DNA from: a virus
Virus record (IMG/VR): IMGVR_UViG_3300021142_000066
Coordinates: 1-42,492 of that record
Strand: one strand, 5' to 3'
Length of the DNA: 42,492 nt
The notes under the pieces were generated by a model, which saw nothing but the letters and a program-made list of their open reading frames with translations, was not told the origin of the DNA and did no database searches. Shown here piece by piece: positions 1 through 42,492 of the stretch (positions are counted from its first letter, which is position 1; each line of letters opens with the position of its first letter). A program made the translations under genes and the position numbers.

Positions 1-121
1 CCATAGCGCGAAGTTGTTCAATAGGAAGGCCGGCAAGCTCTTTTTTAAAGGAAGCTTCAATATCAGTTAACTCTTGCTTTGTTGCTCGCGTGGAAAGCTG
101 AGTTGTGATATTTGTTTTTAT
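1..121. repeat. Terminal direct repeat, copy 1 (assembly overlap of a circular contig)
   Basis: These 121 bases are identical to the last 121 bases of the window. The overlap lies inside one continuous reading frame, the capsid gene, which is interrupted only by the window edges. The simplest reading is a circular or terminally redundant genome whose assembly graph closed with a k-mer-sized overlap, not a true long terminal repeat. The unique genome length is then 42,371 bp. Confidence 0.95.
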
Positions 122-283
122 TTTTTCAAGCAGTTCTGCTTCTTTTCTGGTGTCGTCTTCTTCTCCTGCACCATCAGATTTATAAGCTGCTCCATGCCTT
201 CCACCTGGCATAAATCGGTTTGATATTCTTGGCGCTGTTCTTACTCGCCTAACCAAACGCGGGTCAAAATAAGTTTTTTTCAC
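1..283 (-). CDS. Major capsid protein, N-terminal part (gene spans the contig join)
   Basis: This is the 5' part of the capsid gene; the rest is at 41230-42492. Joined across the repeat, the frame gives 474 codons. The frame is closed upstream by a stop that is also the stop of the protease gene at 287, so the start must lie at or after the GTG at 283-281 (MKKTYFDPRLVRR) or at the ATG at 211-209 (MPGGRHG). The first 140 or so residues are charged and helical, as in the delta (scaffolding) domain of HK97-type capsid proteins that the neighbouring protease removes. The GTG start is the longest option, and its basic N terminus looks real, but nothing decides it. Confidence 0.85.
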   Translation of the reverse strand, partial: MKKTYFDPRLVRRVRTAPRISNRFMPGGRHGAAYKSDGAGEEDDTRKEAELLEKIKTNITTQLSTRATKQELTDIEASFKKELAGLPIEQLRAM

Positions 284-286
284 TTG

Positions 287-1048
287 TTAAAGTTTAAAAT
301 TGTTAATTAAATAGTCTAAATCCAACCCTACCTTTTGCGGCTGTGGAATATCAAGTGCAGGTTGATTTCTCTCTTGCGGCTCGAACTGTCCAAGTGACAT
401 ACAGCGAGTAATTATTTTACGAGCTTCCAATTGATTTGGTCTTGGAAGTGATTGTATAAAATCTTCTATTTCGTCTTGAAGAAATGAAACTTGTTCTGCT
501 GTTCTTACTGCATAAGTTTCCATATCGCTTGGTATTGAAACAGACGATATTTCAAAACCCCTAACTTCTGGGTAAACTATGCAATCTTCTGCATCATCCC
601 ACTGAGCTGTATTCCAGTTAGGTTTAAATCCTATACTAAAATTGTTAATTGTTCCACTTCTTATTTGAGTAAGTTGTTGATTAGCCCAAGGTACATCATC
701 GAGAGGCATTGTTTTAAAATAAAGTCCAAAGTCATCTTCTTTTAAAGTTTCAAATAATGCAGAAGACCTTCCGTGTTCGTCCCTGAATTTTATTTTATAA
801 GAAGAATTTGATGAAGGGCCATTATCATTTATGCTTTTAGACCAACTTCCTTTTAAAAACTTTTCTCCATGAGAATTACGAGTTCCCCATGTAACTCCAT
901 ATCCCTCTACAATACGTTTATCTAAAAGAGATTTGCTTTCTGCAAGCTTTCCAGACTCTTGCATTTTCCTAATATCCACTTCAACATAAGACATAGGAGC
1001 TATTCCAAAACGCTTTTTAAACTCTTCTATTTTAGGATGTAGTCTCAT
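287..1048 (-). CDS. Prohead maturation protease, HK97 family
   Basis: A 253-residue protein of the HK97 prohead protease (U35/S78) type, which cleaves scaffold and the capsid delta domain during head maturation. The visible catalytic signature is His92 in RDEHGRS and Ser138 in NNFSIGF, with acidic residues near 161-166 (PEVRGFEISS) in the place of the third catalytic residue. The C-terminal 70 residues are polar and probably self-removed. The gene sits between portal (one base away) and capsid, the standard order. ATG start at 1048. Confidence 0.9.
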   Translation of the reverse strand: MRLHPKIEEFKKRFGIAPMSYVEVDIRKMQESGKLAESKSLLDKRIVEGYGVTWGTRNSHGEKFLKGSWSKSINDNGPSSNSSYKIKFRDEHGRSSALFETLKEDDFGLYFKTMPLDDVPWANQQLTQIRSGTINNFSIGFKPNWNTAQWDDAEDCIVYPEVRGFEISSVSIPSDMETYAVRTAEQVSFLQDEIEDFIQSLPRPNQLEARKIITRCMSLGQFEPQERNQPALDIPQPQKVGLDLDYLINNFKL

Positions 1049-1049
1049 A

Positions 1050-2513
1050 TTAGGCAGTCGGCGTTACTGTCGGCTGTATTTTATATTTTTTTAAATAATC
1101 TTGATAGTATATATCACCGTCTGCTATCGGGTCTTGTCCAATTTGTACACGATACTCGTTAAATGTAATTATACCCATTTGCCAGTCTATTTGCAAACCT
1201 TGAGAATTAGCATATTTTGCTTGACCGGCTTTTAAAATATCGTCTTGCAATACGTGCAAATGGTTATACTCCATTTTTATCTTTATGCCACTTCCTGTAA
1301 GTCCAAAGTAATTTCCCATTCTCGACATTCTCCTCAAAGAAAAAGGAATAATATTATTTTGATAAAGGAATTTTTCGGCACTATCTCTGTTTTCATAAGT
1401 AGCATTTTTACCACTCATTAACTCAGCAGGAAATCCCATCCTATCGCATATCGCTTCAATGCCTTGTCTAACAGTTTCTTTTGTCATTAACTTTTGAACG
1501 TCAAAAGACATTGGTTGCCACTTAACTGGAGTACGTGTTGTAACCCATTGAAGTTTGTCCCAACTCAATCCATATCTCGCTAACGACTTATCAAGTTCCT
1601 GTTTATCAGGTTCGCTCATTGCAATCTTTGCGCCAAACTGGTCTCCGCTTCCTGGGTCATAAGAAAAAATACCTAATGGACCTTTCTTTCGAAGCAATAC
1701 ATTGTCTGCTTCCATTGCTGCGCAAATGTTAGAAACAGAATAATCTAATCCAGATATTTTGCTTAATGGAAGTCCCATATTAGGAACTGTATTATCTACA
1801 AACCCATCTTTTAAAAGCATTATTTGTGAAGAGTCTATAGAATACGTTTTTCCAAAAATTGATATTCTCCATAAAGAAATAGGATTGGAGTTTGGTGAGC
1901 CTTCGGAAGCGTACATATCAAACTCGTAATTTATTTGTGGCTGAGCAAAAAATGGACTAAGGTTCCACATTGTTGTTGTATAAGTCTTATCAAAGCCTAC
2001 AGGACAAATACAAAAAACTGGACAGTACCCAAATATCTTACAAATTACTACTTGTTGAGAATTAAACTCTTCCCATGTTTGCAATGGGTTTGGACGAGCA
2101 AACAACTTTTTTAGTCTCGTTGCAACAGGGGATTGAGTAGGAGTGTCGTCATCTTTAACAATACTAAAAATTCCATTTGTGTCAGCCTCTGCAAGTCTAT
2201 CAATAACACCAGCAAGAGGAGAGCAAAAATTGTAAGCCCACCATTGCATTTGCTTAGTATTTAAACCAAGCCATCTTGTACTATCATCGTTTCCTGTTAA
2301 ACTTAATGTTCCGCCTTGTCCATTTATAGGAATAAATCCCATAGATGTAGCAACCGGAGCCATATTATTTGCTATAGAGCCAAAAAGGTTGTCATTAAAT
2401 ATCTTTCTTTCAACTTCTCCTTCATCCTGAAACATCTCTCTCGTTTCTAACAATGGGGAGGTTTTGCGCAATTGCACTCTTAATGAACGTTTTCCCCAAA
2501 GTTTTAGTTCCAT
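1050..2513 (-). CDS. Portal protein
   Basis: A 487-residue protein with the features of siphophage portal proteins, which form the dodecameric DNA channel at one head vertex. It follows the large terminase by one base and precedes the protease, as expected. The most typical stretch is around residues 350-390 (RQGIEAICDRMGFPAELM, then a Tyr-Glu-Asn-Arg and an FLYQNNIIPF helix), which matches the conserved stem/crown region of phage portals. The N terminus is basic and variable. Assignment rests on this stretch plus gene order. Confidence 0.88.
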   Translation of the reverse strand: MELKLWGKRSLRVQLRKTSPLLETREMFQDEGEVERKIFNDNLFGSIANNMAPVATSMGFIPINGQGGTLSLTGNDDSTRWLGLNTKQMQWWAYNFCSPLAGVIDRLAEADTNGIFSIVKDDDTPTQSPVATRLKKLFARPNPLQTWEEFNSQQVVICKIFGYCPVFCICPVGFDKTYTTTMWNLSPFFAQPQINYEFDMYASEGSPNSNPISLWRISIFGKTYSIDSSQIMLLKDGFVDNTVPNMGLPLSKISGLDYSVSNICAAMEADNVLLRKKGPLGIFSYDPGSGDQFGAKIAMSEPDKQELDKSLARYGLSWDKLQWVTTRTPVKWQPMSFDVQKLMTKETVRQGIEAICDRMGFPAELMSGKNATYENRDSAEKFLYQNNIIPFSLRRMSRMGNYFGLTGSGIKIKMEYNHLHVLQDDILKAGQAKYANSQGLQIDWQMGIITFNEYRVQIGQDPIADGDIYYQDYLKKYKIQPTVTPTA

Positions 2514-2514
2514 T

Positions 2515-3672
2515 TTATGCTTTGTCTTTATCCCTAAAGAAATGTGAAAATACTAAATATCTTATAGCGTCCATTAAGTGATTATGTCTGTCAACTGGCA
2601 CATTTTCAGTATCGCCAGTTTGTTTGTTGACAGTCCATATATAAGTTTCGCGTTCTTTTGCAATGTTACTTCCACAAAAAAAGACATTGTAGTCGCGGTT
2701 TATCATTGTTATGCCAGCATTTATACTTCCTTGACCTTTTCTTGCTGGTATTGCTGTAATTCCCAAGTCCCGCAATTGCCTACCCATTTCTGGAACGTGT
2801 TCACAATATGCTGGAGCAGTGTCAACATATCCATTTACTTTGAGAATTTGAGCAATAGTTGTTGCAGATTGGTCAACTTCGTAAAATAACTCTCGTATAA
2901 ATAAGTTGCGTCCAATCCTGTACCCTTTAACTATAGCTGTTGGGTCAACAGTAAAGCCAAAGTCCAAACCATACTGGCAGTCATTATCATCGTCAAAGTC
3001 TTCTCGCTGTATTTGAGTCCAGTTAGGAAATATTATACCCTTTACATTTCCTGTCAATCCTCGTGCGTAAACCTTGAACAAGTCTCCGGTATAAGCTTCA
3101 ATCATTTTATGCTGCCAATCCTTGAGAAATGGGTTATGCCTATGGTCACTAATTAGTAGTTTAGTTCCAACCGCAGGTATTAATTTCTCGTGCGCCCAAA
3201 ACCTCGCCGATGGATTATAATCTATTATTGTTTGCTGAGCCCTTGATTGCAACTGGAAAAACCGCATGTAATCAAAGCTGTTAGCCTCGTTTACAAATAG
3301 ATACTTTCTTTTTGGCCCTCTCGCATCAACTTCCGTTTCAAAAGTTTTAAACTCAATTGTATGTCCAGACTTGAATATAAACAGATGTTTGCTCATATGG
3401 TATTGAGCAATACAGTCTTTAAACTCAGGATAGACGTACGTCTCAAAATCTCGCAAAGCTCCACCATGCAAATGTGGAAAACTATGAGATGTAATTGTTG
3501 TTACTTTTGGTACGTCAGGAGTGCCAGTCCCATTATCCTCATGTGCCAATACTGCCAAAGCCATTAGTATATTAACTGTTTTACCACTATTCTGCCCACC
3601 CTGATGAACGATTGTTCGAGTACCATACCTCATTTCTCGCAACGTCTCAGTAAAAATTGGCGAGGCCTGCAT
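2515..3672 (-). CDS. Terminase large subunit
   Basis: A 385-residue packaging motor: N-terminal ATPase and C-terminal RNase H-like nuclease. Walker A is GQNSGKT at residues 26-32 and Walker B is YLFVNEA at 124-130 with catalytic Glu129. The nuclease domain starts at LDFGFTVDPTAIV with Asp237, and a late acidic residue lies in HLMDAIRYLVF near the C terminus. Length is short but normal for this group. Its small subunit is not adjacent: it lies 2.2 kb upstream at 5870-6424, separated by the accessory interval with the Tad2-like gene. Confidence 0.93.
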   Translation of the reverse strand: MQASPIFTETLREMRYGTRTIVHQGGQNSGKTVNILMALAVLAHEDNGTGTPDVPKVTTITSHSFPHLHGGALRDFETYVYPEFKDCIAQYHMSKHLFIFKSGHTIEFKTFETEVDARGPKRKYLFVNEANSFDYMRFFQLQSRAQQTIIDYNPSARFWAHEKLIPAVGTKLLISDHRHNPFLKDWQHKMIEAYTGDLFKVYARGLTGNVKGIIFPNWTQIQREDFDDDNDCQYGLDFGFTVDPTAIVKGYRIGRNLFIRELFYEVDQSATTIAQILKVNGYVDTAPAYCEHVPEMGRQLRDLGITAIPARKGQGSINAGITMINRDYNVFFCGSNIAKERETYIWTVNKQTGDTENVPVDRHNHLMDAIRYLVFSHFFRDKDKA

Positions 3673-3710
3673 AGTAGTAAGTTTTTAAGGCAGCGTTTTG
3701 ATTCATCCCG

Positions 3711-3724
3711 TACAAGGTACGACA
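3711..3724. repeat. 14-bp sequence TACAAGGTACGACA, inverted copy at 5715-5728
   Basis: An exact 14-mer that recurs in the opposite orientation at 5715-5728. The two copies bracket the Tad2-like gene, the noncoding 4.07-4.5 kb stretch, the parS site and the coiled-coil gene. Read on the minus strand the copy here contains TACCTTGT, which resembles the Bacteroidota -7 box TAnnTTTG with one T missing, 38 bases upstream of the large terminase start. It may therefore be a promoter element, a boundary of an inserted segment, or both. Confidence 0.5.
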
Positions 3725-3771
3725 AAATACCGAAATCCGTACACCGGAATTGTTAAATATTTGTTAAAGTG

Positions 3772-4065
3772 TTAATCAAGCGAGTTCCAATCTTCTGCCA
3801 AAATATCGGCTTGGGAAGCTAACCACCCCGGTTGCATTTCTCCCTGTGCCGTGTACATTGTAATAGAAGAATGAAATACAACATTTTCTCCTTTTTTATA
3901 AAGGAAATCTTTAACAGATTGAGGTAAACTTGCAAATTTTGGTATAAAATCTTTGTTTACAGTATTTCCAACTGTTTTGTACACAAACATTCCTTTTCCA
4001 TTCCACCCATTTCGAGCAACTCTGTTACCGGCGTTCATTGCTTCAATAGCTTGTCCAAAATTCAT
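3772..4065 (-). CDS. tad2: Tad2-like (DUF2829) anti-Thoeris protein
   Basis: A 97-residue protein matching the DUF2829 pattern: MNFGQAIEAM at the start, then VARNGWNGKGMFVY, a middle segment, and the closing WLASQADILAEDW. Proteins of this family include Tad2, which forms tetramers that bind and sequester the cyclic ADP-ribose signal of Thoeris defence; some relatives also bind CBASS cyclic nucleotides. Family membership is read from the sequence; the anti-defence role is inferred from the family. It lies alone between the large terminase and a noncoding stretch, a typical accessory-gene position in a packaging operon. Confidence 0.78.
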   Translation of the reverse strand: MNFGQAIEAMNAGNRVARNGWNGKGMFVYKTVGNTVNKDFIPKFASLPQSVKDFLYKKGENVVFHSSITMYTAQGEMQPGWLASQADILAEDWNSLD

Positions 4066-4505
4066 AATAGTTAATTTTATTTGTTAAAAATACCAAACCT
4101 CCAACGCAATGTAAATTTCCCGCTCTTCCACAAAAAAGAACGGTACACTTGGTGGCCTTGTAGCAAATAAAGCGCACCTGGTATTGGTTGCGCTTGATAA
4201 GCAGCTGGGGTCCGCACTTGGTAAGACACTGCCAGCGCCGACTAATCGGGGTAACGGTAAGTCTTTTATTTGGAAATCTGATGTGCAAGTTTAGGGGTTC
4301 CGAAGAGGCGCGACTTCGGTTGAAAATTTTTTCAACCGAGCGCACGAGTTAAAACGTTGTTAAAAATTGCTTGGTAACACCTCGTATCCGTTTTTGATGC
4401 TCCAAAAATCGTGCCAGCTTTTTGCAATGGAGATAAATATTTTTTTCATGTTTTGTGATTTTGTAACCAGCCCCCATATACGAGGGCTGGTAGAATGATT
4501 AAAAA
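4066..4505. other. Gene-free stretch with several predicted hairpins
   Basis: About 440 bases with no convincing gene. The only long frame (4043-4345 minus) overlaps the Tad2-like start, needs a non-ATG start and has no protein-like composition. The DNA is rich in short inverted repeats: 4170-4176 with 4189-4195 (AAGCGCA), 4300-4305 with 4314-4319 (CCGAAG around AGGCGCGA), and 4317-4338 (CGGTTGAAAA facing TTTTCAACCG). The hairpins follow one another closely, so a structured untranslated RNA is possible, but no known family was recognised. Confidence 0.4.
4466..4491. terminator. Hairpin with 8-bp GC-rich stem, possible terminator
   Basis: ACCAGCCC at 4466-4473 pairs with GGGCTGGT at 4484-4491 around a 10-base loop. 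It lies between the end of the coiled-coil gene plus parS and the noncoding stretch. The flanks are A/T-rich, but there is no clean U tract on either strand, so termination is only possible. It could end the transcript of the 4524-5273 gene. Confidence 0.4.
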
Positions 4506-4521
4506 TGTTTCACGTGGAACA
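4506..4521. promoter_or_regulatory. parS centromere-like site (16-bp exact match)
   Basis: On the minus strand the sequence is TGTTCCACGTGAAACA, which fits the chromosomal parS consensus TGTTnCACGTGAAACA with no mismatch. parS is bound by ParB/Spo0J and is conserved across most bacterial phyla. The phage has no recognisable parA or parB, so the site would be read by the host protein. It sits two bases beyond the stop of the 4524-5273 gene. An alternative is that the near-palindrome is an operator for a phage regulator, since half-site relatives occur in other intergenic regions. Confidence 0.75.
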
Positions 4522-4523
4522 GG

Positions 4524-5273
4524 TTATTTTGCAACCCCAATGCTCCGGCGGTATGCAATTAATGTATTGCCGACGGTTCCGTCGTTATAACCTTGCGCAA
4601 TCAATTCCTTGCGCAAACGTTTATCGGTATCGGAATCCGTGCCACCGTTCATGCCTGCAATGTAATAATCCATGATGGCTTTTGTTTTGTCGCCCTTGGG
4701 TGCCGATACTGTATCGGTTGCGGTTGCGGTTGCGGTTGCGGTTGCTGTTGAGGCAATCTTTGGACGCAATGCCAATGCACCCAATAACGCATTGTCAACC
4801 GGCACACATGCCTCCTCGTACGCATGGTACACGGCATCGTATGCCTCACGGGCGGCAAACGGTTTAACCATTATTCCGTCAATTTCAACCTCGGCAACGG
4901 CGGCATAAACGGCTTCGGCGGCAACCAATGCACGTACGGACAAAACCAGTTTTTCTCGTAATGCGATACGTTCGGAACGCTGTGCTTTTGCGGCAATTTC
5001 GGCCTCACGGCGTGCAATTTCGTTACGTTCGGCGGCAATATCCTTTTCAATTTTTTGCATTTCACCAACGGCTTCGAAAAATTCCTTGCTGCCGGGTTTT
5101 AATGTGCCGCCCGCAATTTTTGCTTGTACATCCAACGAGGCCTGTTGCAATTGTTCCAATTTGGTAATTGGAGCTGGTGTTGGCGTTTCAACGGGTTCTG
5201 GTGTTGGCGTTTCAACGGGTGCAATGTTTTTTGCTGTTTCGTGTGCCTTGTTGGCGTTGTGTTTGTTTGACAT
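4524..5273 (-). CDS. Coiled-coil protein with Pro/Thr-rich head, unknown function
   Basis: A 249-residue protein of no recognised family. Residues 1-40 are low-complexity Pro-Thr-Glu repeats. About 40-130 is a charged helical, probably coiled-coil segment (QKIEKDIAAERNEIARREAE). A short Ala-Thr repeat around 178-190 comes from a hexanucleotide repeat. The last 55 residues (TKAIMDYYIAGMNGG to the end) look like a small helical domain that could bind DNA. The gene is GC-richer than its neighbours, with frequent GCC, GGC and CGG codons, suggesting recent acquisition. It stands alone, with a noncoding stretch on each side and parS just past its stop. Confidence 0.75.
   Translation of the reverse strand: MSNKHNANKAHETAKNIAPVETPTPEPVETPTPAPITKLEQLQQASLDVQAKIAGGTLKPGSKEFFEAVGEMQKIEKDIAAERNEIARREAEIAAKAQRSERIALREKLVLSVRALVAAEAVYAAVAEVEIDGIMVKPFAAREAYDAVYHAYEEACVPVDNALLGALALRPKIASTATATATATATDTVSAPKGDKTKAIMDYYIAGMNGGTDSDTDKRLRKELIAQGYNDGTVGNTLIAYRRSIGVAK
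4715..4750. repeat. Hexanucleotide microsatellite CGGTTG (five perfect copies plus one variant)
   Basis: Five perfect tandem copies of CGGTTG at 4715-4744 and a sixth with one change. They lie in the coding region of the 4524-5273 gene and encode an Ala-Thr repeat. The unit is a multiple of three, so copy-number slippage changes linker length without breaking the frame. Confidence 0.9.
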
Positions 5274-5869
5274 AACATTTAAATTTCCGGTATTGGTTTA
5301 TGCTGTCCGGTGCAGCTGTGTGGCGATATTGCCGTTTATTGTGATACAAATGTACGAGGTGTTTTTACACATTCCAAATTTATTTTGCCATTTCCAACAT
5401 ATTTATTTTTGCTATATGTTTGTGTCCATCACGAACGTATAATATTGCCACATGCACAAAAACGCAATACGGGACGTTTTACGGCATGCAACATTGCTTG
5501 TGTGGTATAATACTAAAAATCAATTTGGGGCGAATTTTAACTTTTGTGAAACAACATATATGTTCCACATGTAATATGTCAACACGAGCGCAATTTGGCA
5601 CATTCCACATTCCACATGCCATTTTAATTATTTGCCCGTGTGCGCTCGCGATATACGAGGTATATTCCACATTACCAAATGAGTTTTATCATTTAACAAA
5701 TTATTAACAAATTGTGTCGTACCTTGTATATGCCCCAGCGCCACACAAGCGCAAACGTACGTTTCTCATCGTACGAACAACAACCTACGACGACAGCCGT
5801 ACGTCATTCAAACCTACCAAGCCGTAAAACCTAAGGATATATAAACCTAAATTGCTCTGTGGCATTTTC
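5274..5869. other. Gene-free stretch of about 600 bases
   Basis: No frame here looks like a protein on either strand. Visible elements are a CCGTAAAACGT motif (plus-strand ACGTTTTACGGCA at 5474-5486) of the family also found at 9.6, 21.8 and 29.3 kb, another GCCGTAAAAC at 5821, the inverted 14-mer at 5715-5728, and repeated CATTCCACAT-type words near 5600-5670. The promoter of the 4524-5273 gene should be within it. The mixture of GC-rich words and A/T tracts differs from the coding DNA around it. Confidence 0.55.
5715..5728. repeat. Inverted copy of the 14-mer at 3711-3724
   Basis: TGTCGTACCTTGTA, the exact reverse complement of 3711-3724. It lies in the gene-free stretch just downstream of the small terminase gene and marks the other side of the accessory interval that contains the Tad2-like gene and parS. 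Confidence 0.5.
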
Positions 5870-6424
5870 CTACGCAGTCTTTACAACTTGCCCATTTTCT
5901 AAATTCAAGCTTTCCAAAATTTCACTTTCAGAACGCGATAATTTAGTAAGGCCTTCCACAACAGAAATAGTTATATTAGATGGCCTTGTATCTGGTGTGT
6001 CCATGCCTAATACCTTCTGCGTAAATGTTGGATTAATTATCCCTACTGAAGCATACTCAACATTCTGCACCCAAACAACATAAAGAATAGTTGAAACAAC
6101 ATTGTACATCTCGCTATCAACCTTCGAATTGTTGCGCATATCTTTTAAAAAGTCCTCATGAATACCACAGAATAAGCATAAAGCTTTAATAAGGTACGGC
6201 CTACAGTATTCTTCCTCTACCTTCTTTCCTGCCATCTGTCCAGTGTTAATGGTACGCATAGAAGTAATAGGATTGTCGTCGCACCACTGGAAGTACTCGC
6301 ATGCCCTAATCCACAGTTCAGCAGCACTGGATACTACTGCTCGGTCAAATCTCACATGACGCCACAGTTGCCTGTTATATCCCATTACCTTACTTATTTC
6401 AGGATGCACTTGCTGGTTTGCCAT
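5870..6424 (-). CDS. Terminase small subunit (DNA-packaging protein gp3 type)
   Basis: A 184-residue protein resembling the gp3-type DNA-packaging proteins that recognise the packaging start and load the large terminase. The pattern is an N-terminal helical segment with ELWIRACEYFQWCDDNP, a Cys/Phe-rich middle (ALCLFCGIHEDFL), and a C-terminal stretch with ASVGIINPTFTQKVLG, which corresponds to the AVGLFNPNIIAR-like segment of the family. It overlaps the VRR-NUC gene upstream by 26 bases. It is separated from the large terminase by the accessory interval. Confidence 0.85.
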   Translation of the reverse strand: MANQQVHPEISKVMGYNRQLWRHVRFDRAVVSSAAELWIRACEYFQWCDDNPITSMRTINTGQMAGKKVEEEYCRPYLIKALCLFCGIHEDFLKDMRNNSKVDSEMYNVVSTILYVVWVQNVEYASVGIINPTFTQKVLGMDTPDTRPSNITISVVEGLTKLSRSESEILESLNLENGQVVKTA

Positions 6425-6746
6425 AGAGTTGAATTATTAATTGTTTCCATTCCTCAAAAGAATAAATTATTTTATATGAATGCCCTCGCCCAACAACTTT
6501 TGACTCAAACGACAGTTGCTCTTTTTGCTGGAACTTGCCGGGTAATTTCAATTCCACAAAAATAATAGCATGGTGCAGCACCAGTACGAAGTCTGATACA
6601 CCAGCAACTACACCGCGCGCCCTATTCCTATTTCCCTGCACCGAGTTCCAGGAGTTATTATTTACATGAAACACCATTTGCCTATCCTGATGGTAGTTAT
6701 TCCAAAACCATTCCGCGCACTGTACTTGCAATTGCTCTTCTGTCAT
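6399..6746 (-). CDS. VRR-NUC domain nuclease
   Basis: A 115-residue single-domain nuclease of the PD-(D/E)XK superfamily. The VRR-NUC hallmarks are visible: GVVAGVSDFVLV with the catalytic Asp, then IIFVELKLP with the Glu-x-Lys pair, then QQKEQLSFE, and a C-terminal helix with SFEEWKQLI. Stand-alone VRR-NUC proteins are common in phages and act on branched or structured DNA. Its place immediately before the small terminase suggests a role in processing replicated DNA before packaging. It overlaps both neighbours. Confidence 0.88.
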   Translation of the reverse strand: MTEEQLQVQCAEWFWNNYHQDRQMVFHVNNNSWNSVQGNRNRARGVVAGVSDFVLVLHHAIIFVELKLPGKFQQKEQLSFESKVVGRGHSYKIIYSFEEWKQLIIQLYGKPASAS

Positions 6747-7074
6747 ATCTATCTCTTTTTTCAGTATCTAAATTTTTATATATCTCCCAGTATCCATGCC
6801 TTCGATGCGTAACGGAATAAGTTGGCATCATTCCAGCAGTCCTGTAATAAACCCTTTTAGAAACCCATATCTCTCCCATGTCAATCATGTCAGTTAGTAT
6901 AAGCCTCCAAACCAATTCTCCCTTCTCGTACCCATCAAACTCTCCACGAATTACGTGCATATCCAGTCCTCGGGACTCTTCAGTAATTATCCTAAACCAT
7001 TGAGCCGGGCTTAGCGAGTCTTCGTACAATTTCTTTTGCTCGAATGTAAGGCCGGGTGGGTAATACATGCCCAA
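6697..7074 (-). CDS. Hypothetical protein, first gene of the late operon
   Basis: A 125-residue protein of unknown function, rich in Tyr, Trp and Arg, with no membrane segment or obvious motif. It starts MGMYYPPGLTFEQKK; M1 and M3 are both possible. It overlaps the nuclease gene by 50 bases, so translation may be coupled. It is the first gene to the left of the origin-like region and would be the first translated from a late promoter placed there. Confidence 0.75.
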   Translation of the reverse strand: MGMYYPPGLTFEQKKLYEDSLSPAQWFRIITEESRGLDMHVIRGEFDGYEKGELVWRLILTDMIDMGEIWVSKRVYYRTAGMMPTYSVTHRRHGYWEIYKNLDTEKRDRYDRRAIASTVRGMVLE

Positions 7075-7256
7075 TATTACAGCTAATTACCCAACAAGTC
7101 GGCCAATTTAACACAATATTAACAATAAAAATAAATATTTCGCATTAACAACAAATTAACTAAAATAACCCATTCAAAAAACGAAAAACATCTCTATACG
7201 TGTAACACATTGATAATCAACCGTTTTTTGGCCATGTATTAACATGTACCCGATTT

Positions 7257-7285
7257 GTGGTAACATACGAAATGTTTCCTACCAC
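7257..7285 (+). repeat. Inverted repeat arm, 29 bp (partner 7567-7595)
   Basis: Begins GTGGTAACATA and ends TTTCCTACCAC. The reverse complement of 7567-7595 matches it at 26 of 29 positions. The unit is itself a loose palindrome. A third, partial copy (GTGGTAACAT) is at 7644-7653. Confidence 0.85.
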
Positions 7286-7288
7286 GTC

Positions 7289-7313
7289 TAACGCGTTGAT
7301 TATCAACGCGTTA
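7289..7313. repeat. Perfect 25-bp odd palindrome
   Basis: TAACGCGTTGAT, a central T, then ATCAACGCGTTA. Three diverged relatives lie at 7203-7225, 7537-7565 and 7615-7641, sharing the core GTTG-NNN-ATCAACG to different degrees. The size and two-fold symmetry fit a dimeric initiator or regulator binding site. Confidence 0.85.
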
Positions 7314-7438
7314 CACGATGTATTAACATGTATTATGCAGAAATGCCCATGCCGTATATAAATATATACGTTAAATTATGTTATTTTTTTTCCTTAGAAG
7401 GGACATATTTATAAGGAAATAATAAATATACAAGTTAA

Positions 7439-7454
7439 AGTACTTACAAGTACT
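7439..7454. repeat. Short inverted repeat at the centre of the origin-like region
   Basis: AGTACTT and AAGTACT separated by two bases, close to the symmetry centre of the large inverted duplication and inside the A+T-rich core. Confidence 0.6.
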
Positions 7455-7566
7455 AATACAAGCAAGTTTTAACATATTTTAACATTTTATTTCCCCACAT
7501 CTTTCAAATTATTGTCAATATATGTTAATACATAAACGTAATGCGTTGTAAATCAACAAATTACGT

Positions 7567-7595
7567 GTGGTAGGAAATGTTTCCTATGTTACCAC
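7567..7595 (-). repeat. Inverted repeat arm, 29 bp (partner 7257-7285)
   Basis: Plus-strand GTGGTAGGAAAT leading to ATGTTACCAC, the inverted partner of 7257-7285. Differences are at three positions, so the duplication is old or under selection only at the protein-contact bases. Confidence 0.85.
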
Positions 7596-7696
7596 AACTT
7601 TCGTGCATTTGGGTGTAATTCGTTGGGTATCAATGCGTTACGTGTGGTAACATGGTTGTAATGGGTATTTGCGGGAATTTGTATGTTAATGTTTTG

Positions 7697-8533
7697 TTAA
7701 CTATTGGCACTTGATTTTCTCCAGTCCTCGAATGTTACCGGCTCCAACCCGTTAGCGTTTCTTTTTGTGGAAAAAGCTGTATATTGTATTCTTTCCTCCA
7801 TTGTTGGTGGATTTGCGCTCGTGTCGCTCAGGAATTCGAGGTCATATTTGCCGTTGCATATTTGTACCATTTTAGTTGCGTAATAAGATACCCAATCCCA
7901 GTAATCCGACTCTGTTTCAATTGGGCGGAAATGTGGGTACTGAGGAGTGTGTGCTGCGAAATACATGAACGGTGTAATTTCGCGAGGTGTTACCTCTCGT
8001 GGTGTCTGTTGCGTTTCAATTCTCTTCCAGTTCTTATGAGCTTCGCAAAGTTCCGTTCCTTCGATTGCGTTATTATAGCAAACAGAGATTGCGCACTTTT
8101 TATGCATTTGTGAATAGTCTGCAGCATTTAACTCTTGAATTACGCTGTCAGGCAATTCTACAAATTCAAAAGGTTTTTCTGCTGATGTAATTTCAGCCTC
8201 GTTATTGTAATGCTCTTCCATTTGACTTTCTTCAATATGATGTTCGCAATACTCTTGGTCAACAGCAACTTCTCCGCATCCTTCATGTTTGCATGGATAA
8301 ACTGGAGTTGTGAAGTCTCCTGATTTTGCAAGTCTTGTAACCTCTTTCCAATATGGAGTAAAGCAATTTTCAGCAAGATATCTTGCTTGCCATGCAGTTT
8401 CCAAACTGTTGTAAATTGGAGACTCTTGGTCAAGTGTGTAATCATGTGTATCTCCAATAATAAGTGATCGCTGTGGTTCTGGATAAAGATTAATAACTTC
8501 TCTCCTTGTCATAATAGTTGCGTACTTCGCCAA
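7697..8533 (-). CDS. Protein with two Cys-Cys-Cys-His zinc knuckles, unknown function
   Basis: A 278-residue protein, last gene of the early module. Two similar short metal-binding motifs are visible: CKHEGC followed by 9 residues and CEHH (about residues 81-100), and CAISVC followed by 10 residues and CEAH (about 147-166). The same C-x4-C-x10-C-x2-H pattern occurs in the small protein at 8835-9107. The C-terminal third has aromatic-rich segments (ESDYWDWVSYYATKM). No family recognised; binding to nucleic acid or protein through the zinc knuckles is a guess. It overlaps the upstream small gene by 44 bases. Confidence 0.75.
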   Translation of the reverse strand: MAKYATIMTRREVINLYPEPQRSLIIGDTHDYTLDQESPIYNSLETAWQARYLAENCFTPYWKEVTRLAKSGDFTTPVYPCKHEGCGEVAVDQEYCEHHIEESQMEEHYNNEAEITSAEKPFEFVELPDSVIQELNAADYSQMHKKCAISVCYNNAIEGTELCEAHKNWKRIETQQTPREVTPREITPFMYFAAHTPQYPHFRPIETESDYWDWVSYYATKMVQICNGKYDLEFLSDTSANPPTMEERIQYTAFSTKRNANGLEPVTFEDWRKSSANS

Positions 8534-8708
8534 GTTGTTTTAGTATTTGATTGTATTGGGTTTCTTTTAGTGAATGAGTCTCGCTTGGGCCAACAAGTGT
8601 CCACATTTTTATTTGTGGATAAATTCTATTAGAGGTTCTTACAAAAACATGATTTCCGTTACTGTCATAGTGAGTTTCTGTAAACTCTTCGCTTGGTTCT
8701 TCTTGCAT
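8490..8708 (-). CDS. Small ETQY-motif protein, copy C
   Basis: A 72-residue protein. Residues 29-60 contain IYPQIKMW, then SLKETQYNQILKQL, which match the PQxKxY and LTETQY segments of the two upstream small proteins. It appears to be the third, most diverged member of a tandem family. It overlaps the upstream gene by 70 bases and the downstream gene by 44, unusually long overlaps that suggest duplication with later frame drift. Function unknown. Confidence 0.6.
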   Translation of the reverse strand: MQEEPSEEFTETHYDSNGNHVFVRTSNRIYPQIKMWTLVGPSETHSLKETQYNQILKQLGEVRNYYDKERSY

Positions 8709-8854
8709 ATATTATAAAATTTATAGTATTGAGTTTCTGTTAGTTGCTTTACCTGTCCATCAGCACAAAGATAGTATTTTTTATTTTGCGGAAGAGGAAG
8801 ATTTACTCCATCGCAAAGACTATCATTTACTGGTTTATAAAATGTTATTTTCAT
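8639..8854 (-). CDS. Small ETQY-motif protein, copy B
   Basis: A 71-residue protein with NLPLPQNKKYYLCADG and then VKQLTETQYYKFYNI, the same two blocks in the same order as its neighbours. The last 20 residues overlap the next gene in another frame and look unconstrained. The ATG lies 20 bases inside the end of copy A. Function unknown; paralogous to 8490-8708 and 8835-9107. Confidence 0.65.
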   Translation of the reverse strand: MKITFYKPVNDSLCDGVNLPLPQNKKYYLCADGQVKQLTETQYYKFYNICKKNQAKSLQKLTMTVTEIMFL

Positions 8855-9107
8855 TTAACAAATTTAAAATGTAATAGTATTGAGTTTCTGTTAATTCTAT
8901 TACTTTTTCAGGAGCAATCAAAATGAATTTTTGTTCACTCTCTTTAATTCCAGTATCAATAAAGTATTTTTCTTTTTGCGGAAGAGCGTTAATCCTTTTT
9001 GCATCGGACTCAGAAAACATAAATAATATTTCGTGAGCTAAGCATCTTGTTGATTTTCCTGTTGCCTTTTCCATACACCCAGGAATTAAGCATAGTTCAT
9101 TATTCAT
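8835..9107 (-). CDS. Small zinc-knuckle plus ETQY-motif protein, copy A
   Basis: A 90-residue protein combining an N-terminal C-x4-C-x10-C-x2-H knuckle (CLIPGC to CLAH, residues 5-24) with the ALPQKEKYF and ELTETQYYYILNLL blocks at 41-85. It therefore links the zinc knuckles of the 278-residue protein with the ETQY family, as if all four genes came from one duplicated ancestor. Its ATG overlaps the stop of the upstream gene by four bases. Function unknown. Confidence 0.75.
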   Translation of the reverse strand: MNNELCLIPGCMEKATGKSTRCLAHEILFMFSESDAKRINALPQKEKYFIDTGIKESEQKFILIAPEKVIELTETQYYYILNLLNENNIL

Positions 9108-9412
9108 TTAACCTCCTTCATGTTTTTAGTTCCTAAACAAAGTGGTTCAATTCTAATTGGTGGGCAGTGCAGTCCGTTAATATACTGGTTTAAAACGTGT
9201 TTTCCTCTAAAATAAGAGTTTTCACGTTTACAACCACATAACTTGCATTCATAGTGTTTAGTTAACCATCTGCCTTCACGAGTTTCATCTCCTTTTACCC
9301 AAACATGCTTAATTGGCGCATCTGTTGAAAGTTGTAAATCGCATGTATGTCTTCTTGAACTATCTCCGGTTTCGTCGACTTCGTCGCATGCTTTACAGTT
9401 ATTCTTTCTCAT
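9104..9412 (-). CDS. Small Cys-rich zinc-ribbon-like protein
   Basis: A 102-residue protein with CKACDE near the N terminus, a His-x-Cys, then HYECKLCGCKRENSYF around residue 54, which looks like the second half of a zinc ribbon. Many phages carry such small proteins in early operons. It overlaps both neighbours by a few bases, so it is part of a coupled operon. Function unknown. Confidence 0.7.
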   Translation of the reverse strand: MRKNNCKACDEVDETGDSSRRHTCDLQLSTDAPIKHVWVKGDETREGRWLTKHYECKLCGCKRENSYFRGKHVLNQYINGLHCPPIRIEPLCLGTKNMKEVK

Positions 9413-9611
9413 ATGTAACTGATATTAAAATATAGTTAATAATCTCAACAGAGTAAACGAGGTACGCTTTCTCTATTTCTTTCTGAAGCTTTAAAATGTC
9501 GCTGTAAATAATCTTGTGTTTAAAACTTCGATAGTAATTAGACATTTTTATAGTTCCTGACATTGTTTCCAAATAAGAATAAGAAACAAAATAATTATAT
9601 GTTTTACGCAT
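9399..9611 (-). CDS. Small hypothetical protein
   Basis: A 70-residue protein beginning MRKTYNYFVSYSY with alternating hydrophobic and polar residues, then a helical middle (SDILKLQKEIEKAY) and a final strand-like segment (VEIINYILISVTYE). This strand-helix-strand pattern is common in small uncharacterised early phage proteins. It is the first gene after the 9.63-9.66 kb operator-like inverted repeat, so its promoter and control site probably lie there. Confidence 0.65.
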   Translation of the reverse strand: MRKTYNYFVSYSYLETMSGTIKMSNYYRSFKHKIIYSDILKLQKEIEKAYLVYSVEIINYILISVTYEKE

Positions 9612-9632
9612 GATTGAAACGTTTTAAAATGC

Positions 9633-9664
9633 CCGTGAAACGTTGTTTTGCGCCCGTTTCACGG
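9633..9664. promoter_or_regulatory. Inverted repeat CCGTGAAACG / CGTTTCACGG, candidate operator
   Basis: Two perfect 10-bp arms (9633-9642 and 9655-9664) separated by 12 bases, in the gap between the XRE regulator gene and the 9399-9611 gene. The arm contains the half-parS word CGTGAAAC and belongs to the CCGTGRAAC motif family found in other intergenic gaps. The adjacent XRE regulator is the obvious candidate binder; host ParB is the alternative. Confidence 0.55.
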
Positions 9665-9735
9665 CATGTATTAATGTTTGTGTATGTTTGTATTGTTTTG
9701 GGTTTGATGGCCGTAAAGCGTCCCGTATTACGTTT

Positions 9736-9948
9736 TTAATAACCGCCCAAAAGGTCATTAGGAGTACAATTAAGAGCCTTGCATATTTTAGAAAAAGTTT
9801 TAATATTTGTTGTTTGAACAGAGTTTTCAATAGTTGAAATATTTGCTCTGTTACAGCCTATTAATGTTGCAAGGTCTTTTTGAGTCATACCTAATGATGT
9901 TCTTCTGTTTTTAAGATTTTTAGCAAAAAACTTTTCATTGTAATTCAT
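9736..9948 (-). CDS. XRE-family (Cro/CI-type) helix-turn-helix regulator
   Basis: A 70-residue single-domain DNA-binding protein. The five-helix Cro/CI fold is readable: LKNRRTSLGMTQKDLATLIG (helices 1-2), CNRANISTIEN (recognition helix), TTNIKTFSKICKALNCTPNDLL (helices 4-5). No dimerisation or protease domain, so it is a small Cro-like repressor rather than a CI with autoproteolysis. It is placed between the decayed helicase paralogue and the operator-like repeat at 9633-9664, which it may bind. Confidence 0.9.
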   Translation of the reverse strand: MNYNEKFFAKNLKNRRTSLGMTQKDLATLIGCNRANISTIENSVQTTNIKTFSKICKALNCTPNDLLGGY

Positions 9949-9949
9949 A

Positions 9950-10516
9950 CTATTTTAGTTTATATTTGTTATATAATTCTCCCCACAACTCTTTTTTGTC
10001 AATACTATTATACAGTTCAAAGTTAATCGACTTAACTTTTAATGTATAAATATGAGCAGCCCAGTTAAAGCTGTAAAAAATGGTTGTTCCACAAAGATTA
10101 ATTAGGCGCTTTTCAGGCTCATGCTCTGTATATCCGTCAAACACTTTTTCTTTTATCCTGAACTGGTCTCCATAAGCTATTTTTTTGTACTTATTCCAGT
10201 CACAAAGTCCAGAATTACACCAAATAAAATCCTCGTACAACTCTTCTTTTTGTTGAAGACCTTGAATTGTTGTGCCAAATGGACTTAGCTTCCAAAGAAA
10301 CTCTTCTGTTTCGTCTGGTTTTTGTCCTATCAGTACCAAAATCCTATGATTTGGCTGATAAAACAGGCTTTTAACGCAAAGTGATAGCCATTCTTCTAAT
10401 TGAGTATCTGCTGCAATGTTATTTTCGCAGTTAATTGACTCTTTTAGAGCCTTTATACAGCCTTTTCCTACTGGAAACGATGCCATTTGAGCACGTAGTT
10501 CCTCGTGTTTTCCCAT
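9950..10516 (-). CDS. P-loop-less paralogue of the phage VirE-type helicase domain
   Basis: A 188-residue protein that follows the ATPase domain of the 13636-15825 primase-helicase. The clearest match is INFELYNSIDKKELWGELY (164-182) against INQELYNTIDKKEMMMEAY. INLCGTTIFYSF (139-150) matches IAVLCGTSNTYQW, and EEWLSL (41-46) matches PEWVKY. At the Walker A position the helicase has LLGKRHGSGKT while this protein has LIGQKPDETEE, and the Walker B LLLDDE is replaced by FIWCNSG. ATP binding should be lost. It may act as a regulatory or structural partner of the helicase, or be a decaying duplicate; the frame is intact. Confidence 0.65.
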   Translation of the reverse strand: MGKHEELRAQMASFPVGKGCIKALKESINCENNIAADTQLEEWLSLCVKSLFYQPNHRILVLIGQKPDETEEFLWKLSPFGTTIQGLQQKEELYEDFIWCNSGLCDWNKYKKIAYGDQFRIKEKVFDGYTEHEPEKRLINLCGTTIFYSFNWAAHIYTLKVKSINFELYNSIDKKELWGELYNKYKLK

Positions 10517-10586
10517 AACTTGTTATTAGTATTAGTATTAATGCACTTATTAGTGCCGTTATTGCAAGTTGTAATATGCAAATCAT
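10431..10586 (-). CDS. Possible 51-residue membrane protein, overlapping
   Basis: Starts at an ATGA overlap with the stop of the 10583-10738 gene, so translational coupling is likely if it is real. Residues 4-22 (ILQLAITALISALILILI) form a membrane segment, followed by a basic tail. It overlaps the 5' end of the next gene by 86 bases in another frame, which lowers confidence. Confidence 0.35.
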   Translation of the reverse strand: MICILQLAITALISALILILITSYGKTRGTTCSNGIVSSRKRLYKGSKRVN

Positions 10587-10738
10587 AACCTATCAATTTT
10601 TTTCTGTTTATACTCGTTATACTTTTGTTTGTCTGTTTTTCTGCTACTTATCATCAGGTCAAACGAAACAACGCAAAACATACCAATAACAAACCCAAGT
10701 ACAAAAGTCCAAACTAAAAGTTCAATTCCTATTTCCAT
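10583..10738 (-). CDS. Small single-span membrane protein (51 residues)
   Basis: A short gene filling the gap between 10516 and 10745. One membrane segment (LLVWTFVLGFVIGMFCVVSF, residues 7-26) is followed by a charged Lys-rich tail (SSRKTDKQKYNEYKQKK), the inside-positive pattern of a small inner-membrane protein. ATG start seven bases after the stop of the upstream gene. Function unknown; early phage membrane peptides often modify the host envelope or exclude other phages. Confidence 0.65.
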   Translation of the reverse strand: MEIGIELLVWTFVLGFVIGMFCVVSFDLMISSRKTDKQKYNEYKQKKIDRL

Positions 10739-10744
10739 AAAATA

Positions 10745-11017
10745 TTAGTTTAAAATGTAATCAAGAACTTTCTTTTTTGCGGATAAATCCCTCATTTGCC
10801 TCGCAGTATCAGCAGTTCCATCGTTAAACTTTGCTGCATCTGAGCCAACACGAGGTTTGATTTTTGATATTTGCAGTTCAATTGCTTCAAGTTGTTCGCG
10901 AAGATAAAACTCATTATACGATTTAACTAAAAGCAAAGCTAATTGATAGAATTTTAATTGAGGCTTTAAGTGCCTGTAAAATTCTATATCAGATTGTATT
11001 TGTTGCTGAGATTTCAT
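10745..11017 (-). CDS. Small helical hypothetical protein
   Basis: A 90-residue, almost entirely helical protein: QQQIQSDIEFYRHLKPQLKF, then a LREQLEAIELQISKIKPR segment and a charged C-terminal helix. Coiled-coil assembly is likely. No family recognised. Its start overlaps the end of the upstream gene by 29 bases. Confidence 0.65.
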   Translation of the reverse strand: MKSQQQIQSDIEFYRHLKPQLKFYQLALLLVKSYNEFYLREQLEAIELQISKIKPRVGSDAAKFNDGTADTARQMRDLSAKKKVLDYILN

Positions 11018-11321
11018 TTTTAAGTTCTTTTATTAGTTCAATAATAAGTATTCTAACATGAACACTTGAAGACCTCCATCTATCTTTTTTACCTCCAATT
11101 TCATTAAAGTTTATAAAAAACTTTTGAAGTATGTAATCTGGTTCGCATTGAGCTATAAACTCTTTAAAGTTTTTTCCAAAAGCTCTCCAGGAGTACCCGT
11201 ATAATCCCCAGTCTGATTGAAGGAATAAATCTCCTTTGTTATTAAAGCAGAATATACCGTAACTTGAAATTGGATGGTCAATGTGGTATGTTTCTGCTTT
11301 ATCTTTAGTAATTTGTACCAT
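10989..11321 (-). CDS. Hypothetical early phage protein
   Basis: With the ATG at 11321 (MVQITKDKAETYHIDHP) the protein has 110 residues. A longer frame from a TTG at 11357 would run through the tRNA-like element at 11335-11379 and is not chosen. The segment GDLFLQSDWGLYGYSWRAFG, then KEFIAQCEPDYILQKF, is a recurrent pattern in small early phage proteins of unknown role. No motif of known function. Confidence 0.7.
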   Translation of the reverse strand: MVQITKDKAETYHIDHPISSYGIFCFNNKGDLFLQSDWGLYGYSWRAFGKNFKEFIAQCEPDYILQKFFINFNEIGGKKDRWRSSSVHVRILIIELIKELKNEISATNTI

Positions 11322-11334
11322 AAAATAAATTTTG

Positions 11335-11379
11335 TAGCTCATTTGGACTTGAACCAAATGACTGCCTACCAGTGAGCTA
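11335..11379 (-). ncRNA. tRNA-like minihelix 1 (acceptor stem plus T arm, no anticodon arm)
   Basis: On the minus strand: TAGCTCA, a 14-base linker (CTGGTAGGCAGTCA), T-stem TTTGG, seven-base T-loop TTCAAGT, CCAAA, then TGAGCTA pairing with the first element over 7 bp. The geometry is that of the top half of a tRNA, with a canonical TTCRA loop. There is no anticodon arm and no CCA end. It fills the gap between two early genes, 13 bases before the next start. Two more elements of the same design are at 18006-18048 and 20462-20506. Confidence 0.6.
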
Positions 11380-11574
11380 ATTTAACAAATATTCATCAAA
11401 AGAAAACATAACGGTTACAACGCAGTTAAGTTTGCATATGTACTTATACCATCCTGTTGAGTTTCTAAATTTTAGAGCGTTATTATAAGACTCAATAGAG
11501 CATTCAAATGAAGTTAAGTAAACGTACATATCCAGTATTTCACTGTACATATACTTTCTAACATTTACCTTCAT
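11377..11574 (-). CDS. Small hypothetical protein
   Basis: The ATG at 11574 (MKVNVRKYMYSEILDMYVY) gives 65 residues and overlaps the stop of the upstream gene by 17 bases; the longer frame to 11679 would overlap by 120 and is rejected. Rich in Tyr, Cys and hydrophobic residues, with no known motif. Its TAG stop lies in the first strand of tRNA-like element 1. Confidence 0.6.
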   Translation of the reverse strand: MKVNVRKYMYSEILDMYVYLTSFECSIESYNNALKFRNSTGWYKYICKLNCVVTVMFSFDEYLLN

Positions 11575-12148
11575 TTTTATACCACCTCCATCCGGTAAAT
11601 TTGCCATCTTTCCAAAATCCCCAGTTTCTACGGCGTTTAAATGTGATAAATAAAGTCCAGCAAGGTATTGGAGCTTCATCCGCTCCGCAAAGGTGTATTG
11701 AGTGCTTATGTTCAGCTTTGCGTTTAATTATATCTCCTTCGCTAAAAATCTCTGCCACGGTTTCGGTCAACTCAAAATAACAACCTTTAAGTATTAAGCT
11801 TATACTGTCCCAAGGATTGTCATGAAGGCAATCGGTATCAGACTTTAAAAACTTGTGAACCTTTATTCCTAACCAAGGAGTATTAAAAATTGTATAACGA
11901 ACTAAAAGTCCATTTCCAATTACTTTTCGAGAAGGGCCTGACCAATCACTTTCTTTTTTGTGGATAGAATTTTTTGGAGCAACAGCAAGAAAATCATTTC
12001 CAATTAACTTAAGTTCAAAGTCTTGGCCTTCTTTATAAACTTTCATATCCTCTAAATCTAATGATTTGTGGACAAAGAACGAAATCTGAGAACCTGTTAC
12101 ATAAGTACTTGATAACAGGTTTAGCTTTTTGTAGTATTTGTAGAACAT
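11558..12148 (-). CDS. Cupin-like phage protein
   Basis: A protein of up to 196 residues with the signature of a cupin-like family common in phages: KVHKFLKSDTDCLHDNPWDS, ISLILKGCYFE, then IIKRKAEHKHSIHL, and the closing CWTLFITFKRRRNWGFW. In related proteins the first block reads LHDHPWDF, with histidines that could bind metal; here the second His is Asn. Function in phages is unknown. The start is uncertain: the ATG at 12148 overlaps the upstream gene by 28 bases, and an internal ATG (MKVYKEGQDF) is also possible. Confidence 0.7.
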   Translation of the reverse strand: MFYKYYKKLNLLSSTYVTGSQISFFVHKSLDLEDMKVYKEGQDFELKLIGNDFLAVAPKNSIHKKESDWSGPSRKVIGNGLLVRYTIFNTPWLGIKVHKFLKSDTDCLHDNPWDSISLILKGCYFELTETVAEIFSEGDIIKRKAEHKHSIHLCGADEAPIPCWTLFITFKRRRNWGFWKDGKFTGWRWYKNEGKC

Positions 12149-12303
12149 GGCTCAGCGTCAGTTAAATGTATCAGATGCGCATTAAGGAAACCTGCAATAT
12201 ATCCTCTTTGAGCTTCTGTGTTTTTTGGGAATAGTTTTTTAGCTTGAATTTTTGCAGCGTTAGTTACAAGCAATTCGTAATCTTCAAGGCTTATTGGCTT
12301 CAT
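12121..12303 (-). CDS. Small hypothetical protein
   Basis: A 60-residue protein (MKPISLEDYELLVTNAAKI, then AQRGYIAGFLNAHL). It resembles the small helical proteins often found beside replication genes in phages. Its ATG shares a base with the stop of the 12303-12482 gene (TAATG), so it is translationally coupled to it. Function unknown. Confidence 0.65.
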   Translation of the reverse strand: MKPISLEDYELLVTNAAKIQAKKLFPKNTEAQRGYIAGFLNAHLIHLTDAEPCSTNTTKS

Positions 12304-12482
12304 TACTGTTTATTTTGAGACAATAAAGACAAGGCTCTTGAATAGGTTGTATCAGTAGCCTTTACCTGATATCCTGGGTTTTGTCTGCTTATATCATGAA
12401 ATAGTTCGCGACCTTCTTCGTTTAGTCTTTTAGCTATAATCATAGAAAGCATAACCCAATCTGAAAATTTTCTTGTGTCCAT
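12303..12482 (-). CDS. Stand-alone PriCT-like mini-protein (59 residues)
   Basis: A short gene between the DnaQ-like exonuclease and the 60-residue protein. Its sequence, FSDWVMLSMIIAKRLNEEG followed by RELFHDISRQNPGYQ, lines up with residues 213-260 of the phage's own primase-helicase (YQEWLKIGFAFVHQFGENG, then RSYFHRISELDNKY), the PriCT-type linker between primase and helicase. A free copy of this linker could compete with or bridge the primase. Frame intact, ATG start, coupled to the next gene through TAATG. Confidence 0.7.
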   Translation of the reverse strand: MDTRKFSDWVMLSMIIAKRLNEEGRELFHDISRQNPGYQVKATDTTYSRALSLLSQNKQ

Positions 12483-12484
12483 AG

Positions 12485-13075
12485 TTATTGTAGTTTAATT
12501 ATTCCAAGTTTAACCATCTCAAAAAAGCAATCTTTGCAAGCGATTACATCATTCATTGCATCGTGCGCCCCTTCAAAACCACGACCAAATAACTTTTGAT
12601 GTACCTCTTCAAGTTTTGGCCATTTATATTTACCGTACGAACCAGGTAATTTGCAGTAATCTGTACCAGAGTCTTTTGTGCAAATCTTTTTAATTTCTGA
12701 ATGAGGGCCAGTTATTTGAGCGCGATAAAGTTCGCTCATTATAATTGGCATGTCGTAAGACATATTATGAGCAACAAGATAATCGCATTCTTTTTTGTAA
12801 ATTAAAAAGTCAACCAATAGCTTTTTAATAGGCTCTCCATACAACTCATTATCTTTTGTGGAAAAGCCATTTTTAACCCAAAATTCTCCATCAGGAATAA
12901 CCCATCCGTCAGGTTTTACTAACTGGCAACTACGTGCAATTTCTTCTCCTGTTTCGTCAGTCATTAACCAAGCTAACTGAATTATTCTTGGCCAATTGTC
13001 AACATCTTTATAAGATGCTTTATAGTTTTTTGGAAGGCCTGTAGTTTCTGTGTCAAAAAATAAAAAGTAAGGCAT
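12485..13075 (-). CDS. DnaQ-like 3'-5' exonuclease (DEDDh)
   Basis: A 196-residue exonuclease with all DEDDh motifs: FFDTETTG (Asp8, Glu10), VAHNMSYD (Asp108), and GAHDAMNDV (His171, Asp176). This family supplies proofreading or single-strand trimming. No phage DNA polymerase gene was recognised here, so it may act with the host polymerase or in recombination. It follows the 94-residue gene by one base and belongs to the replication operon. Confidence 0.92.
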   Translation of the reverse strand: MPYFLFFDTETTGLPKNYKASYKDVDNWPRIIQLAWLMTDETGEEIARSCQLVKPDGWVIPDGEFWVKNGFSTKDNELYGEPIKKLLVDFLIYKKECDYLVAHNMSYDMPIIMSELYRAQITGPHSEIKKICTKDSGTDYCKLPGSYGKYKWPKLEEVHQKLFGRGFEGAHDAMNDVIACKDCFFEMVKLGIIKLQ

Positions 13076-13076
13076 T

Positions 13077-13361
13077 TTATTGGTATTTAGTTATTTGTTC
13101 AATCTCGGAGATTTTAAGTATTTTAGTTAATGCTTGCTTTTGGTTAAGCATTCTTGCATTATTAAACATTACTTCGCGCCCAGAAGAAACGAAACGATAC
13201 ATTCCTTTACTTGCAAGTTCTGCAAAATCTGGCAATATTGCAAACTTTCCGTACATTGGCTGTAGCATTTTTAAATATACCCTGCAATATGACTGCGAAG
13301 TTACGCAATCAGTAACCTGTAGTTTTATTTCTTCTGGACGAGTAAGGAGCTTTTGTGTCAT
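13077..13361 (-). CDS. Hypothetical protein in the replication operon
   Basis: A 94-residue protein with no recognised motif: MTQKLLTRPEEIKLQVTD, a middle segment with GKFAILPDFAELASKG, and a helical end. Its stop is one base before the exonuclease start region and its own start shares a base with the upstream stop, so it is tightly coupled to both neighbours. Confidence 0.7.
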   Translation of the reverse strand: MTQKLLTRPEEIKLQVTDCVTSQSYCRVYLKMLQPMYGKFAILPDFAELASKGMYRFVSSGREVMFNNARMLNQKQALTKILKISEIEQITKYQ

Positions 13362-13546
13362 TATTTAGTAATTTTAATTTCGTAATTAATAGTTTCTTTA
13401 GCAAGCCAAACGTGGTTTTTAATCTTATCGAGTACTAAATTAGTATCTTTTGCATGTTTATTAGATAAAATAGCTTTTATTTTTTTAATATCTTGGCTTA
13501 TTTTATCAAGATGATGCAAGCATTCTTCCCTTTCTTTAATAGTCAT
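13361..13546 (-). CDS. Small coiled-coil protein
   Basis: The ATG at 13546 (MTIKEREECLHHLDKISQD) gives 61 residues, mostly one charged helix with a hydrophobic heptad pattern. A longer frame to 13585 exists but begins within the promoter-like sequence upstream and is not chosen. First gene after the promoter-like repeat at 13573-13640. Function unknown. Confidence 0.65.
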   Translation of the reverse strand: MTIKEREECLHHLDKISQDIKKIKAILSNKHAKDTNLVLDKIKNHVWLAKETINYEIKITK

Positions 13547-13572
13547 AGTTTTGTGATTTATTGTTTGAGGGC

Positions 13573-13608
13573 ACAAGTTATGCAAAATTGTGTTAAATAA
13601 ACGTTAAA
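13573..13608 (-). promoter_or_regulatory. Candidate early promoter
   Basis: On the minus strand TTTAACGTTTATTTAACA is followed by CAATTTTGCA and then TAACTTGT, which resembles the Bacteroidota -7 box TAnnTTTG. The same arrangement, with a better -7 box, precedes the 21494-21757 gene. It would drive the genes from 13546 leftwards. Confidence 0.5.
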
Positions 13609-13622
13609 CGGATTAAAAACAT

Positions 13623-13640
13623 TGTTAAATAAACGTTAAA
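13623..13640. repeat. 18-bp repeat TGTTAAATAAACGTTAAA (direct copy of 13591-13608)
   Basis: An exact second copy, 32 bases from the first, reaching into the last codons of the primase gene. A third copy with one difference is at 21798-21815. The spacing of about three helical turns suggests a regulator contact or a doubled -33 region. Confidence 0.7.
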
Positions 13641-15825
13641 ATGGCCCTGCTGGCTGGTTAAAACTTCTACCAATCTTAAGAACAATCCACTTCTTTGGAC
13701 ACGATACAGAACTAACACGTATAGACCTTTGGGTAAATCCAAGCCTTGCCATCTCTCTTCCAATTTGCACTAAGCTAAGTTTTTGTCTTGTTAGTATTTC
13801 TAACTCAACAACAATATCCGTAGATGTCATAGCCTCGTAGTCTAAACAGCTTTTTTCTGGAACTTCATAAAAGCGTTGAATAAGCTCTTTTTCTTTGTTT
13901 GGCATTTCAAATTCCTCCTCGTTTGTACGTAAATAATCAATATCTTTTCCTAATATTCTCCAGTCGTAACCATTGCGATAAAGCTGGTATGCTTCCATCA
14001 TCATTTCTTTTTTATCTATGGTATTATAAAGTTCTTGGTTAATTTCTTTAACCATAACATTTATAAAACGCCTATTACCAGTTGTATCCCTCATCCACTG
14101 GTATGTATTGCTCGTTCCACAAAGAACAGCGATACGCATTATTTTCTCATTGAATTCTCCATATGGCCTACGAATATAAAAGTAATCTGTTGAAGTTATA
14201 TTCTTTATTTTTGTTGCTTCTGCTTTATTTTTACCGTCAAGTTCATCATCCAATAAAAGTATCTTTTCTGTCATTACTATTTCATCGTCTTTTCCTTTAT
14301 CTAATCCAGAACGAGCAAAATAATGCTCTGCCAAATAATCAGGAAGTAAATTGGTAAGCCAATAAGTTTTACCTGAACCATGACGCTTGCCAAGTAATGC
14401 AAGTAATAAAGGTGAGTGCAATCCGTGCATAGCTGCTACTATACTAACGTACCATTTGCGAAAAAAGTACTTAACCCATTCGGGTTCATCTGTTATTAGT
14501 GTAGATGCCATCAAGTCAATAGTAGGAGATTTGAATTGACTTTGCTCTTTTGCGTATTTGGTAACTTTTACTCCGTCACTATTAAGAAACTCAAAAAACG
14601 GGTTGTATTTTTCAATAAAGTCTGACTTTAGCAACCGCATCATTAGTTGATACTCCAACCTGTTAATCTTCTTTTTTGCGGATATAAAAATTGAGTTAAG
14701 GTCATTTGGACTAAGTCTTTCGTATCCTTGTTCCAAAAAACCTGTAACAGAATTCATGCGAAGTTTGTAATTAGCAGAAATAAATGCTTCGAGCTGCTCT
14801 AAAAGACCATCATCATCATCATCGTAAAGGTCTTCGGTTTTAAATAATCTGTTTACATACTCGTCAGCTCCCTTTATATCTTCGTACTTTTCAAGGTTTT
14901 GTATTATTTGTTCTGGTTTAAGCCCTGCCTTTTTGTTGTTTATTACAACCCTGCGAATAGTTTTAGTTCGCTCACTAAAAATGGAAACGTTATTTATTTT
15001 GCAGAAATAATAGAATGTAGATATCCTTACAACGTTTCCGCTTTTATGTTTTAAGCAGTAATCGTATTGCTTATTACACTTTTTATAATTATACTTGTTA
15101 TCAAGTTCTGATATACGATGAAAATAACTCCTTCCATTTTCTCCAAACTGGTGTACAAATGCAAATCCAATCTTAAGCCATTCCTGATAAGACGAACATA
15201 TTATTGCGCGTTTAGAAACCAATCCGTTAAATACTTGGTCAAAGTCTCCTGGCTCATAAACAAAGTTTGTTATTTCTTTTAGAGTAACTTCTTTCTCGGT
15301 TTTATTAAACGTAGAGCAGTTTATGTTCCAGTAAAGATTTGGGTCGTAAGAAACAAAGTACGGCTTTGAAACAGCAATGCTATCAGGCTCTACTTCCAAA
15401 TCATACTTTTCCCAGAAATAAGTTTGCGCTCCAAGAAAAGTTTCACGATGTTTTGCAGGGTCAATTTTTATTACTATCCTAATCCCATCACCTCCTGCGC
15501 TCATCCACAAAGCAAAAATGTAATCGTCTTCTGATAGTTTTCTAATTGTTTCTTGAACATCTATTTCATCGCAGTCTAAAGCCATATACCCACTATGAAC
15601 AAGCAAAGACTCGTCATTCCTATACGAAAATTCACCTGACATAGAACACGTTGGAAGGAGTTCGACTTTTAAATTGTCTCGTTTTTTAGAGTCTTTTTCA
15701 AGCCGTATTTTTGTAACTATATCTTCCCATTTTCCGAGTTGAATACATCTTAAGTAATCGGACATTTCTAATATCTCTGGCGAAGCAGGCTTTGATATGC
15801 GGCTAAATAATGAAACCTTGGGCAT
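13636..15825 (-). CDS. AEP-like primase fused to VirE-type superfamily 3 helicase
   Basis: A 729-residue replication protein. Residues 1-170 resemble the BT4734/VirE N-terminal primase domain: YMALDCDEID (80-89) carries the metal-binding Asp84/Asp86 pattern and SAGGDGIRIVIKID (109-122) follows. A PriCT-like helical linker is at 213-260. The C-terminal ATPase has Walker A GKRHGSGKT (479-487), Walker B ILLLDDE (522-528), a CGTSN sensor (569-573) and TTGNRRF with the arginine finger (581-587). It should open and prime the phage origin, probably the region at 7.1-7.7 kb. Two small proteins in the same operon copy parts of it (12303-12482 and 9950-10516). Confidence 0.92.
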   Translation of the reverse strand: MPKVSLFSRISKPASPEILEMSDYLRCIQLGKWEDIVTKIRLEKDSKKRDNLKVELLPTCSMSGEFSYRNDESLLVHSGYMALDCDEIDVQETIRKLSEDDYIFALWMSAGGDGIRIVIKIDPAKHRETFLGAQTYFWEKYDLEVEPDSIAVSKPYFVSYDPNLYWNINCSTFNKTEKEVTLKEITNFVYEPGDFDQVFNGLVSKRAIICSSYQEWLKIGFAFVHQFGENGRSYFHRISELDNKYNYKKCNKQYDYCLKHKSGNVVRISTFYYFCKINNVSIFSERTKTIRRVVINNKKAGLKPEQIIQNLEKYEDIKGADEYVNRLFKTEDLYDDDDDGLLEQLEAFISANYKLRMNSVTGFLEQGYERLSPNDLNSIFISAKKKINRLEYQLMMRLLKSDFIEKYNPFFEFLNSDGVKVTKYAKEQSQFKSPTIDLMASTLITDEPEWVKYFFRKWYVSIVAAMHGLHSPLLLALLGKRHGSGKTYWLTNLLPDYLAEHYFARSGLDKGKDDEIVMTEKILLLDDELDGKNKAEATKIKNITSTDYFYIRRPYGEFNEKIMRIAVLCGTSNTYQWMRDTTGNRRFINVMVKEINQELYNTIDKKEMMMEAYQLYRNGYDWRILGKDIDYLRTNEEEFEMPNKEKELIQRFYEVPEKSCLDYEAMTSTDIVVELEILTRQKLSLVQIGREMARLGFTQRSIRVSSVSCPKKWIVLKIGRSFNQPAGPF

Positions 15826-15845
15826 TAAAATTGTTTTTTACTGGC

Positions 15846-17666
15846 CTAAAAATTTTCTTCTACTGGTTCTGTTTCTGTACGAGCAATTTCTTTTTTAGAA
15901 TAATTAGTTATTTTACCTGTTAGTTGTTGTATAAAGTTTTCGTAGCATGGTTTGCACTGGTTTTTATCTATGTTGTGCGTATCAAGATGTTTTTCGCATA
16001 CAGGATAATCGCAATCGTCGCAAACTATATCAGTTTCTGCTCCGCATACATGGCAGTTCCAATTTTCTATACTACTGTATCTTTCTTTTTGTTTTTTAAC
16101 TTGTGTATCGTAATTGTATCTTGCCTTTTTAATATGGAAAGATGATTTTTTAGCATCGCCAATTTTAATACCAGCGTCTTTGTTTTTTTCGTACCACCAC
16201 TGGTCAATTAAGTCCATGTACATATCAAACCCTTTTACCAATGTGTACTCTGATGGATTTTTATGCTTTTCAAATAGTCCTGCTACGATTTTTTCTGCCA
16301 TATTATCCACAACAAAATAATCGTACTTGTGTCCATACTCCTTTGTAAGTCCAGCAACATCAATTCCTTTTGTTATAGTAAGCATTTCACCCAACTGGGC
16401 TTCATCCCTCAGTTTCTTTCTGTCAAATACATATCCGCATATTTCTCCATCTTCATTTACCAAATTACAAACAGTTGAAGAAGCGTGTACTAAACCTTCG
16501 CAAGCCGGACACGACTTAACTGGAGCAACTCCTTCGCCTGGCTCATCAGGATGCCAAAAAATATGCTCCCAGTCTCTATCATCATGCCATTCTCCAAAGT
16601 CAACACAATGCGCACCCATGTCAATAATCTCAAAACTGTTTTTAGTTTTGAGCTCATAAGGATATTCATGCTGGCGCTTAGCAATTATATCTTTTGTAAT
16701 TATCCTTCCACCCCTTCCGCCTGTTTGTATTAACTTTGTTAACGAAAGCGTTGTAAAGTTTTGAATTATCCTTTCAACAGTAATCTCGTCAAAGCCTGCT
16801 ACTGTAATCATTACATTTTGCAAAATAGCGTTCTCTGTTATCTTAAACCATTCTAAAACATCTTCCTGTTGCTCTTCTGTCATTTTGCTATCTAAAACAC
16901 GAGATGGTAATCCACAAAGAATAAATAGCTGGTTTACATCGTTGTTATGAGCAATAGACGTATTAAATATAATAGTCTTTTTTCCATTGCAAAACCTGTA
17001 GTAAACTTCTAATGTATTGCGAACATACTTTTGCTCACGATACGCATCAGATAACTGTGTTTCATTGTAGTCTCCAGTCATCTTGTTTACTTCTAACTTT
17101 GCTGCATCAACACGAACCTTAGGAGAACGTGTAATATTTTGAGAAAGAAACCCCATAGCAATCAACTGCTTTATTTGAGGCCCAACTACTATATCATTAT
17201 AGTAGTTTTTAATTGGGTCTTTTTTGCTTGAGCTTATTGGTGTTGCTGATACACCAAGTATAAAAGCATTTGGAAAAAACATTGAAACTTTCTTAAAACT
17301 ACCATCGTGGCACTCATCGCAAATAACAAGTCCTGGCTCGTCCATTAAATCAAGCCTATTAATGCCTGATTGTATCATTGCTATATAAACCCTTGAACGC
17401 TGATACTTTTTTGTTTTATCTGTTATTAAACAAGGTTTTGTTTCTGAAATAGCTTCAATTGCCTCGGCCGCCTGCTGCATTAACTTTTTTCGGTGAACAA
17501 AAATTAAAACAGGTTGTTTATACTCGGTTAAAAACCTGCGAACTATAATAGCAAACATCCAAGTTTTACCACTTCCTGTTGCAGATTGAAGTAAAACTTT
17601 TTTGTTTTGTACAAGAGACTTGATTGTTTTTTCGATTGTGACTTCTTGGTACTGGCGAGTAGACAT
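15846..17666 (-). CDS. Superfamily 2 DNA helicase with C-terminal zinc motifs
   Basis: A 606-residue DEAD/DEAH-type helicase of the Res/UvsW-like kind. Walker A SATGSGKT (28-35), motif II ICDECH (115-120), motif III GVSATP (138-143) and motif VI QTGGRGGR (314-321) are all present. Two Cys-rich segments follow: CPACEGLV with CGYVF near 380-410 and a C-terminal CHVCG, CDDC, CEKH cluster near 540-575. It probably supports replication, fork remodelling or recombination next to the primase-helicase. Confidence 0.92.
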   Translation of the reverse strand: MSTRQYQEVTIEKTIKSLVQNKKVLLQSATGSGKTWMFAIIVRRFLTEYKQPVLIFVHRKKLMQQAAEAIEAISETKPCLITDKTKKYQRSRVYIAMIQSGINRLDLMDEPGLVICDECHDGSFKKVSMFFPNAFILGVSATPISSSKKDPIKNYYNDIVVGPQIKQLIAMGFLSQNITRSPKVRVDAAKLEVNKMTGDYNETQLSDAYREQKYVRNTLEVYYRFCNGKKTIIFNTSIAHNNDVNQLFILCGLPSRVLDSKMTEEQQEDVLEWFKITENAILQNVMITVAGFDEITVERIIQNFTTLSLTKLIQTGGRGGRIITKDIIAKRQHEYPYELKTKNSFEIIDMGAHCVDFGEWHDDRDWEHIFWHPDEPGEGVAPVKSCPACEGLVHASSTVCNLVNEDGEICGYVFDRKKLRDEAQLGEMLTITKGIDVAGLTKEYGHKYDYFVVDNMAEKIVAGLFEKHKNPSEYTLVKGFDMYMDLIDQWWYEKNKDAGIKIGDAKKSSFHIKKARYNYDTQVKKQKERYSSIENWNCHVCGAETDIVCDDCDYPVCEKHLDTHNIDKNQCKPCYENFIQQLTGKITNYSKKEIARTETEPVEENF

Positions 17667-17680
17667 ATTAGTAGTATTTG

Positions 17681-18004
17681 TTAGAATTTATTTGTATAGT
17701 CAATTATTGGTTTACCAAGTAATTTAAACAGTTTAATTTCTTCCGACATGCCAAAAGAAATACGTTCTCCTGTAAGCCAAAGTTCGTCAAACATTCCTGT
17801 GTTTATTAGTGCAATGCAGTTATCTATTCCACGTTTACGCTCAAGTGGATTGTTGTCGTCCATTGCAAGGCAATCTCCAATGTATGGAGATAATGGAACA
17901 ACGTCTTCTTTGCTTAAGTTTATATTTCTTATTATACGCAAAATATCCGAAATGTTTTCAGATACATTACCTGAAATTGGATGGGCTATATATACTATTT
18001 TCAT
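17681..18004 (-). CDS. DUF4406 / nucleoside deoxyribosyltransferase-like protein
   Basis: A 107-residue Rossmann-like protein. The pattern IAHPISG near the start, VVPLSPYIGDCLAMDD in the middle, and FDELWLTGERISFGMSEEI near the end matches the DUF4406/nucleoside 2-deoxyribosyltransferase-like group. Phage members may act on nucleotides or bind nucleotide-derived ligands; the catalytic role is not proven for DUF4406. The ATG lies one base after tRNA-like element 2. Confidence 0.8.
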   Translation of the reverse strand: MKIVYIAHPISGNVSENISDILRIIRNINLSKEDVVPLSPYIGDCLAMDDNNPLERKRGIDNCIALINTGMFDELWLTGERISFGMSEEIKLFKLLGKPIIDYTNKF

Positions 18005-18005
18005 G

Positions 18006-18048
18006 AGCGGTGTCCGGACTCGAACCAGATAAATTCCTAATCACCGCT
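18006..18048 (-). ncRNA. tRNA-like minihelix 2 (acceptor stem plus T arm, no anticodon arm)
   Basis: Minus strand: AGCGGTG, a 12-base linker (ATTAGGAATTTA), T-stem TCTGG, T-loop TTCGAGT, CCGGA, then CACCGCT closing a perfect 7-bp acceptor stem. The single C after it stands at the discriminator position, directly followed by the ATG of the next gene. The T arm is fully canonical. It occupies most of the 73-base gap between the KTSC protein and the DUF4406 gene. The start codon is so close that folding would be expected to hinder initiation unless the element is cleaved or opened. Confidence 0.65.
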
Positions 18049-18077
18049 ACCAGCACATTAAAGCGATAGCGTTCTAA

Positions 18078-18617
18078 TTAAAAAGGCAAATCGTCCAACA
18101 GCTCGTCTTTTTCTTTTGTGGAAAGTTCAGAAATAGGCTTGGCTGTATCGGCATCACTTGCTCCGCCGCGAGGAATAAATTCCTTGCCATTACCAAGTAT
18201 TGCTCCTTTTTTTGTTTTGTCTTTTTTGTAAACTTCTGTAGGAACATCTTGTACTACCATACCAAGGTTTCCATAATCGTCAATCTCGCCATCAGGCTTC
18301 ATGACAAGGGTAATATTGGCATAAACGCCTTTCTCCCCTACAATAATAAATTCTTTATCAATCGCCATTAAATTAATGCTCATTCTGATTAAGCGTTTTT
18401 CTTTACTTGCTTTGTTTTGCGTTTGTACTTTGTCTGCCATTTTTAGTTGTTTTATATATTTGTGATAAAAAGACCCTTGTGAAGTGGCGTCAATCCAGGC
18501 TTGTACAGCCTCGAATGGCACGTTTGCGTAACTTAATTTGTCTGTAAAATACTTATGAAAATAAACAGTTAGAAATCCATCGTCATACTCGATACGACTT
18601 ACTAACGAAGAATTCAT
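18078..18617 (-). CDS. KTSC domain fused to a protein with an SSB-like acidic tail
   Basis: The ATG at 18617 (MNSSLVSRIEYDDG) gives 179 residues and avoids overlap with the methyltransferase gene. Residues 1-60 are a KTSC domain: SRIEYDDGFLTVYFH, LSYANVPFEAVQAWI, SFYHKYIK. The remaining 120 residues are beta-rich and end in KDELLDDLPF, which matches the acidic Phe-ended tip by which bacterial SSB recruits partner proteins. Position beside methyltransferase, exonuclease and annealing protein supports a single-strand DNA binding role. The OB fold is not directly recognisable. Confidence 0.72.
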   Translation of the reverse strand: MNSSLVSRIEYDDGFLTVYFHKYFTDKLSYANVPFEAVQAWIDATSQGSFYHKYIKQLKMADKVQTQNKASKEKRLIRMSINLMAIDKEFIIVGEKGVYANITLVMKPDGEIDDYGNLGMVVQDVPTEVYKKDKTKKGAILGNGKEFIPRGGASDADTAKPISELSTKEKDELLDDLPF

Positions 18618-18624
18618 ATTGCAG

Positions 18625-19344
18625 CTAAAATAGCCTCCCATTTAAACAGGAGTTTTCAAATGCGGCAATACCTGACTTGAAATAACTTTCTTCCCTGTCC
18701 ATTATAACAAGGTCAACGTTATTTCTGTGGGCAGCAATTGCATGATTAAAGCTACCCCCATGTGTATCAAGTACTTTAAAGCCGTAATGAGATTTGTCAA
18801 CAAATTCTTGAAGCAGCTTGTCATATATATACGCAGGCTTTTGTGTAGGATGGCGCTTTTTCTCGTCGTCAATTCCTCTTGCGTTTCTTGGCCTTCTAAT
18901 TAGGAATGCGTTAGCGTCTATATTTGTAAGAGCTAATTCGCATCCAGCAAATGACATCTTGTCATTCATCTTATCCCAAACAATATGGCATCTGCCATTT
19001 TCTTTTATTTCAGAAACAAAGTAGTTGCCTCCCCAAATAATCCATTTACGACAAGCTCTAAAAAACAATTCCCAAAACTCTTTATCTGGGGTAGCGTTAT
19101 CCCAGTTTCCCATTTCAAAGTCTCTTGGCCCAAGTTTTGCAACATGCCTACCTAAATCCATATTTCCTACATTAACTCCATAAGGAGGGTCTATTATCCC
19201 CAAATGAAAATGCTTATATGGGACTGTTTTTAAGTACTCTTTGTTATCGCAATGGATGAACGTAACAGGCTTTAAGTACTTAGTTTTAAACTCTTGCAGT
19301 CCATTTTCGTCGCAATACTCTTTTAAGCGAGCTATTTCTTTCAT
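18625..19344 (-). CDS. DNA N6-adenine or N4-cytosine methyltransferase
   Basis: A 239-residue enzyme with catalytic motif IV DPPYG at 52-56, HPTQKP at 165-170 and a motif I-like VLDTHGGS at 191-198. Catalytic motif before the cofactor motif indicates the beta-type order. Target specificity cannot be read. No partner restriction enzyme is present, so it is an orphan phage methyltransferase, most likely protecting phage DNA from host restriction. The phage almost lacks GATC, which suggests a GATC-cutting host rather than GATC modification by this enzyme. Confidence 0.9.
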   Translation of the reverse strand: MKEIARLKEYCDENGLQEFKTKYLKPVTFIHCDNKEYLKTVPYKHFHLGIIDPPYGVNVGNMDLGRHVAKLGPRDFEMGNWDNATPDKEFWELFFRACRKWIIWGGNYFVSEIKENGRCHIVWDKMNDKMSFAGCELALTNIDANAFLIRRPRNARGIDDEKKRHPTQKPAYIYDKLLQEFVDKSHYGFKVLDTHGGSFNHAIAAHRNNVDLVIMDREESYFKSGIAAFENSCLNGRLF

Positions 19345-19562
19345 ACTGGTATTTTTGATAAGAATGTTTCAAACTTTTTAACAGCAGCCCTTTTTTTGAA
19401 GCTGCCGGAATTAATCTCATCCACAAAAGATTTGATTTGGCTGATAGCTTCAGGAGCATACTTAATTATTTCTGCTTCGCGAGGAGATATATTGTCGCAA
19501 AGAACTGCAATGTCTGTGTCGCTTTCATTGCGAACTACACCTCCTGGTATTAATTTCCACAT
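19341..19562 (-). CDS. Small hypothetical protein
   Basis: A 73-residue protein: MWKLIPGGVVRNESDTDIAV, a helical middle with SPREAEIIKYAPEAISQI, and a basic C-terminal helix. It overlaps the methyltransferase start by four bases and follows the exonuclease gene by three. Function unknown. Confidence 0.7.
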   Translation of the reverse strand: MWKLIPGGVVRNESDTDIAVLCDNISPREAEIIKYAPEAISQIKSFVDEINSGSFKKRAAVKKFETFLSKIPV

Positions 19563-19565
19563 AGT

Positions 19566-20438
19566 TTATTCCTCCGTTTCTTCGTCTGAAGTAATTAGGT
19601 TTCGTGTGCTAATGTTGTTCATATACTCGCGGCAATCAGTTAATCTTGCCTTAATCATGTCAATAGCCTCGTCATTTCGTTTAACCTTAAACTCGATAAT
19701 CCTATCCTCTATTGGGAGATGGTCATAGCAATGCTTTGCGCGAAGTTCTTCACAGGCAAGCTGGTAGTCTTCGTTTGTCCAACTGTTTTCATAAAGCATC
19801 TTTTTTTCTTCCTGTAATACGAGAAACAATGGAGTATTAATAAGCGTATTAATAACGCTTCCACTTTGCTTATTCCACAACCAAAGATAGCATTGCATCT
19901 GCCAGTAATTGAGTTTTGAAATCGGCTCTGTTAACTTGGCGAAATGGGTAAAAATATCCCAGCTGCTTTTATAGTCTCTAACGATGTCAGACTGCTCGTC
20001 GCACTCGCCATTAACCCAGCCATTTCCTAAACGAACCTTATTCTTTTTGTGGAATTCTCCAGTGTATTCAGAATACAAGGTAATGCTGTCCTCTTCAACA
20101 GCAAGTCCCTTTTCTAAATATTTGGATACTATATCCTTTTCAAAACCAGTTTTTGCAGTAATGTAAATTTCAATTAGCTTCTTTTTGCAAACTGATGAAA
20201 GTAACGGTATTCCAAGTTTTGGCTCAAGCTCTGCCATTTTTATACGCAGTATTCCACACTGGTCTGCAAGTTTTTTTGCAGCGGCGGTTTCCTTGTTTTT
20301 GCTGTCAAGCCATTCCTGAAGCTTTTTCTCATGAGAGTTTTTTGCTTCGTTGTACTTTGTTTGATTTGACTTTCCTTTTGGATTAGTCATTAAAAGTCCC
20401 ATATAGTGGGAGCGAAATTCAAAATTAGAGAAATCCAT
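19566..20438 (-). CDS. PD-(D/E)XK exonuclease, recombination partner of the annealing protein
   Basis: A 290-residue nuclease. The catalytic core is at about residues 138-152: GECDEQSDIVRDYKSSW, with the first Asp and the later Asp-x-Lys of the fold. Helical segments before it (LLSSVCKKKLIEIY) and YWQMQCYLWLW after it (the usual QxxxY helix) fit YqaJ/Cas4-like exonucleases. It is next to the annealing protein candidate, the standard two-gene phage recombination module: the exonuclease makes single strands and the partner anneals them. Confidence 0.82.
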   Translation of the reverse strand: MDFSNFEFRSHYMGLLMTNPKGKSNQTKYNEAKNSHEKKLQEWLDSKNKETAAAKKLADQCGILRIKMAELEPKLGIPLLSSVCKKKLIEIYITAKTGFEKDIVSKYLEKGLAVEEDSITLYSEYTGEFHKKNKVRLGNGWVNGECDEQSDIVRDYKSSWDIFTHFAKLTEPISKLNYWQMQCYLWLWNKQSGSVINTLINTPLFLVLQEEKKMLYENSWTNEDYQLACEELRAKHCYDHLPIEDRIIEFKVKRNDEAIDMIKARLTDCREYMNNISTRNLITSDEETEE

Positions 20439-20461
20439 AATTATTGGTTTTATATTTGTAG

Positions 20462-20506
20462 TGGGCTACCAAGGTATCGAACTTTGGTTAATGCCACAAT
20501 AGCCCA
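20462..20506 (-). ncRNA. tRNA-like minihelix 3 (acceptor stem plus T arm, no anticodon arm)
   Basis: Minus strand: TGGGCTA, a 12-base linker (TTGTGGCATTAA), CCAAAG, T-loop TTCGATA, CCTTGG, then TAGCCCA closing a perfect 7-bp stem. The T-stem has one A-C mismatch. It lies in the 119-base gap between the annealing protein and the exonuclease, 23 bases before the exonuclease start. Same design as the elements at 11335 and 18006, but with unrelated stem sequences, so the structure and not the sequence is kept. Confidence 0.58.
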
Positions 20507-20557
20507 TAAACCCTAATACGTTTAGAAAAACCATAGGGTAATCACAAAACGAAACAG

Positions 20558-21475
20558 TTACTGTAGTTCTTTAAACTTTTTATCGTATGCCATTCTTTGC
20601 TCGTTAGTTGTAATGTGTTGTTTGTATTTTTCCAAACCTTCTTTTGTTATTGCAGACTCAATCAACTTCATTAGCCTTTCTGAACTTTTATCAGCAACTG
20701 GTTCTGACGGCTTTCTAATTTCAACAGGCCTGAAAATTTCATCAAACTTTACTTCGCCACGTTTAAACGACTCACGCAAAGCTTTTAATGCAACAATATC
20801 TTCACGGGTAATAAACTCTACAGACTCTTTTCCGATGTACTTTAGTAATTCAACTTCTGTAAGCTTTTGTGCAGCGAATGTATCTGTAAAGTATTTTATT
20901 TCTGCTGTTACCCTTTTGCTTAATTTGTCAGCATCAGAAGTATCGCCAGCAATCTCATCCTTTACAGCGTTGTAAACTTTACGAGTAATTGCAGCAGGAA
21001 TAACTGAAAGAATTGCATTCCTCAAAGCAATAGATGCTGCTGCCATACCAGTAGTAGTAATCATGTCATTATTATAACGGCCAGAATTACCAACTATGCT
21101 TCGCTTGCATGTAAACCTGAAAGCGATATTTTTTTCCAAGTCCATACAAGTTGCTCTTGCTGTTACGTGTGTAGCATCAGCATCAAGCACTTCGCTTTCG
21201 TACCTCATATTGCCCATTTCCTGAACAAGGATTTTTGCAAGTTCAATACTTTCTCCTGTTAACTTTTTACCACCGCGAGGCAATGCGTATGTGCAACTTT
21301 CTGCAGTTTCCTTGTCTATTGTTGCCATTGAAATAGCTTCACGGGTACATTTTTTAATATCGCGAGGAAAGCGTTTCGCAGTAGCAATTTGCTTATCAAG
21401 CATTGCTAAATCCATCTGCATCAGTTGCATTGAAGACGAGTCCACTTCTTCAACGTACATTATTTCGTCTGCCAT
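20558..21475 (-). CDS. Candidate single-strand annealing protein
   Basis: A 305-residue protein of a type common in phages beside exonucleases. The central block ALPRGGKKLTGESIELAKIL, YESEVLDADATHVTARATCMD, then SGRYNNDMITTTGMAAASIALRNAIL, is highly patterned and resembles recombinase-type (RecT/Rad52-like) annealing proteins. The C terminus is charged and helical. It is the second gene of the early module, after a strong promoter candidate. Exact family is not certain; gene order is the main support for annealing. Confidence 0.65.
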   Translation of the reverse strand: MADEIMYVEEVDSSSMQLMQMDLAMLDKQIATAKRFPRDIKKCTREAISMATIDKETAESCTYALPRGGKKLTGESIELAKILVQEMGNMRYESEVLDADATHVTARATCMDLEKNIAFRFTCKRSIVGNSGRYNNDMITTTGMAAASIALRNAILSVIPAAITRKVYNAVKDEIAGDTSDADKLSKRVTAEIKYFTDTFAAQKLTEVELLKYIGKESVEFITREDIVALKALRESFKRGEVKFDEIFRPVEIRKPSEPVADKSSERLMKLIESAITKEGLEKYKQHITTNEQRMAYDKKFKELQ

Positions 21476-21493
21476 AAAAGTATTTGTTTAGTA

Positions 21494-21757
21494 TTACAAG
21501 TTAAAAAGGTTATCAATTTCTGTCTTAGTCTTTCCATGAAAAGGAGGTTGTGGAAATTCTCCTTTTGGAATTGATTTAAATATTGCTTTGCAAGCTTCGT
21601 TAATTGCTTCTTCCGCAAGTTGTAACGTGTCGTACACGTTATTCATAGTAGCCCAATAGAATTTTCCGTCAGGCATTTTAAAAATATTAACCCCTTTGTA
21701 CTTTTTATGAGGTTGCATAACTTTAACTAATTCTCGGTAGTGGCTTGTAGTAGACAT
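21494..21757 (-). CDS. Small hypothetical protein, first early gene
   Basis: An 87-residue protein: MSTTSHYRELVKVMQPHKKY, then KGVNIFKMPDGKFYWATMN, a helix with LAEEAINEACKAIFKSI, and a polar end. No family recognised. It is first behind the promoter candidate at 21779-21815, so it is probably made earliest and strongly; such proteins often target the host. Confidence 0.7.
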   Translation of the reverse strand: MSTTSHYRELVKVMQPHKKYKGVNIFKMPDGKFYWATMNNVYDTLQLAEEAINEACKAIFKSIPKGEFPQPPFHGKTKTEIDNLFNL

Positions 21758-21778
21758 ATTTTTTTCGTTTTGTGGTTA

Positions 21779-21815
21779 CAAATATAATCCAAAACTGTGT
21801 TAAAAAAACGTTAAA
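21779..21815 (-). promoter_or_regulatory. Candidate main early promoter
   Basis: On the minus strand TTTAACGTTTTTTTAACA is followed by CAGTTTTGGAT and then TATATTTG (21786-21779), an exact TAnnTTTG -7 box of the Bacteroidota type. The upstream block matches the one before the 13546 gene in 17 of 18 bases. It lies 22 bases before the first early gene. Confidence 0.65.
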
Positions 21816-21832
21816 TGAACAAACGATTTTCA

Positions 21833-21912
21833 GACGTTTTACGGCATTCAAATGCGTTTATGTGTATTGTGTTGCCAAATTAATTTAATGCCGTGGAACG
21901 TGCCGTGAAACG
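21833..21912. promoter_or_regulatory. Cluster of three CCGTRRAACG motifs, candidate operator
   Basis: Plus-strand ACGTTTTACGGCA at 21833-21845 (inverted orientation) and the tandem 12-mers TGCCGTGGAACG (21889-21900) and TGCCGTGAAACG (21901-21912). They lie upstream of the early promoter and contain half-parS words CGTGGAAC and CGTGAAAC. A regulator bound here could control the early operon. Confidence 0.5.
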
Positions 21913-21995
21913 CGCAGCGCAGCCATCCTGAATATATTGCACCCATACGCGCGGGCGCACATACGCTCGCGCTAATCAATATATATGCAAATAAA

Positions 21996-22017
21996 ATGGG
22001 GAGTAGAAACTCCCCAT
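21996..22017 (-). terminator. Rho-independent terminator of the late/lysis operon
   Basis: ATGGGGAGT (21996-22004) and ACTCCCCAT (22009-22017) form a perfect 9-bp stem with loop AGAA. On the minus strand it is followed by a T-rich run (TTTTATTTG). It is 28 bases past the stop of the endolysin gene and separates late from early transcription. Confidence 0.85.
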
Positions 22018-22044
22018 ACGTACAAATACTAAACCAATACCAAG

Positions 22045-22560
22045 TTAATATGCTACTTTAATAGCATTAAGTCTGTTAATCCATCCTGCATAATCCTGCT
22101 CGGTTTTTGCAGGGTTTATCTTTTTTAAGTCGTCAAACCTTCTTAGGCGATAACCGTACAATTTACAATAAAGTTCAAAAGGATACATTAAGTTTATTGC
22201 TGTTATAGTTTTACTTCCAAACATTCCATCTATATCATGTCCTTTAAAACCAACTATCTCCTGAACAGCATCAGCAATAAGCACTGGCCCATTAAGTAAT
22301 CCAGCGTCAACTATAAACATTGCGAGATTTTGGTTTTTAATATCGTCTGCTTTAAAAAAGTCCCAGTATAACTTTTTTAATATTTGCATTGCTTGCTGAG
22401 GTTGCAAATCTTTAAGAGTTTGAACATCATATCCAAGTCCAAACTCTTTAATATCATTCATTACCAAGCCAAACTTTGTTGGCTCGTCTCCTGGAACATT
22501 CTCGAAAACAACACCTTCAAGTTTATTTTCAATAGGCCAATATATATTAAAGTCTGCCAT
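22045..22560 (-). CDS. Endolysin, GH108-like muramidase with peptidoglycan-binding domain
   Basis: A 171-residue lysozyme-like protein. The N-terminal LEGVVFENVPGDEPTKFGLV corresponds to the EGG...DPGG.T.YGI signature of GH108 N-acetylmuramidases; Glu15 is the likely catalytic residue, although the second Gly of EGG is replaced by Val. The C-terminal part with GHDIDGMFGSKTITAINLM matches the peptidoglycan-binding domain that normally follows in this family. No signal peptide, so release needs a holin. It is last in the lysis cassette. Confidence 0.82.
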   Translation of the reverse strand: MADFNIYWPIENKLEGVVFENVPGDEPTKFGLVMNDIKEFGLGYDVQTLKDLQPQQAMQILKKLYWDFFKADDIKNQNLAMFIVDAGLLNGPVLIADAVQEIVGFKGHDIDGMFGSKTITAINLMYPFELYCKLYGYRLRRFDDLKKINPAKTEQDYAGWINRLNAIKVAY

Positions 22561-23111
22561 TAGAATAGTTTTTTAATTTTAGCGTATGCGATACCAGCAG
22601 CAATCAAAGCAAGGATTATCCACAAATAAAAAGGAATTGATACTTTGTCTTTTACTTTGCTTTTTACACTCTCGTCTTTTTTAACGCGAGTAGTATCGTT
22701 TTTTTGAAGTTGTTTTTGACTATCTATAAATCGTATAAGCTTTTGATAATCGCTATCGCTTTCATTAAACTTCTTATCGTATGCCTGTTTTGAATAAGCG
22801 TTAACAGATAGTACGCGCCTTCCTCCTGGATTAAAAGTAATCTTTCCAGAGTCAACACTAAATGTAAAAGCTCCAGTTACAGGAAAAGACGAGTCGAATT
22901 TTACTATTACACCCTCGTTATTAGATGTAAACGAGTCTGTTTGCAACGAATGTTTCGTAAAATCTAAGGAGTCTATGTAAACTTTGCTCTCTGAAGAATT
23001 TATTTCATGCACAATTGAAGTACTGTCAGTTTTAATAACAGACTTTTGTAAATTCAATTTTGTACTTGTGCATGAAGCAAGTACAAAAAGTATTGGTAAT
23101 AAGTATTTCAT
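22560..23111 (-). CDS. Unimolecular spanin (lipoprotein with C-terminal membrane anchor)
   Basis: With the ATG at 23111 the protein has 183 residues and begins with a lipoprotein signal, MKYLLPILFVLASC, lipobox Cys14. The earlier start in the same frame is rejected because it overlaps the upstream gene by 65 bases and hides the signal. The middle is beta-rich and periplasmic in character, then a charged Lys/Asp stretch, and the C terminus is a membrane segment (IPFYLWIILALIAAGIAYA). An outer-membrane lipid anchor plus an inner-membrane segment in one chain is the u-spanin layout, used to fuse the two membranes in the last step of Gram-negative lysis. Confidence 0.8.
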   Translation of the reverse strand: MKYLLPILFVLASCTSTKLNLQKSVIKTDSTSIVHEINSSESKVYIDSLDFTKHSLQTDSFTSNNEGVIVKFDSSFPVTGAFTFSVDSGKITFNPGGRRVLSVNAYSKQAYDKKFNESDSDYQKLIRFIDSQKQLQKNDTTRVKKDESVKSKVKDKVSIPFYLWIILALIAAGIAYAKIKKLF

Positions 23112-23112
23112 A

Positions 23113-23379
23113 TTAGTTTGCATTTTTTTGGTCAGGAGTTTGTTGAGCTGTTGAGTCTTTTGTACCCAATTTTTCAACTGTCTTAAGTCCGAACAGGCCG
23201 CATATTATGGCTACATCGCTGTAAATCCATAACTCTCCAAACTGTCTGACTTTCCACAAAATAATAAACCCGAAGAGCTGGAAGCAAATTATGCAAATAA
23301 ACCCACTTAGTCTATTTACGCTTCCTGTTCCATTTGCTTCTGATAAAGCACTTTTAAAGTAAGAAAAAACTTTGTTCAT
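23113..23379 (-). CDS. Small membrane protein, candidate holin
   Basis: An 88-residue protein with two hydrophobic segments (SGFICIICFQLFGFIILW and WIYSDVAIICGLFGL) joined by a short charged turn and followed by a charged, Gln-rich tail. Size, topology and position directly before the spanin and endolysin support a holin that opens the inner membrane. Sequence family not recognised. Confidence 0.7.
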   Translation of the reverse strand: MNKVFSYFKSALSEANGTGSVNRLSGFICIICFQLFGFIILWKVRQFGELWIYSDVAIICGLFGLKTVEKLGTKDSTAQQTPDQKNAN

Positions 23380-23380
23380 A

Positions 23381-23671
23381 TTATTTAGTTTTTAGTTCCA
23401 GGTCGTCAATCCTTTTATTTGTGGAAAGCAAATCTGCATCAGTTTCCTTGTTTTTGTTTCCCTGCTCACCCTTAAACTCGTAATAACTTTTTGTTATATT
23501 ATTAATCTGTTCAGAGTTTACAAGCATTTGAGCATGATCTGCTCTCTGTTGTTTTATTCCATCCATAATATCATCAAGTCTTCCTTTTATAAGAAAACCA
23601 ATAACTGATAAAAGTAATGGAGTTAGCCAGGTTCCTATTAACTTTAGCAAGTTTGTGTTAGATGTTGACAT
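23381..23671 (-). CDS. Membrane-anchored coiled-coil protein in the lysis cassette
   Basis: A 96-residue protein with one N-terminal membrane segment (LLKLIGTWLTPLLLSVIGFL) and a long charged coiled-coil tail. This resembles small hemolysin XhlA-like or antiholin-type proteins, which sit beside holins. It could modulate holin timing. First gene of the lysis group. Confidence 0.6.
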   Translation of the reverse strand: MSTSNTNLLKLIGTWLTPLLLSVIGFLIKGRLDDIMDGIKQQRADHAQMLVNSEQINNITKSYYEFKGEQGNKNKETDADLLSTNKRIDDLELKTK

Positions 23672-23698
23672 TTTAATAGTTTTATTGCTTTAAGAAAT

Positions 23699-23738
23699 TA
23701 CGACCTGTCAAAATTCTACTTTGGTTACTTTGGTCGTA
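23699..23738. repeat. 7-bp inverted repeat with inner stem in the gap before the lysis genes
   Basis: TACGACC at 23699-23705 and GGTCGTA at 23732-23738, with a weaker inner stem CAAA/TTTG. It lies between the leucine-rich protein gene and the lysis cassette. It lacks a TTCRA loop and is not one of the tRNA-like elements; it may be a transcription or processing signal. Confidence 0.4.
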
Positions 23739-23762
23739 CTGCTTTGCGTTTAGTTGAAAAGG

Positions 23763-24449
23763 TTACAAAGTTACTGTTACACCCGCACCGGTTAAGTAAA
23801 GGTAATCGGCGTTACTTGTCCCGCCTGTTGGGGCAGCTGTGCCAGTTAAATAAACGGTGGTTAGTGGCGCGTTTGCTTGTTTCGCTGTTTTTAATGAACT
23901 CAAAATAGCATTCGTAGTTGCTGTCGTAATTCCCGAACAGGTTACGTGGTATGTTTTTAAACGTGTCAGACCGCCTAAATTAGCTACATCATTTATTCCA
24001 TACGTTGCGCTACCCGTAATCGTAACGTTTGCGAGATTCGGGCAGTTAGAAAGGGTAACAAGTATAAAAGGTGTACGGGCAGAAGATACGTTCATTTTTA
24101 AGTCAGTCAACGCCGTTAGCTTTCCAACGTTCCCCGAAAAAACGCTGCTTATGGTATTGTTGGATATTAGGCTGTTTAGGGCCGTAAAATTGTCTATCCT
24201 GAAATTGTCTTGGCTTTGTATACCACCGGTTGCGGCCGGCAATGTCAGGCTTAATAGCCCTGCCGAAAATAAGTTAAGCCCTAAAAAATCAGAGTCCTTT
24301 GTTACGTTGCTCATGTCGAGCGTGGTCGGGAATACTGCATCTGTGGCACCAGTGCCGTCTACCTTTACCTGTGTAAATAGATACGGGCTCATTAGTGCGT
24401 TCAAGTTCGCTATTTTGTTAAGTATTAGCGCGTTGTCTGTTAGTGTCAT
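23763..24449 (-). CDS. Leucine-rich repeat-like protein, probable tail-associated
   Basis: A 228-residue protein with irregular leucine-rich repeats: VGKLTALTDLKMNV, LVTLSNCPNLANVTITG, LGGLTRLKTYHVTC, each about 22-25 residues. Such repeats resemble BspA-type surface-binding proteins. No signal peptide. Located after the SGNH esterase with only two bases between them, so it is likely part of the receptor-binding apparatus. GC-richer than the lysis genes, like the rest of the 23.76-26.9 kb island. Confidence 0.65.
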   Translation of the reverse strand: MTLTDNALILNKIANLNALMSPYLFTQVKVDGTGATDAVFPTTLDMSNVTKDSDFLGLNLFSAGLLSLTLPAATGGIQSQDNFRIDNFTALNSLISNNTISSVFSGNVGKLTALTDLKMNVSSARTPFILVTLSNCPNLANVTITGSATYGINDVANLGGLTRLKTYHVTCSGITTATTNAILSSLKTAKQANAPLTTVYLTGTAAPTGGTSNADYLYLTGAGVTVTL

Positions 24450-24451
24450 AA

Positions 24452-25450
24452 TTATATAGTTGTTAAGTAATATCCTTCTAATTCTGCCAATAATTGCATG
24501 GGTATATCCGTGCCGTTTTTAAATGGGTGTACCCCGTCTGCACAGTTATACCTTAGTATTGGCATGTCTGTTGTAGTGTCGGGAATAGGAGCGGTTGAAG
24601 TATACAGGCTGTACGGTAATGTACTATACAATGCCTGTGTGTTGGGCATCTTTATCGTATAACTCCATCCTGTTTTTTCCCATAGCTTGAATATGGGTAA
24701 GTTCCATAATGTTGCAACGTTCGTTTGTGCTTGTGCTACATACGGCTGGTATAGGTTTTCAAAGTGTCCCGAAAACGCTATCCTTACAGTCGGGTTAACC
24801 TTCAGTATTTCATTAATCAGAAATCCGCAAGCCCCTATAAAAGTGGTTTTGTCGTATATGTTAGACGGCGTTGCGATAAAATTTGCATCACTGTACCCTG
24901 CTGCATTCCAGTTGCTATAATCATTTACCCCGTGGTCTATAACCACAAGAGAAGCCGCTGTTCCGCCCGTGCCATCAACATAGGGAATAATCCGGGATTG
25001 GTAAGAAGCCCCTAATATAGTGGCCTGGTCGCTAGCTGATAAAGTTGTTGGCTTCGTACTTCCCGTAAGCGCTGTGCTTATTGTTGCCCAATTATCAATA
25101 ATGTACTGCTTTTCAACTGTTGTGTGTGTCAATGCCCACGCATACGAACTCCAAAACATACCAGCCCCGTTGCTTGGTGCCGCCATTATCATGCTGCTAC
25201 TTACCGCCTCATTATAACAGCTTGCCCCGTGTTGTGCGCAAGCATCATTCGGGTACTGCGTTACAGTAGCCGTACTTGGTAAGTAAGTTTTGTAAAAATC
25301 CCCAAGCGGTATAGAAGTGCCACACCACAAAATGTATTTGCCATTAAATTGAGAAGTTGGATATTTTAGCGACACCGTTGCAGCTTTTGCCGCACTTGCT
25401 TTTAAAAAGCCCAACACGCCTATATTAGTATCATCAGGAGTATATGCCAT
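24452..25450 (-). CDS. SGNH/GDSL hydrolase, tail-associated esterase
   Basis: A 332-residue hydrolase with the SGNH blocks: LWCGTSIPLGD with nucleophile Ser46, VIDHGVNDY with GVND at 174-177, and CADGVHPF with Asp305 and His308. These enzymes deacetylate or de-esterify surface polysaccharides; in a phage tail region the role is removing ester groups from capsule or lipopolysaccharide during adsorption. No signal peptide. It follows the fibre gene by nine bases and shares its GC-rich composition, which suggests transfer as a receptor-binding cassette. Confidence 0.82.
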   Translation of the reverse strand: MAYTPDDTNIGVLGFLKASAAKAATVSLKYPTSQFNGKYILWCGTSIPLGDFYKTYLPSTATVTQYPNDACAQHGASCYNEAVSSSMIMAAPSNGAGMFWSSYAWALTHTTVEKQYIIDNWATISTALTGSTKPTTLSASDQATILGASYQSRIIPYVDGTGGTAASLVVIDHGVNDYSNWNAAGYSDANFIATPSNIYDKTTFIGACGFLINEILKVNPTVRIAFSGHFENLYQPYVAQAQTNVATLWNLPIFKLWEKTGWSYTIKMPNTQALYSTLPYSLYTSTAPIPDTTTDMPILRYNCADGVHPFKNGTDIPMQLLAELEGYYLTTI

Positions 25451-25459
25451 ATAATTTGT

Positions 25460-27805
25460 TTATTGAATGTCCCAGGTTGTTCCATCATTGATAAGAGTAT
25501 AAGCCGTACCCGCATTGATTGCAAATGTGCTTACCGCCGAGCTTCCGTATATATCATTGCCACCCGCATTGCTGTTAAGTGTTATCGTGCCGCTTCCTTT
25601 GCTTTTAATGAAAAAGAAATATCCAGTATTCCCCGACACGGGAGGTAGTGTCCATGTGCTATTGGTGCCGGTAAAAACCAAATTAGAAGCCGTTACCGAC
25701 ATGGTATAAGTTGATGCACTAATTATGGTGGGGGTGATATTAAACGAGCCTGTTGATGTAAGCGAAGGGGTTGTTGCAGATGTTGCCACATTCAATGTGC
25801 CGTCTATCTTGCTTGCCGCGCTGCTGCCCGCCACATGCAATGCGTATATACTTGCACCTGAATACGAACCTGAAAAAGCACCATTGATATACAGTGTTGG
25901 TATTTCCCCCACCGCTGCGCCACCGTTTGTAATTGTTGGGATAGGGTTTATTACATGCTCTGCTAATACTTGATGCGTACCTGTAGAGTTAGTTGTTACA
26001 GGACCTCCGGCTGTTTCCCAATTTGCATAGCTATTATTTGCAGGTACGGTAAAAGTTACAGCGGCGTTTCCTAACACTCTGTAAGTAATTTGTGAGGCCC
26101 CACCAAACAAAGCACTACCGGAACCTGTATTTGTCGAGCCGTTACCGCCGCTTGCGTGGAAGTTTGTTGAGGTAAACCCCGTGGCCGTAGCCATGCCACC
26201 CGTGAACGCATGAAGCCCCGTCCAAGTTGGTGTTATTGCTTGTGATATAGCAGGAGCCGCATCGGAGCGCATAAATGTTGTTGCAGAGCCGTTTACGGCA
26301 GTGAGACCAACACTCGAGCTTGGATTAGCTGCCACTGTATAGGCTGGTGTTGCCCAAGTGCCATCACCACGCCAAAATGTTGTAGAGCTTGCACTTGTAC
26401 CGCTGTTTAAGTTCGTTACAGGCATATTACCTATGCCGAATACTCCTGAAGTGTTATTGTATGTCAATGGGCTTGATGCAGATAAAGAAGTAAGGCTTAT
26501 TTTGCTTGCGACATCCGCACTATCTGCCAGTGTGTAGTTTTTATCTTGAAACTGAAATGTACGTGATGCAGTTAAATGTCCTTTGGCAAAACTTGCGGCA
26601 AAACCGTTACTACCAACGATGCTAAAAACCCCGGTTGCGTTTGCAAAAGCATAATTATGGCCAGATGGTGGTGTTGGGCTTGAAGATTGAGAAGGTAAAT
26701 CAATATACCCCGTTCCTCCGGTTCCTGTTATAGCAATTTGGCTAAATGAGTTGTTACCTGTAAATGCATTATTGGCGGATAGTATACTGTCCCGTAAAAA
26801 GTAGGTGAATAATTTTGTTGCCAACCCCCATTGGCTTGTATCTGCTTTTATTGTCCCGGTTGTTGTTATAGGGCCGCCCGTAATCCCATAGCCTGTTGCG
26901 ACATTATAAACAGTCCCAGCACCGCCAGCACTTGCTATATCAGATGCTTTTACAAAAGTTATTTTATGTGTTACAGAATCTAATACAACAACTCCTAATC
27001 CTGTTGGTATGCTATACGTTGCTCCAATATGAACATTGTTTTTTCCAAGTCCTATATTAATGCCGGTATCAGTTAGTATTAATTGCTCTTTAATTGTATC
27101 GTGTATAGGGTCTCCATAATTAAATGATATAAAATTAGTATCAGCAGCAACCCATGTTCCTTTTATTCTATTAGGAGATACTTTTGATACATAACTTCTT
27201 AATTGTATTTGATGGTAGTTTTTAGGAACGAAATCTAATTCATAAGTTGTATCGTTACCGTGAATACTATGGTCATAAACAAAACCACTTGTACTTACAA
27301 GCGCAGCGTCAGAACTGTCTGCTCCATGAGATATAACATTCTCCATAACAGGATAACCAGCGTCTCCCATTATAGATGTAGTGCTGTCATGTATATTATA
27401 AGTAAAATAAGTATTTCCGTTAAGCATTATAGTATGAGAAGATAGTAATGAACTTCCGTTATTTAAAACAGTTTCAAAATCAATAAGTGCTTTTAACGCA
27501 GCAAGGCTATCATTTAATTGAGAATGAGTAACATATCCTGACAGGCTGTCAAGCTGTTTACTTAAGTTATGATATACTCCACTAGAGTAGTATATTAAAC
27601 TATCATGGTAAACGAATATCTGTGGAGTAGTATCAATTGTATTAAGATATAGACTATCTCTTCTTGGTACATGCTGAACAAGCCAAGCTTTTATACGGTT
27701 AAAATTGTTTCCGTAAGTAGTTGGAGGATTTGGAGAATAAATTTGAGAAAATGCACTTCCACAAATAAAAAGTATAACGATTAGTGGTACGAGTTTTTTA
27801 TACAT
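25460..27805 (-). CDS. Tail fibre with N-terminal signal peptide
   Basis: A 781-residue fibre. Residues 1-21 are a Sec signal peptide (MYKKLVPLIVILFICGSAFS), unusual for a virion protein. The rest is a repetitive Ser/Thr/Gly-rich beta protein, including GYGITGGPITTTGTIKAD at about 300-320, typical of trimeric fibres in Bacteroidota phages. Base composition changes within the gene near 26.9 kb: the 5' 290 codons are A+T-rich like the phage, the 3' part is GC-rich. This is the expected result of receptor-binding-domain exchange. It overlaps the collar protein gene by 8 bases. Confidence 0.78.
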   Translation of the reverse strand: MYKKLVPLIVILFICGSAFSQIYSPNPPTTYGNNFNRIKAWLVQHVPRRDSLYLNTIDTTPQIFVYHDSLIYYSSGVYHNLSKQLDSLSGYVTHSQLNDSLAALKALIDFETVLNNGSSLLSSHTIMLNGNTYFTYNIHDSTTSIMGDAGYPVMENVISHGADSSDAALVSTSGFVYDHSIHGNDTTYELDFVPKNYHQIQLRSYVSKVSPNRIKGTWVAADTNFISFNYGDPIHDTIKEQLILTDTGINIGLGKNNVHIGATYSIPTGLGVVVLDSVTHKITFVKASDIASAGGAGTVYNVATGYGITGGPITTTGTIKADTSQWGLATKLFTYFLRDSILSANNAFTGNNSFSQIAITGTGGTGYIDLPSQSSSPTPPSGHNYAFANATGVFSIVGSNGFAASFAKGHLTASRTFQFQDKNYTLADSADVASKISLTSLSASSPLTYNNTSGVFGIGNMPVTNLNSGTSASSTTFWRGDGTWATPAYTVAANPSSSVGLTAVNGSATTFMRSDAAPAISQAITPTWTGLHAFTGGMATATGFTSTNFHASGGNGSTNTGSGSALFGGASQITYRVLGNAAVTFTVPANNSYANWETAGGPVTTNSTGTHQVLAEHVINPIPTITNGGAAVGEIPTLYINGAFSGSYSGASIYALHVAGSSAASKIDGTLNVATSATTPSLTSTGSFNITPTIISASTYTMSVTASNLVFTGTNSTWTLPPVSGNTGYFFFIKSKGSGTITLNSNAGGNDIYGSSAVSTFAINAGTAYTLINDGTTWDIQ

Positions 27806-29231
27806 AAAAATAACGATTTACGCTTACGTTTTTTGGCCTTGTTTCTGTATCTCCATCAGAAGATGTTCTCATTGTTGCATCTGGATTAGTAGAGCCGCCA
27901 AAGCTATCACCTCCTCCTCCAGAATATCTTCTGTTTCCTGTTTGCCTACTAAAAAATGAAGGTATTCCAGGTATTGCTCCAGCTCCATGAGTTGTGTGGT
28001 CATGCGCCTTTAAAGCATCAAGTTGATAGTCTCCTGATGCACCTGTTGAAGATGTGTTCTTTTGAAATAATCCTCTTCTGTCAGGAACTCTAAACTTATT
28101 TACATTTGATGGGTCTGATGAGTTTGCTAACGAAAACAGGTATTTATTATTACCAGTACTCCATGAGTCGTAATCGCAAACCTGTCCAATTGGCAAGTTT
28201 AATACATACTCGTTGTACAGTCTGCCGTACTGTGTATTTAAAAGTATAGAACCATCAGCAGCAATAACGTTCCATGAAGAAGTATCATCTAATCCAACTT
28301 CTCTTCCAACTGTTTTGAAGTTTCCATCGTAGTTAAAAACTCTCCACTCGTAAACATTATCAGCTCTCTTGAACTTATAAATAGTTAAAAATTCGTTAGG
28401 AAGTATATAAATATTTCCTCGAAGAAAGTTTATAACATCGGTTCCTGTCTTTACAACAGAAACGCATTTCATTGCTTCGTCTGAAGGAGCAGCAGGAACA
28501 GGATTTCCAACCTCTATCATCAATACCCTTCCGGTTACAACAGTAGTTATATCAGGAAGTGTAATAGTAAGAGTTGACGAAGCTGGTTCAACTATTATTT
28601 TTGCGCCAAAATCAGCAACTACTACAGTATAGTCAGCTGTTATTAATTTACAAGAAAAATCAATAACTGTTGGTAACGAGCCTCCCATAGGATTATCTAT
28701 AGGATTGAATATAACACAGTAATCCTGATTTGGTTGAAACTTATCATTTGCCTGAATTAGAATAAAAGTTCCTGTTGTTTCATCATAAGTATAGTCTTCG
28801 TCCAAAACTAATGGGGCCCTTCCTCCAACTTCAAATAAATCAAAAGTCCATCCAATATAATTTGGCTTTACAGGAGTTCCTGTACCGTCAAAAACAAAAG
28901 TGTTTGTTCCTGAAACAAGTCCTGGAGTTGTATCAACTTTTAGAAATTCAGATTTACGAGTAAGTGTTCCGTCTATATTTCCAGGTACAACATCAAAACT
29001 AGCAAGGTTATTTATAGGGTTTCCGTCTCCGTCAATCTCGTTTAGCTGAAAATTATAGTTTGCTCTTGGCAATCCTAAAAAATTCCAGTATCTTGATGGA
29101 TGCCCAGAAGTTGAGTCAATTATAGAAGCAACAACAGCTAATGGGTCAGCCTCGTTATATATGGTTGCTTCTATCCTATTTATTATTTGAGGATAAGCAG
29201 AACTTTGCGCATTAAGTGTAAGTGTTGCCAT
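27798..29231 (-). CDS. Tail collar domain fibre protein
   Basis: A 477-residue structural protein. The C terminus has the phage tail collar signature: KFRVPDRRGLFQKNTSSTG, then LDALKAHDHTTH, and the closing ETRPKNVSVNRYFYV. The N-terminal 180 residues look like a beta-sandwich attachment domain. It is the first gene after a promoter candidate and half-parS pair at 29267-29315, so fibre expression may be controlled separately from the tail genes. Confidence 0.85.
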   Translation of the reverse strand: MATLTLNAQSSAYPQIINRIEATIYNEADPLAVVASIIDSTSGHPSRYWNFLGLPRANYNFQLNEIDGDGNPINNLASFDVVPGNIDGTLTRKSEFLKVDTTPGLVSGTNTFVFDGTGTPVKPNYIGWTFDLFEVGGRAPLVLDEDYTYDETTGTFILIQANDKFQPNQDYCVIFNPIDNPMGGSLPTVIDFSCKLITADYTVVVADFGAKIIVEPASSTLTITLPDITTVVTGRVLMIEVGNPVPAAPSDEAMKCVSVVKTGTDVINFLRGNIYILPNEFLTIYKFKRADNVYEWRVFNYDGNFKTVGREVGLDDTSSWNVIAADGSILLNTQYGRLYNEYVLNLPIGQVCDYDSWSTGNNKYLFSLANSSDPSNVNKFRVPDRRGLFQKNTSSTGASGDYQLDALKAHDHTTHGAGAIPGIPSFFSRQTGNRRYSGGGGDSFGGSTNPDATMRTSSDGDTETRPKNVSVNRYFYV

Positions 29232-29266
29232 TATCGTATAAATTTAAACCGTTTATTTATATGTAC

Positions 29267-29315
29267 CAAATATATTTAAGTGGTGTTCCACGGCCAATTT
29301 TGGGCTGTTTCACGG
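29267..29315 (-). promoter_or_regulatory. Candidate fibre promoter with embedded half-parS motifs
   Basis: Minus strand: TTG, then 20 bases, then TATATTTG (29274-29267), a good Bacteroidota-type promoter 36 bases before the collar gene. Plus-strand TGTTCCACGG (29284-29293) lies in the spacer between the two boxes, and TGTTTCACGG (29306-29315) lies 22 bases further upstream. Two half-sites two helical turns apart, one inside the promoter, look like an operator. Confidence 0.6.
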
Positions 29316-29375
29316 CGTTAAATACAATTCGTGTACATATACATTGTTTACATACACATGCCCGTAATTCGTCCA

Positions 29376-32300
29376 TTATTCCAATGTGATATTAATCAAA
29401 CTTCCTGGCTTGCCGCCAAAAGCTACTGCATCTGCAACTATAGTTATTCCTCCTGTTATAGCGCCTGGGGCAGCAGCAAAAACATTACCTTGATTATTGA
29501 TAGATAAAAGCATAGCAACTTTAAAATAATACATTGGGAAACCTGAAACATCATCAGAAGATGAAAGTTTATCATCTTGACTCATAACGTATTGCTGGCC
29601 TTCCACAAAAAGATTATCGAGTTGTAACGCCTCTGTAATTTTAAGATATAAATAATCTGGCATACCTGCAGCATCACCAAAGTATATATCACGTTTTCTT
29701 GCAGCAACAGAATAAAGCAATTGGCTATTTCCAAGTTCATCTACATAAGTAATAAACGTTGGGTTTGGCTGAAGTTTTGCAACAAGCCCCTCTGTTCTGA
29801 ATATAGACTTTATTCCAGTACTAAAAAAGAAGCCTGTTTTATTAATAGAATTAAAAGCCTCTACTAATATTGTCTTTGGCCATTTATCCCTTGTTTCAAT
29901 TCTTTCTGATATAGCAACTGGATTTCCAGCTGATTTAACAACAAAGAAGTATTGGTCTTCTGGATATATACTTAAATCTACAGATACCTCAAAAACAATA
30001 TCTGGTATTGGAATTGGAGCTGGAGTAACCGGAAGATAGTTAAACGTATCAACCAAAGAACCATCTAAACACTTGTATAAGCAAAGTGTTAAATCATTTA
30101 CTCCATTTGCTATTATCTGGTCAACAATAGGGTCTGTGCGCTGAAACTTTTGTATGTACATTGGATTAACAACCCAAGGCTCATTCCTGTTGTTAAACCA
30201 GTCTTCATATAACTCCTTATTGTTATACTTTTCATCTTGTGTAAAATCATAATCCACAAAATGTAAAGAATTGTAGTCGCTGTGGTAAAATGAATTTTTC
30301 ATAAGATTTATGTTTATGCCATTTTTATAAGCATTAAGTAAACTGTTATAACTTGTTTTTGGGGATAATAGCAATTTCCAATTTTGAACATCGTCAGTTA
30401 TATTTGCCATACTCATACTTCCTATTGGTAAACAATAAAAAGTAGTTCCTCTAAAATCAAACACAACTAATCCACCTTTTGAAAAGTTATAAAGTATTTG
30501 GTTAAAGTTTAAAGGAACACGAGTTTTAAATGTTGCATATTCAAGCATAAACAACGGGTCTCCAAGTTCTGATTGATTTATACTTGCGCGTTCAGAAATT
30601 GTTACTCCGTTTAATGTTGTTACTTGATTAGGGTTTTTGCTTGCAGTCTGAAATTGAATTACTCCATTTTTCTGCTGCTGCATTATTGAAGACAGAAAAG
30701 GGTAACGAGCCATTAAAGCTCTTTTTGGCGATAGCGTAGTGTTAAAAACTGTATTATCAGTTACACCAGTAATTGAAGAATATTCAGGCCTATTAAGTTT
30801 ATATCCTACAATATTAATTGAAACGTTTTCTACTTGTAGAGACGTTGATAGTATATGCAATCCATCCGATATAGGAGCCATAACAACAGTAGCAAGCGAT
30901 ATAGGGTCTATATAAGTTGTTGGAACAACCTGTAGACTCCAGTCTCCGTTTGCGTCAACATAGCAATCTCCAAGTGATTTATATGTTATGTAATCAAGCC
31001 AAACGTTTACCAGTGTTCCAGGTACACCAACACCTTTTATCAAAGGAAGATTATTAACCTCTTGAAATCCTTGAGAAAAAGATGTTATTAATGGATATTC
31101 TGTATAAGCTTGAACATTAAAAGTAGAAACTACCCCGTTTACATCAATAGTATGGTTTCCGTTGATAAGAACAGGAGCTTGTGTTTTCCACAAACAAGAG
31201 CCATCTGCGAAACGTGTTTCTATAGTTACTCCGTCAATTTTTATTACCAACGAAGTTCCTTGCTGAGCAATACCTCTTATTAACGGCTCGTTATCATACA
31301 AACTTTGATTGTTTGATGGATAAGTAACTATTATAGGACACGTTTGAGTTGTATCAATAGTAACAGTAATTGTACTTTTTGGGTCTGCTTCTGTTCCATA
31401 CGTTACATCTATTATATGAATACCAGTTGCTATTCCTGGGTCATAAGAAGACAAAGCTGTTGAAAAATCGTAACTCCATGAACCATCAGAACCTGCAGTA
31501 GTACTTCCATCTAATACAGAGTCGTAATAAACATTGACAGTATTTCCAGGTATGCAAACACCTTCAAGTCTTGGTTTATTATAATTTATTATAGCATTAT
31601 TTGAAGGGTATCTTATTAATGGCTCAAGCGGTTCGGAGTTTATTGTTACGTCAACAAAGTTTTCAATTTCAGTTTGAGCCATTTCTGTCTCATCTGAAAT
31701 ATCTACCATATAAACACTTGTATCACCACTGTTATCTTGGGTTGATTGTCCCTGATAGTCAATACGCAAAAACTCTATATCATAGCATCCTTGGCGATAC
31801 TTTGGTACAACAGACATTTTCTTATCAACACTTATAACAGGAAGCGAAAACTTATTAGTAGAATTTACTTCCAATATACCTGAAGGGTGCCTATAATCTT
31901 GGTTTGGAGAGCCAATATCAATTGAATTATACTCAAACTCTGTAGCGTTTTCCAATTCCAAGTCTGAAACTTCGCCTAAATAAAACAGTACGGTTTGCTG
32001 AGTATATATATCTTTTGCAGGCTCAATCCATAGCTCTCCGTTTATTACACGAAGAGCAAGAAATAACGAAGCGTCATAAGATTTAAAAAAGTCATTAAAC
32101 GTAGTTGCTATATAAGCGTTTGGCTGGTTTCTTATAGAAGAACCAGGCAATGCAACAATATTATTGTTTGTGGAAAAGTAATTTGAATTTATGCTATATC
32201 TACCAAGCGTTGCCTTGTTAACAATTTCCTGTAATAAATCCAATGGCCTAAGAGCATAAGCTATTGAAGGTTGAGCTTTTGTTTTAACAACCATGCTAAA

Positions 32301-33332
32301 TAAAGAGCTCTGAATAAAAGTTTGCATATTATCTCCAGAACCAGCAACTGGAATATAGTAACCAAATATAGTAATAGACTCTCCAGCTGCTAATGGCTCT
32401 GATAAATTAAATGGAACATTGTACGTTACTCCTGTTTGCAGGTGTCCAGTATTATGTCCAAATATATAATGGTCAGGAGGAATTCCAATCAAGGCGTTAT
32501 CAGTATTCTTCATCCAAAATATACTAAATGCTCCTGTAAAAGAAGTATTTATTTGAAATTTTAATGAAAAATTTCCAGAAAATACAGGAGTTGCTCCATA
32601 ATAACTATAAGCTAAATAAGCTGGATTGTTATGAAGAAAGTCATTTAACGAAGCAAGAGAGTTTCCAATTTCATTAAATGATTGAGACTGTACAGAAAGA
32701 CCAGAAGAGTCTCCATCTTGATTTACCAACGAAATAGGAAATACAAAAAATGGCAATACTGGATAGTTTAAAACTTCAACAACAGGAGCAAATGTGTACT
32801 TGTTTATTAAAGTTACTCCATCAAATAAAACTGGTATAGCTTTTGGATTTGTAGGAGAGCAATCAATACTTAATTCAACATTATCATACTTTGATAGTAC
32901 TCCCCAAGGCCCATCATCAACAGTTGGAATAGAGAAAGTATTTGATTTAGGACTATATTTTTTTTGAGAAAAATCAAACTTTCCGGTATACGAAAGTTCA
33001 TAAACTCCTGTTGTAGATTGCCATTCAATAACAGTTAAGTATGCTAATTGCTCAAATCCTTTACCATTTAAGTAAAGATAATTAAGAATTGCAGCTCCGT
33101 CTTCCACAAAATCAAGCGGATAGCTTATTGTTCTGATTAAAGAAAAATACTTTTCATTTGTTCCAAATTCTATTGAAGAGTTTTTTAAATTAGCAGGATT
33201 AAATTGCAATGGATTTGGTCTTGCATTACCTGTTACAATCCATGAGCCATCAACAGAACGAGATGCGCTGTAGTACATCTTGTTACTGTCAGATATAAAC
33301 AAATAAACATTTCTTTGATTTCTTCCTGCCAT
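29376..33332 (-). CDS. Large tail-tip / baseplate protein with Ig-like repeats
   Basis: A 1318-residue protein directly downstream of the tape measure, where distal tail and tail-associated hub proteins are encoded. Roughly residues 570-840 hold three repeats with the pattern P-L-I-x-G-x-x-x-P-G-x-x-V-x-V (for example PRLEGVCIPGNTVNVYYD, then PLIRGIAQQGTSLVIKIDG and PLIKGVGVPGTLVNVWLD), bacterial Ig-like modules that often bind sugars on cell surfaces. The ends are beta-rich without clear motifs. No peptidoglycan hydrolase motif seen. Confidence 0.72.
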   Translation of the reverse strand: MAGRNQRNVYLFISDSNKMYYSASRSVDGSWIVTGNARPNPLQFNPANLKNSSIEFGTNEKYFSLIRTISYPLDFVEDGAAILNYLYLNGKGFEQLAYLTVIEWQSTTGVYELSYTGKFDFSQKKYSPKSNTFSIPTVDDGPWGVLSKYDNVELSIDCSPTNPKAIPVLFDGVTLINKYTFAPVVEVLNYPVLPFFVFPISLVNQDGDSSGLSVQSQSFNEIGNSLASLNDFLHNNPAYLAYSYYGATPVFSGNFSLKFQINTSFTGAFSIFWMKNTDNALIGIPPDHYIFGHNTGHLQTGVTYNVPFNLSEPLAAGESITIFGYYIPVAGSGDNMQTFIQSSLFSMVVKTKAQPSIAYALRPLDLLQEIVNKATLGRYSINSNYFSTNNNIVALPGSSIRNQPNAYIATTFNDFFKSYDASLFLALRVINGELWIEPAKDIYTQQTVLFYLGEVSDLELENATEFEYNSIDIGSPNQDYRHPSGILEVNSTNKFSLPVISVDKKMSVVPKYRQGCYDIEFLRIDYQGQSTQDNSGDTSVYMVDISDETEMAQTEIENFVDVTINSEPLEPLIRYPSNNAIINYNKPRLEGVCIPGNTVNVYYDSVLDGSTTAGSDGSWSYDFSTALSSYDPGIATGIHIIDVTYGTEADPKSTITVTIDTTQTCPIIVTYPSNNQSLYDNEPLIRGIAQQGTSLVIKIDGVTIETRFADGSCLWKTQAPVLINGNHTIDVNGVVSTFNVQAYTEYPLITSFSQGFQEVNNLPLIKGVGVPGTLVNVWLDYITYKSLGDCYVDANGDWSLQVVPTTYIDPISLATVVMAPISDGLHILSTSLQVENVSINIVGYKLNRPEYSSITGVTDNTVFNTTLSPKRALMARYPFLSSIMQQQKNGVIQFQTASKNPNQVTTLNGVTISERASINQSELGDPLFMLEYATFKTRVPLNFNQILYNFSKGGLVVFDFRGTTFYCLPIGSMSMANITDDVQNWKLLLSPKTSYNSLLNAYKNGININLMKNSFYHSDYNSLHFVDYDFTQDEKYNNKELYEDWFNNRNEPWVVNPMYIQKFQRTDPIVDQIIANGVNDLTLCLYKCLDGSLVDTFNYLPVTPAPIPIPDIVFEVSVDLSIYPEDQYFFVVKSAGNPVAISERIETRDKWPKTILVEAFNSINKTGFFFSTGIKSIFRTEGLVAKLQPNPTFITYVDELGNSQLLYSVAARKRDIYFGDAAGMPDYLYLKITEALQLDNLFVEGQQYVMSQDDKLSSSDDVSGFPMYYFKVAMLLSINNQGNVFAAAPGAITGGITIVADAVAFGGKPGSLINITLE

Positions 33333-33334
33333 GA

Positions 33335-36300
33335 TTAATTCCTCCCAAGTGTTTTCTTTCTGTATGACTGAAATCCTAAATCAACGTTTACGTTAACTTG
33401 GGTAGTTTGTTTTTGCTCTTTTTGCTTTAATTGTTTTGCAAGCCATTTAACCTGACTCCAATCACTATAAGATGCACTTTTGTCTTTTATTTCAGGTATT
33501 GCGTTTATAGGTAAAAACTCAGTTCCTTTTTGAACAAACCCAATAGTATCAGAAGTAACCAATACGGGAGCCTTTCCTGGCTCTTTCATTAACTCTGCTC
33601 CAGCTTCGCCATAACGAGCAATGCCAGAATATTTCATAGTTCCACCTTCTGCAAACTCTGGTATTTTTGTTGCAAGTATAGTAGCAACCTCAACAGCAGC
33701 TATTGCACCAACTATTGCAGCTGCTACTGGACCATATTTTAATGCAGAAACAGTTGCTTCTGCTCCAGATATTAAAGCTTGTGTAACAGCTATTTCTTTA
33801 TCCTTAACAGCGTTATCGTGCTTTATTTTACGTTCTTCAAGCATTATCTGCTTGTCGTATTCTGTTTTTTGCTGAGCAAGTTTAATTTCCAGCGCAGCTT
33901 TATCTTTTGCTGACAGCGTTGATTGCTCTAATGCTTTTTGGTTTGCATCAAATATTTCATCTTGAACTTGTTTTACTTGTTCAAGTTTTCCAATTCGATA
34001 TTCTGTTTCTGCGTCAATAATAGTCTTAACTCCATCAAGTGTTTTTTGAGCAAGTTCAATTGATTTTGAACGCTCAAACTCTTTTATTTCTTTTGTGTGA
34101 GCAGCTTTATCTTCCTCAAGTTTTAAGGAGTCATCACCGTATTTCTTTTCCAAATCAATTAAATACTTATAAAGATTTGCTTGATTTTCTTTTTCTTTAT
34201 CAAGTATTGATTTGTTTATTTCAGAAGGATCTTTGTTGAAATTGTTTTGAGCTTCGTTTATTCCAGGTTTATTACCCTCTATCGCATTTTGAGTATTTCG
34301 TATTTCAAATAGGTCATCATTAAGCTTGTCTTGTTCGCCTTTTACATTTCTTGATTTTGTTATTTTGTCAAGCTTAATACGATAGTTTTCATAAGATACT
34401 TCTTTCTTTTCAAGACTATCATTTAAGTCTTTTAACTGGTTTGCATATGAAATCTTGTAACTTTGCTCTGCTTCAAGATTTGTGTCTTTTAACTCTTTTA
34501 ACTGAGTTTGGCCAGACGATGTTACTATATCGCCAACCTGTTTTGGAGCAAGAGACAATATACCCTTAACGCCTTTATCGTAAGTAGAGTTTGCTGCATC
34601 AACTTCTGATTTTATTAAACCTTTTGTTGGGTCATTAAGTACTTCGTCTCTATTTAATTTAAGTATTTCTTTTTGCTTTTCCACAAAAAGTAAAAATGCA
34701 GATATGCGCTCTTGTAGAGATTTTTCAGTATTTTGAGTTATTGAATGATTATATTCTGAAGATATTTCGAGTTCATTACGATAAGATATTGTTTTAGCTT
34801 TTAAGTTTCTTTCTTCAAAACCTTCATTTACCTTATTGGTTTCTTCATTATACTGCTGGTCTAATCTTAACAACTCTTCTAATTGTTTTCTTTTTGCAAG
34901 TATAATATCGTCATTAGATGTAGAGTTATTTGCAGTTATATTAAAAGTATCAAGAGATATAACTTTTTGCTGTGCAGAATATTTTGCCTGTTCAGCTTCA
35001 AGTATTTCTTTTTGAGTTGAATGAGCGCTTTTTATTATAAGTTCATTTGCTGCAATAGTGGTTTCAAGTTTTTGTTTTTCTGTATCAACATAAAGCTTAC
35101 GAGCTTGGTCTGCATTAAACTTTTGAAGTTCTGCATCTTTTTTATCAAGGTCTTGCTTCGCTTCGTAATAATCTTTAGTATTGGATACAGCTGCACTATA
35201 AAGCTCTTTTTGATACTCAATATCTGATTTAAGCTGGTCAATTCTAACTTTTATATCAGATGATTGATAAAACTCACTTTTTTTATCGTGTAACAATTTA
35301 TTCCAACTATCAACTTCTTGAAGAAGTTTATACATTGTATCTTTACTACTTATTACAGCAGACTCTGTCAATGCAAGACCCTGAGTTCCTCCTACAGTAT
35401 TTGATATACCTTGAAATTTAGTTCTTGCATTTGCTACACCTTCAGCAAGAGTTTGATTAAGATTTGCTCCAAATGATTTATTTATATCAGTTTGGCGTTC
35501 TCCTGCTTTTGAACCGGTATCACCTATTTCATCAAGATATTCTTTCCTACTTTTTATAAGCTCATTATATATTGAAATTTGCTCTTTAAGAGTATTGTTA
35601 ATATCTGTTTGGTTTTTTTCTTCATCAACAAGTTTATCATTTAAACCAGATATTGCGCCAACTACTTTTTCTATAGCTTCAAACGCAAGATTAAATATAC
35701 CAGCCATACCAATACCTGGAAGTATATAAGCCAATGTCCTTACAGAACCAAGTGCTTTTCCAAGTGAACCACCAAACAATTGACCGCTTCTTGCTCCTGA
35801 ACTAACTGCTTGGTCTATTCCGTTTACTATTGACTGCGATGCCCTTAAGTCAGTTAACGCAGCTTTTGTCTCAGGTGCATTTTTACCCTTATTTATATAT
35901 AAGTTAGAATACAAAACCTGTTGGTCTTTTATAGCTTGTTTTAATAACTGGTAATCAGATAATAGTCTTTCTTGAGCACGAGACTCGTCTCTTGCTGCTT
36001 GTTCAGCTTGTTTTGCAGCTTGTAAAGCATCTCTTGATGCTTGGCGACTTGCTGCGGATGCTTGTTGAGCAGAACGTGCAGCTGCTTGATTTGCTGCCCT
36101 TGTTGCCTCTATTGCTGCTGTTTGAGCTGTTTGAGCTTGTATTGCATCCAATATAGATTTAAGCATTTGCTCGTTTGCAGCAACTGCAGAAGTTGAAAAA
36201 GACTGTTGTTTTTGTTGAAGAGAAGCAAGTCCAGCATTTAACTGGTCTATTAAATCATTTGTTTTTGCGATTGAAGAATTAAAAGCGTTAAGTCCATCAA

Positions 36301-36439
36301 TAGACAATGGAGTAATTTTACTTCCATCATATTGAGATAGTTTATCAAAAAGAGCAATAAACTCCTGAAGAGTTTGTTTTTTCTGGTCATTAAAATCAGA
36401 AACATCAAGACCTATTGCTGTTATATTTTGCCCTGCCAT
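33335..36439 (-). CDS. Tail tape measure protein
   Basis: A 1034-residue protein that sets tail length and forms the DNA channel. It is mostly charged coiled coil, with an Ala/Gln-rich stretch at 90-160 and one hydrophobic region near the C terminus (YGPVAAAIVGAIAAVEVATI) followed by the typical FAEGGTMKYSGIARYGEAG segment. A hydrophobic PGIGMAGIFNLAFEAI segment lies near 240. Length predicts a tail of about 150 nm by the usual 0.15 nm per residue. It follows the assembly-chaperone-position gene. Confidence 0.88.
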   Translation of the reverse strand: MAGQNITAIGLDVSDFNDQKKQTLQEFIALFDKLSQYDGSKITPLSIDGLNAFNSSIAKTNDLIDQLNAGLASLQQKQQSFSTSAVAANEQMLKSILDAIQAQTAQTAAIEATRAANQAAARSAQQASAASRQASRDALQAAKQAEQAARDESRAQERLLSDYQLLKQAIKDQQVLYSNLYINKGKNAPETKAALTDLRASQSIVNGIDQAVSSGARSGQLFGGSLGKALGSVRTLAYILPGIGMAGIFNLAFEAIEKVVGAISGLNDKLVDEEKNQTDINNTLKEQISIYNELIKSRKEYLDEIGDTGSKAGERQTDINKSFGANLNQTLAEGVANARTKFQGISNTVGGTQGLALTESAVISSKDTMYKLLQEVDSWNKLLHDKKSEFYQSSDIKVRIDQLKSDIEYQKELYSAAVSNTKDYYEAKQDLDKKDAELQKFNADQARKLYVDTEKQKLETTIAANELIIKSAHSTQKEILEAEQAKYSAQQKVISLDTFNITANNSTSNDDIILAKRKQLEELLRLDQQYNEETNKVNEGFEERNLKAKTISYRNELEISSEYNHSITQNTEKSLQERISAFLLFVEKQKEILKLNRDEVLNDPTKGLIKSEVDAANSTYDKGVKGILSLAPKQVGDIVTSSGQTQLKELKDTNLEAEQSYKISYANQLKDLNDSLEKKEVSYENYRIKLDKITKSRNVKGEQDKLNDDLFEIRNTQNAIEGNKPGINEAQNNFNKDPSEINKSILDKEKENQANLYKYLIDLEKKYGDDSLKLEEDKAAHTKEIKEFERSKSIELAQKTLDGVKTIIDAETEYRIGKLEQVKQVQDEIFDANQKALEQSTLSAKDKAALEIKLAQQKTEYDKQIMLEERKIKHDNAVKDKEIAVTQALISGAEATVSALKYGPVAAAIVGAIAAVEVATILATKIPEFAEGGTMKYSGIARYGEAGAELMKEPGKAPVLVTSDTIGFVQKGTEFLPINAIPEIKDKSASYSDWSQVKWLAKQLKQKEQKQTTQVNVNVDLGFQSYRKKTLGRN

Positions 36440-37062
36440 TATTTTTGGTTTTTTAACGCTTCTGCTTCTTCGTTATTTTGAACAATCATTATTGCAAGTT
36501 CTTCAAGACTTCCAACTCGTTCTCTGTCAATCTTGTACCCATTTTTAGAAAGCATATTTAACATCTTTATAAAACGAATACGAGACTCTTTTAATGTATA
36601 ATTAACAAGTCCCTTTGACTTTTCTTCTCGATAATCCTTAAGTTCTTTTATACATTCTTCTAAACGAAGTTCGTATTTCTTTTCCTTTGACTCTATTCTA
36701 AGTATCTGTTTTAAAAAATCATCTACTGCAACTTCGTCAAATATTAAACTTGAGTTTCCTTTCCACAAAAGATTATGGCCAAATGGTTTAAAGAATTCTA
36801 ATTGATTTAGAAATGGAATATTAAACTCTGCTAAAAACTCTTTTTGTAAACGTATTGCAATTTTTATAGAGTTAATCCTATTGGATATAAAATGTATATA
36901 CGATACCTTTTCAAATTCCTCTGTTATCGAAACGCCTGAAGCATCAATATAGTACACATAAAGTTCATCAAAGTTTTCTTTTGAAATCTCTGTATAGTCT
37001 TCATTAAACCAGCACTTCATGAACTGATTTATCGTTACTTCCTCAAAAGAAAAATGTTTCAT
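36439..37062 (-). CDS. Putative tail assembly chaperone
   Basis: A 207-residue helical protein immediately upstream of the tape measure, sharing one base of start and stop. This is the position of tail assembly chaperones. The sequence (FSFEEVTINQFMKCWFNEDY at the start, a basic helical second half) has no recognised motif. No slippery frameshift site was seen at its end, unlike the classical G/GT pair. Confidence 0.55.
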   Translation of the reverse strand: MKHFSFEEVTINQFMKCWFNEDYTEISKENFDELYVYYIDASGVSITEEFEKVSYIHFISNRINSIKIAIRLQKEFLAEFNIPFLNQLEFFKPFGHNLLWKGNSSLIFDEVAVDDFLKQILRIESKEKKYELRLEECIKELKDYREEKSKGLVNYTLKESRIRFIKMLNMLSKNGYKIDRERVGSLEELAIMIVQNNEEAEALKNQK

Positions 37063-37535
37063 TGTGCGAATTTAGTATTTATAACCTGCTCTAATTCAGG
37101 TAGTATTATTTCATCTCGCAATCTTTCTAATGACTCTTGATTTAACTGCATTACAGTTTCTCCAGACTGGTCAAGTATTTTATCAAAGTACGATACAGAA
37201 GATTTAATAGTAAACAATCCGTTATCAACCTCTAAAAACATTTGTCCGTAAAAATCACCAAACATAAAGTTTGTTATAAAACTTGTTATTCTACCAGTTC
37301 CTTGTCCAAATTCAAGTTTGTACTTTACTGTTTGTGGATTGTATTGAGTTGAACCAAAAACAGTCGTAGGCCCATCTCCGCTTTGACCTTGCTTTAGTTG
37401 CTCTTGAAGTAATTCAATAACATACTCCGAGTTGTTACGTAAAATGTTTTCTATTTCATCTTCTATAACAAAGTCCTCTAATGCACGTATAGTATTATAA
37501 AATCCTTCTAATGGCACATATTCTTTTAGCCGCAA
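37059..37535 (-). CDS. Tail-associated hypothetical protein
   Basis: A 158-residue protein between the tube protein and the chaperone-position gene. The frame opens with a TTG at 37535 (MRLKEYVPLEGFYNTIRALE); there is no ATG upstream in frame and no early internal ATG. The TTG lies in the U tract of the terminator just before it. The charged N-terminal helix and beta-rich middle give no known family. Overlaps the next gene by four bases. Confidence 0.65.
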   Translation of the reverse strand: MRLKEYVPLEGFYNTIRALEDFVIEDEIENILRNNSEYVIELLQEQLKQGQSGDGPTTVFGSTQYNPQTVKYKLEFGQGTGRITSFITNFMFGDFYGQMFLEVDNGLFTIKSSVSYFDKILDQSGETVMQLNQESLERLRDEIILPELEQVINTKFAQ

Positions 37536-37536
37536 A

Positions 37537-37563
37537 AAGCCGCCATAACTAGTATGGCGGCTT
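37537..37563 (-). terminator. Strong hairpin terminator after the tail tube gene
   Basis: AAGCCGCCATA (37537-37547) pairs perfectly with TATGGCGGCTT (37553-37563) around a five-base loop ACTAG. On the minus strand the stem is followed by five T residues. It lies after the abundant tube protein gene and would reduce transcription of the downstream minor tail genes. The TTG start of the next gene falls in the T run. Confidence 0.8.
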
Positions 37564-37586
37564 GTAATCTGTCGGCTTGCATTACC

Positions 37587-39584
37587 TTACGCGGCAATAA
37601 CAGCAAATTTAATACCTTCGTATCCATCAACTCCATTCGTAAGCAATGTTGCTGGCGGAACGAGCTGAACACGGTATGATTTTCCGTGAGTGTATGTACC
37701 AGCTAAAAGTGCTATTGCTGGAACATAGTTTGTATCTCCTGGCTGGCCAACTGCAGGAATTGAAGAGATGCCTGTTGGAGTAATAACGGTATTGTTGTCA
37801 GTTTCTGTAACAATAAAGTTTGCAAGTTGTAACAACTCTGAACCAAGCAAAGTAATCATATCTGTCTTTGCGCATTCTCCTTGTATATAAACATGAAGCG
37901 CAAGTAGTGATGATACGCCACCCGTAAATGCAGTTTCTGTAGCAGATGCAGAATATGCACCACCTGTAAAGTTTTGCTCTGTTGCAGACGATTGGAATAA
38001 CCCTCCTGTAAACGCGGTTTCTGTAGCAGATACGGTTCCAGTAACAGTTGCTGTTGGACTAATTCCATTCAAAGAGCTTCCTTTGGATGTTGCTGCGGTT
38101 ATAGTTATAACAGCTCCTGCAGATGTTGCACTGTACCCTCCATTTATACCAGTAAGAGACCCAATCTGGGCTGCAATTTTAGATGCAAGTAATGTTGCGG
38201 TTGTTTCTGTAGACTCCTGAGTAACAAGACCTGATATCGTAAGGCCTGATACATTTATTCTTATTGTATCATTTGTTGCTCCTAAAGAAACTGTTACAGT
38301 AGCAGTAGCTGCCGTATTTGAAGGATTAACATTTGTAATAGTTGCTGTACAAGCAGTACCATTTAAAGAACTTCCTAAAGATGCAGGAGCAAAAATAAGA
38401 ACGTTATTTGCAGATGGATTAGTTGCTGTATATCCACCATTTGTACTAAAAGAACTTGTTATTGCAGCAGCTATCTTAGCAGCCATTAATGCAGATGTTG
38501 TTTCTGCTCCTGTAACTGTTACATCTCCTGAAATAGTCGTACCGCCAACTTTTACATTAAACACATCTCCAGTAGTTCCTATTACTGGAATTATTACACC
38601 AACCGCACCAGTTGCTGCTTCTGTTTGAATAACAGTAACTGGTAAAACTGTATTTAAAGAAGCGCCAAGTACAACAGGAGCTGTTATTGTTATAACATTT
38701 CCTATCGCAGAAGCGGTATAGCCACCGTTTATTGACGTTGTACCGTTTATAGCATAAACTATATCTTCTGCCATAAGAGCATCTGTAGTATCATGCACCG
38801 TTTGTTGAACAAGGCCTGATATTGATACTCCATTAACGTGAACATCAAACGTATCTCCTGTTGCTCCGTGCGTTATTGTTACAGTTGCCGTTGCCGATGT
38901 TTCTCCTGTAAGTGTATTAGTTGCTGCATTTACATCAATATCTATCAGCCCCATTATATCAAGCAATGCAAGGCCGCCTGAAAGTATTTTACCGTTTTGC
39001 ACATACTCTTGAGGATTGTACGAAAGGTAAAACATATTTTTATAAGGCGTGTTTTTTAAATCGGCAAGGGTTGGAGCTGGACTGTACATAAAGTCTGTTA
39101 CCAATGCCTGAAAAGTTCCATCGCCATTGTCATGAACAAGCATATTTCCCTGCTTGTCTATTTCCAATATAGAATAGCCGCTTTTGTTTAAGCTTTGTAA
39201 AGCCTGAGCATAACAGATGCCACCACTTGTAGTTTCAAAACTACGGTTATAAAAACCGTAACGCAAGAAAACTGTACTACCATCATCCAAGGTAATAAGC
39301 ACGTCGCTTTCTTTGTTATTTGTTATTGTGCGTATTGGAGCAGCGTTTCCAAAGAAAGGGTAAGCCCTCCTGTTTTTAGGAGCGTGAACCAAATTAGTTA
39401 ACCAAGTTGTTGGGTCAGCTAAGTCAGTTAATGTAAAGGTTTGCCCTTTAGGAAGAGCAATAAATGCTGCAGAAGGCCCCATGCTAATATCGCATGTTTT
39501 GCCTGTGTTCTTGATAACGTCTCCTACTTGGCAAGCGTCAATCATTGCAGCATACATAAGTCGAATAAAGTTTATTGAGTTCAT
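37587..39584 (-). CDS. Major tail tube protein with three inserted repeat domains
   Basis: A 665-residue protein in the major tail position. Residues 1-220 and 560-665 appear to be the tube core, including GKTCDISMGPSAAFIALP and the C-terminal SYRVQLVPPATLLT. Between them are three tandem domains of about 90 residues (231-318, 327-417, 426-516), each with GATGDTF or a close variant, VSISGLV, NGGYTA and LGASLN-type landmarks, then three short ATETAFTGG repeats (519-557). The repeats probably project from the tail surface. Alternatives such as a capsid fibre are less likely given the gene order. Confidence 0.7.
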   Translation of the reverse strand: MNSINFIRLMYAAMIDACQVGDVIKNTGKTCDISMGPSAAFIALPKGQTFTLTDLADPTTWLTNLVHAPKNRRAYPFFGNAAPIRTITNNKESDVLITLDDGSTVFLRYGFYNRSFETTSGGICYAQALQSLNKSGYSILEIDKQGNMLVHDNGDGTFQALVTDFMYSPAPTLADLKNTPYKNMFYLSYNPQEYVQNGKILSGGLALLDIMGLIDIDVNAATNTLTGETSATATVTITHGATGDTFDVHVNGVSISGLVQQTVHDTTDALMAEDIVYAINGTTSINGGYTASAIGNVITITAPVVLGASLNTVLPVTVIQTEAATGAVGVIIPVIGTTGDVFNVKVGGTTISGDVTVTGAETTSALMAAKIAAAITSSFSTNGGYTATNPSANNVLIFAPASLGSSLNGTACTATITNVNPSNTAATATVTVSLGATNDTIRINVSGLTISGLVTQESTETTATLLASKIAAQIGSLTGINGGYSATSAGAVITITAATSKGSSLNGISPTATVTGTVSATETAFTGGLFQSSATEQNFTGGAYSASATETAFTGGVSSLLALHVYIQGECAKTDMITLLGSELLQLANFIVTETDNNTVITPTGISSIPAVGQPGDTNYVPAIALLAGTYTHGKSYRVQLVPPATLLTNGVDGYEGIKFAVIAA

Positions 39585-39585
39585 T

Positions 39586-40116
39586 TTAACAAGGTTTTTG
39601 TGTTTCTATCAATTGTATTTCAAGTTGATTTATGTAAATAATATCAACATAGTCACTTAATCCTTTTGGTGCAACTCCTGGACTATCAACTTTTTTATGT
39701 TTGATTGTGCCTGGGTCTTGAACTATTATGTTTGGGTGCCTCGCTATTTGATTAAGAAATTCGTAATAGCATGGATAAAGTACCGTTAAAAAGTTTCCTG
39801 TATCAGAATACCTTGTTAGTATATCATCCGTACCATTACTTAATGCCGCAATTACTATTTGAGGTATAGTTACCTTTGCGTAAAAACCAACAACATCCCT
39901 TTGTTCAACGTCAGGAATAATCATAGCTATTAAAGGATATTTCAAATCCTGAAAAGTATTTGAATTATCCTTATCACTTAAATCCTTAAGTATATTAAGC
40001 TCTCTGCCTGGCTGGTAATTCAAAGTGTATAAACTATTATCTGGTTTATAAACCCTCATATTGTTAACAATTTCTTTAAAAATGTTAACTAATACTACAG
40101 GATTACTTTTGTTCAT
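39586..40116 (-). CDS. Putative tail terminator / completion protein
   Basis: A 176-residue protein between the connector and the tail tube gene, the usual place of the tail-to-head joining protein. Features: an N-terminal helix (VVLVNIFKEIVNNMRVY), a beta core (FYAKVTIPQIVIAALSNG) and a C-terminal strand (YVDIIYINQLEIQLIE). No named motif. Assignment is by position and size. Confidence 0.55.
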   Translation of the reverse strand: MNKSNPVVLVNIFKEIVNNMRVYKPDNSLYTLNYQPGRELNILKDLSDKDNSNTFQDLKYPLIAMIIPDVEQRDVVGFYAKVTIPQIVIAALSNGTDDILTRYSDTGNFLTVLYPCYYEFLNQIARHPNIIVQDPGTIKHKKVDSPGVAPKGLSDYVDIIYINQLEIQLIETQKPC

Positions 40117-40661
40117 ATTCCAAAAAAGTTTATAGATTTTGCAATATCAAGTGTTTGGCAAAGATTAATTCTTGTAAATTCAGGATAAGTAGTTTGGTTA
40201 CTCCACAAAAAAGAGCACAGAGAACGTGTTTGCTTAGCAAAATAATTCCAAGCGTCAATCTGCTTTTGGTCAGGGCTTGTATTAATCGCAGCTTCGCCTT
40301 TTTGTATCACCGTTGCAACTCCTGTTGTAAGAGTTGCTGATACTCTTTCAAAATTAAAGAATATGTATGATGCAATAAGCGATAGCGTTGTATCGTGAAC
40401 AAGCCCGTCCCAATAAGAAAGTACGCCTTTTAAATCTGTGTACTCTTTGCCATTTAATAAGTCCTGCATTCTTTGACTGGTTGGGTCATTATACCCATCA
40501 TCTTTAAACGCTTTGTAAAGCTTGTATCCTAATATTGTTTTTAAGCATTCTGGCTCGTATTGACCAATAATAGAATTTAACCTTTCTAAAACAATTGCGT
40601 TTGTTTTGTTAGGTACATTATTTTCACCAATGAAAAATGCAGAACTTATTATTAATGACAT
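40113..40661 (-). CDS. Putative head-tail connector protein
   Basis: A 182-residue mostly helical protein with the layout of phage head-tail adaptors: ERLNSIIGQYEPECLKTIL, then WDGLVHDTTLSLIASYIFF, and an aromatic C terminus. It follows the capsid and secreted proteins and overlaps the next gene by four bases. Similar proteins are common in Bacteroidota phages (DUF6712-like). Confidence is moderate because recognition is by pattern and position. Confidence 0.6.
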   Translation of the reverse strand: MSLIISSAFFIGENNVPNKTNAIVLERLNSIIGQYEPECLKTILGYKLYKAFKDDGYNDPTSQRMQDLLNGKEYTDLKGVLSYWDGLVHDTTLSLIASYIFFNFERVSATLTTGVATVIQKGEAAINTSPDQKQIDAWNYFAKQTRSLCSFLWSNQTTYPEFTRINLCQTLDIAKSINFFGI

Positions 40662-40678
40662 AAAATACTTTTTACAGA

Positions 40679-41161
40679 CTATTGCTGAATTTGAACCGGC
40701 TTGCGAAGTATCATCGAGCCTTTTATTTGCGTCGAACCACTCGCGGATGATGCAACTTTTATTCTTGCGTATGCATCACCATAATCAATTACCTGCCATC
40801 CAACGGAACCTGTGCCTGATATTGAATATACTGTATCTTTTAATGTAAACCAGTTAACGCCATCGGTACTGTGCTGCAGGGTTGCAGTTAATGTAGTAGT
40901 ACCGCTAATGTTAGTTGCTACAAGGTTCCATGAAGCAGTTTTAAAATAACCTGCAGAAATATTTACACCTGGCACTGTTGTGTCTACCAAATAATGCGTA
41001 CTTCCGCTGTTGCCTACAGTATCAAGAAGGTTACCATACGTAGCTGATACAAGGTTTGCTGTTACTCCGTAATTGTTTCTCAGGTATGTAACCTGCGCTT
41101 TTGGCTTTTCCACAAAAAATAAGGTTGTGGCCACCAGTAGAAATAATACTATCTTTTTCAC
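40679..41161 (-). CDS. Secreted Ig-like protein in the head module
   Basis: A 160-residue protein with an N-terminal signal peptide (MKKIVLFLLVATTLFF, Ala-x-Ala-type site near PKAQ) followed by a beta-sandwich sequence (WNLVATNISGTTTLTATLQH, then GWQVIDYGDAYARIKVASS). It sits between the capsid and connector genes, where decoration proteins are often found. The signal peptide is hard to reconcile with cytoplasmic head assembly, so it may be exported and act at the cell surface, or bind particles after lysis. Confidence 0.68.
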   Translation of the reverse strand: MKKIVLFLLVATTLFFVEKPKAQVTYLRNNYGVTANLVSATYGNLLDTVGNSGSTHYLVDTTVPGVNISAGYFKTASWNLVATNISGTTTLTATLQHSTDGVNWFTLKDTVYSISGTGSVGWQVIDYGDAYARIKVASSASGSTQIKGSMILRKPVQIQQ

Positions 41162-41229
41162 TTATTAAAAAATTAAAAGTTTGTTAAATCTTGTTTACTT
41201 TTTGTTTATGGTTGATGCAGAAGTTGCTA

Positions 41230-42492
41230 CTACGGTGTTGGGTCGCTAAGTGCTGCGATAATATTTGCGAACGTATCGTAAATAAAGCAACCTGTATGGT
41301 TTTCGCTGAAAATTTGGTGAACCCTAAACTCTCCAATTACTGTTACTAAGTTTTTGGTAAAGTCATCATTTTCCCATCCGTATGTAATACTAAATGACTG
41401 GTACATAAGCAATGTGTAGTAATCCAACATGGCGACAAGAACATACCCAACTGGTATATTGTTGTCTTCCATTATTGTAGTACCTGTTGCTGGCGGAATA
41501 AAAATCTGGCCTTGGTTTTGAGCTTTTGTCATAAGCATATTGCCATAGTCAATAGGACTTATGAATGTTGTAATTGCGCCCTTATTAAAGTTTGCATGTT
41601 TCAACTGCTGGCGACATGCTAATATAGCATCCCAGTTATTTGCATTTGTTGTATGAAGTCCAAGAGCTGCGCCAGAAAAAGGAACTGAAAGGTAAGGAAT
41701 ACCAGCCGGTGTATTTGCATCTGCCGGAGCACCTGTTGCAAGGCATGTTGTAGTAGCTTTGATATTAACCTGATATATCAGTTCGTCTTCAACCCAAGAG
41801 GAAAATCCGTCAATATCCTTCAAGAGTTCCATTGCTATCTTTTCAGAAGCTGCAATCTTTTTAGGATTTGAAATTTGCGTATCAAGTGTAAAACTAACAC
41901 CTGGCTTTAAAACACCAGGAGCAAGCCATGCAGCACCTCCACTTCCACCTGGAACCTTTTTGTTAATCCATACCATTGCAGCAGAGCTGGTAGAACCCTT
42001 TTTAAGGTAATCCCAGAATGTTGGCTGCACCCTGATTATATCAACAATACCTGGCATGTACTCAACTTTTGGCAAGTATGCACTACCGCCATAAGTATTT
42101 GCAGGTGTCATTGGGCTGTTTGCTGCGCGGAATTGCATACCAGTAAACCTTAAATCAAGTTCAAGAGCAGGCATATCCTTACTACGCTTTTCAACAACTC
42201 TTCCAATCTGGTCAATGTTCTTAACGCCAGGAGAAAATTCTTTTTCATGCCACCTTTTAATTTGAGCGCGAATGCTCATATCTTCAGGCTGCTCTTTAAA
42301 CGACGCCTGCAAACGAGCAAGTTCAAGGCCTTGACGTGTCAAAATAGCCATTACGCCTGTTTTGTCGTCAGCCATAGCGCGAAGTTGTTCAATAGGAAGG
42401 CCGGCAAGCTCTTTTTTAAAGGAAGCTTCAATATCAGTTAACTCTTGCTTTGTTGCTCGCGTGGAAAGCTGAGTTGTGATATTTGTTTTTAT
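41230..42492 (-). CDS. Major capsid protein, main part (HK97 fold; continues at 1-283)
   Basis: The frame is open to the window end and continues through the repeated join into 1-283; together 474 residues. Recognisable HK97-type features: a helical N-terminal delta region, PGIVDIIRVQPTFWDYLKKG (start of the mature shell protein region), MVWINKKVPGGSGGAAWLAPG, ISNPKKIAASEKIAMELLKD (P-domain spine), and a C-terminal YDTFANIIAAL. An apparent start at the ATG at 42375 is an artefact of the window edge. It is downstream of protease and portal, as expected. Confidence 0.88.
   Translation of the reverse strand: MKTNITTQLSTRATKQELTDIEASFKKELAGLPIEQLRAMADDKTGVMAILTRQGLELARLQASFKEQPEDMSIRAQIKRWHEKEFSPGVKNIDQIGRVVEKRSKDMPALELDLRFTGMQFRAANSPMTPANTYGGSAYLPKVEYMPGIVDIIRVQPTFWDYLKKGSTSSAAMVWINKKVPGGSGGAAWLAPGVLKPGVSFTLDTQISNPKKIAASEKIAMELLKDIDGFSSWVEDELIYQVNIKATTTCLATGAPADANTPAGIPYLSVPFSGAALGLHTTNANNWDAILACRQQLKHANFNKGAITTFISPIDYGNMLMTKAQNQGQIFIPPATGTTIMEDNNIPVGYVLVAMLDYYTLLMYQSFSITYGWENDDFTKNLVTVIGEFRVHQIFSENHTGCFIYDTFANIIAALSDPTP
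42372..42492. repeat. Terminal direct repeat, copy 2
   Basis: Identical to positions 1-121. See copy 1: the overlap shows that the contig is circular or terminally redundant. Confidence 0.95.

Follow-up and report, generated by a model that had tools for sequence, protein, structure and literature searches.

A parS-type site between the terminase genes of a phage without recognisable partition genes

Why should a phage that encodes no recognisable partition proteins carry a perfect copy of a bacterial chromosomal parS? The site in question lies at positions 4506-4521 of a 42,492-nt phage genome (the whole stretch of DNA that was analysed, called the window below). It reads TGTTTCACGTGGAACA on the plus strand and TGTTCCACGTGAAACA on the minus strand and has no mismatch to the chromosomal parS consensus TGTTNCACGTGNAACA, in agreement with the first-pass annotation of this DNA, which had described it as a consensus-perfect parS. 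It is the sole match to the consensus in the genome, the runner-up sites in the window (at 5561 and 35756) having three mismatches each. The same annotation had considered such a 16-mer to be unexpected by chance in 42 kb; the computed expectation for the 14 fixed parS positions, given the base composition of the phage (36.5% GC), is indeed 0.00016 matches per genome. The site is embedded in the arrangement small terminase, ORF249, parS, a 26-bp inverted repeat, a Tad2-like gene, large terminase, portal, protease and capsid, and the clear genes of the phage are all on the minus strand. The features next to the site are as follows.

4506-4521, no strand: parS-type site TGTTTCACGTGGAACA, intergenic, 2 bp beyond the ORF249 stop codon and ~834 bp upstream of the start codon of terL
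2515-3672, minus strand: large terminase subunit (terL; PHROGs phrog_2/5653)
3772-4065, minus strand: Tad2-like domain protein (Thoeris anti-defence 2-like; PF11195, E=1e-22)
4466-4491, no strand: inverted repeat next to parS, 13-nt arms, 85% complementary; a possible transcript end of ORF249
4524-5273, minus strand: ORF249, a coiled-coil protein whose three C-terminal helices are predicted at low confidence; no Pfam/PHROG family
5870-6424, minus strand: small terminase subunit (GP3_package; phrog_606, PF16677)

The window starts and finishes with an identical 121-bp repeat, and a second contig, IMGVR_UViG_3300025779_000020, bridges both of its ends, matches the window at 100% identity along the 15 kb they share and carries the same parS site. 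The genome is therefore complete as a circular map of ~42.4 kb, and an assembly error can be dismissed as the source of the site. Searches of this genome for the ParB N-domain (PF02195), for ParA-type ATPases (PF13614, E<=1) and for tyrosine recombinases (PF00589) gave no match, and scanning the larger ORFs with PHROGs and Pfam likewise revealed no ParB, ParA or integrase. Neither protein of a ParABS system was thus recognised, as had been noted from the sequence at the outset. The only repressor-like gene seen in the phage encodes a small HTH protein (9736-9948).

The likely hosts belong to the Bacteroidota. The terminase of the phage has relatives in Bacteroides phages (34%) and its portal protein in Polaribacter phages (28%), and further terminase relatives were found in genomes of Mucilaginibacter, Chitinophaga, Hymenobacter, Pedobacter and Pelobium. 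The closest one (57%) is encoded, together with an ORF249 homologue, by a 25-kb contig (L345, SSFP01000025.1) within a Polynucleobacter MAG, where it is probably a misbinned phage contig. Consensus parS sites were present in 16 of the 18 genomes with terminase relatives, at 1-4 sites each, whereas the pattern read backwards gave one match in each of two of these 18 genomes. Four of the 18 (Chitinophaga sic0106, Hymenobacter fodinae, Hymenobacter HSC-4F20 and Pelobium) contain the identical 16-mer, the commonest form in the clade being TGTTCCACGTGGAACA and not the variant of the phage. All nine host-clade genomes tested encode ParB. The comparison with Bacteroidota chromosomes that had been proposed in the first-pass annotation was therefore favourable: the phage site is identical to parS sites of its likely, ParB-encoding host clade, a clade rather than an exact host being what these relationships indicate.

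The comparison with related phages, proposed at the same time, went the other way. The site was absent from the loci of the 160 nearest terminase relatives (0/80 viral and 0/80 bacterial-genome loci) and from 36 whole viral records of terminase relatives with one mismatch allowed, and absence from related phages had been named beforehand as a finding that would refute the idea. Conservation at the same place, which supports but does not define a parS, was thus not found among the nearest relatives. A nucleotide search of phage records with the parS region returned only an 88-bp, chance-like match. Within this lineage, parS is not conserved and, since the nearest relatives lack it, was probably gained recently here, in a variable slot. 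Unrelated phage families do carry it.

The extent of this occurrence was determined by scanning 2.9 million viral contigs (IMG/VR) for the 16-mer, the count for the 16-mer itself being a lower bound. At least 120 stretches matched exactly, compared to one match for the pattern read backwards and four for a permutation with the same letters and the CACGTG core kept, so that chance accounts for no more than a few per cent of the exact viral matches. The 120 listed loci contained 21 extra consensus sites beyond the retrieval site (10 when the contig L045 is left out), compared to an average of 0.003 for 300 permuted palindromes in the same loci, and no exact parS was found in the 1.04 Mb of 120 control loci drawn by a random 14-mer. 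The site was intergenic in 59/120 listed loci and the random 14-mer in 25/120; roughly one in two viral parS sites among the matches listed falls within predicted coding sequence. A ParB domain was detected in one of 49 parS-bearing records among the matches listed, which as fragments make the absence of ParB weak in any one record but not the rate across records. Integrases were no commoner in the parS records among the matches listed (4/49) than in the controls (8/49), which weakens a role tied to integrating prophages.

Several of these contigs carry more than one site. An opposite-facing pair, 37 bp apart, occurs in L069 (8524-8576), and an adjacent pair plus a third site in L008 (6637-6894). 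The contig L045 (IMGVR_UViG_3300037518_000322), 117 kb long and classed as viral, contains a 5-kb cluster of 12 consensus parS sites (8906-13878), and no PHROG or phage family was found in the eight ORFs tested. It may be the origin region of a chromosome or a large element resembling a plasmid. It is possibly host DNA, and other parS-bearing viral contigs may in some cases be host DNA as well.

The viral sites tend to occur in the vicinity of packaging genes. A large-terminase gene was found in 55/120 listed parS loci and in 16/120 controls; when only control loci were used to seed the terminase models, the numbers were 53 and 22. Merging of loci that share DNA left 86 parS groups among the matches listed and 103 control groups, and terL lay within 4 kb of the site in 32/86 and 12/103 of them, respectively (p=5e-5); at a distance of up to 1 kb, the numbers were 14 and 4 (p=0.005). 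Compared to random positions within the same loci, which are too short for this purpose, the closeness to terL showed no clear excess. The nearness of viral parS sites to terL is therefore suggestive, as an excess over control loci in which the effect of intergenic space is still included. The present phage matches the trend, its site being intergenic and between the terminase genes. Outside one family, parS was upstream of terL in 24 cases and downstream in 7 among the matches listed, but a directional rule was discarded, as the distribution of intergenic DNA accounts for it.

The family in question comprises 27 of the listed parS loci and is related to the Pelagibacter phages HTVC023P and HTVC027P, phage DSL-LC04 and Caulobacter phage RW. 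The 16-mer is identical across its members, whereas the flanks differ and the position varies. When members of the family were collected only by their terminase (80 loci, 0.67 Mb), five exact sites and one with a single mismatch were recovered, compared to none for 300 permuted palindromes in the same loci. All six lie upstream of terL (p=0.001 when all bases are considered, 0.23 when only intergenic bases are). The cultured Pelagibacter phage HTVC027P (L337, record 16412-16427) has the one-mismatch form CGTTTCACGTGAAACA, in the intergenic region between terS and terL.

As the 16-mer occurs far above chance in other phages, phages probably borrow the host chromosome-segregation protein. For the present phage, four observations support this idea: the exact sequence, the absence of par genes, the same 16-mer in chromosomes of the ParB-encoding host clade, and its strong over-representation in ParB-less viral DNA. 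Judged from these sequence comparisons, 4506-4521 is very probably a genuine parS, and it is probable that this chromosomal-type site, unaccompanied by partition genes, would load host Bacteroidota ParB on the phage DNA. Borrowing of host ParB, as the first-pass annotation had suggested, is thus the best-supported reading, tempered by the nearest relatives being devoid of the site and by its occurrence as a single copy in this phage.

ParB is known to load at parS, to close in a CTP-dependent manner and to slide along DNA (PMC8367383). In the infected cell, host ParB-CTP would accordingly be expected to close on the phage parS, and the closed ParB would slide across the adjoining terminase region. 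It might then tie phage DNA, either the genome or copies replicated from it, to the host partition apparatus, i.e. ParA on the nucleoid and SMC, and this tethering could position the phage DNA or distribute it among daughter cells when the infection is slow or of the carrier type. Given a genuine parS, the case for such positioning or segregation appears evenly balanced, and tying the phage DNA to the host partition machinery would be the likeliest use. A pure titration of ParB seems hardly likely.

The main alternative is that the same interaction would serve regulation rather than positioning. ParB loaded at the site would slide into the terminase and late region and silence these packaging genes until the replicated copies titrate, and so dilute, the available ParB. 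The concentration of viral parS sites near terL is consistent with such a timer, as is the repression of promoters adjoining parS by the ParB of Pseudomonas aeruginosa (PMC5521831). However, the bias towards positions upstream of terL follows the location of intergenic DNA, and a sigma-70/terminator scan of the phage yielded no more matches than in shuffled sequences and hence no promoter evidence here. We regard silencing as a minority possibility if the site is a genuine parS, and as rather unlikely when all explanations are considered together.

The 16-mer might also resemble parS by chance and have been noticed since the motif is famous. Many other known motifs could have caught the eye, millions of viral contigs must yield some matches, and the site is not kept in the nearest relatives of this phage. 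However, parS was matched at least 120 times across the whole viral collection and two rearranged palindromes of the same letters one and four times, and the site is intergenic and identical to a parS of the host clade itself, which makes coincidence improbable.

The site might also be a passive relic, bound by ParB but unselected: a piece captured, together with an accessory gene, from the host chromosome or some other element. The Tad2-like gene (3772-4065) occupies a variable slot beside parS; between ORF249 and terL, the relatives carry other ORFs or little, and no parS. The region is moreover enclosed by distant inverted repeats:

3711-3768, no strand: left arm of two distant inverted repeats (TACAAGGTACGACAAAAT; TTGTTAAATATTTGTTAAA), pairing with 5692-5728
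5692-5728, no strand: right arm of the distant inverted repeats, pairing with 3711-3768

These repeats (18 nt at 94% and 19 nt at 89% complementary) enclose the Tad2-like gene, parS and ORF249, and are perhaps promoter or regulator sites rather than the ends of an element. Their repeat unit TTAACA-N5-TTAACA recurs in the relative L136, at ~1441 and ~1612. Against a relic, no host-like gene lies beside parS, and the recurrence of the site in unrelated ParB-less phages, together with its repetition within contigs, favours selection in general, albeit not for this particular copy. A captured and unselected piece is thus quite improbable.

ORF249 had been described in the first-pass annotation as a gene of foreign composition, which could not be upheld. 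A homologue is found at the same place in L136 (29% identity, E 5e-9), further likely homologues occur in L345, L137 and L138, and in these relatives the gene lies between the small and large terminase genes, without parS. ORF249 is therefore a gene of the lineage and not demonstrably foreign, and the idea of a foreign moron made up of ORF249 and parS was ruled out. No match to ORF249 was obtained in phage records, nor with exact peptide patterns in genome contigs, and an HMM built for it was dropped because it strayed into tape-measure proteins. The AlphaFold model is a coiled coil with three C-terminal helices at pLDDT ~50 or below, and given this low confidence, DNA binding by the C terminus is only possible. 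The notion that the palindrome is an operator of a phage regulator, such as ORF249 with its stop codon 2 bp away and its possible helix-turn-helix C terminus (a low-confidence prediction), is very improbable, since the homologues in L136, L345, L137 and L138 have no palindrome in their loci, parS lies after the gene and not before it, and the exact identity to a host parS would then be coincidental.

More generally, we tentatively suggest that exact host parS sites, one or a few per phage, occur in many unrelated ParB-less tailed phages with a preference for the packaging module, and that these phages exploit host ParB-CTP clamps in a lytic or carrier cycle, either for placing genomes and concatemers or for timing late genes; such a strategy would be widespread and unrecognised. 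Phages known to segregate as plasmids supply their own partition genes, whereas a site-only strategy could allow even small phages to hook their DNA to host ParB, ParA and SMC for 16 bp. If this is true, host ParB would be a host factor of infection across many phyla, a parS in a phage genome would mark a positioned or carrier state, and the question would arise why parS clusters near terminase genes. A parS survey was reportedly carried out by Livny and colleagues in 2007 (cited in PMC10286716). Our literature search, with subscription papers mostly beyond reach, found no description of host parS sites in ParB-less phages, and priority is not claimed.

Among known systems, the closest in sequence is the chromosomal parS of the ParABS systems of Hymenobacter, Pelobium and Chitinophaga, which has the same 16-mer and the consensus TGTTNCACGTGNAACA; the phage copy differs in that it adjoins terminase genes and is not on a parAB-bearing chromosome. 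XerCD-dependent filamentous phages use dif-like sites, and phages carry Chi sites. Here too, a chromosome-like cis site lets a host protein act on phage DNA, but the host protein is another one and the output presumably differs. A centromere-like site on the phage genome is likewise found in P1, N15 and the RedRock-type mycobacteriophages, the partition site of RedRock consisting of repeated 8-bp motifs (PMC7157519). These phages, however, encode ParA/ParB together with their own sites, whereas the present phage has a host-type site and no par genes. ParB folds in phages have been surveyed (PMC12704722). The phages of the Lacachita group, which have a ParB-like gene only and no integrase (PMC10286716), resemble the present phage in their partial partition equipment without an integrase, but carry the ParB-like gene, whereas here it is the site alone that is present.
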